Shown here one piece after another: positions 1 to 64,000 of a DNA stretch of 64,000 nucleotides. The stretch is taken from the NCBI GenBank assembly GCA_016185185.1, contig JACPOD010000013.1, forward strand, positions 1-64,000. The letters are read 5' to 3'. A model generated the notes under the pieces. It was not told where the DNA came from. It worked only from the letters and a program-made list of their open reading frames with translations, and ran no database searches. Every line of letters starts with the position of its first letter. Position 1 is the stretch's first letter. Position numbers and translations under genes: made by a program. The stretch comes from Sphingobacteriales bacterium (GTDB taxonomy: Bacteria > Bacteroidota > Bacteroidia > Chitinophagales > Chitinophagaceae).

Positions 1-2099
1 TATAATAGTTATCTGTATAAACAAGGAACAAATCACTCATGGGTTTATAGCGCCATTGAAACCGGCTGTTGATATTAAAATTATTTCCCTGTGTATTATA
101 TTGTAAAAAAGTTGTCCAGAAAATACTGGTGCTGAAATTAATTTCTATCCTGGGGGATATTAAAAATAATTCTGCAGAGCCATAAGATTCGGGGAAAATA
201 AGTTTATAGTAGTTAGCTCTTATACCAATATTTACATGCGGGATGCTCCGGAAATTTATACCTGCATTTAACTGGCGGGTATTACCATTATAGAATTCGC
301 CTGTGCTGCCGCCAATAAAATAACTGAATTTTTTTCTGAAGTCAGAATCGAACTCAACATATACATTGCTGTAATGGCAAGTGCCTTTTGGCAATGGTGT
401 TTTATCAGTAAAATTTACAGGAAACTTTAAATCAACCCTGTTATTATTGAATGATGCAAAAAAACGGCAGTACTGCTGAACTGTGCATTATAAGTAAGCG
501 AACTGTTTCTTTCATTAAAAGAATTATCAGGATTAAAGTATACAGTATTTTCTGTGCCAATATAATGGGTATTGATGGCTCCTTTCTTCGGAAATATCCT
601 GTAACTCGCATTGGTATATATATCTTTAAATCCAAGACGTATTGTGGCATCCCTTACAGCATCATAATTTTCTATACGCTGCACATATCCCATATCCGTA
701 TAATAATTTGTTCCTAAAGAAAGTATGTCTACTGTTACATTAAGATGCCTTCCGTTGTAAGAACCGCCTGTTTCAATATATTTATCTTTATCAGTGATGC
801 CCGGTTTAAATGACTGGTGATAGGAACCCCAGCCACTCCATGATCCTTTTTCGTTAGTATAAGTAAATTCAGTTCCGGCATTTCTTCCATATTCACTCAG
901 AGGATCGGCCAGCTTTTGCGCATCTGTTAAAGATGCCTGCCGGTTAAGAAACAATCCTCTTATAACAGAACGCTTAAAAACTTTTTGATTGACCGTAACG
1001 GCTGTAAAATTTTCAGGACTATATTCTCCTTTCCTTCCTGTTTGCATATTTAAAATACCAATACGTGTGCTTTTACTTACATTACCGGTAAGCCTTGTCC
1101 CAAATAAAATGGGGATGCGGTTCCCATTTTTATCCAAACCAATTGTTCTTGAATAAAAAGGACGAATAGGATCAATGCCATATTGTGAATACAAATCGGG
1201 GTTCTCTAAAAAAAAGTTCTTCTTTCAGGAAAGAAAATATTAAATCGTGTTAAGTTGGTTACCTGCCGATCTACTTCCACCTGTGAGAAATCAGGGTTAA
1301 CCATTAAATCAAGGTTTAAAGAAGAGTTAAGCGCAATCTTACTGTCAAACCCTGCATTGCCCGTGGTTTTTATATCTTTTCCATTTTGTTTATCCGATTG
1401 TAATTCGCCGGTTACATAAGGTAATACCAAAATATTTGTTCCGGGTTGCGGCGGTGTTTCTTTCCATACTAACGCACCTGTGTAGCCCAGGTCATAACTC
1501 CTGAAGTTGACCGGTACTTTTGTCCAGCAGGAGTATTCATTTGTTTTGGCATCAACCCGTAAAAAATTTATACCCCAGGTTTTTTTATCAGCCCTGTAGC
1601 GTAATGTTTTTAAAGGGATAGCAAATTCTGCTGTCCACCTGTCTTTATACCTTTTGGTGGCTGAATACCATTTATTATCCCAGCTAAAACTTACCTGGGA
1701 ACCCGGGCTTAACTGGTCCTCAGATTGTGTATTAAACGCATTCAACACAAAGAAAAAACCGTTTGCTTTTTCATTTAGTGGATCAAGAATTACTGCAACT
1801 CCATCATTGCTATCGTGACCCACATCTCTTTTTAAACTGGTGATCAAAGCTTTTCCGGAATCAAAAGCAGTAAAGGCGAAATAGATAAATTTAGCATCAA
1901 AGCTTACTTGTACTTCTGTATTTCTTTTTGGTCTGCCACCATCTGTTGGATATTTGCGCCAAAAAGCGCTGGTTTTTTCAGCAGAAGACCAAACGGCATC
2001 ATTTAACTCACCATCTATTTTTACAGGTGCTGATGTTTTACTGATGTGTAACTGGTAGTCTTGCTGAAACGTTGAATTAGTCTGACTTCTTACAATCAA
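1..2099 (-). pseudogene. DUF5916 / CBM9-like N-terminal domain protein, frame-broken (ORFs 1206..2099 and 427..1194, plus the C-terminal part in 1..426 in another frame)
   Basis: ORF 1206..2099 ends ...FNIFFPERRTFF and ORF 427..1194 resumes ...YSQYGIDPIRPFYSRT; restoring one T at each poly-T run gives continuous FFPERRTFFLENPDLYSQYG and ...AVFFASFNNNRVDLKFPVNFTDKT...; family assigned from recalled DUF5916 motifs. Confidence 0.75.
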
Positions 2100-2249
2100 T
2101 TGGGCGGGTAAAAAAATAGCAACAATAATAGTCTCACCTCAATTCCCTTTATTAGGCTGCAAGTATCCTGTTTTTTTTCAGGTTTATACACGAAACATTG
2201 TTGTATCAAACTTGTATTTGACAAACGGTAGTAAAGAAAGATAGATAGT

Positions 2250-2975
2250 TTAGCGGTCCCAAATATTATAGCGAAGAATACACCAAATGGCTTTAACCCC
2301 GTCTTTCCAGTTGATCTTTTTTCCTTCCGCATAAGTACGGCCATAATAGGAGATGCCTACTTCATAAATGCGTACTTTTCTTATGCGGGATATTTTAGCG
2401 GTTACCTCAGGTTCAAAACCAAAACGTTTTTCTTTTAGGGTAAGTGACTTTAGCATTCGGGCATCAAATAATTTATAACAGGTTTCCATATCCGTGAGGT
2501 TAAGATTGGTAAACAGGTTAGAAAGAAAAGTGAGCAAACGGTTTGCCATGTAATGATAAAATAATAAAACCCGGTGTGGTTTGCTTCCCATAAAGCGGGA
2601 GCCAAACACTACATCTGCCGCACGTTTCAAAACAGGTTCTATTAGCTGGTTAAAATCTTCAGGGTCGTACTCCAGATCAGCATCCTGCACAATTATATAT
2701 TCACCTGTGGCTTCTTTGATCCCTGTGTGTAAAGCGGCGCCTTTACCTTTATTTATTTCGTGGTTATATAAACTTATTTGTATGGCGGGCCTGGCTTTTA
2801 TATACTGCTCAATTACTTCCCGGGTATTATCGTTGCTGCAGTCATTAACAATTACCAGTTCTTTTTCTATATTATTTTTTAAAACAACATTTGCCACACG
2901 GTCTAACAAAAGCTCAACAGTAGCCGCTTCGTTGTAAACAGGAATTATAACAGATAATTTTTTAAAAGCATTCAT
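2250..2975 (-). CDS. Family 2 glycosyltransferase (dolichyl-phosphate mannosyltransferase-like)
   Basis: MNAFKKLSVIIPVYNEAATVELLLDRV...VIVNDCSNDNT...VQDADLEYDPEDF GT-A motifs; start chosen at MNAFKK rather than the ORF-track start. Confidence 0.85.
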   Translation of the reverse strand: MNAFKKLSVIIPVYNEAATVELLLDRVANVVLKNNIEKELVIVNDCSNDNTREVIEQYIKARPAIQISLYNHEINKGKGAALHTGIKEATGEYIIVQDADLEYDPEDFNQLIEPVLKRAADVVFGSRFMGSKPHRVLLFYHYMANRLLTFLSNLFTNLNLTDMETCYKLFDARMLKSLTLKEKRFGFEPEVTAKISRIRKVRIYEVGISYYGRTYAEGKKINWKDGVKAIWCILRYNIWDR

Positions 2976-3015
2976 CCCGCAATATATTATGAAAGGCTGG
3001 CTTATCAAAGCCCGG

Positions 3016-4776
3016 CTAATTAAATACTTCTGCTTTAATATTGAAAACAGTAACAGGCTTTTCGCTTTCACTGTTCCATAAAAGAATTACGGCTGTATCA
3101 AAGTCTTTGGGGATTTGTGTATCAATAAAAACGTCTGTTCCGGAAGTTTCATTGGTCAGTCGTTGTATGCGGATGACTTTTTCTTTTATGGTATTGCCGG
3201 CCTTTTTAAATTTTACTATTAGCTGTGTCATCTTCCAGGTTTCCCATTCTTTGGAAGGAATTGCTACTGTTGCAGAAACCCGAAGCCACTTATAATAACG
3301 ACCGGGTACGGTGATGGGTAATTCAGGTGAAAATTGTGTGTCTTTGTTTAAGTTAATCGTATCTGAAAAGGAGGCAATAGTTGCAACCGTTTTTCTTTCA
3401 CCTATAAACTCCTCATCTGTATCCAGTAATTTTTTTGTCTCGATCGGAACAGAGTATTTAAACAGTATTTTTTGCCAGTAAGCCCTTGTCATATTTTCTG
3501 CATCGAGCAAACCTCCTTTATGTGCCTGGTGCGTTAACCAAACATTGTAATAACAACAAAGCAGCATAAAAAGGCTAACCGGAACAACCAGTAATTTTTT
3601 ATTGAGTAAATAATTAACTGCAGCGGCAAATGGAAATGCCAGCATTGGATAGGATTGTACCATGGCCCGCTGACCAATACTGCCACCATACCACCATATT
3701 TCCCAGCTAAAACACAAATAGGTAAATGGAACTGCAAACAGTAAACACACCCAAAATAAAGAACGATATTTTTTAAAAAGAATGAAGAAACCAATAATGG
3801 CAAAAATCATTACAGGAGTATAAATAAGCCATCCTTTACGGAACTGCCATACACATTCGGCGAGATAGGGATGCAGTAAATGATATTTTTCTTTTTGATA
3901 ACTGTACACAATCCAATTGCCCGAAACATATTTCCAGTAGAATAACTGGATACTTATAACAAGACCCGCAAGAATGAGTGCAGTAATTATTTTTAAATAA
4001 TGAGTTTTAAAAAAATAAAGCCTTGAATGTATGTCAGCCGTTGCAGATATTCCCCAGCATAATGGGATAAAGGCGGCAATTATTTCAGAAGGCCTGGTAA
4101 GTACTGCTAATCCCAGTAATAAACCTATGCCGGCAGCTTTTGAAAGGGAAGGCTGATCATAAAATTTTATAGTTAACCATATCAGCACACAATACAATGT
4201 GAAAAGATTATTGTGTGTCATGGCATTGGTTATGGATGCATATTCAAGATAGTTGGTTCCAAAAACGTATAGTAATAAGACAATGCCCGTTGTGGCAGGA
4301 GTAAAATACCGCAAAAGAATGTTTCTTAAAAAAAACAACCCCAGTAAAGCAAGTAATAATTCACCAGTACCGATAGCTACCTGGTAGGGGTAAGAATAAC
4401 CATCTGCAGGATATCCAAGTGAATTAGCTGATACATGTGCGATTAAAAAGAATGGCGCAAAAAAGAAAGACTGACCAATGGAATATTTCATTACATAATT
4501 ACCGCTACTGTGCCTGTAAGCTTCATAATGATTACCAATCGGTGTGGGCTGATATTTATCCAGCAATGTGTCTTTATATTGCTGTTGCCTTAAACTTTTA
4601 TAAATAAAAATGGCAGGTAAGTAATGATAATAACCTGATACATCCCAGCTGATCGTTGCTTCTGTTCCTTTTTGTTCCCATTTGGGATAGTAAAAAAAGC
4701 CAACAGCCAGTATCCATACAGCAGAAAGAAATAAAGCAAGCTTGGAAAAATCGAATTTATTGGCGGTTGGGTTCAT
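3016..4776 (-). CDS. Polytopic membrane protein, GT39/PMT-like glycosyltransferase candidate
   Basis: Many hydrophobic segments; adjacent to the GT2 gene; no firm family signature seen. Confidence 0.6.
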   Translation of the reverse strand: MNPTANKFDFSKLALFLSAVWILAVGFFYYPKWEQKGTEATISWDVSGYYHYLPAIFIYKSLRQQQYKDTLLDKYQPTPIGNHYEAYRHSSGNYVMKYSIGQSFFFAPFFLIAHVSANSLGYPADGYSYPYQVAIGTGELLLALLGLFFLRNILLRYFTPATTGIVLLLYVFGTNYLEYASITNAMTHNNLFTLYCVLIWLTIKFYDQPSLSKAAGIGLLLGLAVLTRPSEIIAAFIPLCWGISATADIHSRLYFFKTHYLKIITALILAGLVISIQLFYWKYVSGNWIVYSYQKEKYHLLHPYLAECVWQFRKGWLIYTPVMIFAIIGFFILFKKYRSLFWVCLLFAVPFTYLCFSWEIWWYGGSIGQRAMVQSYPMLAFPFAAAVNYLLNKKLLVVPVSLFMLLCCYYNVWLTHQAHKGGLLDAENMTRAYWQKILFKYSVPIETKKLLDTDEEFIGERKTVATIASFSDTINLNKDTQFSPELPITVPGRYYKWLRVSATVAIPSKEWETWKMTQLIVKFKKAGNTIKEKVIRIQRLTNETSGTDVFIDTQIPKDFDTAVILLWNSESEKPVTVFNIKAEVFN

Positions 4777-4838
4777 TGGTATAAAGATAAATTTTTCAAC
4801 GGTAAGCAACGGGAACAATACTGAAGACACTTTCCGTT

Positions 4839-5507
4839 TTATTTTTCTATAACAAGTGAATCGGCTGAAACGCCAAGCGACAACAGGATGTCCGTTATGT
4901 CTTTTACAAATTTATCGGGGCCGCACACATAAAAGTAACGGCTAAAATCATGTATAAGATCGATAAGCATGTTCCGGTCGATCCTTCTTTCCATAAATCC
5001 AATTACTCCCTGCCGGGTAAGAACGTTAATGAAATTATCGCCCAGCATTTGAAGCAGTTCTTCAGCCAGAATGATATCATCAACTGTTTTATTAGAGTAA
5101 ATGAGGAGGTTCCCTTCCAATTGCTGCATTTTGTGGAGAGTTCTTAAAATGGAAATAAAAGGGGTAATGCCGGAACCACCTGCTAAAAATATACCTGGTC
5201 CCCGGTATTGTAAAGTGCCGAATACATCATGTAAAATCAGTTCAGCTCCGGCATTTGTTTTACCGAGTTGGTTGGTAACGCCATTATGATCATTATAAAT
5301 TTTAATAGTGAACTCCAGGTAAGGCCATTCCACCAGTGAAGTAAAGGTGAATGGCCGTAATTCACTTTTCCATTTGGGATGATTAATGGATACATAAGTT
5401 CCCTGTCCCGGGATAAAAGAATAACCTTCTGGTTTTTCTACCAGGAAACGTTTTACATCATGAGTAATAAAATCGGCTTCAATGATTTTTACGATGTGGT
5501 GAGGCAT
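4839..5507 (-). CDS. FAD-binding ferredoxin/flavodoxin-NADP reductase-like oxidoreductase
   Basis: RPFTFTS FAD motif, FLAGGSGITPFISILR NAD(P)-binding motif, YVCGPDKFVKD. Confidence 0.85.
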   Translation of the reverse strand: MPHHIVKIIEADFITHDVKRFLVEKPEGYSFIPGQGTYVSINHPKWKSELRPFTFTSLVEWPYLEFTIKIYNDHNGVTNQLGKTNAGAELILHDVFGTLQYRGPGIFLAGGSGITPFISILRTLHKMQQLEGNLLIYSNKTVDDIILAEELLQMLGDNFINVLTRQGVIGFMERRIDRNMLIDLIHDFSRYFYVCGPDKFVKDITDILLSLGVSADSLVIEK

Positions 5508-5584
5508 GCAACTGAAGTTTGTTCTTCTAAAGATACAATATAGTGTTACAGTTTATTTACAAAGTAATGAAAGGCGTGTTGCCA

Positions 5585-6262
5585 TTAATCTTCCAGCAAA
5601 TCAGGTCTTTTTTGTTTGGTACGTTCAACAGCCTGTTCATACCGCCATTCTTCAATTTTCTTTAAATCTCCGCTCATTAAAATATCGGGAACTTTCCATT
5701 CACGGTATTCCGCAGGTCTTGTATATACCGGAGGGGCCAATAAATTATCCTGGAACGAATCAAAAAGGGCAGAGGTCTCATTGTTTAATACACCGGGTAA
5801 TAAACGGCCCACGGCATCTGCTATAATAGCGGCTGCAATTTCGCCACCACTTAATACAAAATCTCCAATAGAAATTTCTTTGGTGATAAAATGTTCCCTT
5901 ACTCTTTCATCAATGCCTTTATAATGACCACATATCAGTAATAAATTATTTTTTAGCGAAAGTTGATTTGCCATTTTTTGATTAAACATTTCGCCATCAG
6001 GAGTCAAAAAGATGATTTCATCATAAGTTCTTTCTTTTTGTAATGATTCAATCGCATTTACCAGCGGCTCACACATCATCACCATACCGGCGCCGCCGCC
6101 ATACTGGTAATCATCCACCTGGCCGTATTCATTCACCGCCCATTTGCGCAGCTGATGCAGGTGTACATCCAGCAACCCTTTTTCCTGTGCCCGCTTCATG
6201 ATAGAATGATTAAGCGGACTCTCCAGCAACTCGGGTATAACTGTAATGATATCTATTCGCAT
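5585..6262 (-). CDS. trmD: tRNA (guanine37-N1)-methyltransferase
   Basis: [25 protein letters not shown]...[14 protein letters not shown]...[12 protein letters not shown]...[11 protein letters not shown]: classic TrmD. Confidence 0.96.
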
Positions 6263-6347
6263 TTGGCAAATTTAATTAACAAAAGTTTGAAAGCAGTATC
6301 CCTGTGCCGGATTAATATTTGTGGTTATTAAAGAAACTATATTGCCT

Positions 6348-7337
6348 ATGCTCTCCAAATTTACTTTACTATCCTGTTTCAGTATTTTCTTCCTTTCTTG
6401 CAGCAGTTATTATCCTTATTCCGGGTTCGAACAGACATCATCCATAACAGACATACCGGTAAAACCAGTCACGACCAAACCAGACCTGTACTTTAATAGC
6501 GAACGGCCAACCGTGCCTTTTTTCAAAATAAGATTTGTAGAAGTTTTTGGGAATGCCGGCTCCAGTTATAACCAGATGCTTGGGTTGCTAAAACAAAAGG
6601 CATCAGGTGAAGGTATGGATGGAATAATTTTGATGGATGTAAAACAAGAGATAAGTTACAGGGATGTGAGCGAAACGGTTTACTTAAAAGATACTTCAAC
6701 CAGTATTACGAGGCAGGTTGCCTCTCCCTATGTGCGGATGGCTGGTATTGGTTTGAAATATGCGGCCAATATTAACTACCTGGATACCATCATTAAAAAA
6801 CAAACAATAAAAATTTATAAAGAAGAAAAAACAAAAGTGGTAACAATAAATTTGGATTGGTACGGCAATATTTTGAATAAGATTCAATCGCCGGAATTTA
6901 AAGACTATTATGATGAGATACTTCCCTTTGATATTGTTCATGCTTTTCGTGCAAAAGGGAATGGCTGGAGTGTACACTCAGAGCCATTTACTCAAAAAAT
7001 ACTTGCAAAAAAATTTTCAATCTCCGATTTTGATTTTATTGAGTATAAGTTTGACTATGATTTGTATGCGAGGCCAGCTCAGGCTAAAATATGGCTCAAC
7101 AGTAATTTTCCCAGGTATTCGCCTGGTACTGTTTATTTATTCTTTGATAATAAGGGATACTTAATTGAAAAAAAACTGGTAAAAAAGAAAACAGTGGTAT
7201 GGCGGGAACGATTTGTTTATGACGAAAAGGACAGATGTATTAAGATCATTCGTACAACAGGTAATGCTGAAAGGGTTTTAATGACAATAGAAAATGAATT
7301 TTTCTCAAAAAAAGATTTGCCGGCACCTGAAAGATAA
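6348..7337 (+). CDS. Hypothetical lipoprotein
   Basis: MLSKFTLLSCFSIFFLSCSSYY lipoprotein signal; no known domain recognised. Confidence 0.6.
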   Translation: MLSKFTLLSCFSIFFLSCSSYYPYSGFEQTSSITDIPVKPVTTKPDLYFNSERPTVPFFKIRFVEVFGNAGSSYNQMLGLLKQKASGEGMDGIILMDVKQEISYRDVSETVYLKDTSTSITRQVASPYVRMAGIGLKYAANINYLDTIIKKQTIKIYKEEKTKVVTINLDWYGNILNKIQSPEFKDYYDEILPFDIVHAFRAKGNGWSVHSEPFTQKILAKKFSISDFDFIEYKFDYDLYARPAQAKIWLNSNFPRYSPGTVYLFFDNKGYLIEKKLVKKKTVVWRERFVYDEKDRCIKIIRTTGNAERVLMTIENEFFSKKDLPAPER

Positions 7338-7372
7338 AAAGAAACGCCCCGCAGATGCGAGGCGCTTTCAGA
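7338..7372 (+). terminator. Hairpin between convergent genes (GAAACGCCCCGC agat GCGAGGCGCTTTC)
   Basis: Imperfect inverted repeat with one bulge directly after the stop of 6348..7337. Confidence 0.5.
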
Positions 7373-7408
7373 AACCAACTATAGAAAGGAGACTCTTTAT
7401 TCAAACTT

Positions 7409-8116
7409 TTAATGACAATCTATCACCGGCTTTGGCCCGGCTTCCATTACCGGACTTATAAATGGTATTCCTAAATTCATTCCTCTTAATATCAGTAACA
7501 CCGCCATTACAGTAAACAGGTAAGGCATTGCTTTTTTAATACTATTTCTTGCAGATAGTTTTAAAAAAGAACCGAAATAGGTAAAGAGCATCATTGCCGG
7601 TAAAGTGCCCGCCCCAAACATTGCCATGAACACAACGGCATTATTTACTTCACTTGTACTTAATGCCCCGGCAATAGCAATGTATACCATGGCGCAGGGT
7701 AATAAACCATTAGCCATTCCTAATAACAAATAATTTGCTTTAGCGGGATTGCTCCATAATTTAAAAATCCATTGTTGTACCGGCTGGTAAATGGCTTTAA
7801 TAAACGCCGGTTGATTATTCTTGCGGAATATATAATATTGTACCAGCAGAAGAATGACCACAACGCCTAATACAATAGAGAATTTTTGCTGAAGACCTGC
7901 TAAATATATTTTTCTTCCCATTAATCCGAATAACAAACCCATGGCGGAGTAGGTAATTATTCTTCCAAGATTGTAGGCAAATAAGGCGAACCATTTTTTT
8001 GCAGGAGATAAATTGGTAATAGGCAATGCCAGCGACAACGGTCCGCACATACCAATACAATGTGCACTGCTGATGATGCCTAATGATAATCCTGCTATGA
8101 TAACATGCCCAATCAT
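7409..8116 (-). CDS. Sulfite exporter TauE/SafE-family protein of the cco locus
   Basis: MIGHVIIAGLSLGIISSAHCIGMCGPLSLALPI (SAHCxGMCGP) typical of TauE/SafE-like proteins at cco loci. Confidence 0.88.
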   Translation of the reverse strand: MIGHVIIAGLSLGIISSAHCIGMCGPLSLALPITNLSPAKKWFALFAYNLGRIITYSAMGLLFGLMGRKIYLAGLQQKFSIVLGVVVILLLVQYYIFRKNNQPAFIKAIYQPVQQWIFKLWSNPAKANYLLLGMANGLLPCAMVYIAIAGALSTSEVNNAVVFMAMFGAGTLPAMMLFTYFGSFLKLSARNSIKKAMPYLFTVMAVLLILRGMNLGIPFISPVMEAGPKPVIDCH

Positions 8117-8550
8117 TTTATACTGAAATCTTTTTCTGTATAATAATGTTCACTATCTGCTTTCCAGTCAATTTTTACTTTGTAATTGATCGGGAAGAAT
8201 AATTTATTTTCAAAGAACTGCTTACCATCTGCGTTTGTTTTTAATTCAAACTTCCGGTCTTTTGTTTCATCGGCTGCACTATAAAACCAAACTGATCCTG
8301 TGATTTTTTTTCCTTTTAATTCTTCCGGCAACTGGAGCACAATATTTTTTTCATCTTCGGTAATGGTCAGTTTACTGGTTAAAGCATCCGCATTTTTTGT
8401 ACCGTCAATAACTTGCTGATACGCCAGCTCATCTTTATAATATTCCTTAGATACGAGTTCGAATTTGGAGTTTACACTTTTGTACACCATAAACGACATG
8501 CCTGCCCCAAAAACGATAAATGTTATTAATAGTTTGTTTCCCCAATTCAT
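8113..8550 (-). CDS. ccoH: FixH/CcoH family cytochrome oxidase assembly protein
   Basis: MNWGNKLLITFIVFGAGMSFMVYKSVNSKFELVSKEYYKDELAYQQVID; FixH-like, in cco operon. Confidence 0.88.
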   Translation of the reverse strand: MNWGNKLLITFIVFGAGMSFMVYKSVNSKFELVSKEYYKDELAYQQVIDGTKNADALTSKLTITEDEKNIVLQLPEELKGKKITGSVWFYSAADETKDRKFELKTNADGKQFFENKLFFPINYKVKIDWKADSEHYYTEKDFSIK

Positions 8551-8563
8551 AGTTGTATTTTTT

Positions 8564-8591
8564 AGTTTCTGGTTTCTGGTTCTTGGTTTTT
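8564..8591. repeat. Degenerate heptad repeat AGTTTCT GGTTTCT GGTTCTT GGTTTTT
   Basis: Four consecutive 7-nt units; see findings. Confidence 0.65.
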
Positions 8592-8636
8592 AAAAGGATA
8601 CTGTATATCAATTTTTAATTTTTCATTATTAATTAT

Positions 8637-10064
8637 TCATTCTCCCACCGGCCCTAAAAAATTTGTTTTTACTTCATCTATTTTTTTTCCGTTATCATAT
8701 ACGCCAAGTAATATTTTTGATTTTGGTTGTTTGATGACGTTCCTGGGCAGAATCACAAAGAAAGAACCGGACCCAATGCCTTCTTCTTTTACATTTACCG
8801 AACCGGTATTACCAATCACCTCAATTCTGCCGGGCAAACCTTCCAACTGGATGGTAACAGGTATATTCTTTACTGATTTATTGGCAAGCCTGATATTGTA
8901 AAGGTTGCTGATACTGTCTTTACCCATCTCCTGGTATAACAGCCCCGGTGAACGCATAACAGTGGCCTCAAATTCTGTTCGGGTTACCAGCAGGGTGGTG
9001 AGGATTCCTACCAGTACAATTAATAAAATCGTATAAAACTTCATACGGGCAGTATAATGCAACCGTTCATGGTTGGCGATACCGTTTTCACTTGCATACC
9101 GGATAAGACCTTTGGGTTTGTGAATGCTTGTCATAATAGCATCGCAAGCATCAATACAGGCCGTACAGTTTACACACTCCATTTGTGTACCATTACGAAT
9201 ATCAATACCTGTTGGACAAACTTTAACGCACTGATGGCAATCGATACAATCACCAATACTTCTTTCTGTACGTTTATCAAATTTACCTCTTGGTTCACCC
9301 CGTTTGTAATCATAAGCAACAAGCATGGAGTTCCGATCCAGTAATACTCCCTGTAACCTTCCGTAAGGACATACAACGGTACAGGCCTGTTCACGAAAGA
9401 AAGCATATACTGCATAGAATACAAAAGAAAAAACGGTGATGGCAACAAATCCGCCAAAGTGTTCAGTTACCGGCGATGAAATTATTTTCCATAAATCTTT
9501 TATACCAATGATATAGGCCAAAAAATAATTGGCAATGATGAAGGACAGGATATAGAAAACACCATGTTTAATGAATCGTTTGGATATTTTCTTTCCATTC
9601 CACGGGCCATTAGCCAGTAATTTTTGCTCTGCCGCATCGCCATCAATTAAATATTCAATTTTGCGAAAGGCCATTTCCAAAAAATTGGTTTGCGGACAAA
9701 CCCATCCGCAAAACAAACGGCCAAAGGCTGCTGTAAACAAGATAATAAAAACAACAAAGGTTACCATGCCGATAGCAAACACAAAAAAATCATGCGGCCA
9801 AAATACCTGTCCGAATAAGATGAATTTTCCTTTAGGTATATTAAATAAAAAGAAGGGTCTTCCTTTAACATAAATAAAGGGCAGGGTTAGGAATAACAAA
9901 AAGAAACCCCAGCTAACTATTGTTCTGGCCCGGTAAAATCTTCCCTTAGGTTTTTGTGCAAATACCCATTTGCGTTTTCCTTTGGCATCTACCGTTGCCA
10001 CACGGTCACGAAAGGATTCTTCATTCTCTTTTTTCACACCTGGTATTTCACTGGTTGTTGCCAT
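8637..10064 (-). CDS. ccoG: Cytochrome c oxidase accessory protein CcoG (FixG/RdxA)
   Basis: GWVCPQTNFLE, ACTVVCPYGRLQGVLLD, CIDCHQCVKVCPTGIDIRNGTQMECVNCTACIDACD ferredoxin motifs. Confidence 0.96.
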   Translation of the reverse strand: MATTSEIPGVKKENEESFRDRVATVDAKGKRKWVFAQKPKGRFYRARTIVSWGFFLLFLTLPFIYVKGRPFFLFNIPKGKFILFGQVFWPHDFFVFAIGMVTFVVFIILFTAAFGRLFCGWVCPQTNFLEMAFRKIEYLIDGDAAEQKLLANGPWNGKKISKRFIKHGVFYILSFIIANYFLAYIIGIKDLWKIISSPVTEHFGGFVAITVFSFVFYAVYAFFREQACTVVCPYGRLQGVLLDRNSMLVAYDYKRGEPRGKFDKRTERSIGDCIDCHQCVKVCPTGIDIRNGTQMECVNCTACIDACDAIMTSIHKPKGLIRYASENGIANHERLHYTARMKFYTILLIVLVGILTTLLVTRTEFEATVMRSPGLLYQEMGKDSISNLYNIRLANKSVKNIPVTIQLEGLPGRIEVIGNTGSVNVKEEGIGSGSFFVILPRNVIKQPKSKILLGVYDNGKKIDEVKTNFLGPVGE

Positions 10065-10077
10065 TTTTATTATTCTC

Positions 10078-11250
10078 CTACTTCGCAGGTTTTGTTGAAT
10101 CTGCTTTTACTGCACCCGTTGAATCCGATGCAGGAGTAGTTGCCCCTTCAACAAATAACTCACCTTGTTTTTCTTTAGCCCCGGGAGGATTGGTTCCTTT
10201 TAATGATTTAATAAAACTGGCTACTTCCGCAATTTGTACAGGTGTTAATTGTTCTTTCCAGGATTGCATACTTTTTTCAGGATAGCCATATTTAATTGTT
10301 TTAAAAAGGTCGTTGATCTTTCCGCCATGTATCCAGTAATCATCTGTTAAGTTGGGGCCTACAATACCTTCGCCAAGTTTGCCATGACAGGCAACACAGT
10401 TGGCAGCAAATATTGCTTTCCCTTTTTCTATTTCTGATTTATCAGTTAACAGCACCACTGTATTTTCATCTACTTTATTCTTCTGATCTTTTAAATGCTC
10501 TTCCAGTTGTGCATTGGCTTTTACAACAGCAGCCTGGTACTCTTCTGCAGGAGATGGGGCAGCATGCGAAACTTGTGAGCGGTATAAATACACAACACCA
10601 AAGATGATGGTAATATAAAAACCATACAGCCACCATGGCGGTAAGCGGTTGTCAAGCTCACGGATACCATCATAGTTATGTCCTAAATCAATATCCACTT
10701 CCTGTTCAACCGGGCGGAATTTATTGAACTTATCCCACCAGTTTAATTCCGGTTTAGCGGCTTTGTATTCAACAGCACCGGCTTCACCCACTAAGGATTC
10801 TTCTACTTTTCTTTTTTGTAAACCCAGTAAAAAACGTAATTGAAACAGCAGGAAAAAGATAGCAGCCACTTCCACCAGCAATACAGCTAACAGAATATAA
10901 AAAGTGGAAGAAGATAAACCCCCGATGTTACTTGATGCAGGTGCAGGAGTTGCGGCTGCGTCCTGTGCATTAGCAATTGCTGAAATAAATAAAGCAACAA
11001 TGGTTAATACCGTGCCGGTTAACTTGCCTTCCGTTTTTTGCTGTTGATGTTTCTTTAATTCAATTTCCGCTGCACCGTAAACCACATAAGCCAGCATGGC
11101 AATGATTAATGCCAGAGCAGCGATGATCACTACCAGTGTTAAAGCAAGGGGATTATTTAAGGATGATTCTTTGGCCCCCTGTGCCATTGCCGGAATACTG
11201 CTGCCAAACAGTATGACAATAAATACGATGGCCCTGCTTATTTTTTTCAT
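10078..11250 (-). CDS. ccoP: cbb3 oxidase subunit III-like mono-haem cytochrome c (CcoP)
   Basis: LPPWWLYGFYITIIFGVVYLYRSQV (CcoP N-terminal domain) and FAANCVACHGKLGEGIVGPNL haem-c motif; start chosen at MKKISRA. Confidence 0.92.
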   Translation of the reverse strand: MKKISRAIVFIVILFGSSIPAMAQGAKESSLNNPLALTLVVIIAALALIIAMLAYVVYGAAEIELKKHQQQKTEGKLTGTVLTIVALFISAIANAQDAAATPAPASSNIGGLSSSTFYILLAVLLVEVAAIFFLLFQLRFLLGLQKRKVEESLVGEAGAVEYKAAKPELNWWDKFNKFRPVEQEVDIDLGHNYDGIRELDNRLPPWWLYGFYITIIFGVVYLYRSQVSHAAPSPAEEYQAAVVKANAQLEEHLKDQKNKVDENTVVLLTDKSEIEKGKAIFAANCVACHGKLGEGIVGPNLTDDYWIHGGKINDLFKTIKYGYPEKSMQSWKEQLTPVQIAEVASFIKSLKGTNPPGAKEKQGELFVEGATTPASDSTGAVKADSTKPAK

Positions 11251-11296
11251 GTTGATGGTATTTATATAACAGAACATATCAGTTAGTTTTAATTAG

Positions 11297-11455
11297 TTAG
11301 TCAAGTGGTATGCGGCTGTTTTCGTCCATATGTTTTTTATCCGACTTAATAACATAAGTGGCCATTACAAGAAAAAACAAGCCAAATATGCAGAAAGAGA
11401 TAACCGGGTAAATGCTTATGTCGGTAATTTTTTCCAGGTAGTGAACAAATTTCAT
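11297..11455 (-). CDS. ccoQ: CcoQ-like small membrane subunit, 52 aa (below the ORF-track cutoff)
   Basis: My translation: MKFVHYLEKITDISIYPVISFCIFGLFFLVMATYVIKSDKKHMDENSRIPLD*; lies between ccoP and ccoNO. Confidence 0.82.
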   Translation of the reverse strand: MKFVHYLEKITDISIYPVISFCIFGLFFLVMATYVIKSDKKHMDENSRIPLD

Positions 11456-11480
11456 AACTGACTCTTTAATTTATTTGTGA

Positions 11481-11533
11481 ATGGTCAATGGTGAATAGTG
11501 AATGAATTGACCATTCACTATTCACTATTCACC
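11481..11533. repeat. Degenerate heptad repeat with inverted arms (ATGGTCA ATGGTGA ATAGTGA ... ATTCACT ATTCACT ATTCACC)
   Basis: 7-nt period on both arms; ends at the ccoNO stop codon. Confidence 0.75.
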
Positions 11534-13705
11534 TCATTTCAGTGAGGCTTGTGCCGTTTTTGATTTTTGCCCGCCTTTAATATCCTTACCAATACGTTGC
11601 AGGTAAGCAATCAATGCCACTATTTCTTTCTTCTCAGGATTTGAAATACCTTCTACGGTCATCAGTTGTTTTACTTTACTGTCAGTTTTTAAACCAAAAG
11701 AAATTTCTTTTGCCTGGGTTTCTAATGCAGTATTGGCAATTTGATCGTAACCTTTTTCATATGGTACACCTAATGTTTGCATAGCCCTTATTTTACCGGG
11801 AGTGGTTGAGATATCCAGATCATTTTGATATAGCCAGGGATATCTTGGCATGATACTTTTATCTGAAACCTGTCTTGGATCAAACATGTGCATGAAATGC
11901 CAGCTATCGGGATTCTTTCCGCCTTCTCTCGCTAAATCCGGACCAGTGCGTTTAGAACCCCACTGGAATGGATGATCATACACAAACTCACCGGCTTTAC
12001 TGTATTCACCATATCTTGCTACCTCATCCCGGAAAGGACGTATCATTTGTGAGTGGCAGGTATAACAACCTTCTCTTATATAAATATCCCGTCCCTGTAA
12101 TTCCAGTGGCGTATATGGTTTAACAGAAGCAATAGTTGGGATATTTGATTTCACCAGGAAGGTTGGGATCAATTCAATTAATCCGCCAATGGCTACTACA
12201 ATCAAACTTATTACCAGCATTTGCATGGGTTTTCTTTCAATAACACGGTGCCAGTATTCTTTTGCATGGCTGTGTGCTTTTTCCAATGGCGCTGCTTCTG
12301 CTGCTTCATCAGCAATAAAACTTCCCTGCTTTACCGTTTTGTATAAATTATACACCATAAAAAAGGCACCTATTAAATAAAGTGTACCACCAATACTACG
12401 GGTGATATACATAGGGATGATTTGTGTAACGGTTTCTAAAAAGTTGGGATATTGTAAGGTGCCGTCTTCTGTAAATTGTTTCCACATTAAACTCTGTGTA
12501 AAACCAGCCCAGTATAAAGGAATTGCATACAATACAATTCCAATGGTTCCCAACCAGAAATGATTAGTAGCTAATTTTTTTGAATACAATGGAGTATTGA
12601 ACATTTTTGGAATGAGATAGTATAACATACCAAAAGCCATAAATCCATTCCATCCTAACCCACCTATGTGTACGTGTCCAATAATCCAGTCAGTAAAGTG
12701 AGCTATAGCGTTTACATTTTTAAGGGAAAGCATCGGTCCTTCAAACGTACTCATACCATAACAGGTAATGGCTACCACAAAAAATTTCAATACGGGTTCT
12801 TCTCTTACTTTATCCCATGCACCACGTAAAGTGAATAAACCATTCAGCATACCACCCCAGCTTGGTGCAATGAGCATAACAGAAAATACTACGCCGAGTG
12901 ATTGTGCCCAGTCCGGCAAGGCGGTGTATAATAAATGGTGTGGCCCGGCCCAGATGTATAAAAATATTAATGCCCAGAAGTGAATGATGGAAAGACGATA
13001 GGAATATACAGGGCGATTGGCTGCCTTTGGAAGGAAATAATACATCAAGCCTAAAATAGGAGTGGTTAAAAAGAAAGCTACTGCGTTATGACCATACCAC
13101 CACTGCACTAATGCATCCTGCACGCCGGCATACCAGCTGTAACTCTTAAATAAGTTAACCGGAATTTCAATGGAGTTAACAATATGTAACATTGCCACAG
13201 TGATCCATGTAGCGATGTAGAACCAAATGGCTACATAGATATGTGATTCCCTGCGCTTGATGATAGTACCAAACATATTGATACCAAATACTACCCATAT
13301 AACTGTGATTAAAATATCAATAGGCCATTCGAGTTCAGCATATTCTTTTCCGGTGGTCATACCAAAGAAAAGTGTTAATGCGGCCAATACAATGATAGAC
13401 TGCCAGCCCCAGAAATGGATCTTGCTCAGCAGGTCGCTGAACATACGGGCTTTACATAAACGCTGTAGCGAATAATAAATGCCGGTAAACATACAGTTAC
13501 CAACAAAAGCAAAGATCACGGCATTGGTGTGAATAGGACGAAGCCTGCCAAAAGTGGTACCTGCATAGTTTAAGCTGGCAGCGGGAGCATAAAACTGTAT
13601 GGCTACCCACAAACCGGCCAGCATACCAACAATACCCCAAAGAACAGTTGCATAGGCAAAGGCCCTTACAATCTTGTTGTCGTAATAGAATTTTTCTACT
13701 TGCAT
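11534..13705 (-). CDS. ccoNO: Fused cbb3 oxidase subunits I and II (CcoN-CcoO)
   Basis: CcoN motifs (HTNAVIFAFVGN, VQWWYGHNAVAFFLTTP, WIIGHVHIGGLGWNGFMAFGMLYYLIP) followed by CcoO (GRDIYIREGCYTCHSQMIRPFRDEVARYGEYSKAGEFVYDHPFQWGSKRTGPDLAREG). Confidence 0.96.
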   Translation of the reverse strand: MQVEKFYYDNKIVRAFAYATVLWGIVGMLAGLWVAIQFYAPAASLNYAGTTFGRLRPIHTNAVIFAFVGNCMFTGIYYSLQRLCKARMFSDLLSKIHFWGWQSIIVLAALTLFFGMTTGKEYAELEWPIDILITVIWVVFGINMFGTIIKRRESHIYVAIWFYIATWITVAMLHIVNSIEIPVNLFKSYSWYAGVQDALVQWWYGHNAVAFFLTTPILGLMYYFLPKAANRPVYSYRLSIIHFWALIFLYIWAGPHHLLYTALPDWAQSLGVVFSVMLIAPSWGGMLNGLFTLRGAWDKVREEPVLKFFVVAITCYGMSTFEGPMLSLKNVNAIAHFTDWIIGHVHIGGLGWNGFMAFGMLYYLIPKMFNTPLYSKKLATNHFWLGTIGIVLYAIPLYWAGFTQSLMWKQFTEDGTLQYPNFLETVTQIIPMYITRSIGGTLYLIGAFFMVYNLYKTVKQGSFIADEAAEAAPLEKAHSHAKEYWHRVIERKPMQMLVISLIVVAIGGLIELIPTFLVKSNIPTIASVKPYTPLELQGRDIYIREGCYTCHSQMIRPFRDEVARYGEYSKAGEFVYDHPFQWGSKRTGPDLAREGGKNPDSWHFMHMFDPRQVSDKSIMPRYPWLYQNDLDISTTPGKIRAMQTLGVPYEKGYDQIANTALETQAKEISFGLKTDSKVKQLMTVEGISNPEKKEIVALIAYLQRIGKDIKGGQKSKTAQASLK

Positions 13706-13711
13706 ATTATT

Positions 13712-13732
13712 AGTTTCGGGTTTGAGGTTTTT
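13712..13732. repeat. Degenerate heptad repeat AGTTTCG GGTTTGA GGTTTTT
   Basis: Same phase and consensus as 8564..8591. Confidence 0.5.
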
Positions 13733-13786
13733 ATTTCAGGTTGTTTGCTGCTGATTTTTGGATACCAGCTTGTGTATTTGGTTTTT

Positions 13787-13936
13787 TTATTCAGGTGGGG
13801 AGTCTTCAAAAAGAATCCTGCGGGGAGGGGAGTAATCATCATCAAACTGGCCTTTTTTAACGCTCCATATGAAGGCGGCTAAAAACAATGCGGCAACAGA
13901 TATACTGGCCAGTAATAAAACTATTATTACACTCAT
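13787..13936 (-). CDS. ccoS: CcoS-like cbb3 oxidase maturation protein, 49 aa (below the ORF-track cutoff)
   Basis: My translation: MSVIIVLLLASISVAALFLAAFIWSVKKGQFDDDYSPPRRILFEDSPPE*; typical CcoS with FDD motif. Confidence 0.92.
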   Translation of the reverse strand: MSVIIVLLLASISVAALFLAAFIWSVKKGQFDDDYSPPRRILFEDSPPE

Positions 13937-14015
13937 ATTTCTCCTTTCCGTTTTTTAAAGGCGTAAAAATATTGGGCGGACTGTGACAGTGAGATGACAG
14001 AACTCATTGGGGGGA

Positions 14016-14029
14016 GTGATTTTTATCAA
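14016..14029 (-). promoter_or_regulatory. FNR/FixK-like box TTGATAAAAATCAC upstream of ccoS-ccoNO; -7-like TATTTTTA at 13964..13971
   Basis: One mismatch to TTGAT-N4-ATCAA; 55 bp centre-to-centre from the -7-like element. Confidence 0.75.
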
Positions 14030-14052
14030 AAGATGATTTGCTGATTTGTATT

Positions 14053-16446
14053 CTAAAGTTTCAACCATCTTGCCGCCAAACTACTGCTTCCAAAAGTGAG
14101 CAGTATAATACTGATGGAACTGGATGGCATTAAGATGGCCGCTATCATGGGGGATAGTACCCCTTGCAAAGCAAAGAATAACCCAATGATATTATAAACG
14201 ATGGAGAGAATGAAACTCGCCATCACAATTTGTTTATTGGCACGGCACAATTGAATGAAGCGGGTGAGTTTGGATAATTGTGCTGCTTCAAGGATGGCAT
14301 CGCTGGCAGGAGTGAAATTGTTGGTGTTTTCTGTTAAGGCAATACCCACATTACTTTGTTTTAAGGCGCCGGCATCGTTCAGCCCGTCGCCAATCATCAT
14401 TACATTTTCATGTTTCGTTTGTAACTGCTGAATGTAACTGAGTTTATCAGCCGGGGATTGTTCAAACAATACATTTGTTTTTAACCCCATCAGGTTTTGC
14501 AGGTTTTCTTTTTCTGCCGGGCCGTCGCCAGAAATAACAGACAAATCAAATTGCTTCTTTAAATCACTCACCAGTGCCGGCAATGTTTCCCGGTAATGAT
14601 TTTGAAAACGGAAATATCCCAGCGGTTTGTTTTCAACGGACACATACACCCTGGTGCCTTCATCCGGCTTTGTGAATTTGCCTTTAATAAAACGTTTGGA
14701 ACCGAGTGCCACCAGTTCACCATTTACAAAACCTTCAATACCTTCTCCCTTTACTTCACTAAAACCAATCACTTCAAATTTAGTATTGCGTTTAAGGTAA
14801 GTGGTCAAAGCTTTGCTCAATGGATGTGTTGATTGTGCTGCTAAAGTGCCAACTAATTGTTCCTGGTCTTTTGTAAGTAGTGTACCTTCATACACAATAT
14901 CCTGGTGATGTGTATTGGTCAATGTACCAGTTTTGTCAAATACAATATGACTAATGCCGGCCATATCTTCAATAGCCTGGGCATTGCGCAGATAAAATTT
15001 GTTACGGGCAAGAATGGTTAAAATATTTCCATTGGTAAAACTGTTGCTTAGTAACAAAGCACAGGGACAAGCAACGATTAAAACAGTAGTGATCACATTC
15101 CATGCTTTATGACTATCATAAAAAGACCAGTAAACGGCCCCAATTAATGCTACACTTAAAACGATATAAGTAAAGTAGCGGCTCAACCCCTGCACAAATG
15201 ACTGGCTTTTTTCTTCGGTTGCCGTTTGTTCATCTTTATTCCACAACCTGGTTAAATAGCTCTGGGCTACTTCTTTCATTACAAGGACTTCAATGGTTCC
15301 TCCGGTTTGTTTTCCACCGGCATAGATAAACTCACCCGTATCTTTCATTACCGGTAATGATTCACCCGTTACAAAACTATAATCAATAAATGCCTTGCCT
15401 TTGGTGAGAATGCCATCCGTAGGTATCAGCTCTTCATTATGTATTAACAGCGTATCGTTGAGTTTAATATCCGGTAATGCCACAGGAACTTCTTCTTTAT
15501 TTTTTATAACCGTTACCGCAACAGGGAAATAGGAAGTATAATCTCTCTCAAAAGATAACTGCTGATGGGTTTTTTGCTGTAAGATCCGCCCTGCCAGCAT
15601 AAAAAATACAATCCCTGTCATCGAATCAAAATATCCGGCGCCTGTTCCGCTCAATACTTCATAAGCACTGCGGACGAAAGTCATTAGTATGGCCAGTGCA
15701 ATAGGTGCATCAATATTTAGAAATTTATGCTTTAAACTTTTCCATGCCGATTCATAAAAAGGGAGTGCACTGTATAATAAAACCGGTAATGATAATATGA
15801 AATTGAGTGTGCGGAACACACCCTGCAGGCTTTTTTCTGCTGATTCTAATCCCAAATATTCAGGGAAACTCATGAGCATGATATTGGCAAAACAAAACCC
15901 TGCAACACCTAATTGATAAATCAACGTTTTATTTACTCCGGGTTTGGCCTGTTTTAAATCACTCAGGCTGATGTAAGGCTCGTAACCAATAGAGGTAAGC
16001 AGTTCGGCAACTTTTCTTAAGCTGGTTTCTTTAAAATTAAAACGAATGGCTACTTCTTTACGGGTAAAATTTACTTTGGAAGCGATTACACCTTTATTCA
16101 GCTTATGCAAATTCTCCAGCAGGTACAGGCAGGAGCTACAGTGCATTTGCGGTAAATAAAAAGTAATATGAATTTGCGAGTCATCTTTAAAAGAGATGAG
16201 TTGTTGTTCAATCTTCTGGTCATCTAAAAAAGCAAACTTATCCTTACGAACTGAAATGCGCTGACTGATGCCGGGATTTTCGTTGAGATTATAATATTCG
16301 CAAAGGCCATTTTTATTGATGAGCTGGTAAACCATCTTGCATCCTTCGCAGCAAAAATGGTTATCCTCCAGTACAATTGTGGTGGTGATGCAATCTTCCC
16401 CGCAGTGGGTGCACTGTAATTTTTTCTCCGTAGCTGGTTGCGGCAT
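14053..16446 (-). CDS. ccoI: Heavy-metal P-type ATPase of the FixI/CcoI type
   Basis: N-terminal CTHCGEDC/CCEGCKMVYQLI, MHCSSCLYLLENL HMA, CPCALLLS, DKTGTLTNT, GDGLNDAGAL. Confidence 0.95.
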   Translation of the reverse strand: MPQPATEKKLQCTHCGEDCITTTIVLEDNHFCCEGCKMVYQLINKNGLCEYYNLNENPGISQRISVRKDKFAFLDDQKIEQQLISFKDDSQIHITFYLPQMHCSSCLYLLENLHKLNKGVIASKVNFTRKEVAIRFNFKETSLRKVAELLTSIGYEPYISLSDLKQAKPGVNKTLIYQLGVAGFCFANIMLMSFPEYLGLESAEKSLQGVFRTLNFILSLPVLLYSALPFYESAWKSLKHKFLNIDAPIALAILMTFVRSAYEVLSGTGAGYFDSMTGIVFFMLAGRILQQKTHQQLSFERDYTSYFPVAVTVIKNKEEVPVALPDIKLNDTLLIHNEELIPTDGILTKGKAFIDYSFVTGESLPVMKDTGEFIYAGGKQTGGTIEVLVMKEVAQSYLTRLWNKDEQTATEEKSQSFVQGLSRYFTYIVLSVALIGAVYWSFYDSHKAWNVITTVLIVACPCALLLSNSFTNGNILTILARNKFYLRNAQAIEDMAGISHIVFDKTGTLTNTHHQDIVYEGTLLTKDQEQLVGTLAAQSTHPLSKALTTYLKRNTKFEVIGFSEVKGEGIEGFVNGELVALGSKRFIKGKFTKPDEGTRVYVSVENKPLGYFRFQNHYRETLPALVSDLKKQFDLSVISGDGPAEKENLQNLMGLKTNVLFEQSPADKLSYIQQLQTKHENVMMIGDGLNDAGALKQSNVGIALTENTNNFTPASDAILEAAQLSKLTRFIQLCRANKQIVMASFILSIVYNIIGLFFALQGVLSPMIAAILMPSSSISIILLTFGSSSLAARWLKL

Positions 16447-16513
16447 AGTAAGAATTGGGTACTAAAGTAGCCGTCTCCCTGCTTTTGAGTATTGAGATTT
16501 CTCAGCCGGCGTA

Positions 16514-16527
16514 TTGATAAGCATCAG
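16514..16527. promoter_or_regulatory. FNR/FixK-like box TTGATAAGCATCAG between ccoI and the kinase gene; -7-like TACTTTAG for ccoI at 16462..16469
   Basis: One mismatch to TTGAT-N4-ATCAA; 55 bp centre-to-centre from the ccoI -7-like element. Confidence 0.72.
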
Positions 16528-16597
16528 TTAATGATAAAATCAATTATATTGCTTTGCGTTTCCAAAAAACAGGAACCGTTCTAACAGTTACCAACTA

Positions 16598-18154
16598 ATG
16601 TATCAATTCAGCAAAACAAATATTCTTGGTTTCAGCCTGTTTGTGTTTGCCGTCACAGCATGGCTGGAGTTTTGTTTCCCCGACTTTGCTTTTTTTGACG
16701 GAGGGCTGCTCACGGTTGTGTTGCTCACCATTTTTCTTAAAGAAAATTATTACACTTATATTTTTGGCGCACTGAGTTTTCTATTTGTCTTTGGCACTTA
16801 TTTTCTTGATCATAATCTTACTCCCACACAGGTTATGTTTCAGCATTTATTTTCCATGTGCCTGATTGCAGGGGCTGTTATGCTGGTGATTTTTGTAAAA
16901 AGAATAGCGAGAGATAAAGATTCGGAAGAGAGACAAATTAATGCGCTTTTTCATAACACCACCGAGGGAATCATCCTTGCTAATAAAACCGGCGAAATTG
17001 TGCTTGTCAATCCTGCCGCCGAAAGAATGTTTGGTTATGATAAAGAAGAATTGCTTGGCAGAAAAGTGGAAGAACTGATACCGCAACGCTATGTGCCTAA
17101 GCATGAGAACTACCGTCACGGTTTTCATCAGCATCCGCAAAGCCGTCAAATGGGCCATGGTCGTGATTTATATGCACGACGCAAAGATGAAAGAGAGTTT
17201 CCAGTTGAAATCAGTTTGAGTTATTATCAGCAGAAAAAAGAATTCTACGTTATTGCCTTTATAGTGGATATTACGGTGCGAAAAGAAGCAGAGAAGAAAT
17301 TACTGGAGCAAAAATCACAACTGGAAAGAATCACTGCCGATGTTAAAAAACTCAATGCAGAGCTGGAAAATAAAGTAGAAGAACGAACCCTCATCTTAAA
17401 AGAAGCCTTACAGGAACTGGAAAGATCACAACAAGAATTAAGCGAAGCTCTGGAAAAAGAAAAGGAACTGAGTGAAATAAAGTCAAGGTTTGTATCTATG
17501 GCTTCGCATGAATTTCGTACACCATTAAGCACTGTATTATCTTCAGCCGCCATATTAGGAAAATATACGCAGACAGATGACCAGGATAAAAGGGAAAGAC
17601 ATATTAATAAGATAAAAGACTCCGTAAAACATCTGAATGAACTGCTGGAAGACTTTTTGAATTTGGGCAAACTGGAAGAAGGAAAAATAACAGCAGACTT
17701 TGCTTATTTTGAAGCCAAGGATTTTTTGCAGGATATAGTGGATGAAATGAAACCGATAGTAAAACCTGATCAGCAAATTGAGTTGAAAGTAACAGAAGGC
17801 AGCGGCTTTACAACCGATAAACGCTTGCTGAAAAATATCATGATTAACCTTCTGGGTAATGCTGCCAAATTTTCAAAAGAAGGAGATAGCATTGATGTGA
17901 TGGCCTGTATTAAAGATGAGTATATGGAAGTGGCAGTAAAAGATAATGGCATTGGCATTTCCAAAGAAGACCAGCAGCATTTGTTCAGCAGTTTCTTCCG
18001 TGGAAGAAATGCAGAAAATATACAGGGAACCGGTTTAGGATTGCATATAGTAAGCCGATACCTGCAATTGCTGGGCGGCGATGTAAAAATTGACAGTGAA
18101 TTAGGCAAGGGAACAACAATCACCATAACTTTACCAAACAAGAAAAATATATAG
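16598..18154 (+). CDS. Membrane PAS-domain sensor histidine kinase
   Basis: N-terminal TM segments, PAS (LFHNTTEGIILANKTGEIVLVNPAAERMFGYDKEELLG), HisKA (MASHEFRTPLSTVLSSAAIL), HATPase (NLLGNAAKFS, VKDNGIGI, GTGLGLHIV). Confidence 0.95.
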   Translation: MYQFSKTNILGFSLFVFAVTAWLEFCFPDFAFFDGGLLTVVLLTIFLKENYYTYIFGALSFLFVFGTYFLDHNLTPTQVMFQHLFSMCLIAGAVMLVIFVKRIARDKDSEERQINALFHNTTEGIILANKTGEIVLVNPAAERMFGYDKEELLGRKVEELIPQRYVPKHENYRHGFHQHPQSRQMGHGRDLYARRKDEREFPVEISLSYYQQKKEFYVIAFIVDITVRKEAEKKLLEQKSQLERITADVKKLNAELENKVEERTLILKEALQELERSQQELSEALEKEKELSEIKSRFVSMASHEFRTPLSTVLSSAAILGKYTQTDDQDKRERHINKIKDSVKHLNELLEDFLNLGKLEEGKITADFAYFEAKDFLQDIVDEMKPIVKPDQQIELKVTEGSGFTTDKRLLKNIMINLLGNAAKFSKEGDSIDVMACIKDEYMEVAVKDNGIGISKEDQQHLFSSFFRGRNAENIQGTGLGLHIVSRYLQLLGGDVKIDSELGKGTTITITLPNKKNI

Positions 18155-18155
18155 C

Positions 18156-19214
18156 ATGCACAGCATTTTAGTTATTGATGATAACAATGATATCAGGGAA
18201 AATACGGCTGAAATACTTTCTTTGGCCGGGTATAAAACTTATACAGGCGAAAATGGTAAACGGGGAGTTGAAATTGCAATTAAAGAAAAACCCTCTATCA
18301 TCATTTGTGATATTATGATGCCGGAGCTGGATGGTTATGGTGTGTTGCATCTCTTAAAAAAGAATCCGGAGACAGAAAATATTCCTTTTATTTTCTTGAC
18401 CGCTAAAACGGAAAGAACCGATTTCCGTAAGGGCATGGAAATGGGGGCGGATGATTATATCACCAAACCTTTTGATGACCTTGAATTGCTGCGGGCCATT
18501 GAAATACGTTTACGTAAACTGGATATTCTTCAAAATAAATATTCTCCCGGTGAGCAGGGCGCTAATGAGTTTATGAAAGAGTTGAAAGGGCATGGGCTAA
18601 TTAATATGCAGCTGGAAAATTATGATTCAGAAGAATTATCAAAAAAGCAAACGTTGTATACCGAAGGTAAAAGGCCCAAATATCTTTATTACTTGAAGAA
18701 GGGGAAAATAAAAACCTTTAAGGTACATGATGATGGGAAAGAATATATAACCAATCTTTACAGCGAAGGTGATTTTATCGGTTACCTCGCTTTGCTGGAA
18801 AGCCGCAGTTATGATGATACTTCCGAAGTGCTGGAAGAAGCAGAAGTGGTAATGGTGCCCAGCGATGATTTTTTAAATGCGGTGTATAATGATATGGCCA
18901 TTGCCGGTAAATTCATCCGCCTTATTGCCAATGATGTAAAAGAAAAGGAAGAAAGGTTACTGCATCTTGCTTATGATTCATTAAGAAAAAGGGTGGCCAA
19001 AGCATTAGTGGACATCAATGCAAAATTCAATAAGGACAGAGCCGATAATAAATCCATTGATATTTCCAGGGAAGATATTGCCCAATACATAGGTACGGCA
19101 ACCGAATCTTTAATAAGAACTCTCAGTGATTTTAAATCGGAAAAACTGATTGAGATTAAAGAGGGGAAGATAAAGATTATTAACCTGGAGAAGTTGAGCA
19201 GTTTGTTATATTAG
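18156..19214 (+). CDS. Receiver domain fused to a CRP/FNR-type regulator
   Basis: REC (LVIDDNNDIRENTAEIL, ICDIMMPELDGYG, KPFDD) then cNMP-like beta-roll and HTH (ISREDIAQYIGTATESLIRTLSDFKSEKLIEI). Confidence 0.94.
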   Translation: MHSILVIDDNNDIRENTAEILSLAGYKTYTGENGKRGVEIAIKEKPSIIICDIMMPELDGYGVLHLLKKNPETENIPFIFLTAKTERTDFRKGMEMGADDYITKPFDDLELLRAIEIRLRKLDILQNKYSPGEQGANEFMKELKGHGLINMQLENYDSEELSKKQTLYTEGKRPKYLYYLKKGKIKTFKVHDDGKEYITNLYSEGDFIGYLALLESRSYDDTSEVLEEAEVVMVPSDDFLNAVYNDMAIAGKFIRLIANDVKEKEERLLHLAYDSLRKRVAKALVDINAKFNKDRADNKSIDISREDIAQYIGTATESLIRTLSDFKSEKLIEIKEGKIKIINLEKLSSLLY

Positions 19215-19240
19215 TTGCTGGTTACAGGTTACTGGTTGTT
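19213..19240. repeat. Degenerate heptad repeat AGTTGCT GGTTACA GGTTACT GGTTGTT
   Basis: Four 7-nt units starting inside the stop codon of the receiver-CRP gene. Confidence 0.65.
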
Positions 19241-19335
19241 CATTAGGGTTAACAGGTTTCAAAAGTTCAACAGGTTTTATAAGTTTTAGAACGTTACATC
19301 CTGTATTACCAATTGCAAACTGAGGACTGCCAACT

Positions 19336-19755
19336 TCAATCCGGCTGGTCCCGGTTTAAATCAAAATCACTTTTTGATTCTTCTTTTGGTTTACCCGTGG
19401 TTATTTCTTTGCCGTGTTCGTTTTGTTGTTTCAGGGTCCAGTTATCGGTCATAGTGGTTTCTAACCAAAGGTTACCACTTTTACGGAAGATCTGGATGGT
19501 AAGCCCAAACTTATCCATAAAAGTATTTTCCAACTCTTTTACTTTGGTATTATCTGAAATTTCTATTTCAGCCGCTTCTTTCTTTTTCCATATTTCCCCA
19601 ATGGTGCTGCTGGCCGGCAACAATTTGTTTAAGGCATACATTTTTTCCACTACAGTTCCGTTACGAAAGAACTCCATTTTTAAAAAGGGAAACAGGTTAT
19701 TAAAGGCAAACTGCAAATCCCTTACCGACATGGTATCTTTTATCAGTAATTTCAT
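19336..19755 (-). CDS. Hypothetical protein downstream of ric
   Basis: MKLLIKDTMSVRDLQFAFNNLFPFLKMEFF...; start moved to 19755 because the ORF-track start overlaps the regulatory box. Confidence 0.6.
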   Translation of the reverse strand: MKLLIKDTMSVRDLQFAFNNLFPFLKMEFFRNGTVVEKMYALNKLLPASSTIGEIWKKKEAAEIEISDNTKVKELENTFMDKFGLTIQIFRKSGNLWLETTMTDNWTLKQQNEHGKEITTGKPKEESKSDFDLNRDQPD

Positions 19756-19834
19756 AATATACTTCCCCCACAGGGTTGTAAACAAAATTATCTTCCTGCC
19801 CTGCCTGTTCAACTGATATATACTAACAAGCGTA

Positions 19835-19848
19835 CTGATTTTTATCAA
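19835..19848 (-). promoter_or_regulatory. FNR/FixK-like box TTGATAAAAATCAG upstream of 19336..19755; -7 TAATTTTG at 19783..19790
   Basis: One mismatch to consensus; perfect TAnnTTTG exactly 55 bp away. Confidence 0.75.
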
Positions 19849-19868
19849 TTAACCGTTTTGCTGCCCAA

Positions 19869-20603
19869 TCAATTTCCCACGGTTTGTTTTAAGCGTTCCA
19901 TCAAATCAACAGCTTTTGGAAAGAGTAAATAATTTTCTAAATGCACATGCTGGTGCAGGTCGGCTTCAAAAGCCTGCAACGAGGCAAAACTTAAACGGTA
20001 AGTGGTGCAGGCATCAGACGGCGGGGTGTAGTTATTGGTCAATATTCTTATTTCTTCCATCAGTTCACCGGCATGTTCGTGTTCCTGTTCCATCATACTT
20101 ATTGGAGCCGTGATATAAGTGAGGTTGCGGCCAATAGCATGGGCTCCTTCTTTTTCCAGTGCTTCTAATTCTTTTATTCTTGGAAACAGCACTAATTCTT
20201 CTTTCTTCATGTGATGCTCCATCTCTTCTTTTACTTCATGAAAAAGGCTGAATACTTTCAGTATTTCAGGATGCCGTTCGCCATGTTTGGAAGCCACTCT
20301 TTGCAGCCAGGCAAATAATTGTGGTAATTCATTTAGTACATAGGCGTGATGGGTGTTAACGATATAATCAATCAATGCAGAAACACTATACTTATCAAAA
20401 TCAACAACAGGATTACCACCGGCTATCACTTCTTCCAGCACAGCTACTACTTCATCTACCGGTACATGTGTTTCTTCACAGGCTTGTTGCAGGGAACGTT
20501 TTCCTTTGCAGCAAAAATCAAGATGGTATTTTTCAAATACAGAAGCGGTGCGGAAATTGGATTTAACGATTTTTGCTAAGCTTTCATTTGCCAAGTTGTT
20601 CAT
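19869..20603 (-). CDS. ric: Iron-sulfur cluster repair di-iron protein (Ric/ScdA/YtfE)
   Basis: N-terminal DUF542 (FEKYHLDFCCKGKRSLQQAC), hemerythrin-like His/Glu motifs (HHAYV, HMKKEELVLFPRI, EHEHAGELMEEI, HLENYLLFPKA). Confidence 0.95.
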   Translation of the reverse strand: MNNLANESLAKIVKSNFRTASVFEKYHLDFCCKGKRSLQQACEETHVPVDEVVAVLEEVIAGGNPVVDFDKYSVSALIDYIVNTHHAYVLNELPQLFAWLQRVASKHGERHPEILKVFSLFHEVKEEMEHHMKKEELVLFPRIKELEALEKEGAHAIGRNLTYITAPISMMEQEHEHAGELMEEIRILTNNYTPPSDACTTYRLSFASLQAFEADLHQHVHLENYLLFPKAVDLMERLKQTVGN

Positions 20604-20621
20604 ACAATATTTTTTTAGTGA

Positions 20622-21389
20622 TTATAAATCTTTCTTTTTAAAATAGCGGACGGCTACCCATACGGGAATTATTATCCATAGTAGCATTACGCTGGTAACT
20701 AAGGCCATACCGGCTGTGCTGCCAAAGAAATCTTTGTATAAAGCGCCGGTATAACCCATCAGTGCACTTACATCCATTTTTAACATGATGAAAATGCGGC
20801 CAAGGTCAAGCGGGTTAAGGAAGGAGAGTGCCAATGTTACTTTTTCCAATGGGTAATCGCTAAAGCCAAACAGGATTAATAAAATCAGCCCATCATATAT
20901 CAGTGCAAAATAAAACCATACTAATAATACCGAACCAATACCTCTTGCTTTATCCCTTGCTTTAACAGAAACGGCAAAAGCCAGTGAAGTAAATATCATG
21001 GTTAATGCAAGCCCTGTCAGTATCATAGTAATTCCGGTATCGGTAGGAGAGAAGATTAACACAGGAATACCGGCGCCAATTAAAAAAGCTGCTAATAAAG
21101 AAACAGTGACACCTGCATATTCTGCTATGATGATGCGGGTGCGGCTCATTGGTTGCGATAACATCAGCTCAATAAATTCATAAGAATTGTAATAATGAAT
21201 GGTGCTGAATACCAGGCTGATTAATGGTAATACAATCAAAATGATATTCAGTAAACTTAATAACGCTTTGCCGCTGTTTTCTTCCATACGAAACATGCTG
21301 AAAGAAACTGTCAGTAAAAAGAGCGTGTAAGCAATTACAATTTTACTTCTTACAATATCATATAAAATATAACGGGTGAGCTTTAACAT
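20622..21389 (-). CDS. nosY: ABC transporter permease NosY
   Basis: ABC-2-like membrane protein directly after nosF in the nos order. Confidence 0.88.
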   Translation of the reverse strand: MLKLTRYILYDIVRSKIVIAYTLFLLTVSFSMFRMEENSGKALLSLLNIILIVLPLISLVFSTIHYYNSYEFIELMLSQPMSRTRIIIAEYAGVTVSLLAAFLIGAGIPVLIFSPTDTGITMILTGLALTMIFTSLAFAVSVKARDKARGIGSVLLVWFYFALIYDGLILLILFGFSDYPLEKVTLALSFLNPLDLGRIFIMLKMDVSALMGYTGALYKDFFGSTAGMALVTSVMLLWIIIPVWVAVRYFKKKDL

Positions 21390-21392
21390 GAT

Positions 21393-22160
21393 TTAAATTA
21401 TTTTATCGCCTGCACTTACATGAAATACTTTATCTATCCAGTTGTTACCCGGTTGTTCGCCTTTCATAATCCGGGCAATGGCCTTGCTTATTTTTATTTC
21501 GCCTGTTTCTTCCTGTAAGGTTTCTGCTTCTTTCAGGAAGATGAGTTTACCTTCCTGCATATACATTACATGTGTAGTGAATTCTTCTAAATCACTTAAT
21601 ATATGTGAGGTGATGAGGATAAGTTTGTTTTTCTTTTTCTCTGCAATGATTTTCTCTTTCAGTATTTCAGAAGATAAAGGGTCAAGACCGGCAGTTGGCT
21701 CATCTAAAATCAAAATATCCGGGTTAAAAAGAAACGCCAGGGCGGCACTTACTTTTTGCCTCGTACCACCACTGAGCGTACGCATGGGTTTTTCGAATAT
21801 TTTTTCCAGTTCATATTTTTTTAATAGCTCTTCATCCAGCACCCTGTCTTTTGCGTTGCGGATATCCTTCATCATGGTAAATAGTTGACCAATCTTCATG
21901 TTATCAGGATAGCGGCCAATCTGCGGCATATATCCAATATTACTGCGGTAGGAAGGATCTCCGTTAATTTGTATGTTGTTTACAAATATTTTCCCGCTGT
22001 CTGCTTTTATCATTCCTAATATAGACTTAATCAAAGTTGTTTTGCCTGAGCCGTTAGGTCCAATCAATGAAACAACCTGTCCACTATTGAAGATGGCATT
22101 GATATCATCCAGTGCCCGGAGTTTTTTGAATCGCTTGCTGATGTGTTCAATACGAATCAT
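21393..22160 (-). CDS. nosF: ABC transporter ATP-binding protein NosF
   Basis: Walker A GPNGSGKTTL, LSGGTRQKV, ILDEPTAGLDP; in nos operon. Confidence 0.9.
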   Translation of the reverse strand: MIRIEHISKRFKKLRALDDINAIFNSGQVVSLIGPNGSGKTTLIKSILGMIKADSGKIFVNNIQINGDPSYRSNIGYMPQIGRYPDNMKIGQLFTMMKDIRNAKDRVLDEELLKKYELEKIFEKPMRTLSGGTRQKVSAALAFLFNPDILILDEPTAGLDPLSSEILKEKIIAEKKKNKLILITSHILSDLEEFTTHVMYMQEGKLIFLKEAETLQEETGEIKISKAIARIMKGEQPGNNWIDKVFHVSAGDKII

Positions 22161-23383
22161 AATGTAAACGCTTTTATAGATGGTTTTGTGTCTGCTAAGT
22201 TTTCCGGTGTTAAGCTGGGTATAGCTTTCTCTGCTTTGTCTAATAAGGAAACAATAAAGCTTCTGAGTAAAATCAAAGTGCTGGGATTTTGCTCACTAAT
22301 CATACTGTACATGCTTACGGGATGATATGGAATATCTCCTTTCCCATCTTTATTCATATCATAGCCTTCGTATTTATCCCAGTAGTTATTATCAAAGTTG
22401 TTAAGTACTAAGGAACCGTTTGTTCCTACATCAAAACTGTTTTGAATAAAATTATTTTCGTGGAAATTATTATCGTTACAGCTGGCTTGTATTTTAACAG
22501 CCCAGCCGTTTTCTTTAAAAATGTTTTTGTTGATTTCAATGCGGCTGGTTCCTTCCAGGTGAAGGGCTACTGTGTTTTTAAAAAATGTATTGCCGCTTAT
22601 ATAACTGTCGCTGATATCTTTTAGTAAAATGCCGTAAGCAGAGGGGCCCCAGTTTTGTTCAAAATGGTTGCCCTGCATAGTAACTTTATTAGAATACATT
22701 ACTGCTACGCCGGCGCCATTATTTTTAAAAGTGTTGGATTGATAAACATCATCATTAGAGAACATAAAGTGAATGCCATAGCGAATATTTAATTCGCTAA
22801 AATTATTTCTGACGGTAGTGAAGGTTACAAACTCGAAGTAAATACCATCACGGTGTCCCTGGATATGATTGTTTTCAATTAAAGCATGATTGCTTTTCCA
22901 GAGATGAATGCCATTACCTGTTAACTGTTCGGATTTTGGACTGCCTTTTATAGTGTTGTTGCGTACAACTGCATATGAAGTATTGGAAAGATGAATGGCA
23001 AAGTAAGCGTTAATGATAGTGTTGTTTTCAATAGTTACATTATTGGCATCAATTACTTTAATGGAAGCATAATCATTCATGGCAGAATAGCCGGAATATT
23101 GGAAGCTGATTCCTTTAATGGTGATGTTGTTTCCGCTTACGGTAAATATTTCGTATTTATTATCTCCGTCGAGTACAGGATTGCTTTGCCCGATGATAGT
23201 GATTGTTTTTTGAATGATGATGTTGCCTTCTTTATACAATCCTTTTGTGATAATAATAGTATCGCCATCTTTAGCTGAAGCAATTGCTTTTTTTATCGAG
23301 ACTGCCGGGCTGGTTGTAATAGTGCGGGAATAGCAGTTATATGCAGATAATAGAAATAACAATATGGTAATTCTCCTTTTCAA
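22157..23383 (-). CDS. nosD: Periplasmic copper-binding beta-helix protein NosD
   Basis: Right-handed beta-helix repeats (NGIHLWKSNHALIENNHIQGHRDGIYFEF, RYGIHFMFSNDDVYQSN, GAGVAVMYSN) typical of NosD. Confidence 0.94.
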   Translation of the reverse strand: MKRRITILLFLLSAYNCYSRTITTSPAVSIKKAIASAKDGDTIIITKGLYKEGNIIIQKTITIIGQSNPVLDGDNKYEIFTVSGNNITIKGISFQYSGYSAMNDYASIKVIDANNVTIENNTIINAYFAIHLSNTSYAVVRNNTIKGSPKSEQLTGNGIHLWKSNHALIENNHIQGHRDGIYFEFVTFTTVRNNFSELNIRYGIHFMFSNDDVYQSNTFKNNGAGVAVMYSNKVTMQGNHFEQNWGPSAYGILLKDISDSYISGNTFFKNTVALHLEGTSRIEINKNIFKENGWAVKIQASCNDNNFHENNFIQNSFDVGTNGSLVLNNFDNNYWDKYEGYDMNKDGKGDIPYHPVSMYSMISEQNPSTLILLRSFIVSLLDKAEKAIPSLTPENLADTKPSIKAFTL

Positions 23384-23462
23384 AATATTTGGTTTCTTGT
23401 TTTAAAGCAGGTGAATAAAGTTGGTTTTGTTGGTTTCTTCATTCATCAGGCGGCAAACTGTT

Positions 23463-24482
23463 CTATTGCAGTTTACTGTACACTTCATCCCAATGCATCA
23501 CTTTGCCATTACCATCACTGTTCATTTTATATGCTTCGGCCTGTGAAGCGAAAGCTGCTGCATTGCTGTTCATTGGTGTTTTAAGGGCAGTGCTTACAAA
23601 AAAATGAGCTTTATCCGCTTCAATAAAATCGTTTGCTTTATTATAATTAAGAAATATTTTTTTGCTGATGTCTTTTTCATCTATACTGCCAGACTTTAAA
23701 AATCGAACCATACAGATGACATCATCAAACATATACACTTTGCCTTTTTTAGTAACTACTTCGCCACCAAATTTTGAGTCAACAAAACCCATTTTGCAAG
23801 TGTAACAATCATCTTTACCTAAGGTAATAGGGTGCGGATTAACGGAGCAGGAACTAACTAAAAGCATCAAACCTGCAATAGCAGCTGTTGCTGTTGAAAC
23901 GGGTAATTTCTTTTTTGCTTTATACCAGGCAATAAAAAATATTAAAAAAGCAATAATACCGGATATAACCACAATCCATCCACCAATATCGGGAGTTGAA
24001 TAAGCATCAAAGTTTAATAAACGTTTATGACCAAGTAACGGAGGCTGATAACCCATGCCTGGTACTTTGATTGGAGCATCGGGATTGAGGTTATGGCCAT
24101 AGTTGTATCCCCATTTCCAGAAATCATACATAGCCAATGCACCGCCAATAATGGAAAGCAACAAGTAAGTAACTAATATTTTCCTGTTACCGGTTATTGC
24201 GGCCATAAGACCTACCACAATAAAGAAGCCAACAATGTAAATGAGATATGAAAATTCTGGAAACATTTCAACGCTGATATGTTTCATTCCAATGTAGTGG
24301 TTTAGGCCATTAATGATGTCTACATCACCGGTTAACTTAGTTAACCATATTTTCATGGTCAGCCCTTCTGGATATTGCGGTGCAAACAAATCAATACGCC
24401 ACACTGGTACGAAATAAGTTCCTAGTAAGGCAAGTGAAGCAAAGGCCATCAGTATCCTCGATGTAGTACTAAGCTTTTTCAT
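23463..24482 (-). CDS. nosL: NosL copper-chaperone domain fused to an N-terminal multi-TM region
   Basis: C-terminal LLVSSCSVNPHPITLGKDDCYTCKMGFVDSKFGGEVVTKKGKVYMFDDVICM NosL motif; about 200 aa N-terminal TM region. Confidence 0.88.
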   Translation of the reverse strand: MKKLSTTSRILMAFASLALLGTYFVPVWRIDLFAPQYPEGLTMKIWLTKLTGDVDIINGLNHYIGMKHISVEMFPEFSYLIYIVGFFIVVGLMAAITGNRKILVTYLLLSIIGGALAMYDFWKWGYNYGHNLNPDAPIKVPGMGYQPPLLGHKRLLNFDAYSTPDIGGWIVVISGIIAFLIFFIAWYKAKKKLPVSTATAAIAGLMLLVSSCSVNPHPITLGKDDCYTCKMGFVDSKFGGEVVTKKGKVYMFDDVICMVRFLKSGSIDEKDISKKIFLNYNKANDFIEADKAHFFVSTALKTPMNSNAAAFASQAEAYKMNSDGNGKVMHWDEVYSKLQ

Positions 24483-24492
24483 TTTAATTTTT

Positions 24493-24582
24493 TATAACAC
24501 TGATTGAAGGAGCCTACACGAATGAGATTTGCAGTTGTTGAATTTTAATTCGTGCCATTCATGTAATCTGTTTAATCAGTGC
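24493..24582. repeat. About 90-nt imperfect palindrome (CACTGATT...CACGAATGAG ... CATTCATGTAATCTGTTTAATCAGTG)
   Basis: Outer arms CACTGATT/AATCAGTG with inner complementary ACGAATG/CATTCAT; intergenic between nosL and the fasciclin gene. Confidence 0.6.
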
Positions 24583-25149
24583 TTATTTTTTTGCAGGGGG
24601 GGGTAATAATACGCCGTCAATTACATGAATGATACCATTGCTGGCTGGAATTGATGCTACCACAGTTGTTGTACCATTTACCATTACTTTTCCATCTTTC
24701 ACACTTAAAGTAATGTTGTCTCCATTGGCCATATTAATTACCTGTCCGTCCTGCATATTCTCTGCTTTATATACTGCCACTGCTACGTGGTATTGTAATA
24801 TATTTTGCAGGTCTGCTTTTTTATCATCTTTCATCAAGCCATCTACTGTACCGGCAGGCAGTTTATCAAATGCTGCGTTGGTTGGAGCAAACACGGTAAA
24901 CGGACCAGCGTTTGAAAGTGATGTTACCAGTTCAGCTTGTTTTAACGCAGCCACTAATGTGGTATGGTCTTTTGAACCTACTGCAATTTTTACAATATCT
25001 TTTTGTGATTCATCATCTTTTACTGCTTCTTGTCCACCAGCAGCAGGAGCGGTTGTGTTATCTGTTGTTTTGGTTTCAGTGGGGGCATTATTACAGGAAA
25101 ACATTGATATCATTAACAATAATGCAAACAGTTTATTCAACTTTTTCAT
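24583..25149 (-). CDS. Fasciclin-domain lipoprotein inside the nos operon
   Basis: SMFSCN lipobox; FAS1 motif FTVFAPTNAAFDKLPAGTVDGLM and NGIIHVIDGVLLPP. Confidence 0.93.
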   Translation of the reverse strand: MKKLNKLFALLLMISMFSCNNAPTETKTTDNTTAPAAGGQEAVKDDESQKDIVKIAVGSKDHTTLVAALKQAELVTSLSNAGPFTVFAPTNAAFDKLPAGTVDGLMKDDKKADLQNILQYHVAVAVYKAENMQDGQVINMANGDNITLSVKDGKVMVNGTTTVVASIPASNGIIHVIDGVLLPPPAKK

Positions 25150-25169
25150 AACAATCGTTTTAGTATGAT

Positions 25170-25202
25170 AAAGGCAACTCCTTTTAACAGGAGCTGCCTT
25201 TG
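25170..25202. other. Strong hairpin between nosZ and the fasciclin gene (AAAGGCAaCTCCT ... AGGAGcTGCCTTT)
   Basis: 12 of 13 complementary arm positions; the T-run follows on + strand while flanking genes are on - strand. Confidence 0.6.
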
Positions 25203-25208
25203 ATTTTT

Positions 25209-27200
25209 TTATTTAGATGGTGCTGGTGCAGGTTCTGGATTTGTTTTTCCGGTACTGAATGTAATAGGTACATTAGAACCGGCTGCACTTACACGGATAT
25301 AACCCTGCATTTCCTGGTGCAGTGCAGAACAGAAGTCTGTGCAATACATTGGATATACACCTGGTTTTTCCGGTTTCCATGCCAGTGTTTGTGTTTCACC
25401 AGGCATAATGAGTAATTCAGCATTATTAGCGCCTTTTACCGCAAAGCCATGCGGAACGTCCCAATCCTGTTCCAGGTTAGTAACGTGGAAGTAAACCACA
25501 TCACCCATTTTCACTCCTTCAATATTATCAGGAGTAAAGTGCGAACGAATGGCAGTCATATAAACATGCACTTCGTTTCCTTTACGTTCTACTCTTGCAT
25601 TTTTATCACCAATAGCTGCATAAGGGTTGGCGTTCTCTTCAATCTTATAAATCTTCTGCGAATTCTTCATTATCAAATCAGCAGGTATTGCTTCAGCATA
25701 GTGTGGTTCCCCAATGGTTGGGAAATCAAGAATGAGTTTCATCTTATCACCACTGATATCATACATCTGTGCACTTTGTGCTAATTCAGGACCGGTTGGT
25801 AAATAGCGGTCTTTAGTGATTTTGTTGTAAGCAATCAGGTATTTACCCCATGGTTTTTTAGTAGGACCACCGGGAACACTCAGGTGACCAACAGAATAGT
25901 AAGTAGGCACACGGTCCAACACTTTCAAATCTTTAACACTCCATTTAACCACTTCAGATGAAACAAAGAAAGAAGTATAGGCATTACCATTGGCATCAAA
26001 TTCTGTATGCAAGGGCCCGAGACCTGGTTTTTGCACTTCACCATGTAATACGGCATCATATTTTAATACGGGGATTCCTTCATAAGCACCATCAAAATTT
26101 TTACTGGCAATTGCTTGTTGAATTTTAGTAAAAGAGAAAACAGGAATTACAGCAGCGAGTTTACCACTACCAACAATGTATTCACCAGTAGGATCAGTAT
26201 CACAACCGTGAGGAGATTTTGGACAAGGCATAAAGTAAACCATATCGGGACAATCTTTAGGATCTAAAACAGTTACTTCATTTTCGATAGTGGAAGTGGC
26301 CATATGTTTTTTCTCATCATACACGTTGTGTGCATATTTAACTGATTGTTTTTGCCCTTTACCGGCAGCTAAATATTCTTCTGCTTTTTTCCAGTTAACA
26401 CAAAGAATAAAATCCTTGTCTTTTTGAGAAGCATTTACTTCCAGTAACGTGTTTGCTCTTTCGGAGTTATAACAACTGAAGAACATCCATCCGTGAGATT
26501 TTCCTTTACCGGCTCTAGCCAGGTCGAAGTTTACACCAGGCAATAAAATCTGGAAATTAATTTTCAGGCCACCTGTATTTTTATCAACAGCGATAAAACT
26601 TACCGTACCACGGAAATTTTGTTTGTAAGTATTAATAGGAACATCACCATTGCTGTTATCCATCGGCACACTAAACCTTGTTCCCGCTACTACATACTCT
26701 GAGTTTTCAGTAATAAAGGGAGAAGAGTGGTTACCGGCACTGTTAGGTATTTCAATAATTTCTGCAGTGCGGAATGTTTTTAAATCAACACGGGCAATAC
26801 GTGGGGTATTGTTACCATTACCAAATACCCAGCGTCCGTCCTGAACGCCATCTGTTTCAGACAATGCAATGTGGTGCAAATCGTCCCAGGGTACAAAACC
26901 ATGAGAGGTGTTGAGCATAGCTTTTGTTTCTTCACTATATCCATAACCTTTTTCTGGGTCAACCGAGAATACAGGGATTACACGGAACAATCTTCCTGAA
27001 GGAATGCCATACACACTCATTTGTCCGCTGAAACCACCGGAAACAAAATTGTAAAATTCATCGTACTTACCGGGGGCTACATACGTCTTCTGTGCAGCAT
27101 CGCCGCTCACAGCCGATTCAGCTCCTTTCGGTTTACATGCAGGGGCTAAAAAGCTGATCGTTATAATAGCCAGCAGCAGTTTGGATAAAACCTTTTTCAT
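25209..27200 (-). CDS. nosZ: Nitrous-oxide reductase, Sec/lipoprotein-type (clade II-like)
   Basis: MKKVLSKLLLAIITISFLAPACK (no Tat motif); SPHGCDTDPTGEYIVGSGKL; CuA region MYCTDFCSALHQEMQGYIRV. Confidence 0.95.
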   Translation of the reverse strand: MKKVLSKLLLAIITISFLAPACKPKGAESAVSGDAAQKTYVAPGKYDEFYNFVSGGFSGQMSVYGIPSGRLFRVIPVFSVDPEKGYGYSEETKAMLNTSHGFVPWDDLHHIALSETDGVQDGRWVFGNGNNTPRIARVDLKTFRTAEIIEIPNSAGNHSSPFITENSEYVVAGTRFSVPMDNSNGDVPINTYKQNFRGTVSFIAVDKNTGGLKINFQILLPGVNFDLARAGKGKSHGWMFFSCYNSERANTLLEVNASQKDKDFILCVNWKKAEEYLAAGKGQKQSVKYAHNVYDEKKHMATSTIENEVTVLDPKDCPDMVYFMPCPKSPHGCDTDPTGEYIVGSGKLAAVIPVFSFTKIQQAIASKNFDGAYEGIPVLKYDAVLHGEVQKPGLGPLHTEFDANGNAYTSFFVSSEVVKWSVKDLKVLDRVPTYYSVGHLSVPGGPTKKPWGKYLIAYNKITKDRYLPTGPELAQSAQMYDISGDKMKLILDFPTIGEPHYAEAIPADLIMKNSQKIYKIEENANPYAAIGDKNARVERKGNEVHVYMTAIRSHFTPDNIEGVKMGDVVYFHVTNLEQDWDVPHGFAVKGANNAELLIMPGETQTLAWKPEKPGVYPMYCTDFCSALHQEMQGYIRVSAAGSNVPITFSTGKTNPEPAPAPSK

Positions 27201-27230
27201 AAATAAATATTTAGTGATTTATGGTGAGAA

Positions 27231-27725
27231 TTATTTTACACCGTCGTTTTTGCGCATGAACTCATATACATGTCTTGCATCATCATCTGTAAGACTTTGA
27301 TTGGGCATACGTACTAAGCAGGTTTCCAGCAAAGCCTGGGCTTGCGGATCGTTAGCTAGCATCTCATCTGTATTAGTAGCAAAATTCATAACCCACTCAG
27401 GGGTTCTCCTGGAGGTAACACCTTTCCAGCCGGGGCCAACCAGTTTTTCTTCAGTAAGGCGGTGGCAGCTCATACATTTAGTATCGTAGATCTTACTTCC
27501 CGCATCTGCCATGGCTTTATCCAGGGTTGCTGGAATATCCACTTTGGTAAATTTTCCAATACCTTTTTTATCATCCTTTTCCTTTTGAGATTTGTCAGTA
27601 GTTGCTGCTACAGGGGCAGGTGTTGTGTCAGTAGTTTTCTTTTCAGCACCGCCACCACAGGCTATTAGTGTGAAGGTTAAAGTGCCCATGAAAAGAGCAG
27701 AAGCTGTCAATAGTTTAAGTTTCAT
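27231..27725 (-). CDS. Cytochrome c lipoprotein, first gene of nos operon
   Basis: MKLKLLTASALFMGTLTFTLIACGGG lipobox; YDTKCMSCHRLTEEKLVGPGW haem-c motif. Confidence 0.92.
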   Translation of the reverse strand: MKLKLLTASALFMGTLTFTLIACGGGAEKKTTDTTPAPVAATTDKSQKEKDDKKGIGKFTKVDIPATLDKAMADAGSKIYDTKCMSCHRLTEEKLVGPGWKGVTSRRTPEWVMNFATNTDEMLANDPQAQALLETCLVRMPNQSLTDDDARHVYEFMRKNDGVK

Positions 27726-27831
27726 GTGTTTAAAAATTTTAAATTGAATGATAAAAGGATGCGGACATCTTTTATGGTGTAAAAGTATTTTGGCAGGCGA
27801 TGTATGCGGATGAGAAGCCTCAGTTAAGTTG

Positions 27832-27845
27832 CTGATATTTATCAA
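27832..27845 (-). promoter_or_regulatory. FNR/FixK-like box TTGATAAATATCAG upstream of the nos operon; -7-like TACTTTTA at 27780..27787
   Basis: One mismatch to consensus; 55 bp centre-to-centre spacing. Confidence 0.75.
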
Positions 27846-27878
27846 TTGTGATTGTTATTGCAACAAATAGTTTTGAAA

Positions 27879-28310
27879 ATGTTTTTTTCAAAATCTTTCG
27901 GATATGCACTACGTAGTATTTTATACGTAGTAATGGTTAATGAAACCCAGCCCCGTGTACAAATACAGGAGGTGGCTGAACGTTTGCAGATCCCCAAGCA
28001 TTTTTTAGGGAAGATTATGAAAATGCTGGCAAAGGAAAAAATTATTGATTCTGCAAAAGGGCCTTTTGGTGGTTTTTTCGTTAATGATGGTACCGTTTCA
28101 ACGCCACTTCTAAGACTAATGGAACTCACGGATGGACTGGAGCAGTTCCAGGAATGTTCTTTACGGCTGAAAAAATGTAATGCAGATAAACCATGCCCCA
28201 TGCATAACCGCATTGTACAAAACAGGAATGAATTAATTACTATGTTTTCTTCTACAACTATTGGTGATTTGATAAGAAGCGATGATAAAAAGTTTATCAA
28301 TTCCATTTAA
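27879..28310 (+). CDS. Rrf2-family transcriptional regulator (NsrR/IscR-like)
   Basis: FSKSFGYALRSILYV...EVAERLQIPKHFLGKIMKMLAKEKIIDSAKGPFGGF and Cys cluster CSLRLKKCNADKPCPMH. Confidence 0.93.
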   Translation: MFFSKSFGYALRSILYVVMVNETQPRVQIQEVAERLQIPKHFLGKIMKMLAKEKIIDSAKGPFGGFFVNDGTVSTPLLRLMELTDGLEQFQECSLRLKKCNADKPCPMHNRIVQNRNELITMFSSTTIGDLIRSDDKKFINSI

Positions 28311-28693
28311 TCGCCAATAAAATCGTCTAAATCCCTTCTTTCTTTTTTGGTAGGCCTTCCAATTTTACTTCTTCTTTTACCGGTATGAAAGGTAGCCGCC
28401 TGGTATTCTATCCGTTTAATTTCTTCTTCGGGAGTAATATCAATATAAAACTTTATTGCTTCGGCATACTGTACCCGGTTGTGTAATAAGCCGGTTACTT
28501 TTATACGCCAGCGTTTGGCTTCCGTTTTTACTTCGTACTCATCACCCACATGAACTTGCTTGGCTGCTTTAGCTGCCGAGCCTTCGTATTTCACCTTGCC
28601 GGAATCGCAGGCTGCTGCTGCCATTGTTCTTGTTTTAAACAGACGGATGGCCCAGAGATATTTATCGAGTCGGAGTTTTTCTTTTTCGGGCAT
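28307..28693 (-). CDS. S4-domain RNA-binding protein (HslR-like)
   Basis: LRLDKYLWAIRLFKTRTMAAAACDSGKVKYEG S4 motif. Confidence 0.9.
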   Translation of the reverse strand: MPEKEKLRLDKYLWAIRLFKTRTMAAAACDSGKVKYEGSAAKAAKQVHVGDEYEVKTEAKRWRIKVTGLLHNRVQYAEAIKFYIDITPEEEIKRIEYQAATFHTGKRRSKIGRPTKKERRDLDDFIGD

Positions 28694-28707
28694 TTATCAA
28701 AATTAAA

Positions 28708-28734
28708 AAACCTCACCCAAAATGAGTGAGGTTT
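28708..28734 (-). terminator. Rho-independent terminator of the M20 dipeptidase gene
   Basis: AAACCTCAC ... GTGAGGTTT perfect 9-bp arms with T-run on the - strand. Confidence 0.8.
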
Positions 28735-28740
28735 AAAAGG

Positions 28741-28763
28741 TCCCCCTTCGGGGGATTTAGGGG
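28741..28763. repeat. REP-like palindrome TCCCCCTTCGGGGGATTTAGGGGGC
   Basis: TCCCCC-ttc-GGGGGA plus GGGGG tail; supplies the TAA stop of the M20 dipeptidase on the - strand. Confidence 0.6.
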
Positions 28764-30121
28764 GCCGCAAAATATTGATGGAAATAAGGAATGGTTTCAA
28801 TTCCCTTGTAAAAATTCTCAATATTATATTTTTCGTTGGGTGAATGAAGATTGTCGTTATCCAATCCAAAGCCCATAAATATAATTTTTATACCTAATTC
28901 TTTTTCTAAAATGTAACAGATAGGAATACTTCCTCCACCACGAACAGGAATAGGAATTTTGCCAAATGTTGTTTCCACCGCTTTGGAAGCTGCTTTATAA
29001 CCTTTGCTATCAATCGGCGTCATGTAAGGTTCGCCGCCATGATGTTCAAATGCTTCTACTGTAACACAGGAAGGGGCAATAGAACGGAAATGGTTTAATA
29101 AAAGTTCCGTCATTTTATGCGAAGTTTGATTAGGAACCAGCCTCGCCGAAATTTTTGCATGAGCTTTTGCCGGCAAAACTGTTTTGGCTCCTTCACCAGT
29201 ATAACCGCCCCAAATGCCATTTAATTCCAATGTTGGTCTGATGCCAGTTCTTTCATATGTGGTAAAACCTTTTTCACCCCACAATTCTTTTATGCCAATT
29301 TCATCTTTATATTCTTTTTCATCAAAAGGTGCTTTATTAATGAGAGCCCTTTCTTCTGTACCTGCAACCACCACATCATCGTAAAAACCGGGGATGGTAA
29401 TATGATTGTTTTCATCATGAATGGATGCAATCATCTTTGATAAAACAGTAATGGGATTGGCTACGGCGCCACCATAAGTGCCGCTGTGTAAATCACGGCC
29501 GGAAGCGGTTACCACCACTTCTATATAGCTCAATCCACGAACACCAGTATCTAAAGACGGTGTTTCCATACTCAGCATAGAACTGTCGCTGATTAATATT
29601 ACATCGGCTTTTAATAAATCTTTATTAGCGGATACAAATTTTCCAAGGTTGGGCGAGCCCACTTCTTCTTCACCTTCAATTAAAAATTTAATGTTAGTAG
29701 CCATGGTATTTGTGTGTACCAATGTTTCCAATGCTTTTACATGCATATAAAACTGTCCTTTATCGTCAGCAGAGCCACGGGCAAAAACTTTTCCGTCTTT
29801 AATGGTTGGTTCAAAAGGGCCGCTGTGCCATAGTTCAAGAGGTTCAACCGGCTGTACATCGTAGTGGCCATATACTAAAACAGTTGGCTTAGCAGCATCA
29901 ATAATTTTTTCACCATAAACAACCGGGTGACCTTCGGTAGGCATAACAACTGCTTTATCTGCCCCGGCTTTTAATAAACTTTCTTTTACGGCTTCGGCAC
30001 ATTTAAGCATATCCGCTTTATGTTCACTTTTAGCACTTATTGAAGGGATGCGGAGTAAATCGAGCATTTCATTTAAAAAACGTTCTTTATTCTTTTCCTG
30101 ATAATCTTTCCAGGCCTGCAT
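28757..30121 (-). CDS. M20-family dipeptidase
   Basis: VLVYGHYDVQPVEPLELW, RGSADDKGQFYMH, LIEGEEEVGSPNL, RLVPNQTSHK metallopeptidase motifs. Confidence 0.95.
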   Translation of the reverse strand: MQAWKDYQEKNKERFLNEMLDLLRIPSISAKSEHKADMLKCAEAVKESLLKAGADKAVVMPTEGHPVVYGEKIIDAAKPTVLVYGHYDVQPVEPLELWHSGPFEPTIKDGKVFARGSADDKGQFYMHVKALETLVHTNTMATNIKFLIEGEEEVGSPNLGKFVSANKDLLKADVILISDSSMLSMETPSLDTGVRGLSYIEVVVTASGRDLHSGTYGGAVANPITVLSKMIASIHDENNHITIPGFYDDVVVAGTEERALINKAPFDEKEYKDEIGIKELWGEKGFTTYERTGIRPTLELNGIWGGYTGEGAKTVLPAKAHAKISARLVPNQTSHKMTELLLNHFRSIAPSCVTVEAFEHHGGEPYMTPIDSKGYKAASKAVETTFGKIPIPVRGGGSIPICYILEKELGIKIIFMGFGLDNDNLHSPNEKYNIENFYKGIETIPYFHQYFAAP

Positions 30122-30274
30122 ACAGTATGAATTGTTTATAGATTAAAAATATAAAGAGCGAATGTAGGAAATTTCATTGTACGGTCACGAATATGCATGA
30201 TGCTGTTTTAAGAAAACATTTGCGTTTGTAAAGCGGCGTTTGTCTGTATCCAGACAGTCTTAGTAACAGTTGAA

Positions 30275-30337
30275 ATGGAACTTTGGTTCTATTTTCATGA
30301 GTTGGTTAAAACCAATTTCGGTTTTAGGGTTAAGTAA
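30275..30337 (+). CDS. Candidate 20-aa small protein MELWFYFHELVKTNFGFRVK
   Basis: ATG..TAA small ORF whose stop codon abuts a strong + strand terminator; lies in a 385-bp gap between - strand genes. Confidence 0.35.
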   Translation: MELWFYFHELVKTNFGFRVK

Positions 30338-30366
30338 GCACGGTGTTTTTACATCGTGCTTTTTTT
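30337..30366 (+). terminator. Rho-independent terminator AGCACGGTGT-TTTT-ACATCGTGCT-TTTTTT
   Basis: 10-bp stem with one mismatch plus T-run, + strand only. Confidence 0.85.
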
Positions 30367-30506
30367 GTGGAAAAAATAATTTAGAGTTTAACACTTCTTA
30401 ACAATCCGGCTCCGCTAAATTTGCGCAGCGATTGTTAAAGCTACATCAGCCTTTGTTGGTCTTATTTATGTGAAATGTAAATAGTTCCTGCAAAGGCTGA
30501 GCCTAT

Positions 30507-31031
30507 TTAATAACGTTGTGAACGGAATAATCTTGGAAAGCCAAGAAGTATGTATAGAACAGCAAATCCTATTAAAATGAATTTTGTAGCAGCACAAACA
30601 AAGGTAATAAGCGTAGTAATGGCATCATAATTACCATCAAGGGTACGAAGCATGAAAATATTTTCTGCAATATCAAAACCACCGGCAGCGAGCCCCATAT
30701 AAGCAAAATTCTTTCCCGCCATTTTTTGCCATTTAGAACTGTGGTACCGTATTTTTCGGCAGGCTGCAAAAAGAAAAAGACTGTAAAAAAAGATAAAAAT
30801 ATAATCGAGCAGTATGTTTTTTCGGGCAACGGCAGTCAAATTTATAGAATTTGCGGGTTTCCATACATTCAAAATCTCCCGTGCTTCTTCCGGTGATTTT
30901 GCAAGTTCAAGACTAACGATGGCTAATGGTGTTTTACTGGTTCTTAAACTTTTTCCCTGAATTTGTAAAAACACCAGCATCCCAAAGGTTCCCATAAAAA
31001 GAGGCAGCAAAACTTTCCAGCTATAATTCAT
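30507..31031 (-). CDS. Hypothetical membrane protein
   Basis: MNYSWKVLLPLFMGTFGMLVFLQIQ...; several TM segments. Confidence 0.65.
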   Translation of the reverse strand: MNYSWKVLLPLFMGTFGMLVFLQIQGKSLRTSKTPLAIVSLELAKSPEEAREILNVWKPANSINLTAVARKNILLDYIFIFFYSLFLFAACRKIRYHSSKWQKMAGKNFAYMGLAAGGFDIAENIFMLRTLDGNYDAITTLITFVCAATKFILIGFAVLYILLGFPRLFRSQRY

Positions 31032-31086
31032 TTACCGAACTTATTGGCCGCAAACGTAGATATTTTTTTTTAAACCATGTCAATAG

Positions 31087-31845
31087 TTAAATATATTGCT
31101 CAAATCTTTTTTGAATGAAATCCCAATTCACTATTTTCCACCATTGCTCAATATAATCTGCTCTTTTATTCTGGTATTTTAAATAATAGGCATGTTCCCA
31201 AACATCTAATCCTATTACCGGAATACCTTTCAAATCTGAAATATCCATTAATGGATTATCCTGATTAGGGGTGGAACCGATTTTTAACTTTTTATCCGGG
31301 GTTAAAATCAGCCATGCCCAACCGCTACCAAACCTTGATTTGGCTGCATCGCTAAATTGATTTTTAAATGAATCAAAAGAATTGAAATTTTCTTCTATTG
31401 CAGTTAATAATTTACCTGAGGCTTTGCTCTCCCCGTTTGCTTTCATACTCTTCCAGAATAATTCATGATTGTAGTGACCACCACCATTGTTCCGCATTTT
31501 AGTAGAGTATTTGGAAATTCTTGACAGCAGATCTTCTAATGGTATTTTTATATCAACACCTTCAGCTTGTGCTGCTTCTTTTAAATTTTTACTGTAGGCT
31601 GAAGCATGTTTAGTGTAATGAATCTCCATAGTCATTGCATCAATTACCGGTTCCAGGTCTTTATATGCATAGGGTAATGGTGTTTGCTCAAAACCTGTGC
31701 TGTATGGTAATGCTACCTGTGTTTTTTTAGAAGAGGAACAGGAACTCAGCAATACATTTGTACCCGATACCGTTACGGCTGTTATAATCCCTGCTTTGGT
31801 GGCATCGCCAATAAATTGCCGGCGGGATGATTTATTTGTACTCAT
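31087..31845 (-). CDS. Fe/Mn superoxide dismutase with apparent Tat signal
   Basis: SSRRQFIGDATKAGIITAVTVSG N-terminus; SOD motifs HYTKHASAYSKNL, GGGHYNHELFWKSM, DVWEHAYYLKYQNKR. Confidence 0.93.
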   Translation of the reverse strand: MSTNKSSRRQFIGDATKAGIITAVTVSGTNVLLSSCSSSKKTQVALPYSTGFEQTPLPYAYKDLEPVIDAMTMEIHYTKHASAYSKNLKEAAQAEGVDIKIPLEDLLSRISKYSTKMRNNGGGHYNHELFWKSMKANGESKASGKLLTAIEENFNSFDSFKNQFSDAAKSRFGSGWAWLILTPDKKLKIGSTPNQDNPLMDISDLKGIPVIGLDVWEHAYYLKYQNKRADYIEQWWKIVNWDFIQKRFEQYI

Positions 31846-31883
31846 TATATTAAAATTTTAAGAAAAGGTACAGCAAAAATTTG

Positions 31884-33353
31884 TTAAGCAACCAGGCTAT
31901 TGCTTTTCTTCCTTTTAATTATTTGAATGAGACGCAATACATAAGGTTTTATTTTTCCTGACAACCTGTAATAGTATTCTTTGTTAAAGAGCTGGGAATC
32001 GTGCATTGCTTTGTACGTAAGGAATATCCCGATTGGAATCAAAATAAAAGTGGATAGCCACATACCGGACAATGCATTAAATACTTCTTGTTTGGCGAGT
32101 TTTTCTCCAAACGTATTTATCAGGTGAAAAAAGATAAAAAAGATTAAAGCAAAAACAAACGGTAATCCAATTCCGCCTTTGCGAATGATAGATCCCAGGG
32201 GTGCCCCTATTAAAAATAAAACGAGACAAGCAGTTGATAAGGAAAATTTCCGGTGCCATTCAATTAAATGCAGTTGTAGTTGTTTCTTTTTTTCCACATA
32301 CTCATTCACTTTACCTTCAATTGAATTTTTAATAGAGGTTAGTTGTGATTGGGTTTGGGAAAAAACTGCAGTACGGACTGAATCAGGAACTATATCCTGA
32401 ATCTTTTTTAAAGATGTAATTTTTTTTGTTTTAACACTGTCCCAATCTTTAGCCGTAAGTTTTCCAAAATTGAAGAATAAGGAAACGTCCTTTTCACTTT
32501 TTCTTTCAAAAGTATCCAGGTCTTTATGCAGAGAATCTATGGTGATACCAAGTTGCCGTACACTTAGCATTTGGTAGAAGTTTTTAAAAGCCGAATCATT
32601 ATAATTCAGCATAGCTAGAGCGCTGAGGTCAAATACTTTTTGATAATTTTTGAAGCCCAACCTTATATATTCTGTATTATAATTATTACCACTGCTTCCC
32701 CTTTCCTGGTATCTCCATCCGTTTTGCAGATCAAATAGTAATTTTCTTTTATCAGCAGAGACTGACATACTTCCTCTTTGTGCAACAATTATATTATCCT
32801 GTAACTGATAACTGTGTTCATATATAATTACATTTTCAAGATTTTTACCTTCTTTATCTTTTTTTCCCACTTTTAACGTGTAACCGGGAATACCATCATA
32901 GAAAACTCCTTCTTTTAAATCAAAGGCAGGCTTGCTAAACCGGATGTTGGTTAATAATGTTTTCATTCTCAAATTAGCAACCGGTATTATATAATTGTTG
33001 AAAAGAAATGCTATACCACAAATAAAAAGTGCCACCACAAATAAAGAACGCATAAACCGCAGGAGGGGGATACCGGCTGATTTAATAGCAACCAGTTCAA
33101 AAGTTTCTCCAAGATTTCCAAAAGTCATAATGGAAGCCAGCAGCATGCCCAACGGAAAGGCAAGGGGAACCAGTGTTGCGGAAACGTAGCCTATAAGCCT
33201 GGCAATAGTAAAAAAATCAAGCCCTTTGCCTACTAAATCATCAATATATAACCAAAAGAACTGCATTACCAGTACAAACAGGGTAATAAAGAAAGTGGCC
33301 ACAAACGGACCTATAAATGCCTTTATAATGAGCTTATCTAATTTTTTAATCAC
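31884..33353 (-). CDS. LptF/LptG-family (YjgP/YjgQ) permease
   Basis: MIKKLDKLIIKAFIGPFVATFFITLFVLVMQFFWLYIDDLVGKGL and C-terminal TM block. Confidence 0.9.
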   Translation of the reverse strand: MIKKLDKLIIKAFIGPFVATFFITLFVLVMQFFWLYIDDLVGKGLDFFTIARLIGYVSATLVPLAFPLGMLLASIMTFGNLGETFELVAIKSAGIPLLRFMRSLFVVALFICGIAFLFNNYIIPVANLRMKTLLTNIRFSKPAFDLKEGVFYDGIPGYTLKVGKKDKEGKNLENVIIYEHSYQLQDNIIVAQRGSMSVSADKRKLLFDLQNGWRYQERGSSGNNYNTEYIRLGFKNYQKVFDLSALAMLNYNDSAFKNFYQMLSVRQLGITIDSLHKDLDTFERKSEKDVSLFFNFGKLTAKDWDSVKTKKITSLKKIQDIVPDSVRTAVFSQTQSQLTSIKNSIEGKVNEYVEKKKQLQLHLIEWHRKFSLSTACLVLFLIGAPLGSIIRKGGIGLPFVFALIFFIFFHLINTFGEKLAKQEVFNALSGMWLSTFILIPIGIFLTYKAMHDSQLFNKEYYYRLSGKIKPYVLRLIQIIKRKKSNSLVA

Positions 33354-33388
33354 CCTGCTGATGTACTTTAGCTTCGAAATAAATAATT

Positions 33389-34021
33389 ATGAGCGGAGCA
33401 AAAATACAGCTTTCAGCTTTTGAAACAGAACTCGTTCAAAACAGTGAGTGGATTTTAACAAAGAGAAGCATTATAGATAAAGTTCAATTTATGTTTGGTG
33501 ATCTATCCAATCAATTTGTTGCGATCATCAATAATGCAATAATTACCGACCAGTTAAAAACCAGTACACCTAAAATTTCAAAAGGCGAAAACTATTATGG
33601 ATTACCCTATGTGGTATTAGACTATCCCCGTTTTTTTGAAAAAGAAAATATTTTTGCAATTAGAACTTTATTCTGGTGGGGAAATTTTTTCAGCAGTACG
33701 CTTCATCTGAAAGGAAAATACAAAGAACTTTTTGCTACTGCCTTAAAAACAAAACAACATATATTTACCAGGGAGGATTATGCAATAAGTATTGCTGCAA
33801 CCGAATGGGATTTCAGGTTTGATGAAAACAATTTAAAGGCTGTTAAAACTATCTCTCCCGATGAATGGAATGAAATTATTCAAACAAAAGATTTCGTTAA
33901 GTTCTCAGTAAAAATTTCATTGGCAAACTGGGATAATGCCACCAGTGAGTTGCTAAAATATTTTATGCTGAATTTGAAACTCGCAGGAATTAATTTCCCA
34001 AACGGTGAAATAAATCTTTAA
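33389..34021 (+). CDS. Hypothetical protein
   Basis: Long ORF with coding character; 3' end overlaps the convergent 33990..34370 gene. Confidence 0.65.
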   Translation: MSGAKIQLSAFETELVQNSEWILTKRSIIDKVQFMFGDLSNQFVAIINNAIITDQLKTSTPKISKGENYYGLPYVVLDYPRFFEKENIFAIRTLFWWGNFFSSTLHLKGKYKELFATALKTKQHIFTREDYAISIAATEWDFRFDENNLKAVKTISPDEWNEIIQTKDFVKFSVKISLANWDNATSELLKYFMLNLKLAGINFPNGEINL

Positions 34022-34370
34022 CCTGGTAAGCCCACAACTGACTCTGGTCTTTAATTTCTTTTTTATCCGCAAAATCTTTAATAACCAGAATGGTTTGATT
34101 TGTTACTTCCGACTTTTCAATCCTGAATTCGAAGTATTCTTCTTTTGGTGCATGGGTCCATCTGAAGCGTACAAATTTTTCTTCTTCTGTTTCCAGCAAT
34201 TCAGCTTTGTCTTCTGATCCATTCCAGTTAAAACTATAAACGCCATCTTTTTCATCTACCTTATCGGCAAACCATTCCTGCAAGCCTGCAGGAGTGTATA
34301 AAAAATCATACAAAATTGCTGGTGAACATCTTACAGGATACTCCAAGGTGTACAAAACTTTCTTACTCAT
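33990..34370 (-). CDS. START/AHSA1-like domain protein
   Basis: LEYPVRCSPAILYDFLYTPAGLQEWFADKV...YSFNWNGSEDKAELL...VRFRWTH. Confidence 0.82.
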   Translation of the reverse strand: MSKKVLYTLEYPVRCSPAILYDFLYTPAGLQEWFADKVDEKDGVYSFNWNGSEDKAELLETEEEKFVRFRWTHAPKEEYFEFRIEKSEVTNQTILVIKDFADKKEIKDQSQLWAYQVKDLFHRLGN

Positions 34371-34653
34371 CCTTTCTATTGTAATTGATCAATTAATCTT
34401 TATTGTAGTTCGTGCAAGTATAACAAATAATTTCAGTTGGGAAAATAAATTTTATACAAAGGACGTTTAGACTTTAGTAAAAATGATTAAACAAAACCTC
34501 AAAAAGGCCTTTTGACTTATATTTTGAAGTTTTTTTGGCTGGTATTGCAAAAAAAAATAATTTACTCCTGATACTTAACCGGTTAAAATTTCGTTAAGTA
34601 TCAAACTTTGGCCTTACCATAACTATCCAATAAACCAAAAAACCACAGTCCTT

Positions 34654-35526
34654 ATGAGCATGCGTCAGCTTAAGATTACCAAATCTATCACCAACCGGGA
34701 GTCTCAAAGTCTTGAGAAGTACCTGCAGGAGATCGGAAAAGTTGAACTCATTACCCCGGAGGAGGAAGTAAAATTAGCCACACTTATTAAACAGGGAGAT
34801 CAAAAAGCTTTGGATCGTTTAACCAAGGCAAACCTGCGTTTTGTGGTATCTGTTGCAAAACAGTATCAAAACCAGGGGTTATCTCTTCCAGATCTGATAA
34901 ATGAAGGTAACCTTGGTCTTATCAAGGCAGCTCAGCGTTTTGATGAAACAAGGGGTTTTAAATTTATTTCCTATGCTGTTTGGTGGATACGCCAAAGTAT
35001 ACTTCAGGCATTGGCGGAGCAATCAAGAATTGTCCGTCTGCCTTTAAATAAAGTAGGTCTTAGTAACCGGATCAATAAAGCCTTTTCCGCTCTTGAACAG
35101 GAATATGAAAGGGAGCCAACTCCAGAAGAACTGGCAGAATTGCTGGATATGGAGACGGAAGAAGTGGCCGCTACCCTGGGGGTAGGCGGAAGACATGTAA
35201 GCATGGATCAACCCCTCGCCGATGGAGAAGATAGCACTCTGGCTGATGTGATGGAGAACCCCAATGCAGAAGCCACAGATGGTCAACTTGAACACAACGA
35301 ATCTTTAAAAACAGAAATAACCCGTTCTCTTAAAACATTAACAGATCGTCAGCAAGATGTTATTTGCTTCTTTTTTGGCATTGGTGTAGATCACCCAATG
35401 AGCCTGGAAGATATTGGCGAAAAATTCAATCTTACCAGGGAAAGGGTAAGACAGATTAAAGACAAAGCCATTACCAAATTGCGCAGCAACAACCGCAGCC
35501 GCCAGTTAAGAGGTTTCCTCGGGTAA
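34654..35526 (+). CDS. rpoD: Primary sigma factor RpoD/SigA (short, 290 aa)
   Basis: [40 protein letters not shown]...[41 protein letters not shown]...[13 protein letters not shown]. Confidence 0.96.
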
Positions 35527-35559
35527 AAATATTTTGCAAAGTGTATCTTTGCCAACCTT

Positions 35560-35604
35560 AAAGTGAATATAGCTTCAAGTTATATTCACTTTTTGTTTTT
35601 TGTG
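35560..35604 (+). terminator. Rho-independent terminator after rpoD
   Basis: AAAGTGAATATA ... TATATTCACTTT perfect 12-bp arms then T-rich tract. Confidence 0.85.
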
Positions 35605-35628
35605 TGATAGCTAAATGAGAATTTAATT

Positions 35629-36954
35629 ATGTTCAACAGTTTATCAGAGAAATTAGAAACCGCCTTTAAGCAACTGAAAGGTCAGGGAAGGATTACTGAA
35701 TTAAATATTGCTGCTACAGTAAAAGAGATCCGTCGAGCCTTAATTGATGCTGATGTTAATTTTAAGATCGCCAAAGAATTTACTGATAAGGTAAAAGATA
35801 AGGCCCTTGGGGAAAAAGTTATTAATGCTGTTTCACCCGGCCAGTTAATGGTAAAGATCGTTAAAGATGAGCTGGCTGAATTAATGGGTGGTACAGAAAG
35901 CGAACTGGATATTAAAGGAACCCCAACGGTAATTCTGATTGCCGGATTGCAGGGTTCCGGTAAAACTACTTTTAGCGGCAAACTGGCGAATTACTTAAAA
36001 ACAAAAAAAGGGAAATCCCCATTATTGGTTGCAGCAGATATTTATCGTCCTGCGGCAATTGACCAGTTGCAGGTATTGGGGTCTCAAATTAATGTAGATG
36101 TTTACAGTGAGCCAGAAAATAAAGATGCAGTTCTGATTGTACAAAACGCCATAAAAGAAGCGAAGTCAAAAAACAAGAATGTTGTTATTATTGATACGGC
36201 AGGACGTTTGGCTGTGGATGAAGTGATGATGAAGGAAGTCGCCAATATTAAGGCAGCGGTTAATCCACAGGAAATTTTATTTGTAGTGGATTCCATGACG
36301 GGTCAGGATGCTGTAAATACCGCCAAAGCTTTTAATGACCGGTTGGATTTTACAGGAGTTATTTTAACCAAGCTGGATGGCGATACAAGAGGCGGTGCAG
36401 CCTTATCCATAAAATATACGGTTCAAAAACCCGTCAAATTTGTAAGCAGTGGCGAAAAGATGGAGACACTGGATGTTTTTTATCCAGAAAGGATGGCACA
36501 ACGTATCCTTGGAATGGGGGATATCACCTCTTTAGTGGAGAAAGCGCAGGAACAATTTAACGAAGAAGAAGCCCGGAAACTGGAAAAGAAAATCCGCAAA
36601 AACCAATTTGATTTTGCAGATTTTAAAACCCAACTGGAACAGATAAAAAAGATGGGTAATCTGAAAGACCTGATGGGAATGATACCGGGAATGGGCAAGG
36701 CAATTAAGGATGTGGATATCAGCGATGATTCTTTTAAAGGAGTGGAAGCTATTATTAATTCGATGACACCTTTTGAAAGGGCTAATCCCGATTCTATAGA
36801 CCAAAAAAGACGTGCACGGATAGCTAAAGGGAGCGGAAAAGATATTAGCGAGGTAAACCAGTTTATGAAGCAGTTTGAGCAAATGCGGGATATGATGAAG
36901 ATGATGAATAAGATGCCCATGGGTGGTCGTATTCCCGGACTGGGGCGAAGATGA
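35629..36954 (+). CDS. ffh: Signal recognition particle protein Ffh
   Basis: GLQGSGKTTFSGKLANYL, DTAGRLAVDE, TKLDGDTRGGAALS, C-terminal Met-rich M domain. Confidence 0.97.
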   Translation: MFNSLSEKLETAFKQLKGQGRITELNIAATVKEIRRALIDADVNFKIAKEFTDKVKDKALGEKVINAVSPGQLMVKIVKDELAELMGGTESELDIKGTPTVILIAGLQGSGKTTFSGKLANYLKTKKGKSPLLVAADIYRPAAIDQLQVLGSQINVDVYSEPENKDAVLIVQNAIKEAKSKNKNVVIIDTAGRLAVDEVMMKEVANIKAAVNPQEILFVVDSMTGQDAVNTAKAFNDRLDFTGVILTKLDGDTRGGAALSIKYTVQKPVKFVSSGEKMETLDVFYPERMAQRILGMGDITSLVEKAQEQFNEEEARKLEKKIRKNQFDFADFKTQLEQIKKMGNLKDLMGMIPGMGKAIKDVDISDDSFKGVEAIINSMTPFERANPDSIDQKRRARIAKGSGKDISEVNQFMKQFEQMRDMMKMMNKMPMGGRIPGLGRR

Positions 36955-37006
36955 ACTGGTAACGTAAAATTTCCTATTTTTGATTTGGTAAATTGGCACA
37001 GGTACT

Positions 37007-37014
37007 TATCTTTG
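37007..37014 (+). promoter_or_regulatory. TATCTTTG -7 element with TTG 19 bp upstream (36985..36987), rpsP promoter
   Basis: Matches the Bacteroidetes TTTG-N(17-23)-TAnnTTTG promoter pattern upstream of rpsP. Confidence 0.55.
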
Positions 37015-37061
37015 CCAGCCTTATAACCCTATTTTTTCACGCATTTAAATTTTTATTTAAG

Positions 37062-37508
37062 ATGCCAGTTAAATTAAGATTGCAGCGTCACGGCTCAAAA
37101 AAACGCCCTTTTTACTTCATTGTAGTGGCCGATGCCCGTGCTCCAAGAGATGGTAAATTCATTCAAAAAATCGGTACGTACAACCCTTTAACGGTTCCGG
37201 CTTCAATTAACATTGACCGCCAGAAATCATTGGATTGGTTACAGAAAGGTGCACAACCTACTGACACCGTAAGAAGGATTTTATCTTTCAAAGGAGTTCT
37301 TTACCTGAAGCACTTATTACGTGGTGTAAAACTTGGTTTGTTTGATGAAGCCACTGCTATGGACAAGTTTATGAAATGGAGCCAGGAACATGACTCCAGC
37401 GTAAACCGCCGCCAAACGGAACACAAACGGGCAAGAATTTCCCGCAAAAGTGAACCTGTGGTGAGAAAAGTTGAAAGCAGCGAAGGCGAAGCTAAGACAG
37501 AAGAATAA
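37062..37508 (+). CDS. rpsP: 30S ribosomal protein S16
   Basis: [42 protein letters not shown]; start refined to 37062. Confidence 0.97.
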
Positions 37509-37536
37509 TCAACCACTCTGTTAAATCAAACTTTTT

Positions 37537-37568
37537 AAAGCCTTTCCGTTTACGGAAGGGCTTTTTTT
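37537..37568 (+). terminator. Rho-independent terminator after rpsP
   Basis: AAAGCCTTTCCGT tt ACGGAAGGGCTTTTTTT. Confidence 0.88.
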
Positions 37569-37591
37569 AATTTGCTAATGATATTTACTCA

Positions 37592-38107
37592 ATGACCCAA
37601 TATTTCAAAATAGGAAAATTAGTGGCCACATTTGGTGTGGACGGGAAACTTGTTTTAAAGCATAGCCTTGGAAAAAAGACTTCATTAAAAGGATTGGAAA
37701 CAATATTCCTCGAAGAACGTAAAGATTCCTTCCTTCCTTATTTTATGGAAAACACTACTATCAAAACCGATTCAGAAATTTATATCAAACTCGAAGGCAC
37801 CAATACAAAAGAAGCCGCACACAAACTCACTCAGAAAGAAGTGTGGCTGGCAGAAGAAGATTTTAAAAAGTTTGCAGCCAAATCATCACCCATTTCTTTA
37901 CTCGGGTTTCATTTGATAAATGAAGGAGAAGATATTGGTGAAATACTGGAAGTGATTGAACAACCCATGCAGGTACTTTGTAAGATTATGTTGAATGATA
38001 ACGAAGCACTGATACCTTTGCATGAAGAAACATTACAGAAGGTTGATAAAAAGAAGAAGCAAGTACATATTATACTTCCAGTAGGCCTTTTGGATATTTA
38101 CCGGTAA
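37592..38107 (+). CDS. rimM: 16S rRNA processing protein RimM
   Basis: KIGKLVATFGVDGKLVLKHSL...LLGFHLINEGEDIGEILEVIEQPMQVLCKI...LIPLHEETLQKVDKKKKQVHIILPVGLLDIY. Confidence 0.93.
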   Translation: MTQYFKIGKLVATFGVDGKLVLKHSLGKKTSLKGLETIFLEERKDSFLPYFMENTTIKTDSEIYIKLEGTNTKEAAHKLTQKEVWLAEEDFKKFAAKSSPISLLGFHLINEGEDIGEILEVIEQPMQVLCKIMLNDNEALIPLHEETLQKVDKKKKQVHIILPVGLLDIYR

Positions 38108-38192
38108 GTTTTGCCCCTATATATTCTCCATAATAGCTCACGGTAAATCGCTTAACTTTATTTTTCATTTACACAGGCTTTATACTTTTTGT

Positions 38193-40862
38193 ATGAAAAA
38201 TATATACACATCTCTCATTTTCTTTTTATTGATTATGCAAACAAATGCACAGCAGGCTTTATTTCAATCTAAAGATTTCAGTATATATCACGATAAAGTA
38301 ATACAGGATAAAAATGAAGCCAAAATCCTTTCACCGGTACATATTATAAGCAATTACCAGAGCCCGGCTAATCTATACCAGTCGGCGGATATCAGTTTTA
38401 AATTTGCTATTAATGGAAAAGACAATGAAATGCTTTCCGGGCAGGATCATCATTTCAGTGTAAAAGTTATTAATGGAAAATCGGTAACTCCTGTAATAAA
38501 GTTTGGTGAGCAATTGAAAGAACCGGCAACAGGTGAATATCTTCAACCCAATACTTCATTAACCATACGATTGGATATGCGGGATGTGGTGAAGCATTTC
38601 AACGAAAAAGGATACTTTACGACTTTCAAAGGCGATAAAATTTATAAAGAAGATTTTAAAGGCGTATTTGTGGCCGGCGGCACCGCACCTATGTTCTGGG
38701 ATTTTGATAATCTTGTTAATCGCTCCGAATTAAGATTGACAGATGAAGATGGTGATGGCATTTTTGAAACTACCATGATCTTAAATAAACAATCAGATCA
38801 AAAACAAACCGATGCAGAATGGAAAATGGTGAAAGATGCGACTGCTTTTCCGCAATACCAATCTTCTTATTTAATCTCTGATGCGTTGTACAATATGTCA
38901 ATTGAAGAAATGATTAAAGCAGTAGAGCTGGACAGTACCTTCCGCACAGGTAAGGAATGGGCTGGTGTATGGACAAGAGATATCAGCTACAGTATTATTC
39001 TCTCCATGGCACACCTGCAACCGGAAGTAGCTAAAAAAAGTTTGCTAAGGAAAGTGAACAAGAAAAAAAGGATTATACAGGATACAGGAACAGGAGGCGC
39101 ATACCCTGCATCAACTGACAGAATGATATGGGCTGTGGCAGCAAATGAAGTGTATAAAGCAACGGGTGATAAAGATTGGTTGCAACTGGCATATACCATC
39201 ATCAAAAATTCTATTGAAGATGACATGCACAATGTGTACGATGCAGAAACAGGAATGGTAAAAGGTGAATCATCATTCCTGGATTGGCGTGAACAAACCT
39301 ACCCCAAATGGATGCAACCCGCAGATATTTTTGAAAGCGAATGTTTGGGAACAAACGCTGTGCACTACCAGGCAAATATTGTTTTGAGTGAAATGGCTTC
39401 AATCTTAAAACAAACGTCTGTAGCTGTAAAGCACACAGTAATTGCCAAAAAAATTAAAGACGGCATCAACAAATATTTATGGTTGCCGGATAAGGGTTAT
39501 TACGGTCAGTTTTTATATGGAAGAAATTTTAAAATGGTTTCTCCCAGGTCAGAAGCATTAGGCGAAGCATTATGCATTGTGTTTGGAATAGCCGATGATA
39601 AGAAAGCGAAACAAATTGTTGCATCCACTCCTTTAACAGCTTTTGGTATTAATTGTATTTATCCTAATATTCCAAACATTCCACCTTACCACAATAATGC
39701 AGTGTGGCCTTTTGTACAAACGTATTGGTTGTGGGCTGCTGCTAAAGTTGGTAATGAAGCAGCTGTAAACGAAAGTATTTTTGATATCTATCGTCCGGCT
39801 GCTTTGTTTTTAACGAATAAAGAAAATTTTGTAGCGGAGAATGGAGATTTTGCCGGCACCGTAATCAACTCCAGTAATATGCTCTGGAGCTTGTCAGGTA
39901 ATATCAGTTTAGTGCATAAAGTATTATTCGGAATAAAATTCCAGTCGGAAAATTTATTGTTTCAGCCATATGTGCCGAAAGTGTTTGATGGTAAAAGAAG
40001 TCTTACCAATTTTAAATACCGGAATGCCGTGCTGAATATAGAAATGGAAGGCTATGGCAACGGAATTAATTCCTTTTTGGTAGATGGAAAGGAAAATACG
40101 AAACATGAAATTCCAGGTAATTTAAAAGGAATACATTCTATTAAGATCATATTGAACAACCAGCAGGGCATAGGAAATAAGATCAATAAAGTGACAAATC
40201 ATTTCACGTTGCCGGCGCCTAATGCAGCGTTAAATGGAAATGAATTATCATGGTCTCCGGTTAGTGGAGCGAAGAAATATCATATCAGTAAAAATGGAAA
40301 GTGGTTATCTCAAACTAGCGATACCAAATTCAGTATTACTGATAAAAATTATGGCGAGTACACTGTTGTTGCTGTAGATGAATATGGAGTGGAATCATTT
40401 GCCTGTGAACCGGTGGTTAGCATAGAGGATGCTGCAGTTAAAACGTATGATGCTGAAAAATATGCGACAAAAGCAATACATAACTACAAAGGTTTTACAG
40501 GCTATGGTTTTATTGAGATCAATACCACAGAAAACAGGAATGTAACCATACCGGTAAATGTTACTGAAGATGGTTTATATGCCATTGATTTTCGCTATGC
40601 CAATGGAAATGGCCCCACTAACACTGAAAATAAATGTGCCATCCGTACATTAAAAGTGGATGATATGCAAAAAGGGACACTGGTATTTCCGCAGAGAGGA
40701 AAGGGTGAATGGAGCAATTGGGGTTACAGTAACGCAGTGAAACTATTTTTAAAGAAAGGCGATCACAAAGTCACGTTGTCTTTTGAAGATGCAAACGATA
40801 ATATGAATGGCGATATTAACCAGGCGATGCTGGACAATATGCGGTTGATTAAAATAAAATAG
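38193..40862 (+). CDS. Secreted six-hairpin-type glycoside hydrolase with C-terminal carbohydrate-binding-like region
   Basis: Signal peptide MKNIYTSLIFFLLIMQTNAQ; alpha-toroid glycosidase-like core (EWAGVWTRDISYSIILSMAHL, SSFLDWREQTYPKWMQP); exact GH family not assigned. Confidence 0.65.
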   Translation: MKNIYTSLIFFLLIMQTNAQQALFQSKDFSIYHDKVIQDKNEAKILSPVHIISNYQSPANLYQSADISFKFAINGKDNEMLSGQDHHFSVKVINGKSVTPVIKFGEQLKEPATGEYLQPNTSLTIRLDMRDVVKHFNEKGYFTTFKGDKIYKEDFKGVFVAGGTAPMFWDFDNLVNRSELRLTDEDGDGIFETTMILNKQSDQKQTDAEWKMVKDATAFPQYQSSYLISDALYNMSIEEMIKAVELDSTFRTGKEWAGVWTRDISYSIILSMAHLQPEVAKKSLLRKVNKKKRIIQDTGTGGAYPASTDRMIWAVAANEVYKATGDKDWLQLAYTIIKNSIEDDMHNVYDAETGMVKGESSFLDWREQTYPKWMQPADIFESECLGTNAVHYQANIVLSEMASILKQTSVAVKHTVIAKKIKDGINKYLWLPDKGYYGQFLYGRNFKMVSPRSEALGEALCIVFGIADDKKAKQIVASTPLTAFGINCIYPNIPNIPPYHNNAVWPFVQTYWLWAAAKVGNEAAVNESIFDIYRPAALFLTNKENFVAENGDFAGTVINSSNMLWSLSGNISLVHKVLFGIKFQSENLLFQPYVPKVFDGKRSLTNFKYRNAVLNIEMEGYGNGINSFLVDGKENTKHEIPGNLKGIHSIKIILNNQQGIGNKINKVTNHFTLPAPNAALNGNELSWSPVSGAKKYHISKNGKWLSQTSDTKFSITDKNYGEYTVVAVDEYGVESFACEPVVSIEDAAVKTYDAEKYATKAIHNYKGFTGYGFIEINTTENRNVTIPVNVTEDGLYAIDFRYANGNGPTNTENKCAIRTLKVDDMQKGTLVFPQRGKGEWSNWGYSNAVKLFLKKGDHKVTLSFEDANDNMNGDINQAMLDNMRLIKIK

Positions 40863-40958
40863 GGGTTACTGTTGATTGTGATTAATTTCCAACTTTTCAA
40901 TACAGTGTAATACTGTTATTTTTGTATAAAATAATATTTCACCTGTAAAAAAATCATT

Positions 40959-41189
40959 ATGCCCGGAACAGAAATTTATTTACCATTAAATGTTCAGCAA
41001 CTGGTTGATCTTATTATTCAACTCCCCAAAAAGCAAAAACAACAATTAGTTGATTTATTGGCAAAAGAGGATGTAACGGTTTCAGAAAAACAGAAAGAAT
41101 TGGTGCGTAACCGGATAAAAAAGTATAAGGCCCGCCCGGATAAACTTATTGGAGAAAAGGAAGCATGGTATATGATAAATGCGGACTGA
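40959..41189 (+). CDS. Putative antitoxin of RelE/ParE module
   Basis: Small hydrophilic ORF; TGATG overlap (stop/start) with the downstream toxin-like ORF. Confidence 0.6.
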   Translation: MPGTEIYLPLNVQQLVDLIIQLPKKQKQQLVDLLAKEDVTVSEKQKELVRNRIKKYKARPDKLIGEKEAWYMINAD

Positions 41190-41497
41190 TGAAAAAGTTT
41201 AAGTTATTCTTTACACCGGAATCAATTAAAGAAATTAAAGCTGCTGCTGATTGGTATAATAAACAGCAAAAAGGATTAGGTAAAAGATTTAAGGGGCACT
41301 TTAAAAAGGAAGCAGACAAAATAAAACAAAATCCATTCGCCCGTTCTGTCCGTTATGAAGACGTTCGTTTCGCCGTTATTGCGGTTTTCCCCTATGCCAT
41401 TCACTACACTATTGATGAGCAATCTGCAACAATTATTGTTCAGGCATTACTTGCATTTAAACAAGACTCTGTTGAGAACTGGTTGAAACGAAAATAA
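41189..41497 (+). CDS. RelE/ParE-family toxin
   Basis: KLFFTPESIKEIKAAADWYNKQQKGLGKRFKGHFKKEADKIKQNP...VRFAVIAVFPYAIHYTID ParE-like. Confidence 0.85.
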   Translation: MKKFKLFFTPESIKEIKAAADWYNKQQKGLGKRFKGHFKKEADKIKQNPFARSVRYEDVRFAVIAVFPYAIHYTIDEQSATIIVQALLAFKQDSVENWLKRK

Positions 41498-41535
41498 TTA
41501 TTTTATTATTTCGCAGTATAATCATATTTATTGTT

Positions 41536-42243
41536 ATGCTCAAAGCAATCATTTGGGATTACGATGGAACTTTAGTAGATACCCGCCAGAAAAATCTGAA
41601 TGTTACCAGGTCAATTATTTCAGCAGTTACAGGTAAGCCTGCTGATATGTTTCCTGTTTTAAATTCTGTTGCAGTTTATGATGAAGCTAATATGAAATCA
41701 GCCAACTGGCGGGAATTGTATAAAACCGAATTTAATTTAACGGATGAACAAACAATCTATGCAGGTTCCCTGTGGACAGAATACCAGTTACTGGATAATA
41801 CAGTAATCAATTTTTTCATTGGCATAAATGAAGTTATTCATTCCTTGTCTTTTTACAAACATGGAATCGTGTCGCAAAATTCAAAACAGAATATTACTGA
41901 AGTACTGGACCGGGAAGGTGTGGGTAAACATTTTAAAATGATAATCGGATATGAAGAAATTCCTTTTTCCATGCAGAAACCACACCCCGAAGGATTGTTG
42001 CAATGCATAACGCAGCTAACCAAACTGGATAATGAAGGAATCATTCTTTACATTGGCGACCATGAAACAGATGCCACCTGTGTACACAATGCAAATAATA
42101 CTTTATCCCGTAAAGCCATTTACAGTGCGGGGGCATTTTATGAAAAACATGATGCTTCCGGCAACTGGAATATTAAACCCGACTTTAAAGTGAATCATCC
42201 AAATGAAATTCTCGAAATTGCCGAAGCACTAAATAATCAGTAA
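41536..42243 (+). CDS. HAD-superfamily hydrolase
   Basis: IIWDYDGTLVDTRQ motif I; GDHETDATCVHNA motif IV. Confidence 0.9.
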   Translation: MLKAIIWDYDGTLVDTRQKNLNVTRSIISAVTGKPADMFPVLNSVAVYDEANMKSANWRELYKTEFNLTDEQTIYAGSLWTEYQLLDNTVINFFIGINEVIHSLSFYKHGIVSQNSKQNITEVLDREGVGKHFKMIIGYEEIPFSMQKPHPEGLLQCITQLTKLDNEGIILYIGDHETDATCVHNANNTLSRKAIYSAGAFYEKHDASGNWNIKPDFKVNHPNEILEIAEALNNQ

Positions 42244-42266
42244 TTAAAAAATTGCCTGTTTTGCCT

Positions 42267-42734
42267 TTAAGAACCCGATTGAATAAAATCTGCCAGTAAC
42301 TTCATCCGGAAATATAAATTGCTCAGCTTGATGGAAACTTTTGCTTCTATCTTTTTTATATTACCACCATTTAGTTGTTTAATATTTTTTAGTTCCTGTA
42401 TCTTTTCATCAATCTTGTCGGTGAGTTTTTCTGCTGTCCAGCCGAGGTAGCGTTTATTACGGTCTTCTTTGATGTGTTTGATTTTAATTTTCCCTTCTTT
42501 GAGTTTGGTAAAATTAAAATTTTCTTTTATGGCATTTCGAATGGCAGTATTGGACAACAGGTCAATTACATTTTCATAAGGCGTATTATCCATAAACGCA
42601 TTTTTAAAAACATTCAGGTTATCCCGCAATTCAGTAAGTAATTGTTTTTTATGAACATCATTGGTCTTTGACTTTTTGTACAGGAAACCAATGAGGTTTT
42701 GAAGCGGTGCGATTGTTGAACTGAGCCATTGCAT
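42267..42734 (-). CDS. Hypothetical protein
   Basis: Helical ORF, no domain recognised. Confidence 0.5.
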   Translation of the reverse strand: MQWLSSTIAPLQNLIGFLYKKSKTNDVHKKQLLTELRDNLNVFKNAFMDNTPYENVIDLLSNTAIRNAIKENFNFTKLKEGKIKIKHIKEDRNKRYLGWTAEKLTDKIDEKIQELKNIKQLNGGNIKKIEAKVSIKLSNLYFRMKLLADFIQSGS

Positions 42735-42887
42735 AAAATAAAAATAAGAACTATGACGCTAAGAGAAAAGTAAAATAGCGAATAGAATTACTAACAGTAC
42801 AGGTGTGTGATGCTTATGGAGCTGATTAATGGCTGAATGTCCTATTTCATAAACACCACCAAAATCTTATTTGTACCTTGCCATTTC

Positions 42888-44036
42888 ATGGAAAAAAAGC
42901 CACAACGCATCATTGCTCACTTCGACCTTGATGCATTTTTTGTATCGGTAGAAGTGCTGAATGACCCTTCGCTAAAGGGTAAACCTGTTGTGGTGGGGGG
43001 AAGGGAAAGAGGGGTGGTAGCTGCCTGCAGTTATGAAGCAAGAAAATTTGGTATTCATTCTGCCATGCCAATGAAAACGGCATTAAAACTTTGTCCGCAA
43101 TTAGTGGTGGTTAGTGGGATGCGTGGAGAGTACAGTAAATTTTCCCGGTGGGTTACAGATATTATTGCAGCCAAAGCCCCCTTGTTTGAAAAAGCCTCTA
43201 TCGATGAATTTTATCTTGACCTCACCGGTATGGATAAGTTTTTTAATGCGTATCAATGGACCATTAATTTGCGAAAGGAAATAATTGATGCAACTCAATT
43301 ACCCATTTCATTCGGACTGGCCAGTAATAAAATGATCGCAAAAATGGCTACCAATGAAGCCAAACCAAATGGATATTTGCAAATTCCCTTTGGAAAAGAA
43401 AAAGAATTCCTGGCACCGCTTAAAGTAAACAAAATTCCGGGAGTGGGTGAGAGTACTTACTCCACCTTAATGCAATTGGGAATTGAAACCATAAAAGATT
43501 TGAGCGAACGAAAACCAGATGAACTGGAAAAACAATTAGGAAAGTATGGAATTGATCTCTGGAATAAGTCGCAGGGTTTGCATTATGGTGAAGTGGTGGC
43601 TTATCATGAAGCCAAATCTGTTTCTACAGAAAATACTTTCGAAGAAAATAAAAGCGACCCCGAATTTTTATTAAGAGAAATCGTACGGATGACGGAGAAG
43701 ATTGCATTTGAACTGAGGCAGGATAATAAAACTACCGGCTGTGTGGCCGTTAAGATACGTTATCCTGATTTTGAAACAACGTCACGGCAAACAACCATTC
43801 CGTATACGTTTAGTGATGATGAACTGATACCGGTTGCCAAAGACCTGTTTAATAAACTTTGGCGCAAAGGGCAACCGGTACGCTTACTGGGAGTAAGATT
43901 AAGTGAGCTAACTGACGGAGCAATGCAAACAAACTTATTTGAAAGCCTGGAAAAGAAAACACAACTCTATAAAGCCATTGATGATGTTAAGAACCGGTAC
44001 GGAAGAGATTCTATAACAAAGGCCACAACAAAATGA
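42888..44036 (+). CDS. dinB: DNA polymerase IV (Y-family)
   Basis: IIAHFDLDAFFVSVEVLNDPSLKGKPVVVGG, KASIDEFYLDLTG, GLASNKMIAKMA; start refined to 42888. Confidence 0.95.
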   Translation: MEKKPQRIIAHFDLDAFFVSVEVLNDPSLKGKPVVVGGRERGVVAACSYEARKFGIHSAMPMKTALKLCPQLVVVSGMRGEYSKFSRWVTDIIAAKAPLFEKASIDEFYLDLTGMDKFFNAYQWTINLRKEIIDATQLPISFGLASNKMIAKMATNEAKPNGYLQIPFGKEKEFLAPLKVNKIPGVGESTYSTLMQLGIETIKDLSERKPDELEKQLGKYGIDLWNKSQGLHYGEVVAYHEAKSVSTENTFEENKSDPEFLLREIVRMTEKIAFELRQDNKTTGCVAVKIRYPDFETTSRQTTIPYTFSDDELIPVAKDLFNKLWRKGQPVRLLGVRLSELTDGAMQTNLFESLEKKTQLYKAIDDVKNRYGRDSITKATTK

Positions 44037-44756
44037 TCATTTCTTCCACTTTCTTAATTGATTAAGCAATGCCCGCAAATCTTTGGGAGGTTCTGCGGTA
44101 AGTACCATTTCTATTCCATCAGCATCTTTAAAAATTAATTGATAGGAATGTAAGGCGAGACGGTTGAGTATCGGTCTTTCTTCTTCTTCTTTGATGGATA
44201 GATTAAATTTCTTTTTAAAAGAGGACAGTAATACTGGTTTGCCATCTCCGTACATATCATCACACACGATGGGGGTGCCCATATGCAGCATGTGCACCCG
44301 TATCTGGTGTGTTCTGCCGGTGTGTATCTGAAACTTGATCCAGCTGTATAAACCAAATTCTTCCAGCACTTCATAATCAGTGATGGAATTTTTTCCTTTA
44401 CGGTGTACAACCATCTTTCCTTTTACAACGGAATGTTCGGCGATGGCCGCTTCAATGGTGCCAACTTTATTTGGTAAACTGCCATTTACCAAACCCAAAT
44501 AAAATTTCTGCACTTCCCTCCCTTCAAATAATTGTGATAAATATTTGTGTGTGCTTTCATTTTTAGCAAAAATAATTACACCACTGGTGTCTCTGTCCAA
44601 ACGATGCACCACAAAAATGTTCCCGTATTTTTCTTTTAAGAGTTGCTTGAGTGAAATTTCTTTTTGCTCACGGTCGGGTACTGTTAACAACCCTGCCGGT
44701 TTATTGATGGCAACAAAATTTTCGTTTTCAAAAATTATATCTATACCGGGTTTCAT
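44037..44756 (-). CDS. RluA-family pseudouridine synthase
   Basis: VVHRLDRDTSGVIIFAKN, HTGRTHQIRVHMLHMGTPIVCDDMYG. Confidence 0.93.
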   Translation of the reverse strand: MKPGIDIIFENENFVAINKPAGLLTVPDREQKEISLKQLLKEKYGNIFVVHRLDRDTSGVIIFAKNESTHKYLSQLFEGREVQKFYLGLVNGSLPNKVGTIEAAIAEHSVVKGKMVVHRKGKNSITDYEVLEEFGLYSWIKFQIHTGRTHQIRVHMLHMGTPIVCDDMYGDGKPVLLSSFKKKFNLSIKEEEERPILNRLALHSYQLIFKDADGIEMVLTAEPPKDLRALLNQLRKWKK

Positions 44757-44773
44757 ATCTGATTTTGGAAGTT

Positions 44774-45850
44774 TTATTCCTTCTTCCCCTTTGGGGAAGG
44801 TTGGGATGGGGCTGTTTTGTTTTTAGTAAACGAAGCATTCATGAATTTTAATAAACGAATTTCTTTTTCATTGAGGAAACGCCATTTACCACGATCCACA
44901 TTTTTCTTGGTGAGGTTGGCATACATTACCCGGTCCAGGTTGCGAACATCATAACCCAGCGCTTCAAATATGCGGCGAACAATGCGGTTGCGTCCACTGT
45001 GTATTTCTATACCCACAATACTTTTATCTTTTGGGTCGTAGGCCAATGAATCAGGCGCAATAAAGCCGTCATCGAGGTTGATGCCTGATAATATTTTATC
45101 AAAATCTTTTTTAAGCAAAGGTTTATCTAACCTTACTTCATAAATCTTTTTTACCTGGAAACTCGGGTGCGAAAGTTTCTGTGCCAGTTCACCATCATTG
45201 GTCAGTAATAAAACACCGGTGGTATTGCGGTCTAATCTTCCTACCGGATATACTCTTTCAGGCGTTGCATATTTCACAATATCTAACACGGTTTTTCTTC
45301 CCTGCGGGTCGGTGGTAGAAGTGATATAGTCTTTGGGTTTATTAAGCAGGATATAAACAAGGTTGTGCTGTAAATGAATTTTTTTACCATTCACTTTTAT
45401 TTCTTCGCTGCCGGTTACTTTAAACCCCGGCTCAGTAATCACTTTACCATTCACTGTTACTTTCCCTGCTTTCACTATCTCTGCTGCTTCACGCCGTGCA
45501 CTAATGCCACAATGTGCAATGTATTTGTTGAGCGGCATTTGTTCATTGGTTTCTTTACGGGTTATCTCTGGCCGCTTAATATTTTTGGCTTTATAGCTTT
45601 GGTTATTATCTGGTGCAGAACGCTGGCGGTTGACCGTTGGCCGTTGGCCGTCTTTTGAAAACTTATTTCTATCTTCTGACATACGGCTTCGTATTTCTTC
45701 CTTCCGCTTTCTTTCTTCCGCTTTTTTATTGTCAAAAAAAGCTTCTCTTTCTTTTTTGATCTTTCTTTTTTCCTGCTTTAGCTGTTCCTTCTTTTTGGCA
45801 CCCGCTACTTTGGGTTTAATAAATTTTTGAAAGCCGCCTTGTTTGCTCAT
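44774..45850 (-). CDS. RsuA/RluB-family pseudouridine synthase with long basic N-terminal extension
   Basis: MPLNKYIAHCGISARREAAEIVKAGKVTVNG S4; VGRLDRNTTGVLLLTNDGEL; SGRNRIVRRIFEALGYDV. Confidence 0.93.
   Translation of the reverse strand: MSKQGGFQKFIKPKVAGAKKKEQLKQEKRKIKKEREAFFDNKKAEERKRKEEIRSRMSEDRNKFSKDGQRPTVNRQRSAPDNNQSYKAKNIKRPEITRKETNEQMPLNKYIAHCGISARREAAEIVKAGKVTVNGKVITEPGFKVTGSEEIKVNGKKIHLQHNLVYILLNKPKDYITSTTDPQGRKTVLDIVKYATPERVYPVGRLDRNTTGVLLLTNDGELAQKLSHPSFQVKKIYEVRLDKPLLKKDFDKILSGINLDDGFIAPDSLAYDPKDKSIVGIEIHSGRNRIVRRIFEALGYDVRNLDRVMYANLTKKNVDRGKWRFLNEKEIRLLKFMNASFTKNKTAPSQPSPKGKKE
44783..44811. repeat. REP-like palindrome CTTCCCC-ttt-GGGGAAGGTTGGGATGGGG
   Basis: Perfect 7-bp arms with G-rich tail; encodes the C-terminal tail APSQPSPKGKKE of the 44774..45850 gene. 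Confidence 0.6.
45625..45652. repeat. Degenerate heptad repeat GGCGGTT GACCGTT GGCCGTT GGCCGTC inside a pseudouridine synthase gene
   Basis: Four 7-nt units within the CDS (encodes part of GQRPTVNRQR). Confidence 0.65.
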
Positions 45851-46098
45851 GTTGAAGTAGTTTGTCCTCAGGACTCTTTAGAGCTGTTTTACAACAGTAG
45901 TGATTATTTTGCTTTGCACAGAGTGAACCACTCTTTAAGGAGTGGCTCACTCTTGCGGCGCTGCGAAGATAAGAAAACAACTCCTGTTATTTAAAATTGC
46001 TTTACCGGGCATTATGTTATCAAATGAAATAGAATTATATTGAGTTAATTTTTTAACCGGCTAACCTGTACACTATAAAAAAATAAGAGCTGGCGCCC

Positions 46099-49000
46099 AT
46101 GCAAATAAGCTTAAAACTTATTGTTCCCCTATTTATTTTTTCTGCCTGTGGTAAATTAAAATATACTGCTGAAGAAACTATGCCCGGTATATATGATAAA
46201 CCCATTTCTTTTACCCTGGATACCATAAAAGGTTATTCCATCAATCCAATAACCGGTGATTCAATAAAACCATTAATAAATTCACTTGGCGATACCATTC
46301 AAACTGGTGTTTCACTTTTACTAAAAGCATCAATGGCGGATGCAGGAAAAATAACCAGGCCCGCTATCAGCAAATATTTTATTGAGCAGGAAAAATTAGC
46401 AGGCACTAACATACACCCTGTGCAGGGTAAACCCCAAACCGTTGCAGGTGATACAATTGATTTTAAAAATAACCTTGACATAAAAAACGTAAGTAATGTA
46501 ATAAATGTTACCGGGCAAATAAAACCGCTGCATGAACCACCACCGGTAAAAACTTTGCCATTGCGTTTTAAAGACGGGGCCACCACCAACATCCAATACC
46601 TGCAGGTGGAACAGGGTTTGAGTTATCCTTTCGTTCACTCCATCCTCATTGATAAAAAAGGGTATTTGTGGTTTGGGCTCGATGGCAACGGGCTTTGTAA
46701 ATATGATGGCATCCGTATTACCAACTATACACAAAAAGATGGTTTGCCCAATAACAATATAACATCGCTTTTGGAAGACAGCAGCGGTAATTTATGGATT
46801 GGCAGCGATGGGGGGCTTTGTGTATATGATGGAAAAAATATGATGCTATACTCAAAGAAAAACGGTTTCCCCGGAAATGTAGTAAATACATTGTATAAAG
46901 ATAAATATGGAAATATCTGGATTAGCGGCAATGAAATTGGCAACATCCGCTATGATGGAAAAAAATTCTATGAGTCTGTTAACATAGCAAAACTCCCCGC
47001 GGATATTGCGTATTTATTTTTTACAGATAGCCGGGGCAATGAATGGTTCAGGACAAAAACGGGACTGGCAAAATTTGATGGCACCCATTTTATTAATTTT
47101 CCTTTTAATAAAATTGGAATTAATGGTGGCATTTATAAAATAATTGAGGATAGTAAAGGTTTTATATGGGTGGCGACAGATTTTAATGGTGTATATAAAT
47201 ATGACGGGGAAAAATTTATCCATTATACTGATAGAGAAGGAATGTCAGCAAATTCAATCATGTCGCTGACAAATGATAAAAATGGGAACATATGGATTGG
47301 TACAAGGTATAACGGTATTAATAAATTTAACGGCAATCAATTTACCAACTATGGCATTGCAGAAGGGCTTACCAGTAATGCCATAAGTCAGCTTGTTGAA
47401 GATGGCAAAGGCAATATATGGTGTGGTACCCAGGGTGGCGGGGTAAATAAACTCCATGATGAGGGGTTTAAAGAAATAGTGCAGATGGGCCAACTGGGTA
47501 ACAGCCGGGTAAGGCCTGTTATAAAAGATGCACAGGGGGATTTGTGGTTGGGAACGGAAACAGGTAATACTTTTAAATACGATGGTAAAAATATAAGCCA
47601 CTATATTATCGATGATGTAATACCGCATTATGGATTAAGGTCAATACTGGCTGATAAAAAAAATAATTTATGGTTTGGCTATACGGATGATGGCGGCTTA
47701 TTTAAATATGATGGCAAACAATTTTTGCATTACACTGCGGCAAGTGGGTTACAGGCAGGTAGAATTATGTCAATTGCTGAAGACAGGAACGGGGTTATTT
47801 GGCTCGGTGCATTTAATGGAGGCATAAATAAACTGGAAGGCAATACCTTTTCTTATTATAGCGAAAAAGAAAAGCTATCCAGCAAAAATATTTTTAGCAT
47901 ACTTCAGGATAAAAAAGGGAACCTGTGGTTTGGTACTGATGGCGGGGGTGTAATTAAATATGATGGGGAAAAATTTATTACCTATTCCGGGCGGGAAGGT
48001 TTTTTTGGTAAAGCAGTAACTGAAATTACAGAAGATGAAGAAGGGAATTTGTGGATGGCAACCTTGGGCGCCGGTGTATGTAAGTTTGATGGTAAATCTT
48101 TTACTTATTATACCCAGAAGCAGGGCTTAAGTTATAATGATGTATGGTCGTTAAAAGAAGATAGTGCCGGGCAGTTTTGGGCAGGTACGGATAAAGGGTT
48201 GTCTGTTTTAATTCCGCAAAAAGATTCATTGCATCAAACAAAAAACAATTATTCCCTTTACAGTTTTGGTTTGCAGGATGGGTTAAAGGCAACCGATTTT
48301 AATTTACACAGCGTTTGTATTGATAATAATAACCGCATCTGGTGGGGTACCAGTAAAGCATTAATCACCCGGGATTTAAATACACCATATATTGCTTCTT
48401 CACCACAAACGTTAACCCTGCAGCATATTGATATTAACGGAAAGTTTTATGATTTTAAAAGTATTACTGACAGCAACAATAAAAAAATTTCATTTACTGA
48501 TGTAAAACCGTTTACAAATTACCCGCAAAATTTAGTGCTGCATTATAACCAAAACCATATTACTTTTTATTTTTCTGCCATTGACTGGGCGGCGCCTGAT
48601 AAAATAAAATACAGTTACCGCTTAGTTGGATTGGATGATAAATGGAGTAACCCATCTGAAGAGCCACAGGCAGATTATCGCAATCTTGGTTATGGTAATT
48701 ACGAATTGCAGTTAAAAGCCATTGGGCAATCACAGGTATGGACGGAGCCATTTATTTATTCATTTACAATTACACCGGCCTGGTGGCAAACCTTATGGTT
48801 TAAAATATTGGTGGTGCTGTTAAGTATGGTGCTTGCACTTTTTATTTCGTGGCAGGTTTATTTAGCCAGGTTAAGAAAACAAAAAGTACAATTAGAAAAA
48901 CAATTAGCGGTGCAAATGGAGCGGCAACGTATCTCATCTGAAATGCATGATGATATCGGCGCTGGCCTTTCAGGTGTACGGTTATTAACAGAGATGACAA

Positions 49001-49515
49001 AACATAAATTAAAAGAAACAACAGCGAACAGTGATATTGATAGGATTTACGATTCAGTAGGGGAGATATCAGCAAAAATGAAAGAAGTGATCTGGAGTTT
49101 GAATACAGAGAATGACAGCCTCAGCAGTTTGATTGCCTATTTGCAAAAGCAAGCAAGGCAGATGATGGAACATTATCCCGGCAAGTTTACCATCTCACTC
49201 CCCGAAATAATTCCCGATACAAAAATTAGTGGTGAAGTAAGAAGGCAGGTTTATCTTTCAGTAAAAGAAGCCCTGCATAATATCATCAAACATTCCGGTG
49301 CCAATGATGTGTGGATGGATATTAAATGCAGTGATAAACTGTATATCACCATAGCAGATAATGGTAAAGGCATGGATACAAATGAAGATAGCCCCGGTGG
49401 TAACGGTTTAAAAAATATGCGTAAAAGGATGGAGCAACTCAAGGGGAAATTTTTTATTAAAAATGGCAATGGTGTTACCCTTACATTTGAAATACCCTTT
49501 AATTCAACTTTATGA
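46099..49515 (+). CDS. Two-component propeller sensor histidine kinase (LytS/NarX-type HisKA_3) with lipoprotein-like N-terminus
   Basis: Many NLWIGTDGGGVxKYDGxxF propeller repeats, Y_Y_Y-like segment, TM, RISSEMHDDIGAGLSGVRLLTEM, HATPase DNGKGMD; LFIFSACGK lipobox. Confidence 0.93.
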   Translation: MQISLKLIVPLFIFSACGKLKYTAEETMPGIYDKPISFTLDTIKGYSINPITGDSIKPLINSLGDTIQTGVSLLLKASMADAGKITRPAISKYFIEQEKLAGTNIHPVQGKPQTVAGDTIDFKNNLDIKNVSNVINVTGQIKPLHEPPPVKTLPLRFKDGATTNIQYLQVEQGLSYPFVHSILIDKKGYLWFGLDGNGLCKYDGIRITNYTQKDGLPNNNITSLLEDSSGNLWIGSDGGLCVYDGKNMMLYSKKNGFPGNVVNTLYKDKYGNIWISGNEIGNIRYDGKKFYESVNIAKLPADIAYLFFTDSRGNEWFRTKTGLAKFDGTHFINFPFNKIGINGGIYKIIEDSKGFIWVATDFNGVYKYDGEKFIHYTDREGMSANSIMSLTNDKNGNIWIGTRYNGINKFNGNQFTNYGIAEGLTSNAISQLVEDGKGNIWCGTQGGGVNKLHDEGFKEIVQMGQLGNSRVRPVIKDAQGDLWLGTETGNTFKYDGKNISHYIIDDVIPHYGLRSILADKKNNLWFGYTDDGGLFKYDGKQFLHYTAASGLQAGRIMSIAEDRNGVIWLGAFNGGINKLEGNTFSYYSEKEKLSSKNIFSILQDKKGNLWFGTDGGGVIKYDGEKFITYSGREGFFGKAVTEITEDEEGNLWMATLGAGVCKFDGKSFTYYTQKQGLSYNDVWSLKEDSAGQFWAGTDKGLSVLIPQKDSLHQTKNNYSLYSFGLQDGLKATDFNLHSVCIDNNNRIWWGTSKALITRDLNTPYIASSPQTLTLQHIDINGKFYDFKSITDSNNKKISFTDVKPFTNYPQNLVLHYNQNHITFYFSAIDWAAPDKIKYSYRLVGLDDKWSNPSEEPQADYRNLGYGNYELQLKAIGQSQVWTEPFIYSFTITPAWWQTLWFKILVVLLSMVLALFISWQVYLARLRKQKVQLEKQLAVQMERQRISSEMHDDIGAGLSGVRLLTEMTKHKLKETTANSDIDRIYDSVGEISAKMKEVIWSLNTENDSLSSLIAYLQKQARQMMEHYPGKFTISLPEIIPDTKISGEVRRQVYLSVKEALHNIIKHSGANDVWMDIKCSDKLYITIADNGKGMDTNEDSPGGNGLKNMRKRMEQLKGKFFIKNGNGVTLTFEIPFNSTL

Positions 49516-50135
49516 TTACAATTGCTATTATTGAAGATAATGAACAGTTTCGCCGGAGCCTGGAAGCCATCATCGGCACACAAAACGATTTTGTTCTTGC
49601 TGCTACTTTCGACAGTGCAGAAAAAGCATTGCCTGCATTATTACAAAACCCTCCTGATATTGTTATATCGGATATTAGTTTGCCCGGCATCAAAGGAACA
49701 GCACTGATTGTACAGCTTAAGGATAAATTGCCGCAAACACAGTTTATGGTGTGCAGCATACACGATGATAACGATACCATTTTTGAAGCGTTGAAATGCG
49801 GCGCATCCGGATATATATTAAAGGATCCTGTTACAGCAGATGAAATTATTAAAGCCATCAGGGATTTATACAATGGCGGCTCGCCCATGAGTCCGTATAT
49901 AGCAAGGAAAGTGATTACCACATTTCAAAAACCGGTGATGAATGAAGAAGGTTTTTTATTAAGTACAAGGGAAAAAGAAGTGCTGGAATTATTATCAAAA
50001 GGATTGATGTATAAAGAAATTGGCGAAAAACTTGGCATTACTCATGAAACAGTTAAAAAACATCTGAAAAATATTTATCAAAAACTCCATGTGCAAAATA
50101 AGATTGAAGCACTAAACAAATTTAAACTGCTGTAA
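49512..50135 (+). CDS. NarL/LuxR-family response regulator
   Basis: REC (IIEDNEQFRRSLEAI, ISDISLPGIKGTAL) and LuxR HTH (STREKEVLELLSKGLMYKEIGEKLGITHETVKKHLKNIYQKL). Confidence 0.95.
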   Translation: MITIAIIEDNEQFRRSLEAIIGTQNDFVLAATFDSAEKALPALLQNPPDIVISDISLPGIKGTALIVQLKDKLPQTQFMVCSIHDDNDTIFEALKCGASGYILKDPVTADEIIKAIRDLYNGGSPMSPYIARKVITTFQKPVMNEEGFLLSTREKEVLELLSKGLMYKEIGEKLGITHETVKKHLKNIYQKLHVQNKIEALNKFKLL

Positions 50136-50284
50136 AGTTGAATTAATTTTGAGCAAACTATAAACCTCACAGGTCTGTTAAAGCTCTTAAACTTATTCGG
50201 CCACTCTGACAAGACCTGTTAGGTTTTTATGTTACAGAATAAAGTTGAAATACTAAACAAGTTCTGCATAATGTAATCCTGTGT

Positions 50285-50302
50285 ATTCCCCGAAAGGGGA
50301 AT
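50285..50302. repeat. Palindrome ATTCCCC-GAAA-GGGGAAT, copy 1
   Basis: Near-identical copy at 50562..50579. Confidence 0.75.
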
Positions 50303-50360
50303 TGTTAGTTTCATTTGCTCCCCGCATTTTTACATCTTCATTTATTATACCCGTTACTTA

Positions 50361-50558
50361 ATGAAAGAATCTATTTATTTACTCACGGAACGGGAGAAGG
50401 AAGTAATGCAATTACTGGCTGCAGGCCTGACCTATGAAAAGATAGCCCTTCAACTGGAAGTGAGTCATCAAACCGTTAAAATGCATCTTAAGAATATTTA
50501 CCGTAAGCTTGAAGTGGGAAATAAAATTGAAGCGCTGCAAAAAGTAAAACTGATCTGA
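50361..50558 (+). CDS. Solo LuxR-type HTH protein, 65 aa
   Basis: LTEREKEVMQLLAAGLTYEKIALQLEVSHQTVKMHLKNIYRKLEVGNKIEALQKVKLI; homologous to the C-terminus of the preceding regulator, no receiver domain. Confidence 0.85.
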   Translation: MKESIYLLTEREKEVMQLLAAGLTYEKIALQLEVSHQTVKMHLKNIYRKLEVGNKIEALQKVKLI

Positions 50559-50561
50559 TGC

Positions 50562-50579
50562 ATTCCCCGAACGGGGAAT
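50562..50579. repeat. Palindrome ATTCCCC-GAAC-GGGGAAT, copy 2
   Basis: Pairs with copy 1; immediately after the solo HTH stop codon. Confidence 0.75.
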
Positions 50580-50752
50580 TGTGCAGGTTAATATTTTACT
50601 TCATTTTTATAGTTGATTCAGAAAAGGGTGTTTTCCCCTTTCATTTTCCCGCCATTTTCCTGTTGAATTCCGGCTCACTTATGGATTACTTGCACCAGTA
50701 TTTTTTTATACCTCTAAGCCACCGGCATATTCATCATTCCAAAACCTCTTTT

Positions 50753-53700
50753 ATGAGAAAAGCAATTTTACTCTCTTTATTAGTTTTTAGCAGTGCCGTT
50801 TCATTTACGCAAACCAGTTATTATGTAAATGATAATAGTTCAACCGGCGATGTATTTACTTCCGGGACAGGGAGTAACAGCAATTCCGGAACTGTATCTG
50901 CACCCTTTGCAACATTGCAATATGCGATCACACAATCTTCAGCAGGCGATATCATATATGTGGATGCTGGAACATATACAGGACAAGTTACTATTGATAA
51001 AGGCCTTACCATCATTGGTGCAGGGCAGTCACTTACTTTTATTACAAACACTTCTCAGCTTGTTGCCCCTCCAGGACCTTTTGCGGAGTATGCATTAATT
51101 CAAACAACACAGGGAATAGGTGATGTTAATATACGAGATATAACTGCGACCAATGGTACCATTGGCGATGGACATACCATTATGATACAAAGTGGTGGAA
51201 GTGTTAAAAATTGTAGACTTTTAAATGGTGGGCAGGGAATTTTCTTCCGCATACCTGATGCAACTGTAAAAACATGTTTAAGCGAAAACAATACTATTGA
51301 ACCCACCGGTATTGGTATTAATTGCCAGGGCAGTGGGTTAACAGCAACTATAAAAAACAATACTATCAGTAAAGCTTCCTCTTTTTATTCAGGAATTTTT
51401 GCCGGGTTAGATTTTGGTCCTTTACCAAAACTCACGATTCAAAATAATATCATCAATAATTATTTTGGTGATGGAATGCTTGTAGCCAGCTTTAATGGTA
51501 CTTACACATCAAACAGCATAACAGGTACTGGTACTTTTGCCATCAACAGAAATGGCAATGGAGGTAATACACCAATAGCCACCTGTAACTGGTTTGGTAG
51601 TTCTAATGCCGGTACCGTTGCTTCCAAAATAAGCGGTACCGTTCTTTATTCGCCTTTTCTTACTAGCGGAACTGATAATAGCAGCGATCTTGGTTTCCAG
51701 CCTGCTGCTGCATGCGGGACCGGAAATACCTATTATGTGAATGATAACAGTACAACGGGCGATGTATTTACAAATACAGCAGGTAATGATGCTAATGCAG
51801 GGACAGCAACTGCGCCTTTTGCCACCATTCAGTATGCAGTAAATATAGCAGCAGCCAATGATATTATTTATGTTGATGCAGGTACGTATACAGAACAGGT
51901 GACAATTACAAAGGGGTTAACAATTATAGGAGCAGGGCAAAACGCAACGTCAATTCTTAAGCCAGCAGTAACAGTAGCACCTCCGGGTTCCTTTCCAGAG
52001 CAGGGTGTTATTCAAACAGCACAAAATATAGGTGATGTAAATATTAAAGATGTATCGGTAACTGGCGATTATAATGTGGGAGTTACACCCATCATCATTC
52101 AAAGCAGCGGCAGTGTAAGAAATTGTAAACTGCAAAGTGGTAACCAGGGATTATTTGTGCGAATTGATGCTGCAATAAATCCCGGGGCTAAAACATTTTC
52201 TATTGAAGGAAATACAATTCAGGCTGAATATATTGCTGTGAATGTTGAGGGTACCAGTTTGCATGCAATTCTTTCTAATAATACATTGGCTGCTTCAAAT
52301 GCCGGTTTCTCAGTAGGTATTTTTGCCGGAATGGATTTTGGAATCCTTAATCGTATCACAGCGACTAATAATTTATTCAGTAACTATCTTTCTTCAGGCA
52401 TATGGGTTAATGCCAATAATGCAAGCATTACACAAAATGCGTTTGTTGGAACAGGGGCATCTGCAATTAACCGAACCGGAGGCGCTAATGTTACGGCAAA
52501 CTGTAACTGGTATGGTACTGCCAATGCTTCATCTATTGTAAACAAAGTAAATACAGGGGTTAATTATTATCCGTGGTATATTGATGGTACTGATGCAAGC
52601 AGCCAGGCAGGGTTTCAACATTATGGTGAATTATGCGGTGCCGGTTCCAATGTTTATTATGTAAATGATGGCAGCACAACCGGTGACTTATTTACAACAA
52701 CCATTGGTAATGATGCCAATGCAGGCACCTCGCCTGCGTCTCCTTTAGCAACAGTAAATGCAGCACTAACATTAGCATCACCCGGTGCTGCTATATATGT
52801 AGATGCCGGAACCTATTCACAGAATATTACTATTGGTAAACAGGTTCAGATTATTGGAACGAATTATAATGTATCCCCTAATAGCGCATCTGACCCGTTA
52901 CTGCTCAATCCTGTTCGTAATGCGGAATCAATCATAGATGCCTCAACATGGACCATAGGTGCTGATGGAATAAGTATGACAGGGTTAACATTTACTCCAA
53001 CGGGTAATGCAGTTATACTTAACAACGCTGCTTTTGGAAGTATTACAATCAACAGAAACAGGGTGAGGATAAACAGCATATTCCCGGCATTCTTTTTCTT
53101 AGGATCTGGTACAGGTACAAGTGTTTCCGGAAATGTTAACTGGGGTTTGACGATTTCAGAAAACAGGTTTGAAAAAGAAGATGCTTCTTCAGGAAACTCA
53201 ATAAGGGTAAACCGTTTTGGCAGCGTAAATATTTACAATAATTCATTTGTTGTAACGGGTTCAACGGTGCGGACACAAAACAGTTTAGCAATTGGCAATA
53301 ATGGTGTTGTTCCATATTTATTTATAAATAATAACACGTTTGACAGGGCGGCAACAGCGATAAACACAAACAGCTTGGGTTACACGACTGTTAATAACAA
53401 CAAGTTCATTAATACCTCTACTGCTTTTTTAGGAAATAATTTATTTGCTGAATCATCCGATGTTTCATTCCTCAATAATACACTTGATGGTAGTGCTGGT
53501 ATTTTCCCATTTGTACAATACACACGACAGGCAGGCGATGCTACAGGAGCTTCTTCTTCTTTTACAGCAGAAGGCAACACGATTACAGGAACTGCTGTTG
53601 CAGGCACTACAACCTTGTTGGGGAGCATGAATTTAATTTTTGCAAACAGCGTTTTAAATCAGTCATTAACCGTACGGAATAATAAAATTACTTACAACGG

Positions 53701-54073
53701 GAATCTCGCTACTATAGAAGGTCAGTTCATCCGGCCAATAATGATGCGGGGTAATTTAAAAAATACCGTTGTTGAGAAAAATGAAATTACTTTAAATGGC
53801 AGTAACCTGCAACCAGGGAACCCTGCAAATCTTTTACCGGTGTGCCCTGCTATTACTTTATATACTGAGAATGGTAATGCTGCGTTTTTACAACCGGGTT
53901 CTGTTATTAATGTCCTTAATAATAAAGTGTCCGGGTTCAAACATTCCTTTATTGCATTTGACCCTGGCACAGGTAATGATGCTTACACAGGATTTGGAAA
54001 TATTCCTGCCGGTGTTACAGTAAACGTTAACAACAATAGTTTTACAGTCGATTCATGTACCAAATGTTTGTAA
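50753..54073 (+). CDS. N-terminal part of giant secreted beta-helix adhesin-like protein
   Basis: MRKAILLSLLVFSSAVSFTQ signal peptide; repeated units starting YYVNDxSTTGDxFTxxxGNDANAGT...IYVDAGTY; ORF ends at an apparent frameshift. Confidence 0.85.
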   Translation: MRKAILLSLLVFSSAVSFTQTSYYVNDNSSTGDVFTSGTGSNSNSGTVSAPFATLQYAITQSSAGDIIYVDAGTYTGQVTIDKGLTIIGAGQSLTFITNTSQLVAPPGPFAEYALIQTTQGIGDVNIRDITATNGTIGDGHTIMIQSGGSVKNCRLLNGGQGIFFRIPDATVKTCLSENNTIEPTGIGINCQGSGLTATIKNNTISKASSFYSGIFAGLDFGPLPKLTIQNNIINNYFGDGMLVASFNGTYTSNSITGTGTFAINRNGNGGNTPIATCNWFGSSNAGTVASKISGTVLYSPFLTSGTDNSSDLGFQPAAACGTGNTYYVNDNSTTGDVFTNTAGNDANAGTATAPFATIQYAVNIAAANDIIYVDAGTYTEQVTITKGLTIIGAGQNATSILKPAVTVAPPGSFPEQGVIQTAQNIGDVNIKDVSVTGDYNVGVTPIIIQSSGSVRNCKLQSGNQGLFVRIDAAINPGAKTFSIEGNTIQAEYIAVNVEGTSLHAILSNNTLAASNAGFSVGIFAGMDFGILNRITATNNLFSNYLSSGIWVNANNASITQNAFVGTGASAINRTGGANVTANCNWYGTANASSIVNKVNTGVNYYPWYIDGTDASSQAGFQHYGELCGAGSNVYYVNDGSTTGDLFTTTIGNDANAGTSPASPLATVNAALTLASPGAAIYVDAGTYSQNITIGKQVQIIGTNYNVSPNSASDPLLLNPVRNAESIIDASTWTIGADGISMTGLTFTPTGNAVILNNAAFGSITINRNRVRINSIFPAFFFLGSGTGTSVSGNVNWGLTISENRFEKEDASSGNSIRVNRFGSVNIYNNSFVVTGSTVRTQNSLAIGNNGVVPYLFINNNTFDRAATAINTNSLGYTTVNNNKFINTSTAFLGNNLFAESSDVSFLNNTLDGSAGIFPFVQYTRQAGDATGASSSFTAEGNTITGTAVAGTTTLLGSMNLIFANSVLNQSLTVRNNKITYNGNLATIEGQFIRPIMMRGNLKNTVVEKNEITLNGSNLQPGNPANLLPVCPAITLYTENGNAAFLQPGSVINVLNNKVSGFKHSFIAFDPGTGNDAYTGFGNIPAGVTVNVNNNSFTVDSCTKCL

Positions 54074-54122
54074 CGGAAGGCAGAATAAATTTTATGTAAA
54101 CGATGCATTACAAACAGGTGAT

Positions 54123-57100
54123 GTGTTTACAACGGCAGTTGGTAATGATGCTAATAGTGGTGTACCATCAGCACCATTATTAACTCTTACAGCTGCATAC
54201 AATAAGGCACAGGCTGGTGATACCATTTATGTGGATGCAGGATTCTACCAAACTAGTATTGATATTACACTCAACAAATCAATTACAATTCTCGGTACCA
54301 ATTATCAAATCAGTCCTAAAGATCCTTCCAATTCATTACAGTTAAACTCTGCGAGGCTTCCTGAATCTATTGTGGTAAATCACAGTTTTATTATTGCAGC
54401 AAATGATATTCGTATCAAAGGTTTTTATTTTGATCCAGCAAGTAAAACTCAGATTCAACAAACGGTAACAACGAATGATTTTGACAATATTGAAATTGAG
54501 AAGAACGTATTTTCCATCGTATCAAATATTACAAGTATCAACATCACAGGCAAACAGATAACCCCATTGGTAACAGTTAATTATTCAATCAATGACAATC
54601 GGTTTGTAAAAGAATTTGGAACAGGTGGTACCACTATTTCAATAAATGCGATTGATGCGGTGCAGATCAATAATAATGTGTTTACAACCAATAATCTTTA
54701 TTTTAATAATGCAAGGATTCAAACAGGTATTGTTGTTGGTGGGTTAACCGGAGATATAGTTATCTCCAATAACAGTGCCTACCAACAAAACTTTTTCATT
54801 AACGGCATATCAGCGAAAAAAACAACTATTTCGTTTAATAGTGCGGATGAATGTAACAGATTTGCTTTTTCCAGTAGCGGAAATGTGAATCCGAACGAGC
54901 TGGAAATTACAGATAATATTATAACCAATCCAAGAAGTACCGGTGGCCCTGTAATTAGTTATGTAAGGAGTAATGGAATAAATTTAAGCTCTCCCAATAT
55001 TGCTCGTATCGAACGAAATACTATTACACTGAATGCAACAGGTTTAACTAATGTAGCTCAGGCTTTAATTGCTCCAACACTCGACGCAGCTTCTGCTAAT
55101 ACACAAGTATTCATCAGAAATAATAAATTGTCCATTACCGGCGACTTTAGTTCTCTTAGTTCACCATCTGCTTATGTTTCCGCTATACGCTACTTAACAA
55201 ACAGCAGATATACATTAGTTGAAAGAAATGAAATGGAGTTCAGTGCTACTAACTATGGAGCTTCAAACAAGTTTGGTATTGGTATCCTGCACTCAGGCCT
55301 GCAACCGGATGCAAGTTTTAATTTCCTCAATAATAAATTTTCAGGTTTCCCCACTTCAATAGGGATCCAAAACCAGGCAACCGGTAACTATGGTGAACTA
55401 CCCATTGGCCTTACCTTCAGCATTAATAACAATAGTTTTACCAGTGATGGTATGAGTATTAATAATGGTGTATCAGGACAATCAGCCCTGGCCAATTGTA
55501 ACTGGTACGGCTCAGCTTCGGCACAAAACTTTATCAATAAACTTTCCTTATCAACTGTAGATATTGTTCCATGGTTAACAAATGGTACAGATAATGATGT
55601 GGCTACAGGATTCCAACCAGTGCCTGGTTCATGCGATGGTTATCCAACATTAATAGTATTGGATAGCTACACCAATGTAAACTGTAATGGTGCGGCAAGC
55701 GGAACAATTAACATTACCACCTCCTATGGTAAAGCACCATTCACTTATACATGGACAAAAGACGGTGATGCCAATTTTGTTTCGCATGAGGAAGACCCAA
55801 CCGGGCTTACGGCAGGTGTGTATCATTTAACCATTGTGGATGGTAATGGATCCAACATTTATATAACAGATCCGGAAGCAGATGGCCCCGGAACAATTGA
55901 TGTTACCATTACCGAACCATCATTACTTACCGCATCAGCAACCGGAACAAATAATCTCTGCAATGGAAATACAGCAGGTACAGCAACAGTAACCCCTGCA
56001 GGAATATATTCAGTAACGGTTACCGATGCAAATGGATGTACAGCTTCATCATCTTATGAAGTAACACAACCTTCATTATTAACAGCCAATGCAAGCGGTT
56101 CTGATGTAAGTTGTTTTGGAGGAAGTAATGGAACAGCCACTGTACTTGCCGGTGGAGGAATAACAGTGTACAGTTATTTATGGAGCAATGGGGCAACCAC
56201 TTCATCCATCAGTAATTTATCAGCAGGAATATATTCAGTAACGGTTACCGATGCGAATGGATGTACAGCTTCATCATCGTATGAGGTAACCGAACCTGCA
56301 CAACTGACCGCTTCAGCCGGTGGAACAAATGTGAGTTGCTTTAACAACAGCAATGGAACTGCATCAGTAAATGCAGTTGGTGGTACGGCTCCTTATTCTT
56401 ATTCATGGAGCAATGGAAGCAGTTCGCAAAACATCAGCAACCTTGCAGCAGGTGTATATACAGTTACCGTTAAAGATGCCAATGGTTGTATGGCAACTTC
56501 ATCTTACGAAGTAACACAACCAGCTTTACCACTTACTGCCAATGCCAGCGGAACAAATGTGAGTTGTTTTAATGGAACCAATGGTACGGCTTCCGTAACT
56601 GTAACCGGCGGAACTGTTCCTTATACATATTCATGGAGCAATGGAAGCAGTTCGCAAAACATCAGCAATCTTGCAGCCGGAACTTATACTGTAACTGTTA
56701 CAGATGCTAATGGTTGTACTGCCACATCAAATACAAGCATTACACAACCATCTGCCATTGTCATTACAATTGGAACTATTACCAATACCTGTTCCGGGGC
56801 AGGCAACGGTTCTATATCTTCCAGTGCAACCGGCGGTACCGGCATACTTACTTACAACTGGACAGGGCCAAATGGATTTTCCAAAGCCAGTAAAAACATC
56901 AGTAACCTTGTGGCCGGTGTTTATAAGTTAACTGTAACAGATGCAAATAACTGTACAGTTACAGCACAGGCAACAGTAAATGCTTTGCCTGCAATTACTG
57001 CCTCATCTGTTGTGACCGATATTACCTGTTACAATACTTCTACCGGTGCCATCAATCTTACACCGGGCGGTGGTACAGGTGTATTTAGTTTTAGCTGGAC

Positions 57101-58118
57101 AGGTCCTAATGGATTTAAAGCATCCACTGAAGATATTAGCAATGTAAAAGCCGGTGCCTACTCTGTTACTATTACCGATGCGGCTGGATGTACCGCTGTG
57201 TATTCATATCCTGTTGGCACACCTTCAGCCGCAGTAAGTTTAAGTGTGCAGAAAACCGATGCTGTTTGCAGTAGCGGTGGTTCACTCACTATAACAGGCA
57301 ATGGCGGCCGTACGCCTTACACGTACAGTATTAACGGTACGGTGTTCCAGTCGTCCAATGTATTCAGCAATCTGGCAGCCGGAACTTATAATGCCATCAC
57401 GATAAAAGATAACAGTGGATGTACCGTAGTAGCTGCAGTTATTACCATTGTTAACAGCGACAGTTATGAAATTTACAGCAACGAAAAACAAAATGTAAGT
57501 AACCTCAATACTACTATTGCCTTTAACCAGGCAATAGCCGCAAGGATTTCTCCCACTGCTACTGATAAAGACTGGTATAATATTAAAACCGGTGCAGTGC
57601 CGGGAACTGTAACGGTGTCACTAACACATCCGTCTGTAGCCTATACATTCGGCCTGTATGATAATAAGGGTAAAATTGTTGGAGTAAGTTCGTCCACTGC
57701 CACTACTAAAACATACAACGCACTTTTACCGAACGCTGTTTATTCAATACAAATAAGCGGTACTGTTGCTTCAGCAAGCTGTTATACATTGTTGGTTACT
57801 TCTACCGCTGTGCCGGTAGCTGCAAGAGTAATGAGTCAAAATCTGCAGCCGGTAATCACTACTGATAAACTGGCGGCAATGGTATATCCCAATCCGCACC
57901 ATGGTTCATTTGGAATAAGAATTGAAGCATCGCAAAGCGGAACAGCAACAGTGGAAATAATCAATATTACTGGTCAGCGTATTGAATTAAGAAAAGTAGC
58001 AATTATAAAAGGAAGTAATAATGTAGTTCGCTTTAGTAATATGCGCCAGTCTGCTTTAATTTATAAAGTAACAATGGGCGATGAAGTGAAAACAGGAAAG
58101 ATAATAAGTGCAAATTAA
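54123..58118 (+). CDS. C-terminal part of the same protein: fourth beta-helix unit, about 8 SprB-like repeats, T9SS type A sorting domain
   Basis: In-frame NGRQNKFYVNDALQTGDVFTTAVGN begins upstream of the ATG; repeats GTNVSCFNGTNGTASVTVTGGTVPYTYSWSNGSS...GTYTVTVTDANGCTA; C-terminal VYPNPHHGSFGIRIEAS...GKIISAN. Confidence 0.85.
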   Translation: MFTTAVGNDANSGVPSAPLLTLTAAYNKAQAGDTIYVDAGFYQTSIDITLNKSITILGTNYQISPKDPSNSLQLNSARLPESIVVNHSFIIAANDIRIKGFYFDPASKTQIQQTVTTNDFDNIEIEKNVFSIVSNITSINITGKQITPLVTVNYSINDNRFVKEFGTGGTTISINAIDAVQINNNVFTTNNLYFNNARIQTGIVVGGLTGDIVISNNSAYQQNFFINGISAKKTTISFNSADECNRFAFSSSGNVNPNELEITDNIITNPRSTGGPVISYVRSNGINLSSPNIARIERNTITLNATGLTNVAQALIAPTLDAASANTQVFIRNNKLSITGDFSSLSSPSAYVSAIRYLTNSRYTLVERNEMEFSATNYGASNKFGIGILHSGLQPDASFNFLNNKFSGFPTSIGIQNQATGNYGELPIGLTFSINNNSFTSDGMSINNGVSGQSALANCNWYGSASAQNFINKLSLSTVDIVPWLTNGTDNDVATGFQPVPGSCDGYPTLIVLDSYTNVNCNGAASGTINITTSYGKAPFTYTWTKDGDANFVSHEEDPTGLTAGVYHLTIVDGNGSNIYITDPEADGPGTIDVTITEPSLLTASATGTNNLCNGNTAGTATVTPAGIYSVTVTDANGCTASSSYEVTQPSLLTANASGSDVSCFGGSNGTATVLAGGGITVYSYLWSNGATTSSISNLSAGIYSVTVTDANGCTASSSYEVTEPAQLTASAGGTNVSCFNNSNGTASVNAVGGTAPYSYSWSNGSSSQNISNLAAGVYTVTVKDANGCMATSSYEVTQPALPLTANASGTNVSCFNGTNGTASVTVTGGTVPYTYSWSNGSSSQNISNLAAGTYTVTVTDANGCTATSNTSITQPSAIVITIGTITNTCSGAGNGSISSSATGGTGILTYNWTGPNGFSKASKNISNLVAGVYKLTVTDANNCTVTAQATVNALPAITASSVVTDITCYNTSTGAINLTPGGGTGVFSFSWTGPNGFKASTEDISNVKAGAYSVTITDAAGCTAVYSYPVGTPSAAVSLSVQKTDAVCSSGGSLTITGNGGRTPYTYSINGTVFQSSNVFSNLAAGTYNAITIKDNSGCTVVAAVITIVNSDSYEIYSNEKQNVSNLNTTIAFNQAIAARISPTATDKDWYNIKTGAVPGTVTVSLTHPSVAYTFGLYDNKGKIVGVSSSTATTKTYNALLPNAVYSIQISGTVASASCYTLLVTSTAVPVAARVMSQNLQPVITTDKLAAMVYPNPHHGSFGIRIEASQSGTATVEIINITGQRIELRKVAIIKGSNNVVRFSNMRQSALIYKVTMGDEVKTGKIISAN

Positions 58119-58189
58119 TAACCATTAACTATCCTCTATGCAAAAGGCGCAGTTTAATTACTGTGCCTTTTTTTTGAAAGTATCAGGTA

Positions 58190-59245
58190 TTAGTGGATGC
58201 CTTCTTTATTCGCCAACTGCCCGCATGCAGCATCAATATCTTTACCACGGCTGCGGCGAAGCCTTGCATTTACCCGGTTCTTTTCCAAATGTTTCATAAA
58301 CGCATCAACAGTTTCCTCATCGGGCTTGGTAAATCTTGCCCGGTCAATGGGATTGTATTCAATGATGTTTATTAAATCGGCCGGTACCTGGCGATAAATT
58401 TTTATTAGTTCATCGGCGTCTTTAATGGAGTCGTTAAAATCTTTAAAGAGGATGTATTCAAAAGTGATTTCGTTTTCTGTTTGTTTGTAAAAATAATTCA
58501 GTGCCTCAATCAGCGATTTAATATCGTTGGAATCATTAATAGGCATTATCTCATGCCGTTTGGCATCATTAGCAGCATGCAATGATAAAGCCAGTTTAAA
58601 TCTTACTTTATCATCGCCTAATTGTTTTATTTGTTTGGCAACACCGGCAGTGGAAACGGTAATTCTTTTGGCACTCATCCCCAATCCTTCCGGCGAAGTA
58701 ATTTTTTCAATGGCTTTTAAAACATTTTTATAATTAAGCAAAGGTTCACCCATCCCCATAAAAACGATGTTGGTTAATTTCTTTCCATACACTCTTTCGC
58801 ATTGCTGGTTTACCAATACTACCTGGTCGTATATTTCATCAAACTCAAGGTTACGTTTACGGTCCATGTAACCTGTGGCGCAAAACTTACAACTTAAAGA
58901 ACATCCAATTTGAGAAGAAACACAAACCGTTTTTCTTTCTTCGGTGGGAATTAACACCCCTTCCACCAAATGACCATCAAAAGTTTTAAATCTGGACTTT
59001 ACAGTTCCATCCGCTGAGTATTGTGTGGCATCTACTTTTAAGGAAGGAAAAGAAAATTCGTCCGCCAGTTTGCCTCGCAGTTCTTTGCTCAGGTTGGTCA
59101 TATCTTCAAGACTCAGCGCATGTTTTTGCCACAGCCATTCATACACTTGTTTGCTACGGAATTTTTTTTCTCCAATACTTTCAAAGTATTGTTCCAGTTC
59201 CCCAAGGGTCAACTCACGGATATTTTTCTTTTCTGTTTTTAACAT
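58190..59245 (-). CDS. rlmN: 23S rRNA (adenine2503-C2)-methyltransferase
   Basis: CVSSQIGCSLSCKFCATGYMDRKRNL radical SAM motif, NIVFMGMGEPLLNY. Confidence 0.96.
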   Translation of the reverse strand: MLKTEKKNIRELTLGELEQYFESIGEKKFRSKQVYEWLWQKHALSLEDMTNLSKELRGKLADEFSFPSLKVDATQYSADGTVKSRFKTFDGHLVEGVLIPTEERKTVCVSSQIGCSLSCKFCATGYMDRKRNLEFDEIYDQVVLVNQQCERVYGKKLTNIVFMGMGEPLLNYKNVLKAIEKITSPEGLGMSAKRITVSTAGVAKQIKQLGDDKVRFKLALSLHAANDAKRHEIMPINDSNDIKSLIEALNYFYKQTENEITFEYILFKDFNDSIKDADELIKIYRQVPADLINIIEYNPIDRARFTKPDEETVDAFMKHLEKNRVNARLRRSRGKDIDAACGQLANKEGIH

Positions 59246-59250
59246 GCCGC

Positions 59251-59258
59251 AAAGATAA
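59251..59258 (-). promoter_or_regulatory. TATCTTTG -7 element 5 nt from the rlmN ATG
   Basis: CAAAGATA on + strand; perfect TAnnTTTG. Confidence 0.5.
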
Positions 59259-59310
59259 GTTATTGCGCCAATGCGGCTTAATAGTTAACTTTGGTGCTTA
59301 AGTAATTTGT

Positions 59311-59517
59311 ATGAAATTATTATTAGATGTACGGGACGATAAAGCCACTCATTTAATGGAGGTGCTGAAGGGGTTGCGTTTTGTCAAAACAAAACAAATA
59401 AGCCCCGCTAAAGCAAAACTTTTGCTTGAACTGAAAGAAGCTGTGGACGAAATAAATCTTATTAAAAAAGGGAAAAAGAAAGCAGGAAATGCTGAAGCTT
59501 TTGTGAATGGGTTATGA
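59311..59517 (+). CDS. Putative antitoxin
   Basis: 68-aa ORF overlapping the downstream RelE-like toxin. Confidence 0.6.
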   Translation: MKLLLDVRDDKATHLMEVLKGLRFVKTKQISPAKAKLLLELKEAVDEINLIKKGKKKAGNAEAFVNGL

Positions 59518-59836
59518 GGTTAAAACAATATCGGTTTTTGAGAAACAGGCTGCAAGACTGGCCCGAAAATATCCTTCATTTAAGAAAGAGTTACTTCAGT
59601 TAATTCAATCCTTAAAGCAAAACCCCGAACAGGGAATATCACTTGGTAAGCATTGTTATAAAATAAGAATGGCCATTGCTTCCAAAGGGAAAGGTAAGTC
59701 AGGTGGTACCAGGGTTATCACAAATATTGTAATCAGCAATAAAATCGTTTATTTACTTTCAGTTTTTGATAAATCAGAAAAAGATAACATCACCAACACA
59801 GAATTATACAGTCTTTTGAAATATATTATTGAATAA
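59507..59836 (+). CDS. RelE-like toxin
   Basis: ISVFEKQAARLARKYPSFKKELLQLIQSLKQNPEQGISLGKHCYKIRMAIASKGKGKSGGTRVITNIVISNKIVYLLSVFDKSEKDNI. Confidence 0.82.
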   Translation: MGYEVKTISVFEKQAARLARKYPSFKKELLQLIQSLKQNPEQGISLGKHCYKIRMAIASKGKGKSGGTRVITNIVISNKIVYLLSVFDKSEKDNITNTELYSLLKYIIE

Positions 59837-59837
59837 G

Positions 59838-61034
59838 ATGAAAACAGTTTATATAATAGATGCTGTACGTACACCCATTGGCCGTTATGGCGGTGCATTA
59901 AGTACGGTACGTCCCGATGATATGCTGGCACATGTAATAAAAGCCCTGGTACAAAGAAATACCTCTATTGATGTAAATGCCATTGAAGATGTAATTGCCG
60001 GTGATGCCAACCAGAGTGGTGAAGACAACCGTAACGTGGCAAGGATGGCGGCATTACTTGCAGGGTTACCTGTTACCGTTGCGGGAAATACAGTAAACCG
60101 TTTATGTGCAAGCGGCTTACAAGCGATAATGGATGCGGCAAGGGCGATCATGTGTAACGAAGGTGAAATTTATATTGCCGGTGGTGTGGAGAGCATGACA
60201 AGGGCGCCGTTTGTTGTACCAAAAGCAACAGCAGCATTTCAACGCACCAATGAACTTTTTGATACTACTATTGGCTGGAGGTTAATCAATAACAAACTTT
60301 CAGAAAAATATCATCCTTATTCCATGGGTGAAACAGCTGAGAACGTAGCAAAGCAATGGAAGATAAGCAGGGAAGAGCAGGATATCTTTGCTTTATCATC
60401 ACAACAAAAATATTTTGCCGCATTGCATGCCGGTAAATGGAAAGATGAAATTGTGCCGATAGAAATTACTCCGAATAAAGAGGAACAGGTTATTTTCTCC
60501 ATAGATGAACATCCACGTCAAACATCATTAGAAAAATTAGCAGGGTTAAAACCTGCCTTCGCCAAAGAGGGTACTGTTACAGCCGGTAATTCTTCCGGCA
60601 TCAATGATGGCGCAGCTGCTATTTTGCTTGCAAGCGAAGAAGCTGTTAAGAAATATAATTTAAAACCCATAGCTAAAATTATTTCGATGGCTGTTGCCGG
60701 TGTTGATCCTTCCATCATGGGCATTGGTCCGGTACCAGCTTCGCAAAAAGCATTAAAACGTGCCGGTCTTACAACGAATGATTTGGATTTGATTGAACTC
60801 AACGAAGCATTTGCATCCCAGTCACTCGCCTGCATAAGGGACTTGGGTTTGGATATAAGTAAAGTAAATGTAAACGGTGGTTCAATTGCCATTGGTCACC
60901 CCCTTGGTTGCAGCGGGGTTAGAATTTCCACTACATTTCTTCATGAAATGAAAAGACGAAAAGCTAAATATGGATTAGCTACAATGTGTGTAGGAGTTGG
61001 GCAGGGGGCTGCGGTGATTTATGAGGGGATGTAA
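59838..61034 (+). CDS. Acetyl-CoA acyltransferase (thiolase)
   Basis: IIDAVRTPIGRYGG, NRLCASGLQAI, GGVESMTRAPFV, LNEAFASQ, NVNGGSIAIGHPLGCSGVR. Confidence 0.95.
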   Translation: MKTVYIIDAVRTPIGRYGGALSTVRPDDMLAHVIKALVQRNTSIDVNAIEDVIAGDANQSGEDNRNVARMAALLAGLPVTVAGNTVNRLCASGLQAIMDAARAIMCNEGEIYIAGGVESMTRAPFVVPKATAAFQRTNELFDTTIGWRLINNKLSEKYHPYSMGETAENVAKQWKISREEQDIFALSSQQKYFAALHAGKWKDEIVPIEITPNKEEQVIFSIDEHPRQTSLEKLAGLKPAFAKEGTVTAGNSSGINDGAAAILLASEEAVKKYNLKPIAKIISMAVAGVDPSIMGIGPVPASQKALKRAGLTTNDLDLIELNEAFASQSLACIRDLGLDISKVNVNGGSIAIGHPLGCSGVRISTTFLHEMKRRKAKYGLATMCVGVGQGAAVIYEGM

Positions 61035-61125
61035 AAATAATTTATAGTAATTTAATATACTTGCTTGCAGAAGTATTAAGCAGATGTGGTAGCTGCAAAA
61101 GTTTGGTAAAGTACAAAAGCACCGT

Positions 61126-61159
61126 CCCTTCCCTTCAGGGGAAGGGAAAGAGGGTTGGG
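61126..61159. repeat. REP-like palindrome CCCTTCCC ... GGGGAAGGG with G-rich tail
   Basis: Inverted arms plus GAGGGTTGGGG tail immediately downstream of hisS. Confidence 0.6.
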
Positions 61160-61160
61160 G

Positions 61161-62519
61161 TTAAAAATGGTATGATAGCAACTCATCAAACGAAACAGTC
61201 ACCTGCTCACCCTTAAAAAGATTCTTCACATTACAAGTACCATTCTCCAACTCTTTATTACCAATAATGACTGCATAAGGAATGTTTTTCTTCTCCGCAT
61301 ATTTAAACTGCTTGTCAAACTTCCCCTGTTCATGAAACAATTCGCACCGGATGTTTTTGTTGCGCAATTCTTGCATCAGTTCAAAAGCCTTTTTACTTTC
61401 CGCTTCTCCTAAATTAAAGAATAAAACCTGTGTGCCTGTATGCACATCGGCCGGAAATAATTTTAGTTCTTCCATCACATCATAAATCCTGTCAACGCCA
61501 AACGATATTCCTACTCCGGGAATATTTGGTACGCCAAACAAACCGGTTAAGTCATCGTAACGGCCACCACCACCGATGCTGCCCATTTGCACATTCAAAG
61601 CTTTTACTTCGTAAATGATGCCGGTGTAGTAGTTGAGGCCTCTTGCGAGGGTAAAATCGAGTTGACAGTTGACGGATGACGGATGACAGTTTTCAATTAC
61701 ATAGATTAATTCTTCAACTCCTTTTTTCCCTGCTTCATTATTGCCAAGCAATTCCTGTAAGCTTTTCAACTTTTCAACATTTGAACCACTGATAGAAAGG
61801 TATTTTTCAATCAGCACAATTTGCGCTGCATTTAATCCCCTTTGCGACAATTCCTCTTTTACTTTATCCAGTCCAATCTTGTCTAATTTATCAATGGCAA
61901 TAGTAATATCAATCATTTTATCAGCACCACCACATACCTCTGCAAGTGCAGTTAATATTTTACGACTGTTTATTTTTATTTCAACTTCAATACCTAATTT
62001 TTTAAAAACAGTTGCATAGATGTTAGTCAACTCCACTTCATTGATTAAAGAAATGCTTCCCACCACATCTGCATCGCACTGATAAAACTCCCGGTATCTT
62101 CCTTTCTGCGGCCGGTCTGCCCTCCACACAGGTTGCATTTGGTATCGCTTAAATGGAAAAGTAAGTTTTCCGTGATTCATTGCTACATATCGGGCAAAGG
62201 GGATAGTTAAATCATATTTCAATGCCCTTTCAGTAAGATTGGTATCATTTTTCCCGGCTAAAATATTTTCAAAGGCATTTTTTGCTTTATCAATATTTTT
62301 AGGATCGTTCAAACCATTGTTGAATATTTTAAAAATCAGTTTATCACCTTCCTCGCCATACTTGCCCATCAGTGTTTCAAGGTTTTCCATGGCAGGCGTT
62401 TCCAATGGCTCATAGCCATACAACTCAAATACATTTTTTATCGTTTGAAAAATGTATTGTCTTTTTCTAACTACTTCTGCCGAAAAATCTCTTGTGCCTT
62501 GCGGAATTCCTGGTTTCAT
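61161..62519 (-). CDS. hisS: Histidyl-tRNA synthetase
   Basis: GTRDFSAEVVRKRQYIF, YDLTIPFARYVA, RYREFYQCDADVVG, LARGLNYYTGIIYEV, GGGRYDDLTGLFG. Confidence 0.96.
   Translation of the reverse strand: MKPGIPQGTRDFSAEVVRKRQYIFQTIKNVFELYGYEPLETPAMENLETLMGKYGEEGDKLIFKIFNNGLNDPKNIDKAKNAFENILAGKNDTNLTERALKYDLTIPFARYVAMNHGKLTFPFKRYQMQPVWRADRPQKGRYREFYQCDADVVGSISLINEVELTNIYATVFKKLGIEVEIKINSRKILTALAEVCGGADKMIDITIAIDKLDKIGLDKVKEELSQRGLNAAQIVLIEKYLSISGSNVEKLKSLQELLGNNEAGKKGVEELIYVIENCHPSSVNCQLDFTLARGLNYYTGIIYEVKALNVQMGSIGGGGRYDDLTGLFGVPNIPGVGISFGVDRIYDVMEELKLFPADVHTGTQVLFFNLGEAESKKAFELMQELRNKNIRCELFHEQGKFDKQFKYAEKKNIPYAVIIGNKELENGTCNVKNLFKGEQVTVSFDELLSYHF
61661..61688. repeat. Degenerate heptad repeat GTTGACA GTTGACG GATGACG GATGACA inside hisS
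   Basis: Four 7-nt units within the CDS (encodes HPSSVNCQL). Confidence 0.75.
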
Positions 62520-62545
62520 TTTATGGTTACTTGTATCTGGTTTTA

Positions 62546-63025
62546 TTAACTGTTACTGTTGATTTTCACAACTACATGCTTATTGATGATAACATCACAG
62601 GCACTGTCAATCATTTTAAATACTTCATGATAGCCCTCTTCAGTTCCATACCATGGATCGGGTATAGCCCTGTTTTGGCCCGGGTAAACTTCGTTCAGCA
62701 GCAGATCAACTTTATTTTCATTCCAGTATTTACCACCAATTCTTTTTACATCAGTATAATTGCTGCTGTCCATTACATATATAAAATCAAACTGTTCAAA
62801 ATCTTCTTTCACAAATTGCCGGGCCTTTTGTTTACTGATGTCAATGCCATTGAGCTTTGCAACTTTCTGACTAAGTCTATGTGGTGGTTGTCCTGTATGA
62901 TAAGCTCCGGTGCCAGCACTTTCCACACTCCATGTTAACCCGGCCTGCCATGCTTTATGCTGTAATATTCCTTCTGCCAGCGGACTCCTGCAAATATTGC
63001 CAAGGCAGACCATCAGAATCTTCAT
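62546..63025 (-). CDS. Low-molecular-weight protein-tyrosine phosphatase
   Basis: MVCLGNICRSPLAEGIL and IPDPWYG. Confidence 0.95.
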   Translation of the reverse strand: MKILMVCLGNICRSPLAEGILQHKAWQAGLTWSVESAGTGAYHTGQPPHRLSQKVAKLNGIDISKQKARQFVKEDFEQFDFIYVMDSSNYTDVKRIGGKYWNENKVDLLLNEVYPGQNRAIPDPWYGTEEGYHEVFKMIDSACDVIINKHVVVKINSNS

Positions 63026-63050
63026 GGCAACAAAAGTAATGGATAGCGGC

Positions 63051-63106
63051 GAGTCATGAGCTATGAGGTATGAGAAAATAACTCGTGGCTCGCCACCGGT
63101 AACTCA
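63051..63106. repeat. Degenerate heptad repeat GAGTCAT GAGCTAT GAGGTAT GAGAAAA ... TAACTCG TGGCTCG CCACCGG TAACTCA
   Basis: Eight consecutive 7-nt units, intergenic upstream of the TonB-like gene. Confidence 0.65.
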
Positions 63107-63157
63107 CTGCTTTATGGAATTGTGCGAAGCGCTGCATCTGTATAATAAATTACAGCT

Positions 63158-63994
63158 ATGACAACCCAAAACATTTTAACCGCCGATGTACTCGACATTG
63201 TATTTGAAAACCGTAACAAAGCTTATGGAGCCTACACACTCCGTAAGTATTACGATAAACGATTGATGCAGTCGATTGGGATAATGTTGTTGATTGTTTC
63301 ATCAGTTATTTTATTGTCGTTTCGGTTTGGTAAAAAACCAGTGACGCATGATAATAATACAAAAGCTGAAGTAGTTATTAAAACATTTAATATAACTCCT
63401 GACGAAGTAAGGCAACCAGAAACTCCAATGGAAAAACAAGTAAAGCAAATAAAGCGGATTGAAACCATTAAGGCGACTGCGAATATTGTTATAGTTCCTG
63501 ATAATAAAGTATTGCCAAAAGATGTTGTCCCAACACAATCAGAAATGGAGCATAAGCTGATTAGTAATACAAATTCCAGTGGTGGTACATTTGACGGGCA
63601 GGCTACTAAACCAGGAAATGAAAATGATACTAAAAGTAGTGGAGATATAGCTGATGAAGAATCATTAGATCCTAAAAATGTAATTGATTTTGCAGATATT
63701 CCTCCATCCTATCCCGGAGGTATTGAAGCACTTCAGAATTTTCTTCTCCGCAACCTGCGTACACCAGATGAATTGGAAAGTGGTCAGGAGGCATCTGTAA
63801 AAGTAAAGTTTGTGGTTAACTACGATGGCGAAATGTATGGATACGATGTGGTACAAAGTGGTGGCGGCGCTTTTGATAATGAAGTAATACGGGTATTAAA
63901 GAAAATGCCCAAATGGAACCCCGGTAAATATAAAGGCCGGTCCGTATCGGTTTATTATGTAATACCAGTGAAATTTGAAGCAACTGAAGAATAA
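63158..63994 (+). CDS. Energy-transducer TonB-family protein
   Basis: NRNKAYGAYTLRKYYDKRL N-terminus; C-terminal PPSYPGGIEALQNFLLRNLRTP...VKVKFVVNYDGEMYGYDVVQSGGGAFDNEVIRVLKKMPKWNPGKYKG. Confidence 0.93.
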   Translation: MTTQNILTADVLDIVFENRNKAYGAYTLRKYYDKRLMQSIGIMLLIVSSVILLSFRFGKKPVTHDNNTKAEVVIKTFNITPDEVRQPETPMEKQVKQIKRIETIKATANIVIVPDNKVLPKDVVPTQSEMEHKLISNTNSSGGTFDGQATKPGNENDTKSSGDIADEESLDPKNVIDFADIPPSYPGGIEALQNFLLRNLRTPDELESGQEASVKVKFVVNYDGEMYGYDVVQSGGGAFDNEVIRVLKKMPKWNPGKYKGRSVSVYYVIPVKFEATEE

Positions 63995-64000
63995 AAATAA

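Follow-up and report, generated by a model that had tools for sequence, protein, structure and literature searches.

A sensor histidine kinase and a receiver-CRP/FNR fusion protein, encoded side by side, probably form a two-protein microaerobic switch acting on tandem-element promoters of the cco and nos operons. All coordinates are positions in the window, the 64,000-nt stretch of contig JACPOD010000013.1 (assembly GCA_016185185.1, Sphingobacteriales bacterium) that was analysed. Computation established the domain anatomy, the catalytic residues, the geometry of the tandem promoters and a class-wide association of regulator, element and cco.

The initial annotation had placed the two genes at 16598-18154 and 18156-19214, and both open reading frames are present at exactly these positions, with the kinase TAG and the regulator ATG one base apart. 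As annotated, the pair lies inside a cco/nos region. One flank carries ccoG, ccoH(FixH), ccoP, fused ccoNO, ccoI and ccoS, and the other nosD/nosL/nosZ together with a RIC/YtfE di-iron protein. The features are collected in Table 1. A fasciclin-domain gene (24583-25149, minus strand) separates nosZ from nosL and occupies the same place in the nos cluster of eight relatives (L014, L017, L018, L021, L022, L028, L034 and L036).

Table 1. Features of the kinase/fusion locus and of its predicted targets.
Feature	Position	Strand	Basis
ccoNO fusion, predicted target operon	11534..13705	-	
ccoS, 48 aa, first gene after first tandem box	13790..13936	-	
-7 element TATTTTTA, 23 nt after proximal palindrome (ccoS operon)	13964..13971	-	
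Tandem box of ccoS-ccoNO-ccoP-ccoG-ccoH-ccoX operon, score 42.9	13995..14028	-	
ccoI copper P-type ATPase, predicted target	14053..16446	-	
-7-like element TACTTTAG (ccoI)	16462..16469	-	
Tandem box facing ccoI, in the gap between it and the kinase gene, score 34.7	16493..16526	-	
Sensor histidine kinase: hydrophobic segments, PAS, HisKA, HATPase_c	16598..18154	+	Pfam
Receiver-CRP/FNR fusion regulator, 352 aa	18156..19214	+	Pfam
Receiver domain, residues 4-115; phospho-acceptor D52 at 18309-18311; D9, T82, K104 conserved	18165..18500	+	
cNMP-binding beta-roll, residues 160-242	18633..18881	+	
Crp winged HTH, residues 278-349	18987..19202	+	
Recognition helix GTATESLIRTLSDFK, residues 313-327	19092-19136	+	
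Small protein, about 140 aa, without Pfam match	19336..19756	-	
-7 element TAATTTTG, exact TAnnTTTG (small gene)	19783..19790	-	
Tandem box, imperfect proximal half, upstream of small gene, score 27.1	19814..19847	-	
Cytochrome c - nosZ - fasciclin - nosL - nosD - ABC genes - RIC/YtfE operon, predicted target	19869..27845	-	
-7 element TACTTTTA (nos operon)	27780..27787	-	
Tandem box heading the cytochrome c-nosZ-...-RIC operon, score 39.9	27811..27844	-	

The kinase has the layout of FixL, that is PAS, HisKA and HATPase_c domains with a membrane anchor. About four hydrophobic segments lie in residues 7-105, and Pfam recognised PAS_9 (4e-16), HisKA (2e-14) and HATPase_c (1e-26), in agreement with the annotation as a PAS histidine kinase. 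Its further assignment as FixL-type was borne out by the single PAS domain (residues 113-226), which is of the FixL/DosP type. When this domain was compared by sequence with the PDB, the top 13 matches were heme PAS domains of DosP and FixL (1e-14 to 1e-11), with best E-values of 1e-14 for DosP and 1e-13 for FixL, better than for any other solved PAS. By alignment, both heme-PAS residues are present in the window kinase. The proximal heme His of DosP and FixL corresponds to H169, which is invariant in 59/59 orthologues, and R189, at the position of the distal O2-binding Arg, is kept in 25/63 orthologues, mostly close ones. We take these residues to be the equivalents of FixL H200 (proximal His) and R220 (distal Arg). 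In a small control on the fetched loci the His was found in 76/76 of the closest PAS domains and in 0/6 distant ones; the own genome yielded five PAS matches, too few for this control. The HisKA phospho-His, H304, is conserved in 67/67 sequences. Since the best matches of the PAS domain are DosP and FixL and H169 is invariant, heme-based gas sensing is our leading idea for this domain; the PAS subtype may carry the invariant His for reasons other than heme.

In the partner protein a receiver and an FNR/FixK-type core are directly fused, as the annotation had claimed, with Pfam matches to Response_reg (2e-26), cNMP_binding (1e-17) and HTH_Crp_2 (1e-15). All catalytic residues of a response regulator are retained, namely the acid pocket (D8/E, D9), D52, T82 and K104. 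Among 82 relatives and paralogues, D9, D52 and K104 are conserved in 82/82 and T82 is T or S. The Glu and Arg pointed out earlier in the recognition helix, E317 and R321, are likewise invariant (82/82). The annotated lack of an N-terminal Cys cluster also holds, and the single Cys of the protein is C51 (18306-18308), which directly precedes the phospho-Asp D52 and is invariant (82/82). CD motifs are common in receivers; a redox role for C51 is possible. The cAMP-binding residues of CRP, E72 and R82, are not found in the fusion, where Y210 (78/82) stands at the E72 position and the R82 position has no Arg. The AlphaFold2 model of the fusion (pLDDT 83, pTM 0.56, 35 sequences) comprises the receiver, a short linker helix, the beta-roll, a 45-residue dimer helix (247-291) and the wHTH. 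Among the PDB matches listed for the fusion, by sequence or by fold, each covered the receiver or the CRP part and none covered both.

The annotation had also spoken of four boxes, against the background of the FixK site TTGAT-N4-ATCAA, and this part needed correction. The exact TTGAT-N4-ATCAA sequence occurs at 18 sites genome-wide and at none in the window, where the boxes are one-mismatch sites. Such lone boxes gave 11 matches in the window versus 5.9 expected, barely above chance. Because the exact box is absent and single palindromes are close to chance, the lone FixK box was dropped as the cis-element and replaced by a tandem. All four candidate boxes are one half of TGAT-N4-ATCA-N10-TGA-N6-TCA-N23-TAnnTTTG, and only in this pairing do they reach high significance. 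When TGA-N6-TCA palindromes in the window were paired, 22 bp was the only spacing that recurred, three times, each before a cco or nos unit; in the fourth tandem site one half is imperfect. Across the whole genome, the strict tandem was found seven times versus zero for the reversed pattern. With a matrix trained on relatives alone, the window contained exactly four strong sites (scores 27-43), all facing minus-strand operons, and the best score in 4 Mb of shuffled DNA was 15.6. Two of the four sites also score 13-21 in the opposite direction, as near-symmetric tandems should.

The same arrangement recurs in relatives. Across 80 related loci and the window, TGAT-N4-ATCA was paired with TGA-N6-TCA at 22 bp 71 times, while the 69 other palindrome spacings averaged 0.28. 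In 27/70 stacked sites TAnnTTT starts 23 nt downstream of the proximal palindrome, as compared with 3 for the next offset. We take TAnnTTTG to be the known -7 element of Bacteroidota. In E. coli class II promoters the activator site is centred at -41.5 and the first T of the -10 element lies at -12. The distance from the centre of the proximal palindrome to the first T of the -7 element is 29.5 bp, equal to the class II distance, which would place the distal palindrome at about -63.5. The predicted geometry thus equals class II (-41.5) plus -63.5 activation.

The matrix was built from exact sites of the same loci without the use of gene positions, and internal genes served as control. The element was found upstream of ccoNO in 27/33 cases, of ccoI in 21/26 and of the cytochrome gene heading nos in 5/8, and it preceded 0 of the internal cco/nos genes of the relatives. 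The small gene of about 140 aa recurs beside the fusion gene in relatives, where 29 loci could be tested for an upstream site; the tandem element precedes it in 9/29, and it is a predicted member of the regulon.

To assess how widespread the pair is, we surveyed 296 Bacteroidia genomes. The fusion is present in 145/296, and the kinase/fusion pair is widespread in Bacteroidia and not peculiar to its own genome. Both fusion and ccoN occur in 114 genomes, the fusion only in 31, ccoN only in 69 and neither in 82, a co-occurrence with p=6e-9 when kinship is ignored. In 31/91 genomes for which both positions were listed, the fusion lies within 15 kb of ccoN; about one such genome is expected by chance, given a span of 30 kb in a genome of roughly 4 Mb. 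The association with the high-affinity oxidase, on which the annotation had staked its circuit, was therefore found by both measures. Conversely, ccoN was not detectable in 31/145 fusion genomes, which argues that the duties of the fusion go beyond cco. A kinase adjoins the fusion in 59/80 loci. In seven loci (L012, L013, L022, L023, L027, L028 and L039) the fusion gene has no kinase as its neighbour, and a close relative of the window kinase is encoded some 9-10 kb off, on the other side of the cco operon.

We infer phosphotransfer, a heme/O2 signal, occupancy of the element by the fusion and activation as the sign of control, as follows. The membrane-anchored kinase would sense O2, or another heme ligand, via its FixL/DosP-type PAS. 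Low O2 would relieve the PAS, and the kinase would then phosphorylate D52 of its partner. Once phosphorylated, the receiver may help the FNR-type core to dimerise or its dimers to contact each other, and two adjacent dimers would then occupy TGAT-N4-ATCA-N10-TGA-N6-TCA, one at about -63.5 and one at about -41.5. A class II contact would replace the -33 element and activate promoters that carry the Bacteroidota -7 element. The units predicted to be activated are ccoS-NO-P-G-H, ccoI, the small gene and the nos-RIC operon.

The signal could be different. A kinase that senses NO or a redox signal instead of O2, and thereby serves mainly as a nitrosative/denitrification switch, would be in line with the nos operon and the RIC/YtfE repair gene among the predicted targets, with the invariance of C51 next to the phospho-Asp (82/82) and with the distal Arg of O2 sensors not being conserved in most of the distant kinase orthologues. 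However, the element most frequently precedes ccoNO and ccoI, and R189 is present in the window kinase and in nearly all close orthologues. We therefore consider this signal rather unlikely and keep O2 as the preferred input.

Next, we asked which regulator reads the element. Counts of the strict tandem cover 295 of the Bacteroidia genomes, without one that is rich in repeats, and ignore kinship; the genomes were grouped by the fusion and by Crp proteins like P0003, a class defined as any match to P0003 at 1e-20. P0003 itself is a Crp protein of the own genome (L091:4198-4902, C101) with an N-terminal CX2CX4CX5C, encoded between COX1-type oxidase genes. The tandem was present in 75/94 genomes with both, in 27/51 with the fusion and without P0003-like Crp, in 40/85 with P0003-like Crp and without the fusion, and in 4/65 with neither. 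The difference between fusion-only genomes and those with neither has p=2e-8, kinship ignored. Among the 183 genomes with ccoN, 170 carry at least one of the two, fusion or P0003-like Crp. As the element also occurs in fusion-less genomes, the fusion cannot be its only reader in Bacteroidia; the fusion as sole reader was rejected, and this led us to compare recognition helices.

Among the nine cNMP-binding proteins found in the own genome, the C19 and C105 receiver fusions alone carry the helix GTATExxIR. In fusion-less genomes, the stand-alone regulators beside boxes carry an N-terminal CxxC and GTATETxIRLL or close variants, and all six box-linked stand-alone relatives (from six genomes that have the element and lack the fusion) have GTATExxIR. 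The recognition helix of P0003 is GTTKEQVSKTL. Since this differs from GTATExxIR, P0003 was downgraded as an Fe-S FNR rival, and the P0003-like class of the survey is only a proxy for FNR. The fusion core shares 33-36% of its residues with the box-linked stand-alone regulators and 26% or less with the other Crp proteins of the own genome except the C105 fusion, with 26% for P0003. At base -1 of the distal site, T was found in 13/37 fusion-only sites versus 1/34 fusion-less sites (p=7e-4), and the four window sites have T, C, T and T.

These data bear on a second alternative, in which a stand-alone Cys-bearing FNR-type regulator binds the element and the kinase/fusion pair has other targets or no more than a modulating role. 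It would explain the 40/85 genomes with P0003-like Crp and no fusion, as against 4/65 with neither, and the element before ccoN in nine genomes of the former group (G002, G026, G036, G067, G084, G101, G114, G138 and G193); moreover, the own genome has such a Cys-bearing Crp, P0003, near cytochrome oxidase genes. Yet it is the fusions, and not P0003, that share the GTATExxIR helix and the higher core identity with the box-linked regulators of other genomes, and three of the four window sites have the T at base -1 that is rare in fusion-less genomes. We regard this alternative as improbable. Based on the restriction of the helix in the own genome, the core identity and base -1, the two fusions are the best candidates for readers of the element there. 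At 81% completeness, the assembly could have missed a stand-alone regulator with the GTATExxIR helix.

The second kinase/fusion pair, at L090:8312-11007 (C105), has a double-PAS kinase and is unlinked to cco. We consider it very improbable that this pair chiefly uses the boxes and overlaps or competes with the window pair. Its fusion does share the GTATESLIRTLSDFK helix exactly and is 49% identical overall to the window fusion, but the pair is unlinked to cco/nos, its contig region is without the element (the best match has two mismatches), and the window pair alone lies within the cco/nos region. Either or both fusions may bind the element.

The classic oxygen circuit has three steps, FixL to FixJ to FixK, and the annotation had described the pair as a compressed form of it. 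The FixL-type kinase, the receiver-CRP/FNR fusion and the oxidase association support this description in part, whereas the lone FixK box gave way to the class II tandem. Like the FixL-FixJ-FixK systems of rhizobia and Caulobacter, the locus combines a membrane-anchored heme-type PAS kinase, predicted cco (fixNOQP/GHIS) targets and a final CRP/FNR-type regulator without an Fe-S cluster. Unlike them, it has no NarL-type FixJ, its receiver is fused to the CRP/FNR core, its predicted target is the 22-bp tandem and not a lone TTGAT-N4-ATCAA, and its host belongs to the phylum Bacteroidota. The fusion is not a FixJ (receiver with NarL/LuxR-type HTH), because its output is cNMP_binding plus HTH_Crp_2. 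With FixK (about 230 aa, no receiver) it shares the lack of a Cys cluster but not the domain layout, as it has an N-terminal receiver; its CRP/FNR core need not descend from rhizobial FixK. With FNR, FnrN and ANR it shares the CRP/FNR core, an E..R helix reading TGAT half-sites and the -41.5-equivalent class II position; it differs in lacking the Cys cluster, in its receiver input and in a tandem with a second predicted dimer at -63.5. The stand-alone Cys-bearing Crp/FNR proteins of Bacteroidia (GTATETxIR) have the same helix and the same tandem, often before ccoN, but an N-terminal CxxC segment instead of the receiver, and presumably no kinase partner. In Rhizobiaceae, the hFixL-FxkR-FixKf system similarly places a kinase/regulator pair upstream of a FixK-type protein; it has three proteins, and FxkR controls the fixKf gene (PMC4999443). 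Taken together, the window pair appears to be two-component control joined to a CRP/FNR activator. It would act as a shortcut from FixL to FixK, and its regulator is neither a FixJ, a FixK nor an FNR.

The circuit appears to be one of two class-wide versions, the other of which uses the stand-alone Cys-bearing regulator with the same helix. As that helix occurs in stand-alone regulators of genomes that have the element and lack the fusion, the sensor module appears to be swapped on a conserved promoter. Whether the cbb3 promoter across Bacteroidia is indeed a fixed tandem whose reader exchanges its sensor, either a Cys (probably Fe-S) module or a receiver with a heme-PAS kinase, we judge to be evenly balanced. 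Many genomes may hold both forms and thus two O2 inputs on one promoter. If true, evolution would have run a domain-swap experiment of its own here, with one-component control on one side and two-component control on the other.

How O2 governs high-affinity respiration and N2O reduction is well understood for Proteobacteria, and Bacteroidota include many nosZ-bearing N2O reducers. In the open-access literature we found no description of such O2 control for Bacteroidota and no study of the architecture or the tandem element in this phylum; an earlier description elsewhere is possible. The locus would provide a concrete circuit with a cis-code sufficiently exact for sequence-based prediction of regulons. 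The FixL to FixJ to FixK cascade would gain a one-step counterpart. How a receiver can switch on a CRP/FNR fold becomes testable as well; none of the solved structures found shows that.

Several minor observations were made along the way. A plasmid search for the fusion gave six distant matches; the five of the six that were listed are labelled only 'response regulator' or 'transcriptional regulator', and kinase relatives on plasmids are labelled 'PAS domain-containing sensor histidine kinase'. Genus g18 carries the fusion, yet hardly any exact copy of the element was found there; a GC-richer variant, which the exact pattern misses, stands upstream of ccoNO in this genus (L152:994-1060) and reads TGAC-N4-GTCA ... 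TGA-N6-TCA ... CACTTTCG. Genome G282 (family f56) contains about 100 matches to the tandem pattern and a similar count for the reversed control; these belong to a dispersed family of TGATAATTATCAAC repeats that has nothing to do with the promoter element.

The regulon of the own genome was sought by pattern only. Further candidate sites, among them those at divergent hemA/hemH, an MlaE operon and a DoxX region, scored lower than the window sites, and we regard them as tentative targets. A strict tandem (G000 contig C72:16969-17002, L003) lies between the divergent genes of hemA (glutamyl-tRNA reductase) and ferrochelatase, with a weak -7 element on both sides. Its position suggests that heme supply may be co-regulated with the predicted regulon.
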